The notes below the pieces were generated by a model, which saw nothing but the letters and a program-made list of their open reading frames with translations, did not search any database and was not told the origin of the DNA. Source: Sistotremastrum niveocremeum HHB9708 (taxonomy: Eukaryota > Basidiomycota > Agaricomycetes > Sistotremastrales > Sistotremastraceae). From it: 64,000 bases of DNA. Every line of letters starts with the position of its first letter. The stretch's first letter is position 1. Position numbers and translations under genes: made by a program. The stretch lies in contig KV419395.1 of the NCBI GenBank assembly GCA_001630475.1, positions 996,753 to 1,060,752 of the forward strand. The letters run 5' to 3'. Of this stretch, positions 1 through 64,000 are shown piece by piece.

Positions 1-2023
1 TAGGATTCAATGGTCTGTCGTGTGACGATATTATGGATTTTTCGTCGCTATTGCTCGCATTAGATGGCAAGGATTCCATGCTGCCATTCTTGCGTCTCAA
101 AGAGCGCCACATGCTCGACCATGGAAGGAGGTTCAAGACGATGGCAATGAACATGATCACGACCGTCACTGAGAGAATGACTGCGTTCACGAGACCGATG
201 GCAACCCTGGGGATGGGCTTCACTTCAAGGTGGGCAATGAATGGAATGAGGAGTCCGGTGGAAACCACACGAATGACACAAAGGTAGATCGTCAATGTGT
301 CAGAGCGCCGTGTTCTGCACGGTCTTGCGAAGATTGTTAATAGTCCAAGGAGTGACTCTATGGCTAACAAGCCAATGACTTGGACGGTACCGCTCTTCTG
401 ACCAAAGCCCACAAATAGGGATTTTAAAAACGAGGCAGCAAACACAGGAATGAAATACCAATATCGCGACAAACGATATGCTCCATAGAGAGGGGAGAAG
501 AGGGCACGGGAGGGCATGTGCCGATCGATCTCATCGGGTGACGAGCGCCGTATTGCGATCAGAAGGAATATGGTATTCACAACGACAGTGACGCCCACGA
601 CGAGGCAGACGATGACGCTGAGAACGATGCTGAGCCATGAGTCGTGCAATGTCCACTGGTAAAATGAGAAGATGAAGATGGGGCCAAAGGTGATGAGACT
701 CTGCAAAAATATGAGTTTTCGCACACTGGGGGTACGTAACCACGTACCAATCGCAGAAAATTTGCTCGGGCCCAGAATTTAAGGTGCGAAGAGGTCGCCT
801 TGCCCGTTATCCGAGCGTATAGGGCGACGCCGCCCAACAAGAAAAGAGAGAGCACAAGTACGATTGCAAATAGAATGATGGCGGTAAAGAATACGGACAT
901 GAATGCATCCGTGGCTGCGATCCCGAGGGAATTGGTGTAGGTGGGAATACCGGCCGATAGCGAATTGCCCGACGTTTCGATTTCGACTGGAGGGCTCACG
1001 AATCTCCGAGTCAAAGGCGATGGTACCACTACGTCGTTGTAGGGAGAGAATTTCCGATTAACGGTCTCAATCACGCCCACAGCGGCCTGTCCATTACCGC
1101 CGGTGCGACGTCTCATTGAGTCGATGGCATTTTGTATGGCGGTCGACCCGGCAAATAAACCGAGAGCCCAAGAAAAGTTTAGCGTATAGGAAGTGAAAAC
1201 CACTGGATAATTGAGGTTGAGTAAGCCGGTAGAACCGATGTGTTGGTAAAGAAACATCAAGTCTATGAATCTTTGCGGGGCGAGCGATGTGGACCCTTCG
1301 GCACTTGAGTACCACAGGCAAGCGATGAGTGCAAGGAAGGCCAAGCCGCCTGTCGCCCAGCTAACTGCAGGTTGGCGCGTGGACCAACCATTAGAAAGAG
1401 TGGATTGCACACAAGCCTTGACTTGTTGAGTCGAAGTGTCGATGAGTGTGACTTGGGCGAAAGCCTCCAAGTCAGGAATTTTGTATGCGATGGACGGCAC
1501 GTGCGAGGCAACATCAACGCCTTGGGGAAGCGGGATAGAGCCAGATCCTAAATGAACCTCAGATAAGTATTTCGTGGTTTGGTAGATGTAATTGTGTACC
1601 TGAGAAATTATACTGCGGCAAGGGGCACAACACGTTACCCAAGACATGGCAGAAATCAAGCGATATATTGACGGGTTTCATGCCGTAGACGTTTAGAAGG
1701 ACCATTGCGGACACGTTCAAATTAGGTGCCTATACGTCTGAAAATCAGAGTCAGGTATAGGATGATGGGATATATAACGTGCCACAGAGGCTGCGGTGAC
1801 ATTGAAGACGACTGAATCATTTGAAGCAAAGTAGCTTATGTCGAATTGTCGGATTAGGATAGCTTCAGGAGGCGCACAATAGGAAACAGAGGAGGTGACT
1901 GGAAGAAACAAATCAGAAATATTCCGGACGGTAAAGTGAAGATGAGGTCATACAAAGAGAGTCGTCGTGTGCGAAAGAAAGTGCAAGGAGAGAGGAGAGC
2001 TGAAAGAAGAGCGAGAGGCGCAT
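1..2023 (-). CDS. FLC/TRP-like (Pkd2 family) membrane protein, 3' end beyond window
   Basis: Probable flavin-carrier/TRP-type protein of the ER or plasma membrane. The model has five exons (2023-1954, 1898-1786, 1729-1600, 1547-748, 700 to the left edge) and phase is kept throughout. The start was chosen because it opens a clean signal peptide (MRLSLFFQL.., cleavage near SFA-HDD). A cysteine-containing ML-like lumenal domain follows, ending in the motif LCPLPQYNF and then PSIAYKIPDLEA. A long multi-helix TRP domain comes next, including FTSYTLNFSWALGLF, which is typical of Flc/Pkd2 proteins. The last visible residues form a polar cytosolic tail rich in Ser and Asn, so little of the gene should be missing. 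The exon 2 donor (GTGGCA) is weak but is the only one that keeps the frame. It lies head to head with MIS12. Family assignment is firm; the substrate or ion is not known. Confidence 0.85.
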
Positions 2024-2391
2024 CCGGGCGACTCTAGAAAACGAGGACAGAGTCTACTCTGTGCAGAACAAGATATTAGAGATAGCAGGAGACAAGAAGG
2101 CGAGGCAACATCCGAGACGCACCTATTGTTTCAGGACTATTGTTCCGTATTCGGATGTCTTACGACGCGGTCGGCTGTGACGGCTGTGACTTGTCCGGCT
2201 CGACTGTCGCTATAGCAGCTTGCACGACCGAGACAGTGCAGACGACGAGCGGGACGAGGTGACGGCGATGGAGCGCTGTTCATGCACGTCTCTGCTGCTT
2301 GTTCGGCATCGTGCCATCGGCGGATCACCGTAAATCACTATCCGGGAGTTGCCGGGATCATGGTTGTCTCGTCGAACGCGTGACGTCACAC
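2024..2391. promoter_or_regulatory. Shared upstream region of the FLC/TRP gene and MIS12
   Basis: The two start codons diverge across 368 bp. No coding exon fits here, although short open frames cross it. A TGACGTCA palindrome (CRE/ATF-type core) lies at 2381-2388, just before the MIS12 start. No TATA box is obvious. Confidence 0.45.
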
Positions 2392-3373
2392 ATGGCCATT
2401 TCAACAACCTCGCCAGTTACCTCGACTCTTCTCCCAGAGGTTCTGGGTTTCGCGCCTCAACTCCTGCTGGACGACATCATAAACATTGCCAACAATGCAA
2501 TCTATCATTGTGTTGATGCCCTCGAGCCATTCTTATATCGCTGGGCCGAAGAAAGGGCTCTAAAGCTCCAAGCTCAAGGGAAAGAATGGTCCGGCGAATC
2601 TCAAATCGAACAGGGACTTGTCTCTTTCCAAACACTGTTGGAACAACATGTCGACATCGCCTTTGATTTCTTCGAAGTGTGGAGTTTGCGAAATATCTTC
2701 GCTTTCCCCGCCGATCTTCCGGTCGTCGTGCCGCATCAAAAAGACCTTGATCTCACTACGTCGTCAGAGAGAGAAGATGGGCTCTTCAAAGAGATCGAAG
2801 AGCTGCGTCGAAGAGTTGAAAATGTATGCATTTCAGTGATGTTTGTCGTCGCCTTCTCATATCTATGGACACCAGCAACGACGATTGAAGTCTCTCCTCG
2901 TGAGAGCAATTGCGAAAGCTGAATCCCGCGCAGTTTATTCAAACAACAGACTGCAGTCTCTGGCCTTCCTGGAACCTTTGGCGGATGAAAGCCTATCGTC
3001 ATGTATTTGTTTCGTCCATGAAACTGTTCTTCTTGATTTATATTCTCTAGTGCCGGCCAACTTGGATGCGCTACACAATTCTTTGAAGTCCTTGACGTCC
3101 GATCTGCCTAGCTCCTTACCAACCACGCACCCTTCCGCCGATCCTACTAAGCCCCCATGGCAAACCTCGCAACGAGGTTATCTCCAGTGGGCAGTCAATA
3201 AACTGGTAGAGAACGCGAGGTCAGAGCGTAAGAGTTTGGGAGGCACTCAATCAGCAATTGGATTGGCGGCTGAGACCGCAAACAGCATCGGACGTGTCAC
3301 TGACGTTCGACGAGCACTTATGGCTTTGGAAGAGCCAGGAGATGATGATGAATTGCCAGATTCGTCGCAATGA
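2392..3373 (+). CDS. MIS12: Kinetochore protein Mis12/Mtw1
   Basis: Predicted subunit of the MIND/Mis12 complex, which links inner-kinetochore chromatin to Ndc80 at the centromere. Two exons (2392-2823 and 2876-3373) give about 309 residues, the usual size. Near the N-terminus the family signature is clear: LLPEVLGFAPQLLLDDIIN followed by ANNAIYHCVDALEPFL. A coiled-coil stretch (EIEELRRRVEN) spans the intron and continues as QRRLKSLLVRAIAKAE. The start at 2392 was preferred over an in-frame upstream ATG at 2299 because the family homology begins soon after it and the upstream residues look like leader sequence. The C-terminus is acidic (EEPGDDDELPDSSQ). Confidence 0.88.
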
Positions 3374-3518
3374 GGAATGACACAATATCTCCGACTCCTT
3401 CGCTGTATCTTGTACAGTTGTACCACTATTGTATTTTATTTCGGGACCGACGCGCGGACGCGACTCAGCATACCCTCCTGCACAGTTTGACCAAACAAAG
3501 CCAAACACCTCCCACATC

Positions 3519-6473
3519 ATGTCAAGATTTTTCAGAGCTGCCGGCGACTCGGACAGTGACACAGAGGATTCGGAGGAGGAGTTGATGTCCAGTGGGGACG
3601 AGAATGAGGCGCCAAAACCAACTGTTCCAAAGCCTGCAGGAGGAGGAATGTCGAGATTTTTGCGGACCGCGGGTTCTGGATCTTCTTCGTCCTCTTCTTC
3701 GGAGAGCGAAGACGAAGACGATGATGAGGACGACGACCACGCCCAGGATTCCAAGAAGAAAGGGTCAAAATATATGGTGGGTGGGTCTGACGAGGAGGAG
3801 AGCGACGAGGATGTCAAGCGTGTGGTCAAGAGCGCTAAAGACAAGAGGCTGGATGAAATGGAGGCGGCAGGAAAGGCGATGGATAACGCCTTAAAAATCA
3901 ATGACTGGGTTGCCATATCTAATGGTGAGTTTACAGGCTTTCAGCTCTTGCGGACTATTTTATGATTTCTTTAGAATTCGACAAACTTGTTCGTCTGGTC
4001 CAGCGACAAACCAACGTTGCAGAACCTGTTCCTAGCTTCTACATCAAAACTTTGTCAAGTCTTGAAGCCTCGCTAAATAATGCATTGGCGAAAGAGAAGG
4101 AGTCAAAAAAGAAGATGAATGCTAGCAACGCCAAGGCTCTGAATGGCATGAAGCAGAAAGTTCGCAAGATCAGCAAGGAGCATGAATCCGAGATCAAGGA
4201 ATTCCAGGAGGTACACATCGGCCTCATATATTTCTTTCACATTATCTCACATGCTCAACAGGATCCCGAAGCCTTTGAGAAGCGACATGCGATCGTTGTG
4301 CCAGAGGTCGAAGTGGCGCCCAAACCCAAGAAATCTAAACGCGTTCTTACCGAACAGGAAGAAGAGGATGAGGAAAGACCTGCGACGGATGCTTTCACGA
4401 CTGTCGGAAAAGGGGGTAAAACCATGGTGTTTGCATCAGAAAACACTTTCAAAAATCTGCAAGTAGTGCAGGAAGCTCGTGGAAAGAAGGTATTTCATAT
4501 CCGTGAATATATGCCAGCTCATACCTAAGATTGTTTTCTATAGAACACGGATCGTGCAGAACAAGTACGCATATTGGAGCGAGTGTTGGAGGCTGCTTCG
4601 ACTTCGTATCAACGAATCCGAGTGCTTCTTGTCCTCATTTCATCCCGATTTGATTACAGCCCTTCTGCCACGCATATGCCCATCGATCAGTGGGCACTAA
4701 CTCAACGCGAGGTTGATCAACTTGTCTCCATTATTTCCGCGGATAGCCACTATTTCATCGAAGAAGAGGTGCCAGACTATGACGAACTTCTGGAACGAAC
4801 TCCTGAGGCTGAAGGGGGTCTCGTGCGCGTCCGTGGAAGCATCATCAGCTTCGTTGAACGGTTAGATGATGAATTCACCAAAAGTCTCCAAAACCTGGAT
4901 CCCCATGGCACCGAGTACGTGGACCGGTTAAAGGACGAGAAGGGTCTGTACGAGACAATTTGCCGAGCGGAGGCATACTTTGAATTGCGGTCTCAATCTG
5001 ATCCTCTCTCACGTGTCATTATGCGTAGACTTGAGCACATCTACTCCAAGGTATGTCTTGTATTCGTTTGTCTCAATCTCATGCTCATTGGCTCTAGCCT
5101 GATGCTGTAGTGCAAGCTCTTGAAGCGGGTTTGTCAGGGTTGCCGGTGAAGCCAGCCACCAGTCTAGCATCCGAAAACACCTCATCGGGAGTTGTTCATG
5201 CTCTTTGTGTGTTCCTTTACAAATCGGGCAACTCTCTTTTCCGGACTCGCGCCATGCTGTCTCACATCTATCATCATGCTCTCCACAATCAGTTTTACAA
5301 AGCTCGAGACATGCTTTTGATGTCTCATCTGCAAGAGAGCATCCACGCTGCCGACGTAGCCACTCAGATCCTTTACAACAGGACAACCGTGCAACTGGGA
5401 CTCTGCGCATTCCGTTCTGGCCTCATAAAAGAAGCACAGGCCATTTTACTCGAGATCTTCTCAACCCAGCATGTCAAGGAACTGTTGGCCCAGGGCGTCC
5501 ACTACTCTCGTTATACCACCGTCTCTCCAGAGCAAGAGAAAGCTGAGCGAGCGAGACAAATGCCTTTCCACATGCACATCAACACGGAGCTATTGGAAGC
5601 AGCTTTCCTCGTTTCCAGCATGCTTATTGAGATCCCTCTCCTGGCAAGCATAGAGACAGAAGAGCTTAAGCGCAAGACCATCTCGAAGCCTTTCAGGCGG
5701 TTGTTGGACTTCGCCGATAAGCAGATTTTTGCTGGGCCGCCCGAGACTACCCGCGACCATATCATGCAAGCCAGCAAAACGTTGCAGGATGGACAGTGGG
5801 AGAAATGTCGGGATTTGATCCAAAGTATCAAAATATGGAGCTTAATGCCGGAAGAGAAGGAAGTTAAGGAGATGCTCGCTGGGTGCGATTCATCTCAGAA
5901 GCCTGTTTCGAATGCTGACTTCATGATCATCATTAATCCAGACGTATTCAGGAAGAGGGATTGCGAACATATCTCTTCACATATGCCCCTCACTACAAAA
6001 CCCTAGCCTTGTCTCATCTGTCGGAGACATTCTCTTTGTCGATTCGTACTGTCAACTCAGTCGTCTCAAAAATGATCTGGAACGAGGAGCTCTCTGCATC
6101 GTTAGACCAGGCCTCCAACGTCATTGTCTTCCACAGCGCCGAATCGACCCGCACGCAACAGCTCGCCCAAAGCCTTGCCGATCGGGTCAGCAATCTTGTT
6201 GAGCAGAATGAAAAGACGCTTGACGTGAGGCTCGGCGGGGGCGGATGGCAAGAACGATCTGATGCGCCGAAAACTACGAAAGCAGATGGAGGTGCGGAAA
6301 GGAAAGGCCGGTCGGAACGGTCACGCGGTGGCACTCCATTACGAGGTACATTCCTTAGTCTGATTGTCGAACTCTTTTCACTTATTGATTCTTCAGGTGG
6401 TACTCGGGGCGGACGAGGCGCGAGGTTCTCACAGGGCCTTGGCAATCGGATGGGGCCTAGAGTAGCTGCCTAA
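3519..6473 (+). CDS. NIP1: Eukaryotic translation initiation factor 3 subunit C (Nip1)
   Basis: Core PCI subunit of eIF3 in the cytoplasm; its acidic N-terminus binds eIF1 and eIF5 in the preinitiation complex. Seven exons (3519-3924, 3975-4210, 4262-4489, 4544-5050, 5098-5904, 5952-6345, 6397-6473) give about 884 residues. The acidic, Ser-rich head contains the start motif MSRFFRAAG and a second copy MSRFLRTAG about 43 residues later. The central region carries [14 protein letters not shown]. The PCI region contains [12 protein letters not shown] and [15 protein letters not shown], both characteristic of eIF3c, and the tail is Gly/Arg-rich. The donor of intron 5 (GTTTCG) is weak but is required by frame. 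The last intron is a multiple of three and lacks a stop, so retention would be tolerated. Confidence 0.93.
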
Positions 6474-6672
6474 ACACGGTCTTCGGGCTTATATGCGACC
6501 TTTGGCGTTTTAATTACGGTTTCTCTTATCTAACTTCATTTGATCTGCACATGAAATCATGGAAGTATGCCAATATTGCAAGACCTATAGAAGAATGCGA
6601 AATAAACAGGGGTATAGAATGCGCTCGCGGTACATATACAAAGAAAAAGAAATCCGGAAATGTGTCCCCAGG

Positions 6673-9600
6673 TTAAAATACGTCCAGTGAGTGGGGGCAG
6701 TCGGCCGCGACATGCCCAGCACTCTCACAATCCTCGCACCATAGAGCGGAAACATCGGAAGTCCGTCGACTATCGTTACTATATTTCTTCTCGTAGCCTG
6801 ATTCATGGCTGGATTGGCCATCTTTCAGCATAGGACACGTGAAGATGTCATGGCCTGGTTGATCACAAATCTCGCAATGATCTCCCGATTGCTGGCCTTC
6901 TTGTCGTAAACCCGAAGTGTTCGGCGAATGGGGACTGGGTATTCTCAGTCCTTCGCCACTGCTCTTCGAGGACTTCTTGTTTACGCGCGCAAGCTTCTCT
7001 TTACAGCGCTCCAGTTCGCGTTCAAGATCATCCTGCAAAGTGTTCAATACAATCCCAACTCACGCCTTGTAAAACTTTCGTACCTCACGATAGATCTACC
7101 CCGACTCGTAAGAAAATGTAAGTTACAGGAAGATGGATAGGCATACCTTCGTTTCAATCAGACTCTCTAGCTCGCTAATCTCCTTATTGAACTGTGGATG
7201 ACCATTGCTTAGCGAGACACTTTGGGAGTCGTTGAGAGAACCTACATCGAGCACTTCACGTGCATGCTTCTGCTCCAACTCCGATATCTTCTTATGCAGG
7301 TCGTTGGTCTCCAACTGTCAATTCTATGGTATTAGAGATGTTCGCTCGAACAGGCTATGCAGTACCTCATGCTTCTGAGCCAAATTCTTGAGAAGAGCAT
7401 GCAGCGATTCGGAATCTTGGGGAACGGACGCTCCCGGAATTTCTGATGTCGACAGTCCAGGAACATCCGATATCCCTAGGCCATGGTTCGATCCAGTTAC
7501 ACTTTGCTCAAACTTGATCTCCAGCCGTCTAAGATCTTCGCGAAGTTTCTCCGTTTCAGATATAAGTATGTTTCGCTCGTCTTCTACGAGTTTCATCTGT
7601 GAATTCAAACTTGCGTTGGTCTGAGACAATTGTTGCACAATATGCCTAGAGCATAATGTGTATCACAATACTATACACGACATGGCATTACTCACTTGAG
7701 ACCAGCAATTTCTTCACGTTTCTCGTTCAGTTCATGTTTCGATGGACGTCCTTCTTTCTCGGGCACCGGAGCTGGTGTGAGAGGACGATCTTGAGAAGAT
7801 TTGCGGAAAGCATCCAGTTCAACAGATCGCTCATCCAATGCCGTTTGAACGGTATCGAATTGCTGGCGCTGGCTCTCCAGTTCAGCCTCTGTGTCATGTT
7901 GCAGCCTTTCCCACTGAACGATGTTATATGAAAATGGGCCCATGAGCTCAGAACGATACGAAGATCGAGGTCACTGACCTCCGCCCGCTCTTCTTCTAAA
8001 TTTCGCAATTGAACCAGACATTCTTCATGTAGGCGAGAGAAATGATCGGATTGAGCCTTCGCGCCATTGAATTGCTCCATGATATGCTTGACAGATGCTT
8101 CAGACTGCTCAAGCCGTGCCTCCAATTGAGCTACTTCCTCAGCATGGCGTTTCGAGTCTTCAGATATGTTGTCGTTCTTTTCGGGCTTGGGGTCATGGTT
8201 CACCTGATTCTCGAGATCCTGAGGTGCACATTCAGAGAACCCGTGAGCAACAGCAAGAGAGGAATTACTTACCACTAACTCAAATCGAAGACTCTCGATT
8301 TCAGCGCGAGCATTCTCCAAAGCGATATCATTCTCGCACAACGCTGCTTCGACTTCTTCGACCCTTGCCTGGGCAAGTTTTTCAGTCTTCTTCCCTTTCT
8401 CGATCTCTATCTTCAAAGCCTCCATCTCCGTTCGCAGAGCTACGTCAGCATCTCGGTACCTGGTGACGCGATTTCTCATGCTGGACTCCTCTTTCTCCGC
8501 GGCGGCTCTAGCGTCATCCAATTTCTCCTCTAGCTCTGAAATCTTCTTCTGCATGTGCAGCACCTGCTCGGTGAGACTTTCGTTCTCGATCTGCACGGCT
8601 GTGGAGGCCTGACGTGCCATTGAGGTAGGTGAAACGGGTCGGGTAGAGTCCTGAAGCTTGCTCTCTAGGGCCGCCAGGTGGTCCTCCATCTCATACCGGC
8701 GAGATTCTGCGGCATTGACGCGCTCCTCGTACAAGGCGATTGTCTCTTGTCCGGCACTACGGAGCTCATCAATTTGAAGGTTCAGGAACTTGCGCTCGTC
8801 ATCCCAGTCACGTGTGAGGTTCGTCAAGCGCGACTGGAGATTTTGAAACTGGTGCTCCTTGGCCTCCAAACGCTCCGTTAATGTGCGTTCGGTTTGCGCT
8901 GTACTTGTCTGAAGTTCGGTAACTAGCGTTTCCGCCGAAGTAACCTTGACTTGCAAGTCAGCCAGAAGAGTGTCCTTTTCGGCGAGGCTCTTCAGCGTGT
9001 CTCGGAGATTGTCTTCTACAGCGATGAGTTGCGCAACTCGAGACTCCTGTTCTAACGCCCTCGTATTAGCTGACTCAAGAGAAGCCTTCAAAGTCTCCAC
9101 TTCCTCCCTCAACCGACTATTATCTTTCTCTGAGACCTCGAGCTCAGATCGTAGTTTGTCGGATTTGTCGTCCTCGATTGGTGAAAATCGGGGTGGAGGC
9201 GGGGGAGGCATGGCAAGCAAATCATCTTCCTCTCTTCGTCTAGGACTAGAAGATCGACTTGACATTAGCTTGACTATTCGATCTTGTATAGCCTTGCCAT
9301 TCCCCTCCAGGTTCTTGACATCTTCTGGAGAGTCTTCCACAGCAGTATCTGTGTTACTAAACTGACTTGAAGTGGGCGTGATGGACTTGGTTCTATCCGA
9401 CAGGCTGGGCATTGTATGACTTTGGGGCAGAGCTCGAGGAGTTAGACTCAGACGAGTTGGGGTGGGGAAATTGGAGGAGGGGCGAGAAGAAACGTTGAAC
9501 GCTTTAGGTGTTCGAGTGGGAGAGGAGCGCGAAGGGGATGCACGGGTTGGAGATGATGACCCAGTGCGAGTTGGCGATCCTTGCACTGGAGCGGTCGCAT

Positions 9601-10754
9601 GCCGAAGACGATCGGCTGTCATTCCGGCATATTTACTTGCTCTAGATCCAGCTGTAAAGCTCGGAGGTGGAGGTGTTCGTCCTAAGATTTGTGGTTTTGG
9701 GACGCGAGGTTTGGCGGAGGGAGTGTTGTAAGCGGGAGTAATGCGACCAGTTGAAGATCCGAAGGAAGGTGTGACACGACCGGTTGACGATCCGAAGGCA
9801 GGGGTTATTCGGCCACCTCGAGATGAAGCAACGGAAGGGGGTCGGACAGTGGGTGCAGAGAGTTTCGGCGTAGCAACAAATACTCCACATTTCGGAGGAC
9901 ATGTGAAGTATTGGACTCTTGGATGATGTGAGGATAATGCAAAGCAAGAAAAGTAGTTTTACGCACCCGTTGACACTGCCATCGTTCTTGCCCATGCCAG
10001 TGAATCCTCCGCTCAGTTCCACACCTGCCCAAACGCCGGGCTTTCCATCAATTTCACCCAGATATCGAACGACTCCTTCCATGCCAAGCGATTCTACTCG
10101 GGCAGTAGCACCAACTTCTGGAGACCAGATTTGACCCAATCGACTGGATGATCTGAAATCTGACTGCCGAGAGGCAGGTCTCGTGCTAGGTCTTGGGGGT
10201 TTTGTAACCGTGACGGGGGTTTTAACTCGTGTGCCGGAGGGTGTACGAGGTGCAGAGCTAATACCAGACGAAGAGGACGCGGCAGAGATGGGTCTCGAAG
10301 AAGCTGCAACAGAACGTCTGCCAGTTGCAGGAAATTTAGAGACCTGAGGGGAGAGGGAGTTGGAAGAAGTGGTGGTGGATGATACAGCAGACATGAACGA
10401 TACGTCGCTGATTCTATGGTTTGCTGGGTCGTTCTTCTGGATTGCCTCTGAAAGAGCACGCGAGATATCAGAGTCAGAATCGACATTCGATGTTGGCTGG
10501 TCTGGTTTGGAGGCGGAAGAGGAGGCTCTGTAACGTCCCGGAGTCGGAATGCCCGACGACGAAGGCTTTCCAGGAGTAGGAAGACCTGACTGGCGAGGTC
10601 GTGAAGGTGTTGTCGCGCTCATTGGCCGTCTAATCTTGCCAACGTTGACTGCGGTTGAGCCAAACTTGGTCCCGACGCGATCGCTCTTGTTCAAACTCCG
10701 CTCCTGTAACGGTCCCGCCGTGTTGGCTGTAAATCGCACCTTCTTGCTTGACAT
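6673..10754 (-). CDS. CLIP-170-like microtubule plus-end protein (CAP-Gly, coiled coil, zinc knuckles)
   Basis: Predicted plus-end tracking protein. Eight exons (10754-9967, 9917-8273, 8218-7979, 7913-7696, 7645-7366, 7314-7147, 7095-7084, 7032-6673) give about 1236 residues. A basic Ser/Pro-rich head contains an SxIP-type EB1-binding motif (SSGIPTPGRY). One CAP-Gly domain follows (GMEGVVRYLGEIDGKPGVW and GKNDGSVNG, then VQYFTCPPKCGVFV). An imperfect 11-residue tandem repeat (RITPAFGSSTG, RVTPSFGSSTG, RITPAYN) comes next, then about 650 residues of coiled coil. Two CCHC knuckles end the protein (CEICDQPGHDIFTC and CEDCESAGHVAADC), as in CLIP-170. Exon 7 is only 12 nt and encodes IYRE. The 54-nt intron 2 is in frame and stop-free. 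Confidence 0.9.
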
Positions 10755-10993
10755 CCTGAACCTTTCTGGTCGATAGGCGCAGTAGATTGAGTCTGTTCGA
10801 CAAGATCGAAAGAAATAGCTAACTTCATTAGACGGTCGCCCCGAACGCGCCTACTCGTCTCCTCGACCAATCGTGTTTACCTGCCCCTATCCACGCGCCA
10901 GCAGGACAAGAGCTGAGCATCACCCTACAAGCCTTCCAATTATACAAGCAGTCGAAACTATTTGGGATATTCTATTCTACGACATACATACTC
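10755..10993. promoter_or_regulatory. Divergent upstream region between CLIP gene and hydroxyproline dehydratase
   Basis: 239 bp separate the two start codons. I see no coding exon and no strong named motif. Confidence 0.35.
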
Positions 10994-12340
10994 ATGGACG
11001 TTTTCGCCCAATTATCGTCGGGCGACGCAGTTCTCAAAATTGTCGACATGCACACCTGCGGGGAGGTCTGCTTCTGACTGCTAAGACGTAACGTCCAGTC
11101 TGAGTGTCTTTAGCCCACAAGAATTGTCATTCAAGGATTCCCTTCCCTTTCTGGAGTATCCTTGCTGCAGAAGCGAGCCTCTGCGAAAGCCCACCATGAC
11201 GACATTCGTCAACGGTACTACCTCTTCACAAGAAGACCTTGAGATTAATGGGCTTACTCATTCCTTCAGGCTTATGTTGGAGCCACGTGGACACCATGAC
11301 ATGTACGGCGCCATCTTGGTGTCCGAGACAGAGGAGAAAGAAGCCGACATAGGCGTTCTATTTTGCCACAACGGTGAGAGGTCTGTATATCTAATTGTAT
11401 GGTATTCGTCATTACGTGGGCAGAAGGGTTCTCTACAATGTGCGGTCACGCAACCATCGCGCTCGGTCGTTTCCTCATCGATACTCATGACCTGAATATA
11501 TTTCCGAACCGCGACCGCGTCGTGTTTGATCCCTCCTCCAGGACCAGTCTCCTGAAGCTCCACGCACCTTGCGGCTTAGTTCAAGTATCCATTCCAACAT
11601 TGCCGCCTTCGCAAAATTTCCCACTTCGTTCGGACCCGAGCCGCCCAGTGTCCTTTGAATCCGTTCCTTCATTCGTAGCAGTCCGGGATCTTGTGGTCAC
11701 TCTTCCCATTAACAGGCAGTGGCCTCAATTGATTTCGAGTCAAAGGGATACTGTCAGGATTGATATTGCTTATGGGGGTGCATTCTATGCCTTGGTGACG
11801 GCTCAAGAGCTTGGGTTCTCCAGCGGTCTATGCAGCCCAAGTACCATTGCGCAGTTTGACCACGCCACTCGGCTTCTGAAGATGCATGTCCAGGAAACAT
11901 CGGAATGTAGCGCATTTGTTGTGCATCCAACAGAGCCTGACTTGGGATTTCTCTATTCGGTCATTGTCGTAGACCAGAAAGGACCCACCTCGGAGCTCGG
12001 TCTATGTTTCTTCGCAGATCAGGAGCTTGATCGATCCCCGACTGGATCCGGCGTATGCGCCCGTGTCGCGCTTGCCATTGCCAAACACGAACGCGACCTT
12101 TTCGAGAACCATGAATACCACTCTGTTGTCAGTCATAAGGCTGGTGCCGGATCGTTCGTCGGTACGGCCATAGAGCGCACAACACTGCAAGGTACGGGTC
12201 GGCACTTTGGCAGACAGTGGGATGCCGTTAAGGTGAGAGTGTCGGGTAATGCATTTTATACGTCATGTTCCACAATGGTCCTGGAACGAGGGGACAGTCT
12301 TAGTGCCTCGGGATTTACCCTGTCCCTGCCCGAAAATTGA
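10994..12340 (+). CDS. L3HYPDH: Trans-3-hydroxy-L-proline dehydratase (proline racemase superfamily)
   Basis: Predicted to dehydrate trans-3-hydroxy-L-proline to 1-pyrroline-2-carboxylate in the cytosol. Four exons (10994-11065, 11114-11214, 11270-11373, 11424-12340) give about 397 residues. The N-terminus was extended through two short exons because they restore the family motif VDMHTCGEPTRIVIQGFP; starting at 11196 would lose it. Then come MLEPRGHHDMYGAIL and HNEGFSTMCGHA, whose Cys (about residue 99) is the first catalytic residue. The second site reads DRSPTGSG. The Thr there, where racemases have Cys, marks a dehydratase rather than a racemase or epimerase. It is divergent from the CLIP gene. 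Confidence 0.9.
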
Positions 12341-14008
12341 CGGGAATTTGTGGGTATGGTGAGTGCATTGAATCTTTTAGATGCCGTGAAATTAAGCAGC
12401 CTCTATTGCAGAACGGGCCGACTCGCTAACAGCCGCTAGAGCTACGCGAGATCTTTGTCGCTAGGAATTTGTCTCAGCAAAGTACCGTACCACACTCCAA
12501 TCAGCAGGTTCTGCCAAGCAAAGACGAAATTAGTGTGCAGGTGGAGATCGCCTCTGCTCTTTCATACTGATGTTTCTCCTTTCTCCCGTTTCAAGTGCCT
12601 GGCATGTTCTCCGCGACCCATTGCCGCGACTCTCCCTTCTTTGATCTAAGCTCTTTCTCACACCAGAACTGAGCGGTTCTCTCGTGATCGAGCTGGCGGC
12701 GAATGTGCCTATGGGAGTACTCTCTTCCAGCTGAGTGCAAGCCTTGTTTGGAGCCTCCCGGACCACTGTGGTAAAATCGAGTTAGCATATGCAATTGTGG
12801 CCCTTTGTACGTTGAATGCTTGGTACGAATCGACCGGAATTGTTGCTCGAAACTCGTAGATTGATAGCAGGCTTGCGCCGTGGCGCGACCGATGATTCAT
12901 GCGCTCTACTTCGCGGCCTCTAGATGACTACCAGTCCGGTTAGTAGTGAATGTGGACCCTGTGTTAGAAAAGTCTAAAGGAAGCGTCTTTCGGGTAAAAA
13001 AAAAGCAGATTGGTATTTCAGCGGGAGTGGCCAAAACCGTCATTTCAAATTGTCATAATCCTAGGGAAAGCAGATGGGCGCACGAGGTCATGGACGAGTG
13101 TACAATGGAGAGATTGGCTTAAACAATCTGACCAAGTGGGTAACCTCAGAGAGTAGCTAGACGGGCCAGGGGATGTGCTAAAAAGTAAATTGGAAGGTGT
13201 GCTAGTTGCCCTGAGAGGCGGGCTAGAGGTAACGAGCGGCGATAAGTGATCGACCCTAAGGTGCGTCATAAGAAGTAGCTAGTGGTTTCAAAGAGGAAAT
13301 TAGGTGTCAGTGCTCGGTCAGAGCGGTCAGGTGGAAAGAACTTGTTGGGAGGTTGGATGCGAACAAGGAGCCGAAATTTGAAAGAGAGTGGCAAAGGGGA
13401 GGCGTAGAGAGTTTGGAGATCTCGACTCAAAGAACCAGAGAAGCTCAGGCTCGGACTCGGATCACCCGCGATCTCGCATCAAGTCGGCCAGGAACAGGCA
13501 TGTACTCTCCGCCTGTGAGCGAGCGCCTGGGCTCGGCTGGCGGTTTGTTTGCTGAATCAAATTAAGTGCGAGGCTATCTCCTCGAGATCTTCTGGAGATC
13601 TAGTCTGGCTGATCTGTGCGTGAGCCTCGATCGATGCTTCCGAGGAAACAGTGCCCATCGAAACATATTGCTCGCCATTAATTCCCGTTCCATCGCTTAA
13701 AGTCAATTTCTCGCTCTCCTCTATTGTCATCATCGTCTTCTGCCGGCACATTCGACGTAGTAGCGTCTATCCGCTCCTGTTCTCGATCCCACCACTATGT
13801 TGTACCTCGGCTTAGCAGTCCTTGCGCAGCTGGCCTAATCTCCCTTCGGCATAAACTCTCATAAGGCACAAATTCCTGCAAGGACCAACCTCTTCTGTCA
13901 CATTATCTTCCGGCCAATATCTCATTTATCTCTAATCACGCGATGATATAAGACGCTTCACCCTCTTCGTCCGTCAGCTATCTCCTTCTATTGCGCTCCC
14001 AAGCTCAC
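12341..14008. other. Gene-poor stretch upstream of WOPR regulator A
   Basis: About 1.67 kb without a supportable gene, the longest in the window. Open frames here are short, have no recognisable domain and cannot be joined at plausible splice sites. It holds the 3'UTR of the dehydratase and the promoter and probably a long leader of the WOPR gene. A poly-A run lies near 13000. Confidence 0.5.
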
Positions 14009-15157
14009 ATGCAGCCTCCCACTCTTGTGAACACACGCATACGTTCTGTCGAGGATGCACTCAAAGTTTTTCATGCCGTCAACCTCGAGATCTTGCCCAT
14101 GATCCATCGTCGTCTGGGCCCTGCTGAGAGGCAGGAGGTTAGACCTGGCAACGTTTATGTATGGGAGGAACGCAGTCCCAATTCCGAGCAGGTGGGCCTC
14201 GGCATCGAGAGGTGGACTGACGGACGGCAATATCAACCGTCACGAGGTAAACGTGCACCACTCTCGCTATTTTCTCCGTCGCTAACAAACAACCCGATCG
14301 CAGTGAAAGACGAATTTTTGCTTTATCTGGCCAAGCCTGACGCCTCTTCGTCCTCAACCTCGGACCACTCTCGGCAGCCAGATAATACCGGGGACGAAAA
14401 CAGACTTATCAAGCAAACCTACTCTGTCTACGTCACAGACTCCGAGCCGAGGAGGAAATGGCACCTCAGTAAGTTTTCGCCCAAATGATAATATCTTCTT
14501 ACTCAATATCTTGTTCCTTAAGCCGCATATTATACCCCTGCGATGTTACAATACCTTCACACTATCGACGCGCATCCACTTGTGGGTATGCTTCAAGTCC
14601 CAGAAGGAGCGTACGTATCAGCTCGCATACCAAGACATCCTGCCCCAAGATCACGAAACAGTGAGGAAGGTTCACCATCCAGTTCTTGGGCGAGATCATC
14701 AATCTACGAAGGACGTGGTGGTGACGGTTCGTCCAACGTCCCCATATATGCGCCGTATCCAGTTCGAATGCCAACGGCATCTGGCTCAAACGCCCAAGCT
14801 GGTCCGTCACAGAGACCACAGCTACCGCCAACCTTACCCGATTTTACTCTTCCTCCCCCGCCCGGGATGCAAGTTCCTGGGCCTTCCAGATTGATTTTAC
14901 CGCCTGTGCCGCCTCAGTACCCTCAACGCATGGCCCAGCCACCAGGCGTGTACCCTACGTATCTTGTTCCGGGCCAAGTCCCGAACAATGAAGGTCACCT
15001 GGGTACCAGTATGGTCCCCTTGGATCAGCTCCAGCAGAGGGCATATACAAACAGAGATCCATCCGACGATCGAATTGTGAGAAGTTTTCTTTTGGCTCAA
15101 CAGCCTCCCAATCCTCCCAATCCTAGCCACCCACCTGGTCCTCAGAACTTGCCATGA
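14009..15157 (+). CDS. WOPR-domain (Gti1/Pac2/Wor1 family) transcription regulator A
   Basis: Fungus-specific DNA-binding regulator related to Gti1, Pac2, Wor1 and Ryp1, which control morphology and development. Three exons (14009-14246, 14304-14468, 14523-15157) give about 345 residues. The first half of the WOPR domain includes ALKVFHAVNLEILPMIHRRL, GNVYVWEERSPNSEQ and GIERWTDGRQYQPSR. After the first intron it continues VKDEFLLY and later LIKQTYSVYV and RKWHLTAYY. The C-terminal third is Pro/Gln-rich and probably disordered. Both introns sit at the same positions and phases as two of the introns in regulator B at 22.4-23.6 kb. The start motif MQPPTL..RIRS is also shared with B, supporting both start codons. 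Confidence 0.88.
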
Positions 15158-15708
15158 GACTATATGCAGTCTTCGGTCGTATACCCATTTCTCGCTTTAA
15201 ATCTTGTACCGTTCTCTTCCCTGTTAGCCCCTTTATATAGTAGTCGAATGAAGTTTCCCGCACTCATATTGTTTAAATAAGTTCGGTGAAAATTGGGGCC
15301 CCAATAAACATGGCCCAGCGCATGATCTACTTTTCACGGAAGTCGATCGAGAAGCGCGAACGCTATCTGAACGTTAAATTGTCATTATGGAAATTCACGG
15401 ATCTGCACTTCTTGCATGATTCATGTCCACGTCCACAATCAAGCTTGTTTAGGCTAGTATCCGAAGTCATTCCAGGCGCTGACAACAAAGTGATAACAGT
15501 GTGAAATAATGAACAGACATGTATTGAATGGAGTAGCGGCTACATGAACTACTTTCTTTTGGAATATGGATGAGTGTGAATGAGGCAATGACGAGAGCGC
15601 ATGAGGAGATTGAACATGATAGGAAACGATACAATACAGTGGAAGATAGGGTAAAACTGAGCTCTAGATGGAAACTTATCCCGTGCCGCAAACAAGTAGT
15701 CTTCCCTC
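15158..15708. other. Convergent intergenic stretch with a 14-bp perfect palindrome
   Basis: Between the 3' ends of WOPR A and TFIIA. No gene is supported. At 15292-15305 lies ATTGGGGCCCCAAT, two CCAAT-box cores facing each other; its position between two gene ends makes a promoter role doubtful. Confidence 0.4.
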
Positions 15709-16806
15709 TTACCACTCAAACTCCCTATAGCTGGATATTAGCCTGGAGAATTTCACTCGAAGTACAACATATCCTCACCCGCTGCATTTCGCAAACAGAT
15801 AATCCTTGCCGTTGACATGAATCATTCCGTCCTTCAACACACACTTCCACTTGTTTTTGACACGTGCCACCTATTTAAAGCGACGGTTAAAGACGGCAAA
15901 AAGGGTGCCAGGGAGATCGCTCCCAACCTTATCATATGTGCAAAACACAATGTCGGTGTCCGCACCTCCAGTCGCAGTAGGGTCCTCATCAGCGTCAGCG
16001 TCGGATTCTGAATCGTCAAGATCTGAGTTGATTTCTTCCGTATCAGCGGGTCTAGGAGCGCTTCCAGACGCAATCTTGCTATCCGGCGGAGGTGGCGAAG
16101 ATGACTCGGATTCTGAGGATGACGGACCATCGAGTTGTACGATTTGCTGAGAATTCGTTGGGGGAGCGCCCGATGGGCCATCGAGTTGTGGTATTCGACC
16201 GCCCGAACCACTTGAGCCAGTAGGAAAGCGTGGGGGACCTGAGGTAGCCGCTGCTGCAGGTGGAGCACCTCGAGGAAGAACTAGAACACCTTGACCTGGT
16301 CGAGGAGGCATAGGAGGGGCAGTCATCGGTGGCATCACATAATGATGCATTGGCTGAGTCATCGGAATATAAGGACGATCAATAGCCTCGGTTTTTACAT
16401 GAGGAACACCAGCGTAATGAGAAGGCGGAGGATGCGCCCCAGGTGGCACTGTGTAATTCATATGAGGGGAACGACGGTTGTTGTTAGTGGGTTGCGGCGC
16501 GTAGGACGTAGGAGCCTGGGGTGGGGCCGGGGGCTGCTCAAATTCTGCGACACGGGAGGCTATCACTTTACTCTCCCATTTCTTGAAAGTAGCGGTCATT
16601 AAATACGGACATCACACGACGAAGACGACTTACATCCTGGAGTTGGCCAAGGACATCTTCGCCGACACCATAATCTTCGAATTCCGCTCTCATGTTGGCA
16701 ATAACATCGTCGATGATAGCGCGGTAGGTAGTAGGCTCATTATGTTCTTTCAGCCAACAGATCTATCTAATTTCGATGCCGCGCTCACCACTATTTTGTT
16801 CGACAT
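15709..16806 (-). CDS. TOA1: Transcription initiation factor IIA large subunit (TFIIA alpha/beta, Toa1)
   Basis: RNA polymerase II general factor that stabilises TBP on promoters. Five exons (16806-16789, 16735-16634, 16581-15928, 15870-15779, 15724-15709) give about 293 residues. The N-terminal four-helix segment is spread over the first exons: MSNKIV, then PTTYRAIIDDVIANM and FEDYGVGEDVLGQLQD, then KWESKVIASRVAEF. The middle is a Pro-rich disordered linker with an acidic stretch (EEINSDLDDSESDADADED). The C-terminal beta-barrel reads DIVFCTYDKV, VARVKNKWKCVLKDG, HVNGKDYLFAKCSG and EFEW at the very end, as in all Toa1 proteins. The first coding exon is 18 nt and the last 16 nt. Confidence 0.93.
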
Positions 16807-17220
16807 GGCTGAGGGGCTCGGGGACGTGGTGATGGTCAGGAAGAAGACGTGTCCCCTTATATACCTGGCACAACACAGGAACACCGAGTGCTTTCCCACG
16901 CCTCATGATGACTCCGCTCAGCGACGCACGTGATTTCTTAAAAAGGAAATCCCCTGAATATTACTGAAGCACGTAAATAGCGCAGTTGTAAAGCAAAACT
17001 GTAGCATTGATGTTCGAGCAGCGTCCGGAACGAGGGCTCATCATCATTAAACAGCTTGGAATGTACATCTATTGCAACATGTAGACCCAGAGCCAGAGGC
17101 CCTCGTGCTTGCCAAGGATGTGTTGTGGTGTTTGGCGTGAGAACGTTTCCATCAGAGCCTACTACCATTCAACTGGTACTGTATAGCAGCTCGTCTGAGT
17201 AACTTAACTGAGATCAAACT
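16807..17220. promoter_or_regulatory. Divergent upstream region of TFIIA and the methyltransferase-like gene
   Basis: 414 bp between diverging start codons. Nothing codes convincingly here and I recognise no specific site. Confidence 0.35.
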
Positions 17221-18549
17221 ATGGCGGCCATCTTTGCCAGACATCCCAGATATGTTTTGGGGGCTGGTTTCCTCATTCTTTGCACTTTCCTTTTGTTGGC
17301 AGAGCGCCAGTCTTCGCCGTTCAAACCTCGTTATCCTGCATTTCCCCAATCTGCTGGAGACACCCAATCACTATCCGTCCGGCTCTCAGCAGCTGAAGAG
17401 ACATACCAACGTGTTCTTAAAAACCGCAAAGGCCTTATCCACAAGTTTGGGCCTACCCCAGACAAGATTGAAATGTATGTGCCGAATTGAGCCGTCTACA
17501 TAGCGATGTTTATCACCGCGTAGGTTTCCTGCAGACGTCCGACCTTGGCCCCCTTACACTGTCTGTAAGTCACCGACACGGTCGACTCGTTTTATAAATG
17601 CTCATGTCTGTCGTCCAGGGGATTTCTTCCCTGCGGCGTTCAACTGCCCTCACGAAGTCGAGCGTATCGGGGCTCTGGGCGACGGCGGCAAATGGGTCTG
17701 TGGTCTCTCTCGCGTGGCGACCAAGCCTGATTGCGTGGTTTACTCCGTCGGTTCGTACATCAATATCCAAGGGCTGCCATGCCTGATTGTCATATCAGGA
17801 ATCAACCACGAATCTTCATTCGAAGCCGAAGTCTTAGAGAGGACGACCGGTAAGCTACGACATGCTCGATCATTTCGTTTGAATAGCCTTTAACCCAGAT
17901 CTCGTCAGGTTGTCAAATTTGGGGCTACGACTTCAGTGTCTCTCAGTTTGGTCCAGAAATCCCCGCATCCCTCAGCTATCGCACCCACTTTTTCCCGTAT
18001 GGGTTGAGCGGAAGCGACAGGCACGGGCCAGATGACGAACAGAAGATGTACACTCTTCAGACATTGATGAAGATGAATGGCACGTCAAGGTCTCGAGCTC
18101 GGCTACAATGCTAACATTCGTTCAGGTCATACCTTCATTGACATTCTCAAAATCGATATCGAGGCTTGGGAGTTCGACACACTGACCAGTCTGATCCAAG
18201 CTTACCACTCGCAAAACTTACCGCTGCCCTTCGGTCAGCTTCAGTTGGAAATACATGCCTGGCATAAAAGCTTCCCTGAGTATCTACAATTCTGGGAAGG
18301 TTTGGAGAAGATGGGCCTCCGACCATTCTGGACCGAGGTAAAAATACTTATTCGCCTCCCCAACGCCGGAAACTTACGCTGTCTCGTCCACGCAGCCCAA
18401 TTTGGTTTACCAGAACTACAATCGAGGGGAGGCTGCGGCTTTGGCAGAGGTTCGCCATCCACGGTCTAAAAATCCGACAATGCTAATCTGTGATACAGTA
18501 TTCCTTCATCAACATCATGGGGAACCATGATCTGCTGTCCTCCGCTTGA
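17221..18549 (+). CDS. Membrane-anchored methyltransferase-domain protein (METTL24-like)
   Basis: Probable type II membrane protein of the secretory pathway with a FkbM/METTL24-like methyltransferase fold; the substrate is unknown. An N-terminal hydrophobic anchor (YVLGAGFLILCTFLLL) is followed by a stem. The conserved core comes next: WDFFPAAFNCPHEVERIG, LGDGGKWVCGL (the likely SAM-binding region), HTFIDILKIDIEAWEFDTL and QLEIHAW. It ends NRGEAAALAE and YSFINIMGN. The gene is cut by eight introns. One of them, at 18080-18125, uses a GC donor (G|GCACGT), which is the only choice that restores MNGHTFIDIL. The start at 17221 is supported by the anchor. Confidence 0.75.
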
Positions 18550-18735
18550 TGTTTTGAAACTTAAACGCATTTGGAATCCCATCAAAAATACGATTAACCT
18601 TAACAGCTTATTACTTAGCTACACTCTTTCCTGTATTTATAAAAACGGACAAGGACGATACCACGATACAAACAATACTCCCACGCGATTCATTAGTTAG
18701 GCGCTGAGCCCGGCATGACCTGTTACTGTTCCTGG

Positions 18736-18757
18736 TAATAGTAACCAGTTACTATCA
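18736..18757. repeat. Imperfect inverted repeat in the MFS transporter promoter
   Basis: TAATAGTAAC at 18736-18745 and GTTACTATCA at 18748-18757 are inverted copies with one mismatch and a 2-bp spacer. A further GTTACT lies at 18722-18727. This is about 80 bp before the transporter start codon and could be a dimeric regulator site; no factor can be named. Confidence 0.35.
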
Positions 18758-18838
18758 TTAGCACTCTCTTGGCAGGATCAATCTCTTTCGGTGCCAGTGC
18801 AGAGTAGTTCTGGCTTCACACTCTTTTTCAAACCCACT

Positions 18839-20539
18839 ATGACCTTGTTCTCTTCTATGGGCTTTTACGAAGCTCAACTCGTGGTCCTTGGCCTTTTCTG
18901 TGCGGCATCGTTACTGCTCGAGAAATATGCCTCTAATCCAAAGCAAATTGGCACCACGGATGGAGAAAATTCAGGCAGCGGCTGGAAATTGAGCAAAGGC
19001 GAATCTCCAGGGTACAAAGGTCTTATGCACAAATATCTGACTGTATATGCGATCGTCATGGGTGCACTCTCAGCGTTCTCATTCCAACCAACAGCTAATT
19101 TGAAGAAACAGGCGCTGACTGGCTGCAAGGGCCCTACGTATACTCGCTATACCACGAACAATACGTCTTTTCAGAAAAGATCATTGCAATCCTTTTCGTG
19201 ACGGGCTTTACGTCTGCGGGTGTCTTTGCACCATTAGTCGGCGTGTGGGCCGATCAGCAGTCCGTTCTTCACTTTTCGCAAACCCTGCCATTGCCTGACA
19301 TCAGATACTCGTCTACAGTGGGAGAAAACGTCTCTGTCTCTACTTCTGTCTGTCTTATGCCGGGGCTTGTCTCTGCATGCTGATTCCAAAATTGCCAATT
19401 CTCTTGATGGGACGCGTTTTGGGAGGATTATCCACCTCCATCCTCTTTTCGTGTTTTGAGTCATGGCTGATGGGGTCATCTTCGTCACTTGGAGTTTCGC
19501 AATCCGAGCTATCAAATATCATGGGTCGTGCTACTCTCCTCAACGGTTTCATAGCTACCGCTGCCGGGGTGGTATCCAACGAGTTGGTAGCCAGAACTTC
19601 CAACTTCCTCAGTCCATTCATGGCCAGTGCTTTGTTGCTGGGTTTGGCTTGGCTCGTGATTCGGAAGATGTGGGATGAAAATTTCGGCGGTGATCAACAT
19701 GAAGCAGGTGCAGAGGGTCTGTTTCAGTTGGGCCGTCTCAAAAAGGCTTGGTCGATCGTTGGCAGCGGTTGGTAAACTCTTCTTCAATCGAGGTCCATAG
19801 CTCACAGTGTACGTTGCAGATACCGCCTTGCTCACTCTGGGCTTCACGCAGACCTGTTTCGAGGGGTCTATGTATCTATTTGTGTTCTTATGGGTGCCCT
19901 CCTTGCAGGAGGCGTCACCGCTGCATGTACCCCTCCCATTGGGCTACATCTTCTCCTCTTTCATGATTTCCATGATGCTTGGGTCATTAGGATACACCTG
20001 CATAGTGGCAAATCTTCCGTCCGGCTCTGATAACCTTCCTCGCTCGAACGGGCATTCAAAATCGAAAGAAACCCAACAAGACTCCCGTTTGGTAGTTCAT
20101 GCCAAATTGAGCTCTCTCGTCTGCGCCATGGCGGCGTTAGCGCTCGCTCTAGCCGTCCGTTCAGAGAACGAGCACGTTCGCTTCTGGGCATTCTGTCTTT
20201 TCGAAGGCTGCGTGGGAATGTATTATCCCGTGCAAGGCATGCTGAGGGGAGCCCTGATCCCCGAAGATCATCGAGCAACGGTGTGTGGTCAGCATTTTTT
20301 CTTTATTCGCTCTAAGGCGTTTTCAGCTTTCGTCCCTATTTCGCGTTCCCTTGAACGTGTTCGTCACCGTGTCTCTTCTGACCGGCGTCTCATCTGCTCG
20401 CAAACTGGTATTCACAGGCTGTGCGCTAGTGTTGAGCCTCTCATCGCTCTGTACTGGCTTGGTTGTCGTGCGTCGTGCCATCTCCGGCGAACTGAAATTC
20501 TCGTATGGAGGGACGAACGGCGACTTCCGATCAGCCTAG
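18839..20539 (+). CDS. MFS transporter of the molybdate-anion transporter family (MFSD5-like)
   Basis: Major facilitator protein with about twelve membrane helices, related to MFSD5/MOT2. Five exons (18839-19061, 19112-19259, 19319-19767, 19820-20280, 20327-20539) give about 497 residues. Signatures are ADWLQGPYVYSLY at the first transmembrane pair, VWADQHGRKRLCL as the MFS loop 2-3 motif (joined across an intron with donor GTCCGT), FTQTCFEGSMYLFVFLWVP in the second half, and RVPLNVFVTV near the end. The start gives a hydrophobic first helix (FYEAQLVVLGLFCAASLLL). Transport of molybdate is inferred from the family only. It converges with the sulfoxide reductase gene, with 108 bp between stop codons. 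Confidence 0.85.
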
Positions 20540-20647
20540 AGAAGGATGATCCAAAATATGTATGCACTGCTGGTATTGCTGCTACGCTGACCTGTACATA
20601 TACCCTTGTGTGGATTTTTCTAACTAATATAGAAGGACATGGACACT

Positions 20648-21286
20648 CTACATGCTGAATTTTGGCCAGTCACAGGCTTTCGCAAGCAAAATAACTATGG
20701 CTTGCAATCCCACACGATCAGCTTCATCGAATCCCGAGATGGCGAGACAGTCAAGATCCAGAACACCAATGGCGTGATCACGGTGTATTATGGGCAATAC
20801 GATCTCGCTGTTGGTGTCGCCGTCGCAGGCAATGTGGCCAGGATAGGCATTGACATCGTCTACGATGACCACTTCCCGAGAGACAAAAGCATCAGCACAG
20901 ACGCCTTTCCCTTTCTCTGCACGAATGAATTGGCACGCCGGCTTGCCACAGAATGGCCCCAGTAAAAGAAGGTCGGCATCGGGTGATGATATTGGGAATA
21001 GTTGAGATTCAAGATAGAATCCGCACCAATTCACCGCGCGAGACTCAGCACCAAACTGTTCGAAAGCGAGCAGAGAGTTGTAGATGAGAGCCGAGGCATT
21101 GGCCAAGTTTGAGATCTTGGGAACATGAGAATCCGTTTGTCAGAATCTATAAGCCGACTTGACGATGTGAAATACCCAGTTTCGCTGACCCTCTATGAGT
21201 GCAGTGAGTTGTTCGAGGACATGAGCCCAGAATTCAGCTTTGGACTTTATTTCAGGGGGGACTAGGCTCGAATCAGCGTGAGGCAT
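20648..21286 (-). CDS. Free methionine-(R)-sulfoxide reductase (GAF-domain fRMsr)
   Basis: Reduces free L-methionine-(R)-sulfoxide with thioredoxin-type electrons in the cytosol. Two exons (21286-21176 and 21115-20648) give about 192 residues, a normal size. The GAF domain contains NWCGFYL, GPFCGKPAC, KGVCADAF and PGHIACDGDTNSEIVLPI. The three cysteines of this family (in KPAC, GVC and IACD) are all present, so the enzyme should be active. The start codon follows from a 37-residue first exon ending QRNW that joins ISNLANASALIYN in phase. It is divergent from the glycolipid transfer gene, with 83 bp between start codons. Confidence 0.92.
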
Positions 21287-21369
21287 CAAGTCGGATGTCA
21301 CGGTGAAAAGGAGGAGAAGTCGGATCTCGGAGATCAGTTCTGCTAAAGCCCATCTTTCCTTCCTTCACC
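21287..21369. promoter_or_regulatory. 83-bp divergent promoter of fRMsr and GLTP genes
   Basis: The two start codons are only 83 bp apart on opposite strands, so leaders and core promoters must overlap or be very short. No TATA box is evident. Confidence 0.45.
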
Positions 21370-22234
21370 ATGTCTACCGCCTATCTTGATACCGTCAAAG
21401 TACGCCTCGTTTTATTCTTAAAAATATCCATATGCTGAATGAAAACGTGCTCTAGTCTTTCGCAGATGTTCCCATTACAGACGCAGGCGTCGATACAGCT
21501 ACATTCCTCGAGGCATCGCAAGGTCTTTCCAAGATGTTCGGTTCGTGCCCGCCCTGTGGAAGAGACGTAGAACTTATAGTTCATAAGATCTACTCGGATC
21601 GACAGCGTTTGCAGTCGTTCAGTCTGATATCAATGGCAACATCGCTGTAAGCACGTGTGTTTGCTTTTATGTTCCTTGAGTTTGAGCTATCGCCATAGAA
21701 AGTTCGGGCCCGATATGATGCTGAACCTTCCAAGTCCGCGACATTGGAAGAGCTTGTGAAAAACGAACAAGGCGAGAAAAAACGGACCGCGACTGAGGGT
21801 CTCCTGTGGCTATTGAGGTACGACCTCCTCGAGCTTACTATATTTATGACTGATGATTATTATCAGAGGGCTTTCCTTCACCCGCTTGGCCCTCCAGAAC
21901 TCATACGATGTCAAGAGCGAAGAACTGAATGCCAGTTTCAGCAAGTCGTATGATTCAACGTTGAAGAAACATCACAATTTCGTCGTCAAGGGTATTTTCG
22001 CGGTAAGTGATGGTCATAAACCATCAAGTGGTTACCCGATCAATCTGATCACAATCTATTCAGGTAGCCATGAAAGCCTGTCCATACCGTGCTACCTTTT
22101 ATAGCAAGTTATACGGCGAGACGCCCGCCGAGGTAGCGGAACCTCAACTCGGTGCGTGGCTGGCTGCCTTGAAGAACATCACGACTAGAATGGATGCGTT
22201 CTATGAGAAGGGAGGGTATGGTAAGGGCTTCTGA
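21370..22234 (+). CDS. Glycolipid transfer protein (GLTP domain)
   Basis: Cytosolic protein that binds and moves glycosphingolipids between membranes. The short first exon (MSTAYLDTVK) joins SFADVPITDAGVDTATFLEA. The lipid-headgroup site is complete: VVQSDINGNI followed by KVRARYD gives the conserved Asp, Asn and Lys. Further on come ATEGLLWLLRGLSFT, with the conserved Trp, and LKKHHNFVVKGIF, with the conserved His. VAMKACPYRATFY and a Gly-rich C-terminus (KGGYGKGF) complete the fold. Six exons are separated by small GT-AG introns. No signal peptide or membrane anchor is present. Confidence 0.93.
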
Positions 22235-22423
22235 TTGTATACACCTCTTCAATCGTTGGAGTAGTCGATATGATCGAACGCCACAATGACATCCGCGACA
22301 TTCTCTGTGCTTTTCGGGACCGGAGGGTATGGGACGCGTCGTGGCATTCTCAAGTATCATCATGTATCGCAAACATACAAATCTAGCCATAAATCCGGAG
22401 AAATCGTATAATGAGCCTCAGAT

Positions 22424-23644
22424 TCAGAGTCCTTGGGTGAGAAATCTTAAGACCTTCTCGTCTTCAGGGCAGCGGTGGGTGCGCGGCGTCGGATTGTCCT
22501 CGAGGAAAGGAAGAGGGGTCAGACCGAGAGCGGGTCGGGGAGCGTGGTCGAGGAGAGGCGCTGGCAGTGTTAGAGGCGGAAGGGAATAGCGATGGGGAAC
22601 AAAGTGTCCATCAGACTGAATTGGCCGGAACTCATGCGCAAGCTGCCTCTCCTTCTGGCGACGGTTCTCATCGCGATCTTTGTATCTGTTCTTTGGATTT
22701 CGAGCAGATCGATAGCGACCTTCAGGGATGGGTAAAGAGGCGATGAAGGGAATGTCGTCGACAGTCCCTAGTTCCTCCACGTGGCCTTGCGCAAAGTATG
22801 CAGCTGGGGAGACCCGTCAAGAAGGGTCTATATGCATAGAACGATCGACGCACTGAGATGCCATTTCTTCATACCCTGACGCTCATCCTGGATGAACACA
22901 CTGTACGTCTGCTTAATCAGGCTCTCAAGATCGTCGGCTGAGCTTCTGGGTTGATCGTACGGGCTGCTGCCGGTGGGGGAAGCGCCTTGTTTTCTGCTCG
23001 AGGACAAGTGAGATAGAGACGGTGGTACGAGTTAAGTGAGATTACCTCGCCCACTTGGAAGGTCGCTCGGGATGCTCTGCATCTCGTTCAGTGTAGAACA
23101 GAAAGTCCTACGGATGCGGGAGACAAGACAGAATCCAGTTAGATGAAGGTTGACTTGTGTGAGAAATCGTCTTACGTCTCTAACTAATTAGGCGGGGTGA
23201 ACATGGGGAACACCATGAGGGGTCATGGATACATACCACGGGATGGGCCATATGTCCTAAGACGCACAAACGAGGTCGGTATTTGGGACCACTTTATCGA
23301 TGTTATCAGAGCTCACCTTCCGCTACAGCAGACAAGGACAGGGTCCTGTGAGACAGCGAGAGCGAAGAAGAGATATGGAGACTGACTCTGTCCAACGTTC
23401 AATGCCGAGGCTGGTGGCGTCGTTCACTGCACCACGTTCTTCCCAGACCCAAACGTCTCCGGACTTGAGTGCACGTCGTTCCTCGCCGTCGAGGCGTCGG
23501 ACGGTTAGTGGGAGTTTGTTTAGTTCTACGGCACGGATAATGCGATGGGCATCTTGAGTGGATCTGCAGGACGATGAGAGCGAGTTGGGGGCGGGAAAGA
23601 CGGGAAGACCTGATGCGGATGCCAGAGCACGTCGGACGCTGCAT
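22424..23644 (-). CDS. WOPR-domain (Gti1/Pac2/Wor1 family) transcription regulator B, with three consecutive microexons
   Basis: Paralogue of regulator A and probably also a developmental DNA-binding regulator. Eight exons are inferred: 23644-23610, 23563-23387, 23322-23317 (6 nt), 23256-23237 (20 nt), 23183-23176 (8 nt), 23107-23046, 22993-22854 and 22803-22424. They sum to 828 nt (275 residues) with phase closing at each junction. Exon 2 ends in GIERWT; the microexons supply DGR, TYGPSR and VRD; the next exon continues DFLFYTERD. This restores the near-invariant WOPR core RWTDGR-x-x-PSR. Further on are LIKQTYSVFIQD and KKWHLTAYF, with an intron at the same place as in A. The C-terminal part is rich in Pro, Arg and Lys. 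Skipping the microexons would break the core DNA-binding domain. Confidence 0.85.
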
Positions 23645-23866
23645 GGTGAGGAGGCAGACGGGGCTGGGAGAGGATATTTAGAGTGAGGGAAGCGACATTT
23701 GAGCCAGATCACGATATCGGCAAAGAAAGCGAAATAAGAGATTAGTTATTCATTTAGGTTCAATCTCGGGATCAGATTCAAAGGTACAGCGACGCCTCCT
23801 TTCTCCATTGAGCCCGCCCAGTCCCTAGCTCCCAGTCACGCGCTCCCTGCTCTCCCACTCCCGTCC

Positions 23867-25086
23867 TCATTGCAGCGCACGGCTTGCAAGCTCGAACCCG
23901 AGGAACGTCGCGCCATTCGCAAACGGCGACCTGCACGCACACCAGTCAGCCACGTCCCATGATCGTGCTCAACGACGAACCTTATCAGCGTCGGTCCGAG
24001 GCCCCTGGCAAACGCCATCGCTCCCTCGTGTCTCAGTACCTGGCGCACGCAGTCTATCATTGATCGGTACTTCTGCCCGTCCCCAGGCCCAAATCCGTCT
24101 GTCTGCATCCGCGATTTAATCACATCGATGGGGTAGATGCAGGCCCACAGCTATAATCCGCAACGTTAGCCAAGAACAGAAGCATCGGTGACTCAAGCTA
24201 GAACATACGGCGTAACCGGCAGCTGCTCCAAAAAGAATCGTTTTCGACGCGGGGATGTCTTCTCGTCGCACTCGCTTCTCTCTCATCTCTCTCTGCATCA
24301 AGCTCTCGTATGCCCAGAAGTACGCTGCAAAGCCAACGCCTTCTCTCATAAACGTCGGCACCTGGCCCTTGTAAAGCCCAGCGATCCCATGCTCTGAGGA
24401 TATTTTTTTGACAGCAGACCACGGCCCCGCGTATAACGGTTTTGTTGACGATTGGGTCTGTAGCCCTGCTCGATCGTCAATCTCCTTGGAGGTTTGCTCG
24501 ACTAAATTATTGTTGCTCACGAATGCGGATGTGCTCCACGGGTCCAGACACAATCCCGTTCGCTAACCCTGCGATGGCTCCCGAGACAAGAAGCTGACTT
24601 GAGCTTAGAATCTTGCCGTCGGCTCCACCAACGTTTCTATCAAGGTTTTGCCGTCCAAAATATCGTTTGCTAGCTTCCACAGCTGCGAACTGAATAGAGA
24701 CACAGACTCCGATGCCTAGTAATGGTGTGAGGGTTCCCTGAGGAGATTTATGAGTCTTTCGTCGCGATTCATAATGTAGCCGTGCTCGATACCTTGTAGA
24801 AAGCCAGTGGCCCTTCGTTCTTTAAAATTCCACCTGCACAATCCAACATTCCAGTGTATGTGCCTCTTGGGGATGTTTGCATCCGCTATGCAGTGGCTTA
24901 GATGACATATCAATCGAAGACCAGGTATCTACCTACCACCTTGACAATGTCAAACGGCTGTCCAACCAAGACCTGTGACCGGGAAAACAACGTTAATTTT
25001 GGATTGGGCATGATAACCTGGGTTGACTTCACCTGGGCTATTCCACCCGCCGTACCAGCCGTCAGATCCTTTACCGTCTTCGACAT
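23867..25086 (-). CDS. Mitochondrial carrier (SLC25), Ymc1/Crc1-like
   Basis: Inner-membrane solute carrier with three repeats. The start MSKTVKDLTAGTAGGIAQ joins VLVGQPFDIVKV and RMQTSPRGTYTGMLDC, giving the first carrier signature P-x-D-x-x-K. The second repeat has SGPVEHIRIRLQTQ, where Glu replaces the usual Asp, as in yeast Ymc1 and related carriers. The third has ACIYPIDVIKSRMQTDGFG and ends FANGATFLGFELASRALQ. The match to Ymc1-type carriers (LASPIEHVRIRLQTQ and PANGATFATFELAMR in yeast) is closest in my memory, so glycine or amino-acid-related transport is possible but unproven. Multiple small introns interrupt it. It is divergent from CTR9. Confidence 0.85.
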
Positions 25087-25261
25087 CGCGAGTGACTGGA
25101 GCAGGAATCGTTTACAGCAGTTCTGGTCAGAGTTTTCATATCGGTCGAAAAAATAAGAGTCACTCGCGTCACGGCGTTTATCGGCCGAACTGTTCTCGGT
25201 GACAACGCTTCTACGTCCGTTCCAGACGCCTGTAAGTGAGTGACTGCTCCCTCCAACAGAC
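25087..25261. promoter_or_regulatory. 175-bp divergent promoter of mitochondrial carrier and CTR9
   Basis: Opposite start codons are separated by 175 bp with no coding signal between them. No named element recognised. Confidence 0.4.
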
Positions 25262-28200
25262 ATGGAAGTCGATAGCCCAGATGGCCTGGGGGTCCCTTCT
25301 CGATCTATCGATATCGAGATTGGAGGGCAGGAAATTGTCACCATTGACTTGGACAACCTCGACCCGAGCCCTCAAGATGTGCTGGACTTGTTGCAAGAGG
25401 CGAACTGTTCTGAGTGGATCTGGACCCAATTTGCGTCCGAATACTGGAGAAAGGGCTGGTATCCCGCAGCTGAGCGCATATTGGAGACTGCTACGCAAGG
25501 TCATATGGATCTACTCTCTATATAGCGTTTCTGACATTTCAACGCAGTATTCAACGGCAAAAGCAACTCGTCCAGTGCCCTGTGGCCCATTTACGCATTC
25601 CAGGCCAACGTCCAATTAGCAAACGCGAGGAAGGCTCCAAAAGTCGTCCTTTCCAATGCTCGTATGCGGTATTCTTTTCCTTGCTATAGATTTTTACGAG
25701 TCTTTGCCTATAGGGAGAGATGTCATGAGCGAAGGTATCAACAAAGAACACTACTACAAGGAGGCGGCAGGACTGTTGAACAAAGCTGATGCTGCGCGAG
25801 GAGAAGCGGGAATAGGTGCGAGCGGTCAAAATCTCCTGTTGTTAACACGAGGTACGAATACTTTACTTGTCGCTGATGGTCACTGAAGACATACTCAGCC
25901 ATATACCGTCTCTCCACACGATCGATGGACGAAGCTTTGCAACATTTCGACATGATACTCCAAGACACTCCGACCAATGTTGTTGCCTTGATGGGAAAGG
26001 TGTTCCGTCTTCGTGTTTATGCGTCCGGTATCTAACAGTTTACGGAAGGCACGAATATTCTACGCGAAACGAGACTGGCCACATGCTTTGAAACTATTCC
26101 AAGACGTACTTACATACTGTCCATCATGCAAGCCTGATCCCCGTGTTGGAATTGGCCTCTGTTTATGGGCTATGGGCAATCGAGAGAAAGCGAAAGCTGC
26201 ATGGCAACGCAGTCTTGAAGTCGTGGGCCTTCTTCTCTTTTGCATACCCCGACAATGTGTCACTCACATTTCATCAGAATCCGGGAGATTGGGCGGCTCA
26301 AGTTCTATTAGGCTTGGAGGCCATCAACTGCAGCAAAGATTCCAATAGACCAGAAGAAGAACGAATCAGCTACTACGCCGTTGGATCAAAATACATTGAG
26401 AGAGCATTTAAGGCAAATAATCGGAATGCCTCTGCTGCCAATGCTCTAAGTGAATTCTTTCTTCGTAAGAATGACTTGTCAAATGTAAGTGTATTCAAGG
26501 CGTTTGTAGACCCCTACTGACCCCATTCAAGGCTATGAAACTGGCCGAACGGACAATCCAATGCGCCGATACCCTAACTCTTCTTTCGGATGGACACCTG
26601 AGAGCTGCGCGAGTTTTCCACGCAGAAGGGTCCACGAAAGTAGCAGCTAAACATTATCAAGCATCGGCAGAAGGCCAACAAAACCACACCCTTTCGGCTA
26701 TCGGATTGGCGCAAATGCAGCTCCAAGCCGACGAAGTTTCGGCTGCTATCCATACTCTTGAGTCGCTCCAAACTTCAAGTAGCGACAAATCTCTCGAGGC
26801 AACCGTGATGCTAGCCTCAATGAGAGCAAACGCGCGACCCGGCGTTTCTTCAGCAGATGCGGCCGCTGATCGCTTACGTGCCCGGGACATGTATGACCAC
26901 TTCCTCAAAGCGATTGAGACGGTAGACGTATCTGCTGGCCCTTCAACCCGAACGGTTCGAAATCTCGGCGATGATATGGAAATGCATCTTGAGATTGCTC
27001 GATTGTGGCAGGACGACAATTTAGATCGGATGTCTCGTGCCCTGAAAGAAGCCATCCGTATAGGAAGAATGTCTGGCAAGGTTGACCCACGGCTTACCAA
27101 TAATCTCGCAGCTTTGAAGCAAATGGAAGGCGACTTGGATGAGGCCAGGGCTATGTACGAGGATGCTCTCCGTGCTGCTTCTCAGTCGACCGCGGAAGCA
27201 GATAAAGATATGCCGACAACAATTTTATACAACCTCGGCAGGGTCTACGAAGATCAAGGAGCCGTGGATATGGCGAAAGACGCGTACGAAAAATTGTTAG
27301 AGCGTTATCCAGAATATGTGGATGGTATGTGTGATTTCTGAGGTCATCATGGTGCATGCTTAATTATCTTGCAGCTAAAATTCGGCAAGCGCACATCTTG
27401 CGCGATCTTAATCAAACGAACGAAGCACATGAACTTCTGAAACAAGCCTTATCGGCTGCAAGCAACAATTTGAATCTTCGAGCGTTCTATATCTATTTCT
27501 TGATCCAAAGCAATATGCTCAAAACTGCAAAAGATTTCGTCTTTGCAACCTTGAAGGATCATGACAAACACGACATCTATTCCTTATGTTCAGCAGGATG
27601 GATCATGTATCAGCAGGCCCGTGAAAATCGTGAAACTACACCAGAGGGTGTCAAAGCTCGACGACGCGGATTTGAACGGTCAGCGGAGTTGTATGAAAAG
27701 GCCCTTTCACTGGATCCTCTATGCGCATTCGCTGCCCAAGGCCTTGCTATTGTGACTGCCGAAGATTCTTTGGGTACGCTGACCGGACCAGCTCCACTGA
27801 CAGATGACTCCCTTCAACGTGCCAAGTACGCTCGTGAAGCCTTGGATGTATTTGCGAAAGTGCGAGAGTCGATGAACGATGGCAGCGTTTACGCGAACAT
27901 GGGCCATTGTTACTACGCTCGTGATGAGTTTGATCGTGCTCTAGAGAGCGTGAGTCATGTTTTACGTTTGAGAAGCCCGCACTTACCCAACCTCCAGTAC
28001 GAAACAGCGTCTAAGAAATTCTACAATGATCGCAACGTGCCAGTTCTACTTTGTCTTTCGCGTACCAACTATGCCAAAGCTACGAAAGATCAAAGCTACG
28101 CGCATGTTACCCTAGCTTTGAACTATGCCGAGCAGGTGTGATACTTCCATATTTTCATCTGCCTCTATTGATGTTTTATTGAAGGCTTTACACATACACC

Positions 28201-29189
28201 CGAGCGACAAGGCCGTCATGTACAATATTGCCATGATCCAACAGAAGGCTGCTGAAATGCTATTCGCTCTCAGTCCTGCCAAGCGATCACTAGTCGAACT
28301 GCGAAGAGGTATCGAGCAAGCTGCCCACGCTCAAAAGTCCCAACCCATTCAATTCTGCGTATATTACATAACTGAGACTTCGTTCTTAGGTTGTTTGCAG
28401 CGCTGGCTGCGGATGACAGCCCATCGCTTCCATACAATCGCGATGTTGCAGATCAACGACGCAAATATGGCGAAAGCATGTTGCGAAAGGGAGATGAACA
28501 TCTTGCTGCCCAAGAGAACCATGAAGCGGAGAGTCGAAAAAAAATCGAGGCGGCGCGACTCAAGCGGCAACAGGAGAAAGACCGTATGATTGCGTTAGAG
28601 GTACATTTTCAATCGCCCCAACAGCTCCCGTTTTAACTAGATCCACAGAATGAAAGGCTCGATTCCTTGAAGCAGGCTGCTGAATTGCTAGCCGAGGAGC
28701 GTCGAAAAGCTCGAGAGGAAGCTATGCAATGGACTGCCGCTGCCAGAGCCGCCAGCGACGAGGAGAAGGAGCGTGAAAGGGACCGGAAAACAAAGCGAAG
28801 TAAGAGAGTGAAGGCTGACGGTGAGAGCGACGGTGAAGACGGTGTTGCGGAACCCAAGAAGAAACGTAAGGGCAAACTGAAGAAGGCTGGGAGTGCTGGA
28901 GTTGAGGATCCTCCTGAAGACGGAGCACTGTTCAGTGGCGACGAAGACGGGAAGCCGAAGAAGGTACCTTCTTCCTCTCAATTTTGTTTTCTTGTGCATC
29001 TAAATCGTGAAATTACCAGCGGATACCCAAGAAGAGAGTCGTCAGAGACGACGACGACAATGATGAGAACGCCGGCCCTCGAAAGAAGCAAATGTGTGTT
29101 CTATTTTTTGTTCACCTGATATCTATCTGATCAACCGCAATAGCAAAAGCAAGGCGACCATATCAGACTCTGATGAAGAAATGGAATAA
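25262..29189 (+). CDS. CTR9: RNA polymerase-associated protein Ctr9 (Paf1 complex, TPR protein)
   Basis: Scaffold subunit of the nuclear Paf1 complex, which couples elongation to histone modification. It begins MEVDSPDGLGVPSRSIDIEI and carries tandem TPR units over most of its length. Recognisable stretches are SMDEALQHFDMILQDTP, CKPDPRVGIGLCLWAMGN, AARVFHAEGSTKVAAKHYQ, KVDPRLTNNLAALKQMEGD and HPSDKAVMYNIAMIQQKAAE. The C-terminal third is a charged coiled coil with Lys/Arg/Glu runs, then acidic patches ending TISDSDEEME. More than ten GT-AG introns, each about 50 nt, interrupt it and all visible joins keep frame. The final exon is short and starts inside the acidic tail. Confidence 0.93.
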
Positions 29190-29371
29190 AAGTGACATAG
29201 AACTGACACAACAGCTTGCTATTAATTTATATCTTTCATGTCGTTTCTACGTTGTTGTACTTCATTCGTTTACTGATAGCGGCGTTATCCTAATTAGCTC
29301 CGTTTCTCTCTCTTAGCTCGCCTGGCTCACTGGCACTGCGCTTCTTGGTGAACGAACCACCTAAGTATGAT

Positions 29372-30444
29372 ATGCCAAGTTCCCAGCTAGCATTGGATCA
29401 GGAGATATGGTGGACGTCCGATACCCCCTCCGACCTATTCGCTAGCGAACTCGCGAATAACTGGCCAAGTCAGGATTCTACTGATGACGAGCTCCAAGAC
29501 GAGAGGACCGGTGCAGACGCCAGTCTCGATACAGTCCACCCTTTGATAGTGACGAGCTCCTCCGACACCAATGACACCCTTGACATCACAAGGCCCAATC
29601 TGCGCCGTATGCTCAGCAACAATTCGGAATCCACCCCCCCGGACGCTCGACCACACGATTCCGCTAGTTCTAATAATGCTGCAACGCATACTGAGCCGGA
29701 AGCCCAAGTTATTGTGCACGAGGTTCGCTTCCTAGCCTTCACATTAGTTCCAGAGTTATCTTACATCAAGACGCATAGGTTTCAGCTACGGACTCTCTTG
29801 CTGGTGTAGCCATCAAATATGGCGTACCCGTGGCACAGATCCGCCGAGCCAACAAACTCTGGAGTACGGACAGCATTCACCTGCGCAAAACGCTCTATAT
29901 TCCGCTTGCACCTTCGCTCGACCGGCCAGAACGAGCCACTCTCAAACCTCCTTTGGATCCGTCGACCGAGATTCGGCGTATCCCAGCGAAAGCACTCTCT
30001 TTTTTTCCCAGTTCCCAAGCTTCTTCACCTTCGACGTCAGGAACTGACTCCGAACTTCATTCCCGAAATGATCATCCGGACAATGCGCTTGCTATCAAGC
30101 GTTCAAGATTCTACGGTATACAACTACCAGACAGTATCATAACTCGCCTTTCACTGGACTCCCTTCGTTCGCACGATGATGAGCAAGCTCACGAGATGGG
30201 AGTTGTTCAACCCAGCAAAGTCGATGACAATCGCGTGATAGGCCGTCGCGCGTCCTACCATGATTTCCACTCTACGGAGCGTACTCCGGTGGATACTCGA
30301 GGTGATGGTTGGCTGAGCACCAAAACTGGACCCTCAGCCAGGACTCGGAGCGAGCTCAGAGTCGTGAACACTCAACAGCCGGTCCCTACCCCCAGTATGC
30401 GCATCCTGGGCATAACCTCTTCGAGTCCACCACGAAAAGGGTGA
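29372..30444 (+). CDS. Intracellular LysM-domain protein
   Basis: Two exons (29372-29722 and 29779-30444) give about 338 residues. A single LysM motif lies across the start of exon 2: VSATDSLAGVAIKYGVPVAQ, then IRRANKLWSTDSIHLRKTLYIP. This resembles the LYSMD1/2 type of LysM protein. There is no signal peptide (start MPSSQLALDQEIWW) and no membrane helix, so it is unlikely to be a secreted chitin-binding effector. The flanks are Ser/Thr/Pro-rich and probably disordered. The start at 29372 is the first ATG in frame. It converges with RRP42, with 205 bp between stop codons. Confidence 0.78.
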
Positions 30445-30649
30445 TTCGAGCCGAGTTACCAAACTCGCGTGATCGCCAGCAATGTACATTGATGCCATCG
30501 ATGATTAAAAACGACTCGGCCTGTCATTTGGATCCAGGCGTTGCATGCATCATGTCACCAATGGCGACCGGTCAGTCCTTTGAGCACTGTGGCTGCGATC
30601 GCAATAAACTGATGAATACTCTCAAGTGAACAAGTTGGAACCTCCGCCT

Positions 30650-31750
30650 TTATCGCCATGCGACTCTTCCCTGTCGTCGCGAAGATTCCTCAACGCCTAG
30701 CTGCATCTGAGATGACGAGTACAGCTCTCGTGCGTAGTTTTGAGCATTCTGAAATGTGCCATTTCAGTGACCGCCAAGGACAAGTAAAGTTTGCTGTCCT
30801 ACCGGCATGTGAGTGTGGACGTTCTTCAACGGCATTGCCTCTCCGAAATATTTTATGCCCCGTATGGTAGGATTACCCTCCAGTGTTGATTGCGAAAACG
30901 AATATATAAAAATCAACCGGCTCTGAGCTGCCATCGACTCCAGATGCGTTGCATCCAGAAAGTGGATGCTCGATAACTGGAACCGTCAGCAAGTCATGCA
31001 GAGGTGACCAGGGCCAAGGACATACAAGGTTTAAAGTGATGGCAATTGGGAATGTTTCTCGATTTGCAAGTGATTCTCCATCTTCCCAAAAGTCTTTTAT
31101 TTCGAAGTCTGCGGCATGACTGGTGCGGTGCTGTGTCACAAAAGCGCTCTCATTGCCCAATTGCGAGGAGCCCTTGTATTCGATGTTTTTCGTGGATGGG
31201 ACTCTACAATTCCACAAAGCTGCTCGAACGGCAAGAAAGAGAACATCCAACAAGTTGCCTCCATCTGCGGTAACAAGCGCGTCGATATGGATAGTCCAGC
31301 TTTTTCGTCCAGGAACGACGACCAGGTTTGAAGGGAGAAGGCCAGGGTCGGAATAGACGTCTGAGAGTATGACAGAGAGATCATAGGACAAATCGTCTAG
31401 GGCTGGCGGAGAATGAGCAGGGTAGGCAGATGGTGTACTTGTGGCAGACGTCAGAAAGGCCTGGTCTACAAACTAGAAAACAGCACTCACCAGAGCACGT
31501 TGCATTTTATACGGCCGTTCGCTGAGAAACTGTGGTCCTCGTTGCCCTCGTGGTCAATCTCGCACATGACACCCACGACCACTTCAGATCCCCCGCATTC
31601 AACTTTAGCACTGCCGTTCGCCTGAGGATATACGCCAGTTGACATGCATATTGGTCGGTAGTCGAGCAGAGAACGCCCGTCAGAACGCAGAGGAGGGTTG
31701 GAAATCAGGCCTTGAGCGGTATAGGACTGCTCAGACTTGGAAGTAGACAT
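30650..31750 (-). CDS. RRP42: Exosome complex subunit Rrp42 (RNase PH fold)
   Basis: Non-catalytic ring subunit of the RNA exosome. The first exon encodes SYTAQGLISNPPLRSDGR, RPICMSTGVYPQANGSAKV and VGVMCEIDHE, the usual RNase-PH start. After an intron it continues LCTPSAYPAHSPPALDD, then VVPGRKSWTIHIDALVTADGG and FPIAITLNL. The next exon is read in another frame than the open frame suggests, giving SSIHFLDATHLESMAAQSRL, the conserved DAT-x-x-E segment. The last exon gives NAQNYARELYSSSQMQLGVE and ends at 30650. Stopping at the first open-frame stop near 30873 would lose the C-terminal helices. It is divergent from the cysteine synthase-like gene. Confidence 0.87.
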
Positions 31751-31862
31751 GGAGAATTTTCAGAGCTGCCAATCACCGCGGCTTCCACTTTCAAACTAAT
31801 AGCCTAGGCGCCGCTGCAGCGCGTCATTCGGGTTCAAGGTTGCACCTTGGGTTGCACTTGCT
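31751..31862. promoter_or_regulatory. 112-bp divergent promoter of RRP42 and cysteine synthase-like gene
   Basis: Start codons on opposite strands are 112 bp apart, so both genes must share a very compact promoter. No specific motif identified. Confidence 0.42.
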
Positions 31863-33982
<2,120 letters not shown>

Positions 33983-34014
33983 CTGAAATTAATAACTTAA
34001 CTACAAAAAAGTTG

Positions 34015-36345
34015 CTATGTACTCATGTGCGAGTTGACTAAAGTAGTCGCGCTGGAAGTGGATTCCACTGAGGCGGCCGAATTAATTGGATTACCCTGCT
34101 GGTAAGACGCCGAGAAAGGCGACACATCTTCCTCCGACTTGATGGATGTGACCGAATCTTGGTTCGCTGATGCATTCGCGGGATTTGGATCTTTAGTGGC
34201 GGGAGTAAGTGAGCTCATCGATCTAGATGGAACGACTCAGTCTCGCAAAGGTTTCCATGTGTGATGGGCTACATACTTTCCAGCATCAGTTAAATCCTCC
34301 GCTTGTGAATTTGCGACGGGAAGCTTGAACCATCCAGCTTGGGAAAAGAAATCCCATATTCGGGCGGTTTTGTTAACATCCACTTTTACCAACTCGCGAG
34401 CCTCTCGCTTCCGAAGAGTTCCATTGCTCTTGATGTAGGCACTAATAAGAATCTCCTTGACAGCAAGATAAGGCTTGGGAAGAATGCGAAGCTGAGAACA
34501 CAGTGTTTGTTCTGCGGGTGACAGAAGAGAGATAGATGGGCTGTTGGCAAGATTCAACGGTGCAGGGACTGTAAGTGTATGTTCAGTACTACAAACAAGG
34601 ATCGCCAATTAAAAGCTGTGTCCTCACCAGCTCGTCGGTTGCTCGGGTTGACGATGCCGTTCCCAATATGAGGCGTTGTATCACGATCTCGACTCTTACG
34701 CCCGTCAGACTCAGCAACGTACGAAGAGCCTCTTCCTGTCGCAGTCCCCCGCCTGTCCGTGAACGAATATTCTCGGGTGACGGCAAGTTTTGCTTGAGCC
34801 TAATTCGAAATGAGGGATGATTGATTCAACGAGCGTTGAGTTTACCCTCTTGGCAAAGTCAACATCATACTTCTCGGCATCACTCAATGTGGTGATGCCC
34901 ATCTTCCGATAGACCTGCAGCTCGGCAATCCGTTTTCGCAATATCGATTCATCTAGCGCCAGAAGTCAGGGACAAGGTCGTAGGATCTGGCCTTCTTGCT
35001 CACAGAGTATTCCGTCCACGAACGTCTCATAGTCCTCGGCCGTTTGCAGTTTAGCAAAGGGACGAAACCGATGCGCGATATCTTTTTCCTCGCGGCTACG
35101 TTTCTTCTCAAGGGCTTGCATCTGTAAGCGGTAAGGATTATGAGACACCGCAACATCTCCACCTTCAAGGATAGATTACAGACCTTTTTATATTCGAGAA
35201 GTCCGCGATCGAATATAAAGGCTTTCGCGTGTAGCCTCTTTTCGACTCGTTGATGATACATCTCGAGGAGGGTGAGTTTGAACTCGATAGACTCGTCGCT
35301 TTCGACAGGCAAGGGCACATGTGGCTCTTCATCAGCATTGTCGCTCTGCCCGTTTTCTCCAGGAGGGGTATTCTTTTCTGCTTCGAGTGTGGGAGCTGGG
35401 GTCTGCTCGAGCGAATCTTGTACTCTCGCTTTGACATCCAGGTCGTTTTCATCTTCCACGATGACATCGCCACCGTATTGATACACCAGGCCAAATTCGA
35501 GATCTTTCACGAGGTCCTCTGCATCATTGTCCACCTCGTGCTCAAACTCCAATCTACCCGGCAGGAAAGTGGCTACTTCGTGGACACCTGGGACAGAAGT
35601 CGGAGCAGGCTTTGGAATTGCAGCAGCTGTAGCAGCAGGAATAGACTCAATCCTCCGGCGTTTCCGCTGCTGAAACTCTTGGGGATCAACCACGAATTCT
35701 TTATCCATGAGCTGAACAACGAAAATGAGTGGAGCAGGGAAGTGTCCGTGGGATGAAGACGCACTGGAAGGGGCCAATTTGGAGAGTCAATGTATACCGA
35801 GGTGTAATGCTGTTCGACTTCTTCTTTCGTCCGTGTACCGATGTGCTCAGCAACCGCGGCCCAGTTGCCCAAACCTTGCAGGAGAGCACCCTCGATTAGT
35901 AATAATTCCCTAACATATTCCTTAGCAGAATTTCTATGGACAAGATACATATTAACTCACTCATCTGCACCCCAATCCTCAGAAAAGATTGGCTCAGAAT
36001 GCACTTCCTGGACAGATGCTGAGTGCACGAAACAAAGGGACACCACTTGAACGCACGACGACGCGGTACGGATGAGTTCTCTTATGATTGTTGAATTCTT
36101 TGCCGTTACAGAAGCAGTTGGGACATAGGTCTACGCCTTCGGGTGGTCCACACTCGGGTTCGGCACATTTGATGCGAATGGAATGGGTCAGATCGCAGCC
36201 ACAACTATCGCAGGTAATTTGAACGCCTGGTTCGTTTACTGATCATGCAATTAGCATTCAAGCAGGCGAAAAGCAACACTAGTGCACCTGCTGTTTCGTC
36301 AAGAGGCGTTGGGGGGGCTGTTCGTTTCCGGTGGGTCACCGTCAT
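34015..36345 (-). CDS. ADA2: Transcriptional adaptor Ada2 (SAGA/ADA histone acetyltransferase module)
   Basis: Partner of Gcn5 in SAGA. The first exon ([18 protein letters not shown]) joins [17 protein letters not shown], opening a ZZ zinc finger with [21 protein letters not shown] and [13 protein letters not shown] domain follows: [40 protein letters not shown] and EQHY. The middle has [20 protein letters not shown] and [21 protein letters not shown], the latter joined by a strong GTGAGC donor. The C-terminal SWIRM domain reads [19 protein letters not shown] and [16 protein letters not shown] extend past a stop at 34237 because a GTATGT donor just before it splices to a Ser-rich tail ending at 34015; that last exon is less certain. 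Confidence 0.88.
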
Positions 36346-36712
36346 CAACTGGTCTTGCTCGTCAGGGCCAGACGCGACGGGCGCCTCTTATGCCTGATGC
36401 ATACATATGTCAGTGGAGAGTGCAACTGTCTTGCAGCATAACTTTAGACATTATCCGTATTTATGAATAGCATTGTACGTTGGCTAGGGATATGATGTTG
36501 AAAATCAGTCGAAACTCTCGGCATGTGTCATATTTTCAATAAAGTGAAGTGCCGGCCTGGTAACGTTGCATATGCTTGCCATTTCTTCCAGCGTGCGACT
36601 GAAGTGCGCGATTGCCAGCAAAGCAATTGCGAAATTCGGCGGTCTTGCTTCATCATCAAGCCCCTCCTGGTTTGATACTTATAATCACTTCAAAAGCCCG
36701 CCAAACGCAACA
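36346..36712. promoter_or_regulatory. Divergent upstream region of ADA2 and the CoA-binding gene
   Basis: 367 bp between start codons. An upstream in-frame ATG at 36566 could extend the CoA-binding protein by 49 residues; its residues lack family similarity, so I treat the segment as leader or promoter. Confidence 0.4.
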
Positions 36713-37309
36713 ATGACAGTCAGCAACGTCGAGCAAATACAATCTCGCTTCCTGTCGTCTCCCAAGTATGCCGTCGTCGGGGCATCCAAGGTTCGCCCTG
36801 CATAGTGAGATCCTGATCTAGTCTGATTGTATGTCTAGGATCAAAACAAGTATGGAACGAAGGTATGTGTCCTAGAAACGTGCATGATAATCGATAGACG
36901 ACAATCTCAAAAGGTCCTTAAATGGTACCAATCCCGCTCGAAAGACGTAACTCCCATTCACCCAAAAGAGGATGAATTAGAGGGTATATCGACCCTGAGG
37001 ACACTTGGGGATCTACCCGACCCATCTGAGACATCGGTTAGCATCATCACGCCCCCGAAAGTAAGGCAGCCCACCGTTACAAGGACCCTGCAGTTACTCA
37101 TCGATTATTAGGTGACACTGTCGTTGATTCAAGAAGCCAAAAGGTTAAGGGTACCTGCCCTTTGGTTGCAGCCAGGTGCAGAGGACCAAGCAGTTATAGA
37201 ACTTATCCAATCAGAAGGATTATCAGACAAGGTTATTCTCGGGGGCCCATGCATTCTGGTCGAAGGTGATGGCATCATCCGCAAAAACACCGAGCGTGCA
37301 GCGTTATAG
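36713..37309 (+). CDS. CoA-binding domain protein (YccU-like)
   Basis: Small Rossmann-fold protein of the bacterial YccU type, function unknown. Four exons (36713-36790, 36839-36862, 36914-37060, 37112-37309) give 148 residues, normal for the family. Conserved motifs are KYAVVGASKDQNKYGTKV for the nucleotide loop, SVSIITPPKVT, LWLQPGAEDQAVIEL and GGPCILVE. The 24-nt second exon encodes DQNKYGTK and is needed to complete the glycine loop. An alternative start at 36566 would add a Ser/Ala/Lys-rich extension that might act as a mitochondrial presequence. It is divergent from ADA2 and converges with the HIT-finger gene, with 55 bp between stops. Confidence 0.85.
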
Positions 37310-37364
37310 AGCGGCATACGAGTTGTCAAAGTGTCAGCGCCATTCAGACAACGCATTGGATAGC

Positions 37365-38178
37365 TTAGTCCCTCTCTATAACCAATCCTTCTGTAGGTGC
37401 GTTGGGCGTAGTGACAATCCCCTGTATAATTTTAGCCAAAGCTTCAAACTGCTTTATGGTGATCTGGTCAATTCCTTCCGGCAGAGTATTCGGAGGTTCA
37501 TGGCTCGATCCATGTACACCTAAAAGAAATTCGAGAGCAAGTTCGCGCTCCTGACCTCTCATGGTGTCGAGGGAACGCAGTACAATTTTTAATTGAGGAT
37601 TAGAATCCAGGTGTTCGCGGAGGCTCGCTGAAGAAGCTGATGGACACCCTTCAGACAAGCTCGGTGCTCTTGAAAAGGATATTACATACCAATCTTTTCA
37701 TACTGCCATAGTTGCAGAGGCTTATGATCGTCCTTCTTCAAAGGATCGGGGTATGAGGGCTCCTCAGGGATATACGGCCATTTGAGAGTAGTCAAAGGAC
37801 GTAGTTGGATGGGTTGTGCTAGCTCTGCGTCACCAGGTCGTTCATCGTGTCCTATGACTGGTCCACGTCAGGCAATGCGTTGTCCGATAGGCTGGGCTCC
37901 TCACTTTCGGCTGCCACAGATGATGTATCAGCTAAGGTATTAGGATGCCCACAAACATCTTAGTTCAATGGTCTGAATTAGGAGAGGTTTCGACAACCAT
38001 AGTTGGCCTCGTACCTCGGTGCATTTTGAAACACTGCAAGGAGCAGCTGTCCATGCTCAGTAAATGTCTGAAGTTGACCTGGGATGGGCACATACTATGG
38101 AATGTGGCATTTCGGACAGGTATATCTTTGCGGGCTCTCATTGCAGATTTGACAGGAAACAACGAAATGACGAGGCAT
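37365..38178 (-). CDS. HIT-type zinc-finger protein (ZNHIT3-like)
   Basis: Likely assembly factor related to ZNHIT3/Hit1, which acts in box C/D snoRNP biogenesis. The start gives MPRHFVVSCQICNESPQRYT, CPKCHIPY, then CSLQCFKMHR, a complete HIT zinc finger spread over two exons. Two short exons (about 32 and 27 nt) carry the end of the finger and the linker. The body reads LRPLTTLKWPYIPEEPSYPD and LKKDDHKPLQLWQYEKI, then SASLREHLDSNPQLKIVLRS. An apparent frame break near 37860 is resolved by a GTGAGG intron of about 49 nt. It lies 114 bp head to head with the CLASP gene. Confidence 0.82.
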
Positions 38179-38292
38179 AGAAGAACTATAGAAGAGGTAA
38201 GCGGCGAGCCACGTGATACGCGACCGTGTTTGGTTGGTTGAATTTGTTGTGTAAACAACGCCCAACGTGTCAACCTCGACCTTGCTGCCCCT
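38179..38292. promoter_or_regulatory. 114-bp divergent promoter of HIT-finger and CLASP genes
   Basis: Opposite start codons are 114 bp apart. A CACGTG E-box lies within the segment at about 38211-38216; this is the only recognisable element. Confidence 0.42.
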
Positions 38293-40803
38293 ATGCCGCC
38301 CGCAAATCCTGAAAAGATTCCAGTGCGTTTTCTCTATTCATAACGTCACCTTTTCTTTTAAAAAAAGTGTAGTGTCCTTCACTAGTTTTTCTTGAACAAG
38401 AGCTTGAGCAATGTCGCCAAACTCTGGCTGCAGAGGAGACAGAAGATAACTGGGACCATTTGGCGCGTGCATTGCAAAGGTTGGGAGCGGTCGTGCGGGG
38501 TGGCGGATACAAATATCCTTCAGAGCTCGTCCTGACTATCAAACAGATGTCACGCCCAATTATCCATGCAGTAAGTTTTCTTTCCTCTTGCATATCTCGT
38601 GTCTGACTTGTGGCTAAGCTAAATTCGGAACGTACCCGACTCTCGGGTGCTGCAACATCACTATTGGTTATCATTGCACCCAGACTAAAATCTGATTTCG
38701 AACCCCTGTTGCATGTCTTTGTCCCACCCCTCCTTCGTCTTTGTACTCGGACGAGCAAGGTCTATATCACTCGAGCGCGAGAAGCTCTGGACATGATCAC
38801 CGATCACACCTACCTGGCTCCTCTGATTCCCTTTCTGCGGGAGACATGCGAAGACAAGAGCACGTCGCTACGTGTGAACAGCATCGATCTCCTTGTACAG
38901 GCGATGAACAAGTTCAACCCCCCGGATCTCGCTCGCTACTGCATACAGATCGAAGAAATGATTTGCATCGCTGCGACAGACAAAGACGCCAATGTCAGGG
39001 AGAAATCTCGCAAAGTCTTCGAGGCCTATAAAATTCTCTGGCCTGAACGGTTAGAACGGTAATCATCTCGGAATCTCTCTCTCTACTCATTATTGAGTGT
39101 ACTTCAACAGATACGCCGAATCTATGACGCCTGTGACCAAAAGATATCTGGAGCTCAGGACACACGGCACTGGTGAATCGTCTAATATTCTGGGTGCAAG
39201 AGAAGCGGGTAAATCCGCCAGACCTCAGCTCACCAAGAAACCATCACAAGTCGTTGCGGGCCCTCGCAATCTAAAATCTAAATTGAATGGCATCGAACCC
39301 AATCCGCCGAAACCTCAACTTCCAGTCTCTCTTCCTCCTGTCACGATCAAGGCTTCCCTCACAGTTGAGAGTGATACTCGGCAGCCACAACTGTACCACG
39401 TTGCACGACGACCACATCCTCGAGTTATCGAGAGCCAGGAGGATGTTCCAAAGCCCACAGCAGGGCCGTCCCGTGCCGTCTCTGCTCAGACAGACGAACC
39501 CTCTGAACCTGTACCAGATACGCGAGGCGCCCGGAGAGTGATCAGGACGAAACCAGTTGTAGACAAAGCATCAGGGGAACCAGGAACGCTCGCCGACTCT
39601 GATGGAATGCGTAGGGGTCGAGGAGCTCAACGTGTCTTGCTGCCTCCGAAGGAGAGGAAGTCCGAATCAGAATTGAAGGATATCCCGTCGAAAGAGAGCA
39701 GAGCGATCAAACCGCCATCGCAGGCTCCAACAGGGAAGCCTATCGCCACCAAGCGTACAGTGTCTCGAACGCAGTCGCAGGGACCTCCAAAAGCCGTTGC
39801 CACCGCGAAGGCTAAGGGCGACAAGACAAGTGATCCTCTACCTGTCCGACCAGCTTCCGCTGGAGCTCACCGGGGCGGACTCACTGCCCCAACGTTATCC
39901 CAACTCGCACGGATGAAGGCTACTCTACCTCAGAATAAACAGCGAGTGGCAGCGGTGAAGGCGTCGAGTAAGGCGGCGGCTAAATCAAAAACGCAGGTCT
40001 CGAACACCACGATAGCTAGGAATCGGATTAGTTCCACTCAGTCCATAACGTCTACACCCAAGCAGGAGTCTCGTGAACCAACGCCAACGGAGAAGTTAGT
40101 CGCACATCCTGGGCCAGTTGTTCTGGAACAGCCGTCCGACGTGGTCGAATCGAATCCTACGGAAGTGCGGCTGATAGACTTTGAGGAAGAAGAACCACTT
40201 CCTCCTGTGTCCCTGGCAGAAATCGATCTTATGAACGAGCCGGTCCAGATTAGCAATGGAGTGGCGGACGCGGACGCCCCCGCAAACGACCAAGTACAGG
40301 AAGTCGCAGACCGTCCAGCAGATCCAGTGCCTTCATCCTCGGACCTTCTCGGAACGTTCGATAGTCCTGTGAGGGGACAGCCTGCGGAAGAGAAACCTCA
40401 TGTTGAACCCGAAGTTGAACTCGAAATTACACGTCCAAAACGGAGATCCCCTGTCCCTCTGGACCCGTTTATGCCACCAAAGTCGACGGCCCTGTGGATG
40501 GATGCTTTAAGGGCACCTGCTCCCATGCCGTCAACGCCGCGCCCATCACCATTCATCCATTACGAGATTGATGCGGATACAACAGCACAGTATTCGCCAG
40601 CTTCCAATGCAACGTCGGACGACGGGGAGATGGCCCATTTAGAATTCGCTATGGACGGGATGGACGTTCAAGGAACCGTAGTCGAAAGTCCCAGGAAGAG
40701 AAGCGGGGCAGGCGCCACACCCAGAATTGCTTTAACGGCATTGCCTTTGAACAAGGATTTTCCGGGTTATGGCATTGGCAAAGGGGACAATCTTTCCACT
40801 TGA
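38293..40803 (+). CDS. CLASP-type TOG-domain microtubule-binding protein
   Basis: Predicted microtubule regulator with one CLASP-N (TOG) HEAT domain and a long disordered tail. The first short exon (MPPANPEKIP) joins CPSLVFLEQELEQCRQTLAA. The TOG domain contains NWDHLARALQRLGAVVRGGG, ERTRLSGAATSLLVIIAPRL, RAREALDMITDHT and DKDANVREKSRKVFEAYKI. The fifth exon adds about 560 residues rich in Pro, Ser, Ala, Lys and acidic patches, with no second recognisable TOG. That makes it shorter than animal CLASPs and closer to a one-TOG Stu1 relative. Introns are small GT-AG. With CLIP at 6.7-10.8 kb it makes two plus-end-type genes in the window. Confidence 0.8.
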
Positions 40804-40957
40804 CGGAAGAAAGTAACCGTCGTAGACATTCTGTAGACACCTTGTAGTTCACATAATTTATCGAACCTTTTATCTGGCTGGCATGCAAGTCTTCATAATC
40901 ATGATAGCATGGACTAAGCGAAGACATGGAAAGTAATAGATGAACGGAAAGGGCTCT

Positions 40958-41526
40958 CTAATTCCTCTTCTTAGAGACACCAACAGTCTTGCCGCGCCGA
41001 CCAGTGGTCTTGGTGTGCTGACCACGAACCCGCAAGCCCCAGAAATGACGAAGACCACGGTGGGCACGAATTTTCTTCAGACGCTCCAAATCGTCACGAA
41101 GTTTTGAGTCGATAGCGTTGGACAGGATCTGGCTGTTCTTGCCGTCAACGATATCTCTCTGTCTGTTCAGGAACCAGGTGGGGATCTTGAACTGGGATGG
41201 GTTCTGCATGATGGTGACGATGCGCTCAAGTTCGTCAGAGTTCAGCTCTCCAGCACTGAGGACCCGTTAGAGAATTTTCGTGGAGGAAGCACACTACGAC
41301 GCACCGCTTCTTCAAATCCACATCAGCTTTCTTGCAGACAATGTTGGCATATCGTCTCCCCACACCCTTGATCTCAGTCAGGGCGTACATGACCTTCCTC
41401 TTGCCATCAACATTGGTGTTCAACAGACGAAGAATGTGCTGTTAACTGTTATGAGGCCAGACGATGTTCCACAAGAATGAATACGTACTTGAAATTGAGT
41501 GTGTGCTTCGGGGAGAACGAGAGACA
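40958..41526 (-). CDS. RPS18: 40S ribosomal protein S18 (uS13)
   Basis: Small-subunit head protein. It starts [13 protein letters not shown] in a short exon, then [20 protein letters not shown] and [20 protein letters not shown], then [19 protein letters not shown]. It ends [36 protein letters not shown]. About 156 residues, as expected. Introns lie near residue 13 and residue 58. A probable 152-nt intron in the 5' leader (donor GTGAGTT at 41707, acceptor at 41556) precedes the start codon, as is common for ribosomal protein genes. It is divergent from ALA1. Confidence 0.96.
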
Positions 41527-41555
41527 TGGTGAACGAAGTAAATGGGCGACTCCGA

Positions 41556-41707
41556 CCTGCAAATTTAGGTTCAGCATGCATCCTCTCCGTCCCAGCCAAT
41601 CCATCCCCAAGTCAATTCAAAACACCCCGACTTTTGCAATCATTATCATCAAGAGGTTGTACGCGGTGCTTTGGGACAGTGCTGGGCCTTAATAATGCAG
41701 AACTCAC
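41556..41707 (-). other. Probable 5'-leader intron of RPS18
   Basis: On the minus strand a consensus donor GTGAGTT starts at 41707 and an acceptor TTTGCAG ends at 41556, 29 bases before the RPS18 start codon. At 152 nt it is three times longer than the coding introns. Inferred from signals only. Confidence 0.5.
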
Positions 41708-42146
41708 CTTTTGAAGGCGACTTGAAGGAGAGATGGCGTTGGGACACGTACGGTTGGTTTCAAACTCCGAAACAGCTTGGTTTCGGATGCTAAACGCCGT
41801 TGGTATGCGCGACTTGCTAAATTCGCCACATTACTAGTAATAGTACATGTATTGACGATGAAAAACAGAACATTCATGGAGGTAAGTACTTGACGAAAAC
41901 TGATCACTGGTAGTGGGAAATTTGTCTCAGGAGAACTCAAACATCAGTTGATGATTGTCCGGTAACCTGAGGTCCTGAGCATGTATAGTTGGTCTCATGG
42001 ATCTGTACGATAACCGTACTGGACGACAACAAAACATGTAGGACACGATACACTGAGCAACTACCATAAGAGACACATCATGACGAGTCAGTCGAAGCAG
42101 GGTTCGAGTCAGAGGACGATCTGTATGTGACTGGTCACAGGGTTGT
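41708..42146. promoter_or_regulatory. Divergent upstream region of RPS18 and ALA1
   Basis: The 439 bp upstream of the putative RPS18 leader exon boundary and the AlaRS start hold the RPS18 first leader exon and both promoters. No coding exon and no named motif were found. Confidence 0.4.
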
Positions 42147-45100
42147 ATGCGCATATCTACCTTGACGCGCCTGGTTTCCTCTCAATATCGATCAGCTACT
42201 ATGTCCTCTAGACCTTACACCGGCGAGTGGACTTCCACTCGTGTACGCAGTGCATTCTTCGAATTCTTCGAAAAGAAAGGCCACACATTTGTTCCATCAT
42301 CACCAGTGATCCCCTTCGATGACCCGACACTACTTTTCGCGAATGCTGGCATGAATCAGTACAAAAGCATATTCCTTGGCACTGTGGACCCTCATTCAGA
42401 TCTTGCTTCAATCAAACGTGCGTTCAACACACAGAAATGTATTCGGGCTGGAGGGAAGCACAACGGTTCGTGAGCGTAGCCTTTCACCGCATATTCCAAA
42501 GTGCCCATCGGTCTTAGATCTTGAGGATGTTGGCAAGGACAGCTATCACCACACTTTCTTCGAGATGCTAGGAAATTGGTCATTCGGCGATTACTTCAAA
42601 GTACGTCGGGACAATTCTCTACACCACCACTCGCACCTAAAATATCCTAGAAAGAAGCGATTTCGTACTCTTGGGAACTGTTGACTCAAGTCTACGGTCT
42701 CTCGAAAGACCGTCTCTACGTTACCTATTTCGAAGGAGATCCCAAGAACGGACTCGAAGCGGATCTTGAAGCCAAACAATTTTGGCTAGACGTCGGCGTC
42801 CCGGAAGACCACATCTTGACAGGCAATGCCAAAGACAATTTTTGGGGCACGTTGATCCACACATATCGTGTTGAAATTTATCTTTAACTTTACGCAGAGA
42901 TGGGTGCAACTGGACCTTGTGGCCCGTGCAGGTTTGTCTTGATGTTGCTTATTCCCAGCTCTTCCCGACTCATCCGACGTACCCAGCGAAATCCATTATG
43001 ACAGAATAGGAGGGCGTAATGCTGCACACCTGGTCAATCAAGATGATCCCAACGTTCTTGAAATCTGGAACAACGTTTTTATCACCTACAACCGAGAACC
43101 CGATACATCTCTCAAGCCGTTGCCCGCCAAGCACGTCGATACAGGCATGGGATTCGAGAGATTGGTCTCGGTCATCCAAGACAAGAGTTCGAATTATGAC
43201 ACTGATGTGTTTGCGCCCATTTTGGAGAGAATCCGTGTTGTGACTGGCGTGAGGCCATACGAGGGTCGATTTGGTGAAGAGGATGTGGATGGCATTGACA
43301 CCGCTTATCGTGTTATTGCCGATCATGTACGAACCTTAACCTTTGCGCTCAGTGATGGTGGAGTTCCCAACAATGTCGGACGAGGGTATGTGTTGAGAAG
43401 AATCCTGCGCCGGGGCGCTCGATACGCACGGAAAAAGCTGGGTGTCCCGATCGGCTCCTTTTTCTCGAGCGTTGTGCCTGCGTTGGTTGAGCAACTAGTA
43501 AGCCCTGTGACTTTTTGACGCGCTGCCAGTATTCATGATCACCCAGAGTCATGTCTTCCCCGAGTTAGCGAAGAAGACAGATGACATCAAAGAGATTCTC
43601 GACGAAGAGGAGGAATCATTTGCGCGGACCCTTGATCGTGGGGAACGGTTATTCGAGCAATGCGTGCAAAGGACGCAAGCCTCTGGCAGCAAAGAGCTGA
43701 ACGGGCGTGACGTCTGGCGCCTCTACGACACCTATGGATTCCCGGTCGATCTTACCCGATTGATGGCAGAAGAACTTGGGTTCACTGTGAACGAGGCTGA
43801 ATTCGAGAAGGCTCAAGCGGATAGTAAAGAAGCGAGCAAGGGCGGCGTCAAGAAAGAAGGGAAAGATATTCTAAAGCTTGACGTTCACGACCTTGCGCTT
43901 CTAGAGAAAAACGACAAGGTGCCGAAGACCAATGACACTGCGAAGTTTAGTACGTGCCGACATCCCATCAGCCAATAATCTTCCTGACCGAGGTATAGCT
44001 GAGGGCACGATTGATTCGACACTGGTTGCCATCTATTATAACAAGCAATTTGTGGAAACGACATCGAACATCCAACCTGACCATGTTGTGGGATTACTAT
44101 TAGACAAAACCAACTTCTATGCGGAGGCTGGTGGACAGGAGTACGACACCGGCAATATTGTCATCGACGGACAAGCAGACTTCGAGGTCGTGAATGTGCA
44201 AGTCTTCAACGGCTATGTTCTGCATATTGGACAACTCAAGTATGGCGAATTAAAAACGGGAGACAAAGTCCTCGCGCAGTTCGACGAGGTAAGTGCTTGA
44301 TTTCACCTATCAAACTCGCGGTGACGAGCAGTTACATAGCTGCGAAGATGGCCACTCCGAAATAATCATACTGCTACTCACATTCTCAATTTCGGCCTGC
44401 GGGAGATTTTGGGCGACCACATCGATCAGAAGGGTTCACTGGTGGCTCCTACCAAGTTGCGATTCGACTTTTCACATAAAGCACAAGTCGGTGTGCCAGA
44501 TTTGGTCAAGATCGAGAGCATCAGCAAAGACTGGATTCGTCGCAACGTACAGGTCTATAGCAAGGATCTTAATCTCAAGGAGGCATTTGACATTCCAGGC
44601 TTGCGTGCGGTGTTCGGCGAGTCTTATCCTGACCCAGTCAGGGTTGTTTCATTGGGCGTTAGCGTCGAAGAGATTGCGCAGGACATCAAAAATCCCAGGT
44701 GGCGTTCGACAAGTATAGAATTTTGCGGTGGCACGTAAGTATGGGTCTCTCGCCTACAACAACATTGGACTTGACATGGAGCTCCCAGGCATGTAGCAAA
44801 AACAGGCGATATCAAGGATTTTGTCATCACAGAAGAGTCAGGCATCGCAAAGGGTATTCGCCGGATCGTTGCCGTGACTGGCCATGAAGCGCGAGACGTA
44901 ACACGAGCGGCGGATCAGCTTGATGCACGATTAAAGCAAATAGATCAACTCAAAGGAAAGCAAAAAGAGACTGCGATCAAGGGATTTAGTGTGGTCAGTG
45001 ACGCCCCTTTCGCTCGTCTGGCTTTACCTCAGTGACGGCCTCCTAGGAAATAAGCCAAGCGGACATCTCAGTCATCCGGAAAGCTGATCTGAAGGACCGA

Positions 45101-45632
45101 CTGTCAAAGATCCAGAAAGCATTTGTTGACGAGCTCAAAGCAAGAGAGAAAGCTGCGAGCAAAGCGGTAGGTTCCGTATATTTACGTCTGACACACAGCT
45201 TATGATCTCGAGTAGGAACTCGATAATTTGAATCGACATTTCTCAGACAACAAGGAGTCACCAGGATATTTTGCGTCGGTCGACCTTGACGGGAATGCGA
45301 AGGCACTACAGACCCTGATCGGCCAAGCGCGCAAGTTGGATAAGGCTGTGTATCTGTTCAGCGTCGATGCCGAGGGAGAGAAAGTTGTGCATGTGAACTA
45401 TGTTCCAAAGTCCAAGATCAAGCAAGACTTTGATGCTCGATCATGGGCGAACGGTGTTGTCGCGGTGCTCGGAGGAAAAGCAAGTGCCTCCCCCCGACAT
45501 GAAGTTGACTGCGATACTGACTTTCTACAGGCTGGCGGTAAGGAAGATTCTGCACAGGGCGTTGGGACAGAGACGGGCAAGTTATCGGAAGCGGTGCAGA
45601 TAGCAGAGAAGTTATATCTAGAGAATTTGTAA
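42147..45632 (+). CDS. ALA1: Alanyl-tRNA synthetase, probably dual cytosolic/mitochondrial
   Basis: Class II aminoacyl-tRNA synthetase. It carries [45 protein letters not shown] (motif 2 region), the conserved [17 protein letters not shown] and [12 protein letters not shown]. The editing domain has [15 protein letters not shown] and EFCGGTHV, so metal-binding residues are intact. The C-Ala region ends [13 protein letters not shown]. Two in-frame starts exist: 42147 ([18 protein letters not shown], basic and hydroxylated, like a mitochondrial presequence) and 42201 ([10 protein letters not shown], the cytosolic form). Yeast also uses one gene with two starts. Two introns (42847-42896 and 45480-45530) use GC donors. 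Retaining the second would insert 17 residues in frame. Confidence 0.94.
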
Positions 45633-45733
45633 GGATAGAAAGTGCTATAGGTAGACAACAAGAGACGCGCGTGAAGTGGACGTCGGGGTTGGAACTGATA
45701 GCCAAGGGTTGAAGGAGCCAATCACGACAGACG

Positions 45734-46928
45734 ATGGATGAACTAGATCACCTGTTCCCCGACTCGTCTTATCATCTAAGCCGGCCACATTCTCAGAACT
45801 CCCAGCAATATCCACACTCTCCGTTGCCAGGTATTTCTTCTGCTTTTCTGCATTTTATTCTCTCCTCTCACCGACGTCCAAAGGCCATCTCCATCACTAC
45901 TCGCCTCCGCTTGATTCTCCCCACCAGCACGCCCACGAGTTCCAGCACCCCAGACAGCCCAATCCACAACAGTACCTGCATCAGAATTATCCAAATGGCC
46001 CACATCACCCCTCTGCGGCATCATCTTCGCATTCCCATCACTCCCACTCTCCAGGTCCGTCAACCCGTCGCGCTTCTTCCCCAACGTCCCAGCCCGAGAC
46101 TATAACACTACCGGAGTACGATCCTGGCGGCCCTAGTCGTGCAGCAAGCAGACATAATCATTACGAGACCTACCAGACGTCACTGTATGATCCCCGCCAT
46201 CTCGTCGATGCGCACCAACAGCAAATGGAGCAGCCCCCGCATGCAGTTCAAGAAGAGACGAGACAGAGCAGTCAGCAGGATGAGCAGGATGTCATCGACG
46301 AAGAACCTTTGTATGTGAATGCGAAGCAGTATCACCGAATTCTCAAACGCCGTGTCGCCCGTGCGAGACTGGAGGAAGTCGGCCGACTGTTTCGACAGCG
46401 GAAGGTAGGTGGATGGCTGGATCTCGCTAGACGTCGGAGCTCATTTTTTCTTTCCTTGCTTAGCCTTATCTGCACGAGTCGAGGCATCGTCACGCCATGC
46501 GACGTCCTCGTGGGCCTGGTGGCCGCTTTCTCACAGCAGAAGAGATTGCTCAACAAAAGCAAGCAGCGGCTGGCGGCGAGGAGGCCGGACACTCAGATGC
46601 ACCTGACTCTCCTGATGCACAACTTGGGGAGCCGGGTTTAAGTCATCAAGGCGGTGACGGCCTCTATCATGGCGAGGGCGCGTCTGCTTCCGACATTGGC
46701 AGCATTCTTCCGCCACATCTACAGCATCTGATGCAAAATGAGCCATCGGCTCCTTTTGAACCTGCGCAGGGTTTAGTGCTTGAACAAAATCCCCATCCTC
46801 ATGCAACATCGCACCGAGAAGAGTTCGGCGGCATCGCTATGGCAGGTGGCGATGCGGCTGTGTATTCGCGGGATCCGCATGATGGAACAAATAATAACGT
46901 TATTCGGTTTGGGAGTCCAACAGGTTGA
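45734..46928 (+). CDS. HAP2: CCAAT-binding factor subunit HAP2/NF-YA
   Basis: Sequence-specific subunit of the trimeric CCAAT-binding factor. Three exons (45734-45830, 45884-46404, 46464-46928) give about 360 residues. The subunit-interaction helix reads EPLYVNAKQYHRILKRRVAR. The intron then falls just before the DNA-binding part, PYLHESRHRHAMRRPRGPGG, RFLTAEE. All conserved His and Arg residues of the CCAAT-recognising segment are present. Exon 2 starts with a His/Ser/Pro-rich low-complexity region. The tail is rich in His, Gln and Asn. The start is the first ATG, 102 bp after the AlaRS stop, so the two genes run in tandem. Confidence 0.93.
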
Positions 46929-47129
46929 AAGGGATATATACACGACAATGGACTGGACATTTATAAAGATATAGTATTTAACTTCACTTAAGAATGTGTA
47001 GTTTACCTGTAGTTACAGCGGTACGACGCGAAGATTCGAGAAATCAAGTTCACGTGATATATAGCGTCGCGGTGTTTCGGTGTAGCGCATTTGCCAACCC
47101 TCTTCTCATCTCTCAGACATTAAAGCATC

Positions 47130-47939
47130 ATGGTCACGTCCTGGACAAGCCCTCTTCGCCATCCCTACCTCGACATGCCCTCTCTCAAACGAAAGCATTC
47201 GTACGATGGCTCGCCGACCTCGTCCAGCGACGAGCTTCCCCCTGCCTTCCCCGCTTTCCCAAGCTCACCTGTCACGCCGGTCGATGTCGTCAATTCACTA
47301 GATCACTTCGACCATAACCCTTCGAAGCGTCGCAGGTGTGAGACACTTGAACGCGACTTTCGTGAATTGAGCCTGGAGAAACCAGAACCTCGACCGCTTG
47401 GCATTTGGCTTGAGCACCAGCCTGTTGATCGTCCATTTGGATACACACCCATGACAGACGAGGACGAGACTATCATTGATCTGACGACCACACCACCACC
47501 TGTGGTCGTCTCAGCCCCTCCTGCCCCAGAAGTAAAGATGCACACGCAGACTTGGTACGAACCGGAGAAGGACAGTGAGTGTTATTCTGTTCTACTGACC
47601 GAGCGCGCCTCTCTAATTATTGTCGCAGGAATCGTCGTCGTATCATTGGATGACTCCGATTCTGAGCCCAGTTCACCCACTCTGAAACCTCAAGATTCCT
47701 CATTTCTTTCACCGACCGCTTCACCGAATGATAAATTGGTGACAGAGGCGATGCTAATGGCTATGCGAGAACCGACATCATCCTCCCCAAAAACACTACC
47801 ACCATTACCACTAATACTATTCGATCCCGATCGACGGGGTGATCTCACAAAGTTGCAACGACTGACAACCGAAACGGGTCGAACTGACGAAATGGATATT
47901 GTGCTGGACCGCGATGCAATGGAGGTAGAAGATTTCTGA
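47130..47939 (+). CDS. Uncharacterised acidic protein with SUMO-interaction-like motifs
   Basis: I do not recognise a domain. The open frame is split by one 53-nt GT-AG intron after EPEKD, joining RIVVVSLDDSDSEPSSP. The protein of about 250 residues is rich in Ser, Pro and Asp, with a basic patch (NPSKRRRCETLERDF) that could be a nuclear signal. Two hydrophobic cores followed by acidic or Ser/Thr residues (ETIIDLTTTPP and IVVVSLDDSDSE) match the SUMO-interaction pattern. The start could be 47130 or the in-frame ATG at 47175 (MPSLKRKHSYDGS), the latter looking more protein-like. The function is unknown. Confidence 0.65.
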   Translation: MVTSWTSPLRHPYLDMPSLKRKHSYDGSPTSSSDELPPAFPAFPSSPVTPVDVVNSLDHFDHNPSKRRRCETLERDFRELSLEKPEPRPLGIWLEHQPVDRPFGYTPMTDEDETIIDLTTTPPPVVVSAPPAPEVKMHTQTWYEPEKDSECYSVLLTERASLIIVAGIVVVSLDDSDSEPSSPTLKPQDSSFLSPTASPNDKLVTEAMLMAMREPTSSSPKTLPPLPLILFDPDRRGDLTKLQRLTTETGRTDEMDIVLDRDAMEVEDF

Positions 47940-48099
47940 TCTAGGCGAGGGCGAGGCACGGCGGTGGGCTATATAGAGGGTATCTTGAACGAAGCAGACT
48001 TAATATTTGTATATATATACTAAGTAATGACTTGGACGTAATGAAGCCATTGCACAACAACACCAAATAGTTTGAAATACTCGCCTCGCCCCTGCCGTT

Positions 48100-49216
48100 A
48101 TGGAAGCCAAGCTGTAAGTCAGCGGGTCTCGTGTATAGGAAGTCTGACATCTAACTCTGTACTAGGAAAACTCTGAAGGTCGTTGACCTAAAGCAAATTC
48201 TCACAAAAGCCAACGTTACCGTCGGCGCGAAAGCAAACAAGGCCGATTTAGTGGCCAAAATTCTGGCCAGCCCTGAAGCTTTACGCGTTGCAAATGGAGA
48301 TGGAGATGAGCATACTGGCTCAGCGGCTCCAGCCGTAGCTGACCGTCTTCAAGATGATGATCTCGTGCGTGTCGTGCCTTTGTATCCCAGACATCTCTCT
48401 GACATCCACTCGAAGTTGGCACCCCCAGAAGAGTACAACGCCTTGTCACCCTATCACGATTCGAATTTTCTAAAGCATTGATTATAGTATTGACTGGGAT
48501 ATTTCCGACCCCACCCCTTCCGCTCCCGTTGTTCCACCACCTACGGCTGCTTCAACCACCTCTGCCAAACCGGTTTCAGCTGCAGCACCACCCGTTCAGC
48601 CGCCTCAACCTTCCGAAACCCCCGCTGCTCCGAGTCAGGATGAAGCTGTAAGTGTCTAAGCACGTGCTCATGATGTTGTCGTTCAAAGATTTGCGTCTAG
48701 GAGAAGCCAGCTGTTGAACCCTCGAATGGAGCGGCCACAGTTGAGGCTGCGGCCGCCAAAGCTGATGAGGAAGCTGAAAAACGCAAGGCGCGAGCGGCAC
48801 GATTCGGTATCCCAGTGGTTGAACCGAAGGCTCCCAAGCCACCCAGACAACCCAAGGCAGCTGCCAAAGAACAGTCAAAAGCCGACGCCCCTAAACCGAA
48901 GGCTCCAACCCAGCCCAAGGCAGCTGTAATCAAGACGACTGTCGATGTGAGTTGTTTGTCACGTTCTTGGTGAAGCTATCTCAGACTTCTTTCGACACAA
49001 GGATACTGAAAAGGTGCAGAAGCGTGCAGAACGCTTTGGTCTCAACAAGCCCACAGCCCCATCAACAGGGGAGAAGCGGTCAAGGGCATCAATCGCCGTA
49101 GACGAAGAAGAAGAAGAGAAAAGGAAAAAGAGAGCAGCCAGATTTGGGGCAAGTGTTTCGTCGCTCTATCTCAGCCATGCTCTGAACGGCTTGTCCAGCA
49201 ATCTGTGGCATCCTGA
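48100..49216 (+). CDS. THO1: THO1/SARNP-like SAP-domain nuclear RNP protein
   Basis: Nuclear mRNP biogenesis protein of the Tho1/SARNP type. A 14-nt first coding exon (MEAK plus two bases) joins LKTLKVVDLKQILTKANV and KANKADLVAKILASPEAL, a SAP domain that binds nucleic acid. The region LAPPEDIDWDISDP follows, then an Ala/Pro-rich linker. Three copies of the RARAARFG-type motif mark the family: KRKARAARFGIP, KVQKRAERFGLNK and KKRAARFG. The last intron is best read with a GC donor (GGG|GCAAGT, 49149-49198), giving the end RAARFGQSVAS. Without it the frame runs to 49400 with unrelated residues, so the C-terminus is uncertain. Confidence 0.82.
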
Positions 49217-50181
49217 TTCAGATCTCCATTCTGCCTATTGGCTCACTGCGTCCCCGGGACAGAAGAATGTCCATCAATTGCTGGGACAATCGCGTATATT
49301 AGTATTAACCTGTGCATCTGCTCTTGAACATATATCTGTATCATATGAGGATTCAATAATAAGGACTGTGCGCCGGGCACCAACTGTACAAGTATCGTAA
49401 ACTCAGAGACCTGTTTGCGACATCTGTAGAAGCTTGCAGATACCCTGCAATAAGTTCAACCTACACCTCCCGAGTTGAACGACGAACGATGAGGCAGGGC
49501 CGCTATCCCCGCCGCCTCGGATGTTCTTCTCGTCGGAGGCTGGGATAATTGCCGCCCGCGAGTTTGCTTGCGACGAGTCTCATCTCTGCAGCGTCGACCT
49601 CCTTGGCTGACCTGATTTCGCCCAGTCTGCTCATTATTCACAGCCAAAAGGGTTTACGTCTTCATGAATAGTGTTGAAGCCACAATTGCCTCAGTCGTGA
49701 CTGCCTCTCCCACTGGAATATCATCCCCACCTTCTTATATACTCAGCACTGCAGCACTCGCCTGGCATTATTATCCACCAGGAACTTTCAGACGCAATGC
49801 GACTCATTTTATTTCCTGGTCTCGTTATTAATAATGTGATTTTTCTGAATTCGGTCGTTGAAGAACATGTCTTCTTTCCCGTACTGGAGTCCGTTTGATA
49901 CCGCACGGGTCAACCCCCTTGTCAGGCTGCGGTCCAGCAATAGCGCTCAGAACGGCACGTTAGTACAGTCTTCATCACGGAACGGACAGAACGACACTGC
50001 TTTATTGTCAATATGCACGAGGCTTACACGAGGCTTTCATGAATCACTCTTCAGCCACCACACAACATGTCTTCTGGCAGGTTGACCTTCGTCTCCCATA
50101 AAACATTGCAACATCATCTTGCATGTGCAACTCGGTTTTCCCATCAACTCATCTCTCGACGCCTCCATCTCTGCATTCGAC
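49217..50181. other. Intergenic stretch between THO1 and the MARVEL-type gene
   Basis: About 0.96 kb without a supportable gene. Short open frames exist on both strands, but none has a recognisable motif or a convincing splice partner. It likely holds the THO1 3'UTR and the promoter and leader of the next gene. Confidence 0.45.
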
Positions 50182-50820
50182 ATGCTCAACTACTACCATA
50201 CCCATCTCTTTACTCTAATTGCCCTCGTCGCTATGGCCGAGATGGGCCTCACGTCATTTCTGATCAATAGAGGGAACCTTCATGACACGTGGTTCAGCGC
50301 CCGCTACCATCATCTTTTGATTCTTGCACTCTTTAACTCTGTCTGGACAACAATATTTGCTTGGACTTATGTTATCTGGATATTGAATGGCGCCATGCAC
50401 CTATTTGCTAGTATAGCTGGGTCTGCTCTCTGGCTTCTGATCACAGCCATTCTTTGGGTATTCTTTCCCTATAGCAATTAATTTCCATTCCTTCTGACAA
50501 ATCTGACAGGGAACTGCTGGGGGAGTAATAGCGACCACTCGGGGTGGAGGTGACTGCAATGGGGATCCTCCTCTCACTCGGTTTGTGTATCATATTTTTA
50601 TGAAGGCCTTATGCTAATTGCTTATACAGTTGTCGCCAATCCATGACAGTCATGGCCCTTTGCTGGACCGAATTCGGCCTCTGTCTGCTCACCCTGTTTG
50701 CAGCTTGCATGTGGGTATCACGCAGTAGACGAGATTACGTACGTGCCTCTTCCATACATGTTTCGGCTGCGCTGACTGTCGCCTTGGCCTCAGCGAGGAG
50801 CCTACTATGTCCCCGCCTAA
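50182..50820 (+). CDS. Four-helix MARVEL-type membrane protein
   Basis: Small integral membrane protein with about four transmembrane segments (TLIALVAMAEMGLTSFL, YHHLLILALFNSVWTTIFAW, FASIAGSALWLLITAILW and FGLCLLTLFAACMWV). The spacing and the residues GTAGG, DCNGDPPLTRCRQSM and WTEFGLCLLT match MARVEL-like proteins common in mushroom-forming fungi. Four exons: the first ends at 50457 after ILW, and the last is short and encodes RGAYYVPA. The open frame that continues past the GTACGT donor is not used in this model. A role in membrane organisation is only a family-level guess. The start at 50182 was chosen because a hydrophobic helix begins soon after. Confidence 0.72.
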
Positions 50821-51202
50821 TTCGACATCCGCGGCCTGACATTACGCTTCTCGTCAGCATTTCCTTGATAGAAAAAATTGGAGGGGGCGATCATTGCTTC
50901 AGGTCCACCCCGGTGCACATGTCAAGGAAATGTGGCCTGGTCTCATGAGTGAATGAGATGTGACATTAAAACACTGTTTACGCTAATTATGGAGGACCAC
51001 ACTCTTTTTTTATTCCGGGATCCTGTATTAGATATACTTGTGCCGTCTCCTCCGTACCAGGATCTGTCCACAAACTCAGTCATTTGTTTATACACCTTGT
51101 GGGCGTCCTGTTCAGATTGGCGTCTAAAGTCAAGTAGGTACACACCTTGAAGTGGTTTATATCCATCGCCACCTACTGCAGTTCCTACACCACATCCAAC
51201 GT
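50821..51202. other. Intergenic stretch before RMT2
   Basis: 382 bp with no supportable gene; probable 3'UTR of the MARVEL-type gene and the RMT2 promoter. Confidence 0.4.
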
Positions 51203-52663
51203 ATGGTTTCCGGAGACGCGGAACAACGCGACGAACTTGACTTATTGGAAGACGCTGAACGTCTGATTTCTCTTATTCTTCACCGTGGCTCCCCATCGGA
51301 AATAAAATCGCTCATTGAACAAGAGGTACCACTGTGGTATCAAGATGACGAGGGAAATTCGGCTCTACATGCTGCCTGCTATGTTGAGAACGTAGAACTC
51401 GTCAGGTCGTTGATTGAGAAAGGGGCTGTTTGGAATGCGGGTAAGCTGCTTGACTGCGATACCAAAATACTGGATGATACTGAAATGCTTTCATTTTGAT
51501 CTGCCAGTCGATGCGCTAAGCAACACAGCGGCAGATATTGCACTGTCATTAAATAACACGGAATGTTATCGTCTCATACGTGATGCTGGCGTTCGTTCGG
51601 AATTTTTGCTCCTGATTTTGAGTTCACAAACTGCAGAAGAGGGAGAGCGTTCGACGATCCTTCGTAGCGTGGACAGTACCCCCGCTGGATCAACGGAGGC
51701 TTTCTTGAATACCAAACTCTTGTTCTCTCATGATGCCAACGGTCAGGAAGTTTGTTTGAGCGACGCGGGTAATGGTCAACAAGTCGGCGTCATGATGGGT
51801 TGGGAGAGAGAAATCAGTCAGCCCTAGATGTCATCTATTCATCGACGGCCAGTTCATGGATGACCTTCTAGTGGAAGAAACAGTCCGACGACTGTGCCCC
51901 TCTCATGCCCAACCAGGAATGAGAGTTTTGAATATTGGGTTCGGGCTTGGGATTGTACAGTTCACGCATCCTTCGACTAAGACTTTGTTACTGATGATTA
52001 ATTTTAGATAGACACTTTATTTGAAGAACTTCCTGTGCCCCCGAGCAGCCATGTTATCGTGGAACCTCATCCGGATGTCCTTCGATTTATGAGAGAGAAA
52101 GGTATGAAATCATGCATCTGACTACGCAGATAATTTGCTAGCAGCACGCCGATGAAATATAATATAGGATGGTACGAACGACCAAACGTCACTGTCTTCG
52201 AAGGCAAATGGCAAGACTTCGTGGAGTCGGAAAGGTTCCTCGAAGGCGGCGGTTTCGATGCCGTATACACCGACACTTTTTCCGAGAACTATGAAGGTGA
52301 GATATATGATATTAGCCCCAAAGCAAACTGAGCATCAAGCTCCCTAAGAATTGAAGAAGTTCTTTGAGTATCTTCCTGATCTGCTCAGTGGCCCAGATGC
52401 CGTTTTTAGTTTTTTCAACGGACTGGGTGCAACAAGTGAGCAGTCGATAATACCATCATCCCCAATCTAACGCTTTAATAGATGCAACCTTCTATGACGT
52501 TTATACTCAAGTTTCTGAGTTGCATCTCACAGAAATTGGGCTGTCGACAGAATGGTTCGATGTTGATGTTCGCAGCGCGATAGATCGATGGAGCGGCACG
52601 AGAGAATATTTTTCATTACCTATCTATCGAGGCCCTCTGTGTCGAATGCGCGAGATTGGTTGA
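51203..52663 (+). CDS. RMT2: Protein arginine N5-methyltransferase Rmt2
   Basis: Methylates the delta nitrogen of an arginine in ribosomal protein uL11 (Rpl12) in yeast. An N-terminal ankyrin-like unit (DEGNSALHAACYVENVELVR) precedes the catalytic part. The signatures WEREIM-EETVRRLC, GMRVLNIGFGLGIIDTLF, HVIVEPHPDVLRFM and FDAVYTDTFSENYE form the SAM-binding fold. It ends YSPI-type residues FSLPIYRGPLCRM, as in other Rmt2 proteins. The intron before EETVRRL uses the CTTCTAG acceptor, which restores the conserved E-I-M. The start at 51203 was preferred to the in-frame ATG at 51152 because the acidic N-terminus MVSGDAEQRDELDLLEDAER is typical. Ribosomal target is known only from yeast. Confidence 0.88.
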
Positions 52664-52942
52664 GAACCGGAGAGGAGCAATTTCTTCAAGAGAGAACAAC
52701 TTCATTAATGGAGAACAATTTCATTGTCGTCTCATGAGAACGTAATCCGCTCCAAACCTACACAGCGAAGATATGAGCTTTTGGTTACAGTAAGCCACCC
52801 TGATGTGCTCATTTGGGTATAACCTCAAGCAAGTGCTGAGATGAGTTTCTCAGCTAAAACTGACGAAACTAGAATGACCGTGCCCCGTCTCTACGCAATC
52901 TATCCACAAGCAAGAAACTCACTTTATCCAGATGAGAACCAA
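52664..52942. other. Convergent intergenic stretch between RMT2 and the DUF6593 gene
   Basis: 279 bp between converging stop codons; I see no gene or clear element. Confidence 0.4.
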
Positions 52943-53631
52943 TCATGTAGACAGAGCCTGGAAGCACTCACAGACGATAGCATCCAAGTCGGCCAGGCAT
53001 TCCGCGGCAACTTCTAGAGAGGCATGTTTTGACATGCGGAATACCATCATATGTCGATGGTGGCGATGGAAGGTTACAAGTGGAGTCTCCGGGGTTTCAT
53101 CTCGAACGAGCTAGAAAGAATGGTTTGAATACCTTCGGCTAGATCGTCTCACGGACCAACCTGAAGAGCACCTTTGACGACCAGCCATCTATAAAGTTTT
53201 CCATCCACGCCGGGGAACGTAGCTGATCTGGATGAATAAATCTGAGTCAAATGCAGAGCTAGGAAGTAATAGAACACACAGTGACTTGGAAACGGGTATC
53301 TTTATCCATTCGGAAGAGTTGCGAAATTCAGTAAAACCTTCAACCCAGTTGCAACGAATACGAGGCTCCGAATTATTCTTTCGTTCCACCTCTGCCAAGA
53401 GAGAAAGCTCTCTAGAATCGCTGTCGAGCCTTCTGCTGCGCAAGTAAATGAAAGAGCTGTTCGATAAGAAGAGGGTCGGTCAAACCTAAGCCGAGTCATA
53501 TTAGGATCCCAAGATTGGGTTCTGACTTCATAATATATAGCGTCGTTCTCAGATGCGATGGTATTGTTGCTCAAGCTATTAGTTGCCAGCTGAAGGAAGA
53601 TGGGCGAGGGCTTGGAAGGTGCGCGAGACAT
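52943..53631 (-). CDS. DUF6593-like basidiomycete protein
   Basis: Small protein of a family expanded in mushroom-forming fungi, function unknown. It begins MSRAPSKPSPIFLQLATNSL, then ENDAIYYEVRTQSWDPNMTR. After an intron comes RELSLLAEVERKNNSEPRIR. Another intron leads to SATFPGVDGKLYRWLVVKG, the typical DG-x-x-YRW segment, then TPLVTFHRHHR. The C-terminal end (ALST at 52943) is the least certain part, since a GTGAGT donor occurs just before it. The pattern of a strand-rich fold with a central DG-YRW motif supports the family. It is divergent from the SEC2-like gene. Confidence 0.62.
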
Positions 53632-53991
53632 GGTCGAAGAGCTAATGTCAGGAGCTCTCACACAGTAGAAGAGAGTGTCGTGGGCGAAAGACAAAGCCAA
53701 GGACGTTAAAGTTAGGACACTATAGTCGTGGGTATAATGCTATGCCCAACAGAGGACGTGCGAGCTGCCCACGAATCTGAGACTAGAGATTGGGTCATTC
53801 GTTTTCCACAGGGAAAAAAACAGAATATCCGGAAACAAGAGGAGCTTTTAGGAGAGCCGTGTGGCCTGTTGACTGGTTAGCAAGAGTGCAAGCAGCCGAC
53901 TGCACAGAGAGTACACGGCAAGATCGTCGGGTGTAGTGGCTTCAGCCTGGGAGCCCTTCGTCCCACGAACAACACATCCAGTCAGCTACGC
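53632..53991. promoter_or_regulatory. Divergent upstream region of the DUF6593 and SEC2-like genes
   Basis: 360 bp between opposite start codons. A run of seven A residues near 53813-53819 is the only simple feature. No motif named. Confidence 0.35.
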
Positions 53992-55112
53992 ATGTCAGAC
54001 CAATTGCCTCTTCGCACAGACAGTCTTGCCGCAACACGATCCGAGGCTCTGAGCACTACAATATCAGAGTCAGAAGAAATAATATCTGATGCACGACGCA
54101 TTCTAGAAGTCGGATCGCCAGAAGATGCTCAAGTGGCACTGGCACACATTATCGCCCTAGCTGAGGAACTCGTAGGTTTCTGTACTCTATAACATCGTGG
54201 CTCATATATGTATCGACCAAGTTATACCTCAGTCATCGCTGTTAGCAGCAGCCCACGCGTCCCAAGTCGAATTGGAGACGACCTTGACCGTCACCAAATC
54301 CAATCTTCAGCTGGCACTCGCGAACACTGAGATGTTGGAAGAGGCACTCAAGCGCGACAGTGGCGCGAAAAGTAAAGACATTGGTTGGCGACGATGGTCC
54401 GAACGCGAAGCTCTGCGTCGACGTGAAGGATCACTTGACGATGACAATATAAGGCCCAAGTCGGCACTCCCTGCACTCCAAAGTCGACCCCAATCGCCTA
54501 CCCCAAACTCGCCGACACCCTCGACCTCTTCTTCATTCCCTTCCAAACCTTCGTCTGCGACTGAAGACTCAGGTTTCTTCCGCTTCAGATTTCGCTCGAA
54601 CAATAATTCTCGTCCGGCTGCCGACGAGCCTCCAAATCCTCCAGGCACAGCACCCCCGTCCTTGAGCTTGACTTCTGCATCAGAACCCTCCCTTCCGCCT
54701 CTCGGCCCAAGCCAACGGGAACAAGAACTGACAGAACAGCTATTGGAACACAAAACCAAGTACGAGACTGCATGTAACGAGAAAGCAGCTCTCGAAGCCG
54801 AAGTCGAGTCGTTATCACAGGCACTTTTCGAAGAGGTATAGATTTCCCTAATTTACTTCGCATCGTAGAACTCACCTTGTCTTGCTCTAGGCTAACAAGA
54901 TGGTGGCGTCTGAGCGGCGGCGGCTGGCCGAAGCACAAGAGGAGCTTCGTATGGCCCTCGAGGAGAGAAATGCCATGAAAGGAACACTGCGATTCGTTGA
55001 GAGCGAGAATGATCGTCTGAAGCACGAGCTGATGCTACATTCAAGTACCGTGGCTGCTACAGACGTTCACGACAGCGATTCTACTCACACGATTCCGGCT
55101 TTTTCTGGATAA
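53992..55112 (+). CDS. SEC2: Sec2/Rabin8-type Rab guanine nucleotide exchange factor
   Basis: Predicted GEF for Sec4/Rab8 acting in polarised secretion. Three exons (53992-54171, 54233-54835, 54891-55112) give about 334 residues. A helical N-terminal region (LAATRSEALSTTISESEE) leads to HASQVELETTLTVTKSNLQL. A Ser/Pro-rich linker follows. The Sec2p coiled coil is at the end: CNEKAALEAEVESLSQALFE, EANKMVASERR, then LKHELML. The core L-E-x-E-V-E-x-L-S-x-x-L-F-E-E-A-N-K-M-V is diagnostic. The coil is split by an intron right before ANKMV. Compared with yeast Sec2 the C-terminal regulatory part is short, ending IPAFSG. Confidence 0.82.
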
Positions 55113-55386
55113 TGCTCGTTCGTACTAGTGCAGACGACACGTGTTTGTCCATGATCATTCTCAAATCCCGCTGATTTTACCATGATTTGTCGAGCATCCA
55201 TTCAATTAGTCATACACAGGCACACCGCATGAGCTATGTAACATTCATGCCGGTGTGCAACACACAATGCAAAGCTAACAAAAAATGAAAGGTTGGATAA
55301 GTAAAGCAACAACAAGAGAAGAATGGAAAAAGTAAAAGACAGTAAGATAATTTCACGTTGGAGAATGGAGAAAATGTGCGAGACAA
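55113..55386. other. Convergent intergenic stretch between the SEC2-like and PWWP genes
   Basis: 274 bp between converging stop codons, AT-rich and A-rich on the plus strand, consistent with two 3'UTRs. No gene seen. Confidence 0.4.
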
Positions 55387-56774
55387 TTACTCATGGGACA
55401 TATCAACATCCTGTTTCTCTTGACCCTCTGATGGAGCTGCTCCGTTTGCGACGCTGGTAGGTTTCTCTTCCACCTCCATGGTAAGATCACCTGCGCTTGC
55501 CCCGTTGACGCCGCTAGCCTCGAGGCTTCCTGGGGCTTTGGAAGGATCGACCATTTTATGCCATTTCTCCACCAACTGTTGGGCACGGGAACGAATTTTG
55601 AATTCGTCATCTCGAGGGACTTTGCTCGCATCTAAGGCCGCGATGTGACGCATGACCTTGCCAATTTTGGAGAACTGTTCAATTGTCACAATCGGATCAC
55701 TGGATATACGGCATGACGGAAAGTACCTGAAGGTATTTCACCGAGAGATTTTCATAGTTCTCAACTGTGGTGAATAACTGATCGAATTGAGGCATATCCT
55801 TTGCACAGGTTCAGTTTGAGAATGGGACGATGACAGCACGGTCTTACTTCAGGTCTTGCGACTACTTTTCCCAAAAAGCTACGCTGGAGCTTATGTCTCC
55901 AGTCTTTCACCTTCAAAGCCTCAGGATCCTTCAACATCTCTGTGATTGGATCAGCGCGAGGACTCGAAGAATGACCAAAACTGACCACTATCTTCCCCTT
56001 TGTCGTCATCGTCCTTGTCCCTCTTCTGACGCTTGGCCGAAGGGTTCTTGGAGGCATCATCGTCACCGCCGTCTTCCGATTCCACATTGTCCCCGCCTTT
56101 CTTCCTCTTATTGGACTCTTTTTTCTTCTTATCCGCGTTCTCGTTGGCGTCCTTCTTCTTCTTTGGTTTCGACTTGGCTTCTGGTTCTCGCTTTTTCTTA
56201 GCCTTAGGCTTTTTCTCACCGTCCTCGTCGGCTTCACCGTCTTGCTCTCCTTCCAGTTCATCAATCTCGGCATCGGCCTCAGCTTCTTCGTCATCGACGC
56301 GCTGGGCCTCTCGTTCTGCCTCCCAAGCCTCTGGATTGAGGGCAATTTGGTATCCCTTGAGGAGGTCTCCTGACTTCTTGTGGGGCTCGCTGATGTACGC
56401 CTCAATCTCATGCTTCTGGAGGAGCGAGAGGTCTTTGGCGATGGCCCAGGAGCTAGCACGCCTCAGATGAAGCACGAAGGAGTCAAACATCAATACGTAC
56501 TAGTCCCCTGCCGGGAAGAATCGAACGCAGTAGAAGGTATTTTTCTTGTTATTGGGTCGTTCTTTCGCGACTTGCTTAGGCGTATCGGTTGGATCTACAA
56601 TCTGAAGCGAGTTAACGACGCGTCAGAGAATATTGACGGAGAACAAGTAAACGGAAGACGACGAACCTGGGCGGGCCAAGGTGGATATCCGCGGATCTTG
56701 GCTAACACGACATCCTTGACTTTGTAGTTGTGGATAGGCTCAGAAGTCTTCTCCTTTGGTGCCTTTTTACTCAT
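55387..56774 (-). CDS. PWWP-domain chromatin protein (LEDGF/HDGF-like)
   Basis: Predicted reader of methylated histone H3 tails. The N-terminus MSKKAPKEKTSEPIHNYKVK leads to DVVLAKIRGYPPWPAQ, the PWWP motif, and KNTFYCVRFFPAGDYSWA, which with W and Y residues forms the aromatic cage. A long Lys/Glu-rich disordered stretch follows (KKPKAKKKREPEAKSKPKKK). After it, DPEALKVKDWRHKLQRSFLG and MPQFDQLFTTVENYE, FSKIGKVMRHIAALD resemble the TFIIS-N/integrase-binding-type helical bundle of LEDGF. The C-terminal tail is acidic. Small introns split it, one using donor GTGGTC. The start codon overlaps the putative end of a doubtful upstream reading frame. Confidence 0.82.
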
Positions 56775-57871
56775 TTGACGCGTAGGTGAGAAGGAGGATG
56801 AGGGAAGGCCGCCGTTCTTCGGTGACCAAGATGGTGGATTGGGAGAGGACGAAATTCAAAGTCCGCCCAACGTCGAACTGATGGTCCGTGCGGCGTCCGT
56901 GACAGAGAAAAGTCCCGCGATCTTGCAGACGATGCAATGCATTCTTTGACAGACTCGCTGGTCCGTCCATAGAGGAGTGGTTTATGACAGATTTTCCAAG
57001 ATCGGTCAAGGTCGCTACTGTGAGGAATTGTGAGCCAATAATTCGATATAAGGGGTATGTTTACTCACCCACGGCTCCACGCAGACGCAGCCATATGTCC
57101 CAAGAGATGGTAGTACAGTTGTTTATCGAAACTAGAGTCAACTGAGCACCTGCACGACGTTGAAAAATGACTCGAGGAGCCTACCTTCGTCAAAAATAGA
57201 TCCTTATCCGGAAGAATGACCTGGGGCCCGACATTAAGTCGGATACCTTGAAAACGATGATACATAAGGCCCGGGGTATACATTTTCGTGTTCAATGCCA
57301 CTCTGGCTTGAAATCAAGATGCGGACCGCGCACGAGCCCGAAATCAGAGCCTTCGACCCTGCGAATCTCAGGGAGGTGGATAGCGACGGACTGAGAGCTT
57401 CGATATTCGCTTCATCCTTTTCAGTCCATTAGAATTCCTGGACTGAATTTTTTTCACGGGCTGGGGCAGTGCAGACTGCTCAGAGCTTACGAAATCAAGC
57501 AGAGAAGTCCCGTTCATAGACGCAATGTATCCTTGGGAGTTAGACAGGCACGGTAAGATGAGAGATGCGCCAGATTGGCATCGAAGACGACTCCGAATGC
57601 GTACATGGTGGTTGTTGGAAAGATTGAAGTTGCCGGTCGGTCCTTGGGAGCTCTTTGGTCGAGTTTACGGATCCTTGAATGCGTCAACCGCGCTTCGCTT
57701 TCCCAAAACTCGAAACAGAACCTCATTTTCATTTCTCAACGACAGCCCCGGGAACAACAGTCTACACGAGACATACAAGAGCATCACCATCCAGCACAGA
57801 CGACAATAAATCCGTCGGCTCTGTCCCTTTGAGTGCCACTGCTTTTCGATCTCCGTCTCCATCCCTGAGCC
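56775..57871. other. Intergenic stretch with one doubtful minus-strand reading frame
   Basis: About 1.1 kb between the divergent PWWP and MMTAG2-like genes. On the minus strand, from an ATG near 57283 (MYTPGLMYHRFQGIRL), frames can be joined through two introns (donors GTAGGC and GTGAGT) to a stop that overlaps the PWWP start. Two different phases can be chosen and neither product resembles a family I know. I therefore do not call a gene. It may be the PWWP leader or a small unrecognised gene. Confidence 0.35.
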
Positions 57872-58679
57872 ATGTATGAACCTATCAGAGGTGGAACTCG
57901 AGGTGGCCATGCGGAATTCAAGTGGACCGATGTATCTGCAGACAAGGATCGCGAGGTATTTATCTCTACATACGGTTTCTTACAGTGGTGATCAACTTTA
58001 AACAGAACTACATTGGACATTCAATCAACGCGCCGACTGGTCGTTGGCAGAAGAATAAAGACATCCATTGGTATAACCGGGACATAGACCGAACTGAAGC
58101 AGAACGCCTGGAAGAAATACGCAGGATCAAAGAGGCCGAAGAAGATGCGTTAGCTATGGCACTGTGAGTGATCTATGTGCCCTCAGTCTGTGTACGCTGA
58201 CCACAGGCAACAGAGGTTTCAAACCTACTGTACGACCCAATGCACAAATACCAGATCAAGACTCCAAAGCAGATGAACCAAATCCTAATCCAGACGAAGA
58301 AGAGGAAAAAAGACGGAAAGCAGAGAAGAGAGAGAGGAAGGAACGGAAAAGACAGGAGAAGGAGAAACGAAGGGAGGCAAAAGCAAAACATCGTTCGAAA
58401 TCTTCTAGAGAGCGACACAGGTCACGGACGAGGTCGAGATCGAGGTCGAGACATCTCTCGGAGGTGGCCCATGGTCAGCGAAGACGCTCGAGGTCGCGCA
58501 CGCGTTCACGGTCGCGAGATGGACACCGTCGTTCCGAGTCGCCTCCTCGCGAAAGGCGACGAGAAAGGGAGGCCGTTTATGCAAGGGAGCACTACCGACG
58601 CTCACGATCACCTGTTCGCCTTCCCGACGAGCGTGACAGGCATCCGCTGGAGTCTCAGTCGCGAAATTGGGGACGATAG
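57872..58679 (+). CDS. MMTAG2-like nuclear protein with Arg/Ser-rich tail
   Basis: Homologue of the multiple-myeloma tumour-associated protein 2 family, molecular role unclear. Three exons (57872-57955, 58006-58163, 58214-58679) give about 235 residues. The conserved N-terminal block reads MYEPIRGGTRGGHAEFKW, then DKDRENYIGHSINAPTGRWQ, then KDIHWYNRD. A charged helix (EAERLEEIRRIKEAEED) follows, then GFKPTVRPN. The tail is a Lys/Glu region followed by RS-type repeats (SRTRSRSRSRHLSE and SRSRTRSRSRDG), suggesting a nuclear, splicing-related role. The start codon is fixed by the near-invariant N-terminus. The third exon uses the second of two nearby AG acceptors to keep GFKP in frame. Confidence 0.85.
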
Positions 58680-58796
58680 GAACCGATGTACATTATTTTT
58701 GTATTTTTAGAGAGCAAAGGAGTCTGGGTTGAAAGCTTCGGCCCCGACGCTGAGAGCCGAGTTTGTTTCTTGACTCCCCGCTTCTTTCGACCATCC

Positions 58797-59542
58797 ATGA
58801 TGAATGTACCTGCTCTCCGTGGCGACAAGAGCGGTGCCTTTCGCGTGCACGTCGTTGGAAATAGTGGTGCTGGTATGCCTCGTTATCGCCTCGAGGGTGT
58901 CGTCTAATGTGCTCCATGTAGGCAAGGTACAGTGGAGCCGTAAATATGTATGACGATGGTCTCCACATTGCGAGTCTAGTCTACGTTGGGTGCACACATT
59001 GCGGCACGACTCAATGTTCCGTTCATTGCCCTAGACCACTACGGGTGGCAACCCAGCTGGGTCGAGACTGACGTCGCCGACTTTCGTGCACGCGTCGGGG
59101 CCAAGCTCGCGGAAGACCCGAAAGGATGGGTTGTGGATGGCGTATATAGTAAGAAACTCGGTTTCATGGTGGAGCAGCAGGCTACAGACATTATATGCAA
59201 TGACCCTTTCGCTTGACTATTTGAAATCACTACGTCTGACAATTATGAGCAGGGCTCGATCCACCCTTTCCTCTGCTCTTCTGGAGACTTTTTCTCAGGA
59301 CTATAGGCCGTATCATTGGGACATCCCCGCCCTGCGCTCCAGGATGCGACGAAAGCCTCCGCCAGACTTTCTTGTCCAAGGACAGTATACTCTGGTGGGC
59401 GATCAGTGTGCACCGCAAACTACGTCGTCGATTGCACACGATGATGGAAGCAGACGATAGAGTTCAGAGGATCGGTGGTTGGGGTGGCCAGCTCCAACGC
59501 TGGCTCTCCAGGCTCGAGGGGCAGATACGTCAACGAGCATGA
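58797..59542 (+). CDS. P-loop kinase-like protein (adenylate kinase/shikimate kinase-type fold)
   Basis: Small P-loop NTPase of unknown substrate. Four exons (58797-58872, 58922-58926, 58980-59196, 59253-59542) sum to 588 nt (195 residues) with phase closed. The Walker A loop VVGNSGAGKST is assembled from three exons: the Gly-Lys comes from a 5-nt exon (GCAAG). The next exon gives LGAHIAARLNVPFIALDHYG, WQPSWVE and GWVVDGVYSK. The last exon, reached through a GC-donor intron (59197-59252), gives the W-L-D-P-P segment and FWRLFLRTIGRIIG, typical of this uncharacterised bacterial/fungal topology-modulation-like family. Two adjacent ATGs exist at 58797 and 58800. Confidence 0.78.
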
Positions 59543-59618
59543 CATCACACTTTCTAGTTGCATATAATACCCTCCCTATATGCTGCGTGTGTCTATCACT
59601 ACTCCAATCTAATCCATT

Positions 59619-60189
59619 ATGCCTCTCTTCGGTCACCGCAAAGACACGTCTCCTTCTCCCCCTCCCCCTCCCCCCGTCGAAGAGCCCAAGAGCCATGGAC
59701 TCTTCTCTCGTCATCGTAACACTTCCGTCGAGAGGAACGAACCTCCAGTTGCTCAGCAACAACAGGCCAATACGTCTCGCTCAGGCAGCATCTTTTCCCG
59801 TCGTTCCGATGTCTCCAACACACAGTTGAATAACAACAACAATAACGACCATTACCACGACCCTTCCATACTCGCAGCACGCGACCGTGTCCACTCTGCA
59901 GAGACTGCGGAGTCGGAGGCCGACAAGGCTTTGGACATGGCAAGACGAGCAGTCAAAGAAGCTCGTCAACACGTGAAGAACCTTGAGCGCGAAGCTGAGA
60001 TGGAGTCAGTCCTAAATTTCTGTCCGGATGTTTTATCATACTGATTATTCTGCAGAGCTCGCCGAGCAAAGGCCAAACAAGCCGAATCTCGCCTTATCTC
60101 CAAAGACGCCAGATCCCTCGGTCGTATGTATCTTTACTTCGTACACTGAACGTCTCTGACTGTGATGTGTAGGTTATGGCCCCATGTAA
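59619..60189 (+). CDS. Small coiled-coil protein common in mushroom-forming fungi
   Basis: No known domain. Three exons (59619-60004, 60056-60123, 60173-60189) give 156 residues; the last coding exon is 17 nt. The N-terminal half is a low-complexity region with a Pro run and Asn run. The C-terminal half is an amphipathic helix: ADKALDMARRAVKEARQHVK, NLEREAEMEARRAKAKQAES. The end KDARSLGRYGPM resembles the short conserved tail (SLGRH...) that I recall in related basidiomycete proteins. No signal peptide or membrane helix. The function is unknown. Confidence 0.65.
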
Positions 60190-60345
60190 AGCTCTCTACG
60201 AACCATTCACTAAGATACCCGGGCCTCATAACCCAATTTTTGCAATTTATAATTTGTCCAGTTGGATATATACTAGTCCAGTAATCATGATATGAAATAC
60301 GATGCGTTTCTCGTGCAAAACATTGGCCAGACGTCTCATAGAACA

Positions 60346-61595
60346 TCAGTGATGTACACCGACTCCCGGACCCGTGAGGGTACTAGGGAGTGGCCCCGTT
60401 CCAGCACCATACAAGAAACTGATACTGCCGGCGATGACCACAATCAAGAAGATGGTAGTACCCGCCAGAAGAGTGGTAGGGACACTCAAATCTTTTCTCT
60501 CGCAAGCCTCACCGGCCCAATATTGAGTCCTGCCTTTGTCATCTTTTGTCGCTCCGCAAGCACAGACAAAGCACGACCGTGTTGAGGCCGTACGCGTCAT
60601 ATTTGTGCAGGCTCCATGTCCGTAACACGAATAGGTGCTGTTTTGGCATGACTCAAGTGAGGTATAGCACGTCGAAGTCGAATAGAATGGCTCCTGGGGT
60701 ACGGGGAGGGAGGATGGAACTGACGGCAGAGGAGACTGGGCTGGTGGCTCTACACGCTTCTGCAAGGAGGACGTGGAGGGTGGTGACACAACCAGAGCAA
60801 TCCGTACATTATTGGAAACGGCCTAAAGTGCCTGTCAGTTTGTCGTCTGTTACAAGGCAGCAAAAGGACGTACACTCTCAAGCGCCGCTTTCAAGGCCGC
60901 AACGCATGTCTGATATTCCAGACTCTGCTCTCCAAGTTCTTTCCGGATGTCATCCAAACCGTGTATAATATATGCTCCGAAGGAATCCCGTCCACTCTGC
61001 TGCTCGTCCAAGAAATCGACGAGAGGCGTCAATTCTCGTAGGAAATTCTCCACGCTAGGCGAATTTGATGTACTGAGAATATCGAGGGTACGACTGTAGG
61101 AGGCGTCGCCTGAAGTGTGCTCGCCAAAGTACGAGAAGACTGCGGAATAAATGAGCTTGGCTCGGGATAGGAAGTTGGAAAAGAGTGTTCGAATTTGTGC
61201 CAGGACATCGAGAGAGAGATTTTGGAATGAGTGAGAGAGGTGTAGGGATTCGGGGATGAATTCTGTCTGATTATTAGGCAGAATAACAAGCAGCGGCCTC
61301 ATTAGAGCTTACCGCGTTGAGAGTTCTCGTCCGCCACAACCTCCAGTAGCAGAGCAGACTGTAAGCCCTGCCCTACAAATTCCATTGGTCCGGACTCGAA
61401 GAGGTCATCGTCATACTCCTGATCCAGTACGTCGAAAGCTTCGATGTGCAAGTGCTGCGCCAAGACGCGGTCGACGTGCGCAACAGTACCAACAGATGAA
61501 GCTGAAGGCGCCGGGTGAAGGAATAGCTGTTGCGCACTTGCCAGTGACAGCAGTGTCGGCGCGATAAGTAATGGGTTCAATAGTCTTGACTTCAT
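60346..61595 (-). CDS. DUF3844 (Vps3844-like) ER/vacuolar sorting membrane protein
   Basis: Type I membrane protein of the secretory pathway. A signal peptide (MKSRLLNPLLIAPTLLSLAS, start fixed by this) is followed by a lumenal domain with DSFGAYIIHGLDDIRKELGE. The C-terminal DUF3844 block contains CYTSLESCQNSTYSCYGHG, then CTNMTRTASTRSCFVCACG, a cysteine-rich EGF-like unit, then QYWAGEACERKDLSVP. One transmembrane segment (TTLLAGTTIFLIVVIAGSIS) and a short tail end the protein. Three exons are inferred; the first intron joins NSQR to EFIPESLHL using the second of two AG acceptors. A function in vacuolar sorting is family-level inference. Confidence 0.82.
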
Positions 61596-61730
61596 CTTCG
61601 AAGACACAAGCGTCGTAGCTGGTATTTACGCTTGTTGAGTCAGGGTCGTCTCCGGTCACTCAACTGCGTAGGGTGAAGGAGCCGAGTTTCGGCATCAGAC
61701 TTGCATTAAGTATAGTATATATTGTATGTT

Positions 61731-63586
61731 CTATTCGGATTCAGATTCACTCCCTTCTTCCTCTGAATCGCCATGACCTTCCGCCCACGAGTCCACTTCC
61801 AATTTCTCCCCTTTAAATTTGGCTTGAATTCGAGAGTGAATGAAGCATCATGACTCGTAAAAAATAGGCCGACTCACCACCTGCCTCGACCTCCAATCCG
61901 GCTTGTGTTTGGCAACGAATAAGCTCGGCTTTCTCTCCAACGCGAGTGTGTTGACTCAGAATGCAATTCTCCAGGTGCGCGCTGTAAACGTAGTTAAGGC
62001 TTTGCTGAGGATGGCATCGAACAGCACGTACCCATCGAGAATTATGCAATGATCCCCGATCACTGATCCCGCAATCTTGACGTTCTTGCCAATGGTACAG
62101 TGTCGACCTACGACCGATTTCTTGACGGAGGTCCTCTCTCCTACTCGCGATGATTCTGCAATCAAGGAATCGGCATTCTGGGAAGGAGCCGGTTTCCCTG
62201 ACGGTGCAGGTGCGCTCGCGAGAACGGTAGCCAGGACCTGGAGTTGGACTGTGTGAAGTCAACATGGGAGCTATGGATAAATCTTTCTCACTCGACGATT
62301 TGCTTCAGAATAGGCGTAAAGGTTATTCGTTCGTGTCACATAACCATCCTTGGCCCTATGCAACAGCGCACCACATCTAAGGGTTTGTTCGAGAGGGCCC
62401 TCGTCATCAGATGTATCAGATGATGTTGGTGCCACTGTTCGGTCTCGTTTGGACGACGCGGAATATCTTGTTGAATGGCGCAATGCAGACGAAGGGGATG
62501 ATCGGATATTATGAGACAATACTGCCACAGGCGCCAATAAGTACAACAAACAGTGGAAGAGTCAGGAGTATCACCTGCTGTGAACTTCTCTCTCCGCCGT
62601 CGTTGATACTGTAATTTGCAAAGCCACGGGACAAAGTCTTCGCGGAAGGAATCAAAGCCTTTTGCTCGGTCCACAATGAGATCCAGAACTGCTCTTCTGC
62701 AGACATACACGTGGGAGTCGGTGAAGTTAGCCAATAAGCGTGTCCTGGGAAATCTATAGATTTGTCAAAACTCGAACAGGGTAGAAGATATTCCAGATCA
62801 TAATACGAACTTCCATGTTAGGCTCATACGCAAATCCAGCTCTTCCTCGTTGGCATGGGAATAGTCGACGTGAAGCAAGCTCGAGGTCGACGGATCCACG
62901 ATCACGACCGGAGGTTTCTCGAGGAAAGCTACTTCCTCCGACTTATCGAGGACCGAAGCTTCATAGAATAATGAGATCGCTAGTGCGCCATCCGTAGCCA
63001 CTCTGAATTCATTCAGAACAGAAGACAAAGGGAGTGATGGATGTGGGATAAAATCGCAAGAGAGAAGGACAAAATCAGTCTGTGGTTCATATGTTAACAA
63101 CTTCCATATGTCACATAAATATTGGCAGTACCTGACAGCGGGGAGCAGCGGCTGCTAAGACTTCCATGGCGCCAGTGGATGGATCATTACTGTCATAGGC
63201 TTCAAAGTTCACAACCAAGGTCGAACTGAATTCGTCAGACTGGAGATAATTTGACAACGCTTCTCTGTGAGTAGCAGGGCAGACGATCAGGACGTCTGCT
63301 GAGAATTAAGGAAACGCAAGATTAATTGGTGAAGCCACATGCCTTGAATGCCTGACTCTTCTATCCAAGTGAGAGTATATGATATCATGGGCTTATTTGC
63401 AATAGGTAGTAATGCCTTTGGGCAAGGTTCGTCGCCATGATTTCCGGTCAGAGGGTGTAGCCTGCATCTTTTTAGCCATAGTCACGAAATTTGCAGTAAA
63501 TGCAATTACTCATTCCCGAATCCTGCGAGTATAATTGCCAGAAATTCCTTTGGAATAGGCGCAGAGGTCACGTCCTGGAAGTTCAT
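61731..63586 (-). CDS. GCD1: Translation initiation factor eIF2B subunit gamma (Gcd1)
   Basis: Part of the catalytic half of the eIF2 guanine exchange factor. The N-terminal nucleotidyltransferase-like domain gives PIPKEFLAIILAGFGNE, then LHPLTGNHGDEPCPKALLPI, NKPMISYTLTWIEESGIQ and TDFVLLSCDFIPHPSL. Next is FTDSHVYVCRRAVLDLIVD, then RTNNLYAYSEANRR. The C-terminal left-handed beta-helix has hexapeptide repeats: SRVGERTSVKKSVVGRHCTI, GKNVKIAGSVIGDHCIILDG and NCILSQHTRVGEKAELIRC. The end is acidic. Introns are small; the one at 63342-63299 has a GC donor (AAG|GCATGT). The usual metal-independent gamma fold, without the epsilon-specific HEAT domain, distinguishes it from Gcd6. It is 77 bp head to head with TSR1. 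Confidence 0.9.
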
Positions 63587-63663
63587 GGCGTCGGCGAGTC
63601 AACGGGCACAGGCGTCAAGCAGATCGAGTCTGTAATTCCGATTCCGAAAGTTTTCTTCAGACC
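63587..63663. promoter_or_regulatory. 77-bp divergent promoter of eIF2B-gamma and TSR1
   Basis: The closest divergent pair in the window: start codons 77 bp apart on opposite strands. Both products serve translation. No ribosome-biogenesis motif is obvious in the 77 bp. Confidence 0.45.
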
Positions 63664-64000
63664 ATGGGTGACGGACACAGTCATCGACCGACTCTCAAAC
63701 AAGTTGGACATTCTTGTACCACCAGCAAGGCGAATTCTGACGACCAAAATTCTAGGAAAATAAGAGATTTAAATCAAAACATGCCACCAAGTCTAGCCTG
63801 AAGGAAGCAGCCAAAGGTCTGCCTTTGTAGCGCTGTTGAGCATCGTATTGACCAGGCTCTTAGGCAGGGTCCAGAGAGTGTCTCCTAAGTCTACAAAATC
63901 TCTACAGAAAGAGGCCGCCCAAAGACGTCTTAACCGGAAGAATGCAGCAAAGCAAGAGCAGACAAGAAAACGCAGCGCTCTCATTTCTGCGGCTCGTATC
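63664..64000 (+). CDS. TSR1: Ribosome biogenesis GTPase-like protein Tsr1, 5' part only
   Basis: Factor for 40S subunit maturation related to Bms1. Only the N-terminus is in the window, over three exons (63664-63702, 63756-63816, 63864 to the right edge). It reads MGDGHSHRPTLKQ, then ENKRFKSKHATKSSLKEAAK, GRVQRVSPKSTKSLQKEA, RRLNRKNAAKQEQTRKRSAL. This basic head with HRPTLKQ-x-NK-x-FKS is characteristic of Tsr1. The 47-nt second intron is required: reading through it hits a stop at once. The gene continues to the right. Confidence 0.88.

Follow-up and report, generated by a model that had tools for sequence, protein, structure and literature searches.

A WOPR (Gti1/Pac2) gene of Sistotremastrum niveocremeum HHB9708, here called gene B, raises the question of whether three consecutive exons of 6, 20 and 8 nt can encode the core of a conserved DNA-binding domain and, if they do, how such exons are brought into the transcript. 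A first-pass annotation of the window (the whole 64,000-nt stretch of DNA that was analysed) had proposed this arrangement and had suggested that the microexons might form a switch.

Results

Anatomy of gene B

Gene B is a minus-strand gene of 8 exons that occupies positions 23644 to 22424. The phases close exactly, as the first-pass annotation had it, and spliced translation yields a coding sequence of 828 nt and 275 amino acids with a single stop, at its end. The spliced protein scores 81.4 bits against PF09729, above the curated cut-off of 23.6, where the match over exon 2 before splicing had reached 43.7 bits; the best stretch covers positions 6–97 of the 168 in the profile and stops short of WOPRb. 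This second part of the domain (SLIKQTYS...KKWHLTAYF) aligns well with five paralogues and poorly with the Wor1-like copy at locus C52. Relatives with known structures (4qtj/4qtk and 4m8b) can be aligned through the core, and the gene B protein is predicted to bind DNA.

Exon 2 (23387–23563) ends in ...GIERWT followed by the two nucleotides GA (phase 2), and exon 6 (23046–23107) starts with DFLFY. The 279-nt gap between these exons holds three microexons and four introns. Core intron 1 (23323–23386, 64 nt, GTCAGT...TAG) is followed by microexon 1 (23317–23322, 6 nt, CGGAAG). Core intron 2 (23257–23316, 60 nt, GTGAGC...TAG) leads to microexon 2 (23237–23256, 20 nt, GACATATGGCCCATCCCGTG), encoding TYGPSR with split codons at both ends. 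Core intron 3 (23184–23236, 53 nt, GTATGT...TAG) leads to microexon 3 (23176–23183, 8 nt, TTAGAGAC), which completes a V and gives R and D, and which has the least certain 5' boundary of the three. Core intron 4 (23108–23175, 68 nt, GTAAGA...TAG) carries a branch-point-like CTAAC with its A ~31 nt before the intron end. The GTCAGT that starts core intron 1 also opens introns in the paralogues C4 and C53a. All of these positions, lengths and GT...TAG borders agree with those first proposed.

The microexons supply D-G-R, T-Y-G-P-S-R and V-R-D, and the WOPRa core RWTDG..PSR..FL.Y appears only once all three are spliced in. With a microexon taken to be an internal exon no longer than about 30 nt, the predicted 6-, 20- and 8-nt exons belong to this class by length and have canonical flanking splice sites. 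The predicted microexon anatomy of gene B looks real, as judged from sequence.

Fit of the exon chain and its splice sites

The exon chain was compared to its alternatives by enumerating all GT/GC...AG intron chains in the 279-nt gap with up to five introns and any in-frame length keeping no more than 75 nt, and by scoring the peptide of every in-frame chain against the corresponding stretch at the six remaining WOPR loci. The proposed chain was at the top of 417 open chains, with a score of 61.0 against 50.0 for the runner-up, and the best models with one, two or three introns reached 4.8, 26.2 and 39.0, respectively. Dinucleotide-shuffled gaps never attained 61.0 (0 of 2,000, with a maximum of 42.0), nor did any of 400 sequences in a narrower, restricted shuffle test reach the real score. 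The fit is better than chance.

The splice sites were scored with a profile blind to protein fit and trained on 15 other WOPR introns, a small set drawn from 22 modelled introns after exclusion of the four under test, two GC-AG introns and a 24-nt 'intron' modelled for C53b, which was discarded as a modelling slip. Among the 29 GTs in 23440–23051, the predicted donors of core introns 1 to 4 rank 2, 1, 3 and 5, making them ordinary donor signals.

The codons of the microexons were also compared to those of paralogues. Against C4, 13 of 36 nucleotides differ, 8 of them at third positions, and 10 of 12 residues are kept, a result equalled by none of 20,000 random placements. Paralogue A shows 11 differences (5 at third positions) with 9 of 12 residues kept (39 of 20,000 placements), and C44 shows 15 (9 at third positions) with 7 of 12 kept (156 of 20,000). 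Because the exons were picked by protein fit, this codon test is not independent of the exon model.

WOPR paralogues and intron history

A search of the genome (34.7 Mb in 111 contigs) with PF09729 returned 9 matches, which fall into seven gene loci: C52, C4, C44, two on C53, and genes A and B, both on C2 within the window. Most fungal genomes, by comparison, have two WOPR loci (PMC4917244; papers are cited by PMC number for the excerpts of their text that were used). The two C53 genes are divergent and about 4 kb apart, while A and B are about 7 kb apart. The WOPRa part could be read at all seven loci, with the C44 and C53a models showing stops in the variable linker (an unmodelled intron); the modelled phase of the second C44 intron was not used. 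Within the stretch encoded by the microexons, six aligned loci all keep D, G, R, S and R; the first R is not kept in C52.

Only gene B, among the seven paralogues, has microexons in its core. Paralogue A (14009–15157, plus strand, 3 exons, 84.3 bits) has one core intron, at 14247–14303, located at the exact codon and phase of core intron 3 of B, in keeping with the shared intron previously noted. As this intron is common to A and B, it most likely predates their split, to judge from its position. C4 has no core intron and has the highest identity to B over WOPRa and WOPRb (57%, vs. 50% for A). In phylogenetic analysis, to which the two PDB outgroups contributed WOPRa alone, genes A, B and C4 group together with bootstrap 93 and ultrafast 89, and a WOPRb intron is common to all three; the branching inside this clade is poorly supported (bootstrap 47, ultrafast 45). 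None of the six other loci has an intron at the exact position of core intron 1, 2 or 4. The simplest reading of these three introns is gain in the B lineage, with repeated loss elsewhere as a possible alternative.

Near-coincident introns occur at three other loci. The core intron of C44 sits exactly one codon further downstream than core intron 3 of B, and both C53 genes have theirs exactly one codon past the position of core intron 2, in each case in the same phase; either intron sliding or separate insertion is conceivable for these offsets. C52 likely has a GC-AG intron (52 nt, GCAGGT) directly after the core, following GNFL, and the first intron of C4 is likely of the same type (48 nt, GCGAGT).

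A recent origin of the B introns by insertion of introner-type elements was considered and rejected. The 279-nt gap matches only itself genome-wide at E ≤ 1, among the best candidates scored and with common words skipped, and no direct repeats of at least 14 nt link the B introns to each other. That this search found no second copy of the gap argues against mobile introns having spread recently. The sole 15-nt near-repeat in 22400–23700 is shared by core intron 4 and the last exon and appears to be incidental.

Similar short acidic-then-hydrophobic motifs were seen by eye at or near the C-terminal ends of the six proteins compared (all but that of C52) and may form a conserved interaction tail: PEDEKVLRFL in B (about 22424–22480, minus strand), SDDRIVRSFL in A (about 15060–15100, plus strand), VDEQAVRAF in C4, TEDQRIIQLL in C44, VEDRKALEAF in C53a and SEDRRVLNTF in C53b.

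Discussion

Probable intron definition and inclusion by default

For introns this short, recognition is believed to take place across the intron. It is probable that the crowded WOPR motif of an intact gene B is spliced constitutively in this manner. Introns crowd the most conserved coding stretch of the gene, so that the exons between them measure no more than 6, 20 and 8 nt. Under intron definition, each 53–68-nt core intron would be treated as a separate unit, and the four would be spliced out one after another. Since removal of the introns one by one would join each microexon to a longer neighbour, no special enhancer would be needed; the microexons would be included by default and the invariant DGR..PSR core restored. 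Splicing mistakes would be removed as early-stop transcripts, with retained introns as the usual failure mode. Worm microexons require the bridging factor PRP-40 except where their introns are very short: the two that do without PRP-40 are flanked by introns of this kind, and a swapped-in 58-nt intron abolishes the dependence of another (PMC8378409). In plants, the introns flanking a microexon are likely removed sequentially (PMC8831610). These findings lead to the expectation of default inclusion in gene B, and an ordinary mechanism is the most likely one for its microexons.

The statement in the first-pass annotation that 6 nt is close to the lower limit for splicing is out of date: exons of 6 bp were reported in 2005 in a basidiomycete P450 set (PMC1184071), and a 1-nt exon with supporting reads is described for Fusarium P450 genes (PMC12940212). 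As late as 2015, an exon of 6 nt was nonetheless called the smallest constitutive one known (PMC4674806).

Skipping, retention and a possible regulated switch

The cost of failed splicing was computed for each combination of skipped microexons and for each single retained intron. Six of the seven skip combinations shift the frame and stop at codon 72–119, and all four single retentions of core introns stop early, at codon 74–151. The exception is the skip of the 6-nt exon, which stays in frame, converts TDGRTYG to TETYG (E in place of DGR) and ends at the normal stop; its product drops to 67.6 bits, which is still above the Pfam cut-off. The earlier claim that skipping any microexon damages the domain holds in two forms: as frame shift and early stop for the other skips, and for the 6-nt exon as an in-frame exchange in a protein that the profile continues to accept.

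These outcomes would suit a regulated switch, in which stage-dependent skipping or retention determines whether a DNA-binding WOPR protein is made, or none, or an in-frame form without DGR. Nearly all of the lapses disrupt the protein within the core or shortly past it (stops at codon 72–151), and the 6-nt skip provides the in-frame variant. Precedents can be found in fungi: in Trichoderma, glucose regulates a 20-nt microexon that encodes part of a DNA-binding domain (PMC11121469), alternative splicing in Coprinopsis is stage-dependent with intron retention as a major type (PMC10532568), and Flammulina primordia show strong induction of a Gti1/Pac2 gene (PMC7567395). The features of the locus itself point the other way. 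The core introns are short and their donors ordinary, and RNA structure beyond chance was not found in the microexon region, where predicted folding is no better than that of shuffled sequences (z 0.38; 60 of 100 shuffles at least as stable). Nothing found at the locus supports regulation of this kind, which is considered possible but unlikely.

A more elaborate version would make splicing a gate on a developmental regulator, with full inclusion giving the DNA-binding WOPR protein, the 6-nt skip giving the in-frame form without DGR, and other lapses giving an early stop. If true, WOPR activity would be set by the stage-dependent efficiency of short-intron splicing, and the form without DGR may compete with the full protein or fail to bind. 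This is improbable for gene B and is offered as speculation. The main text of one paper on mushroom development makes no mention of WOPR genes (PMC8893723).

Boundaries of the microexons

Splicing could also use slightly different boundaries from those proposed, either at the tandem acceptors 23184, 23180 and 23178 (TTAGTTAGAG), which would leave a third exon of 8, 4 or 2 nt, or at an acceptor at 23346. The acceptor of the 8-nt exon (23184) is weak, scoring -1.3 against a span of -2.8 to 7.7 for the 15 training introns, and it is outscored by the AGs ending at 23180 (-0.7) and 23178 (0.2). As a result, the 5' boundary of this exon rests mostly on homology, namely VRD in B compared to VKD in A, VRD in C4 and MRG in C44. 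The choice of 23178 remains in frame and loses VR only, but it lowers the protein score from 61.0 to 43.3, and all six paralogues have two residues at this place. Within core intron 1, the CAG ending at 23346 scores 9.0, above the 5.7 of the predicted acceptor, but its use needs a 41-nt intron, while the shortest intron accepted in the seven genes is 46 nt; the best in-frame chain through 23346 also requires a weak donor at 23339 (score 1.2) and likewise reaches 43.3. Boundaries other than those given above are considered improbable.

The strong CAG at 23346, 41 nt from the donor of core intron 1, could yield minor mis-spliced transcripts.

A probably intact gene

Scans of two collections (genome_contigs and viral_contigs) with an alignment of six of the seven WOPRa segments gave 29 and 12 pattern matches, respectively, none of which was confirmed as a WOPR orthologue, as is expected of collections that are prokaryote and virus. 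That gene B is a decaying copy, that its fit is coincidental or that the assembly is at fault is very improbable: such a reading would be favoured by the failure to find an orthologue in these prokaryote and virus collections, and against it stand 8 exons without an internal stop, codon drift mostly at third positions relative to C4 and C44, the shuffle results, and a C-terminal end that by eye resembles those of five paralogues and so speaks against decay.

Comparison to known microexons

Human RPS24 is a gene with long vertebrate introns. Like gene B it has three consecutive microexons, in its case of 3, 18 and 22 bp; it encodes a ribosomal protein, unlike gene B, and is alternatively spliced (PMC12686416). 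Closer in phylogeny, the P450 genes of Phanerochaete chrysosporium, a member of the same phylum, have exons down to 6 bp between small introns (PMC1184071, PMC12940212), and an 8-nt exon within a conserved motif is described among P450 microexons (PMC12940212). These are enzyme genes, however, and three microexons in a row within one motif are not described in the excerpted text of PMC1184071 and PMC12940212. The 1-nt exon of Fusarium CYP621A was deduced in the same way as the exons of gene B, by phase and by a conserved motif, and was gauged against an intronless relative, a role played here by the core of C4. It differs in being a single exon of an enzyme gene that is confirmed by reads and conserved in 20 orthologues (PMC12940212), whereas gene B is known from the sequence of one genome.

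Microexons in the DNA-binding domains of transcription factors provide a second set of comparisons. In Trichoderma Xlr2, a 20-nt microexon that was missed by annotation encodes part of such a domain, but the domain is of the Zn2Cys6 type and the microexon is single and glucose-regulated with RNA evidence (PMC11121469), as opposed to the three predicted for gene B. The 9-nt microexon of plant AP2 genes encodes the core of the DNA-binding domain and is often misannotated; it too is single, and it is common to many plant genes (PMC8831610), while core microexons occur in one of seven paralogues here. No paper on microexons in a WOPR gene was recognised among the open-licence literature matches listed. 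The kind of exon is already known, and the unusual part is the unusually dense run of three in a row across the conserved core of a transcription factor.

Gene B can serve as a small natural experiment on the splicing, in fungi, of exons whose length does not allow exon definition. It has three of them in succession, and its own genome supplies paralogues with a single core intron, or with none, as controls. It also illustrates how annotation can erase the core motif of a regulator family on paper, as a gene model without the 6-nt exon scores above the Pfam cut-off all the same. Where a fungal transcription factor seemingly has no DNA-binding domain, an annotation error is in many instances the cause, one case being a mispredicted exon of two residues (PMC10141177).

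Genomic surroundings

Pfam matches on single open reading frames identify neighbours of the two WOPR genes of the window between 9642 and 28141: CAP-Gly (10754–9642), proline racemase (11399–12340), TFIIA alpha/beta (16599–15871), MFS_5 (19807–20658), GAF (21106–20648) and TPR repeats (26535–28141, on two reading frames). In the genome as a whole, at least 151 matches to DUF6535 were recorded (150 of 312 candidates scored), along with one match above the cut-off to the basidiomycete mating pheromone family.
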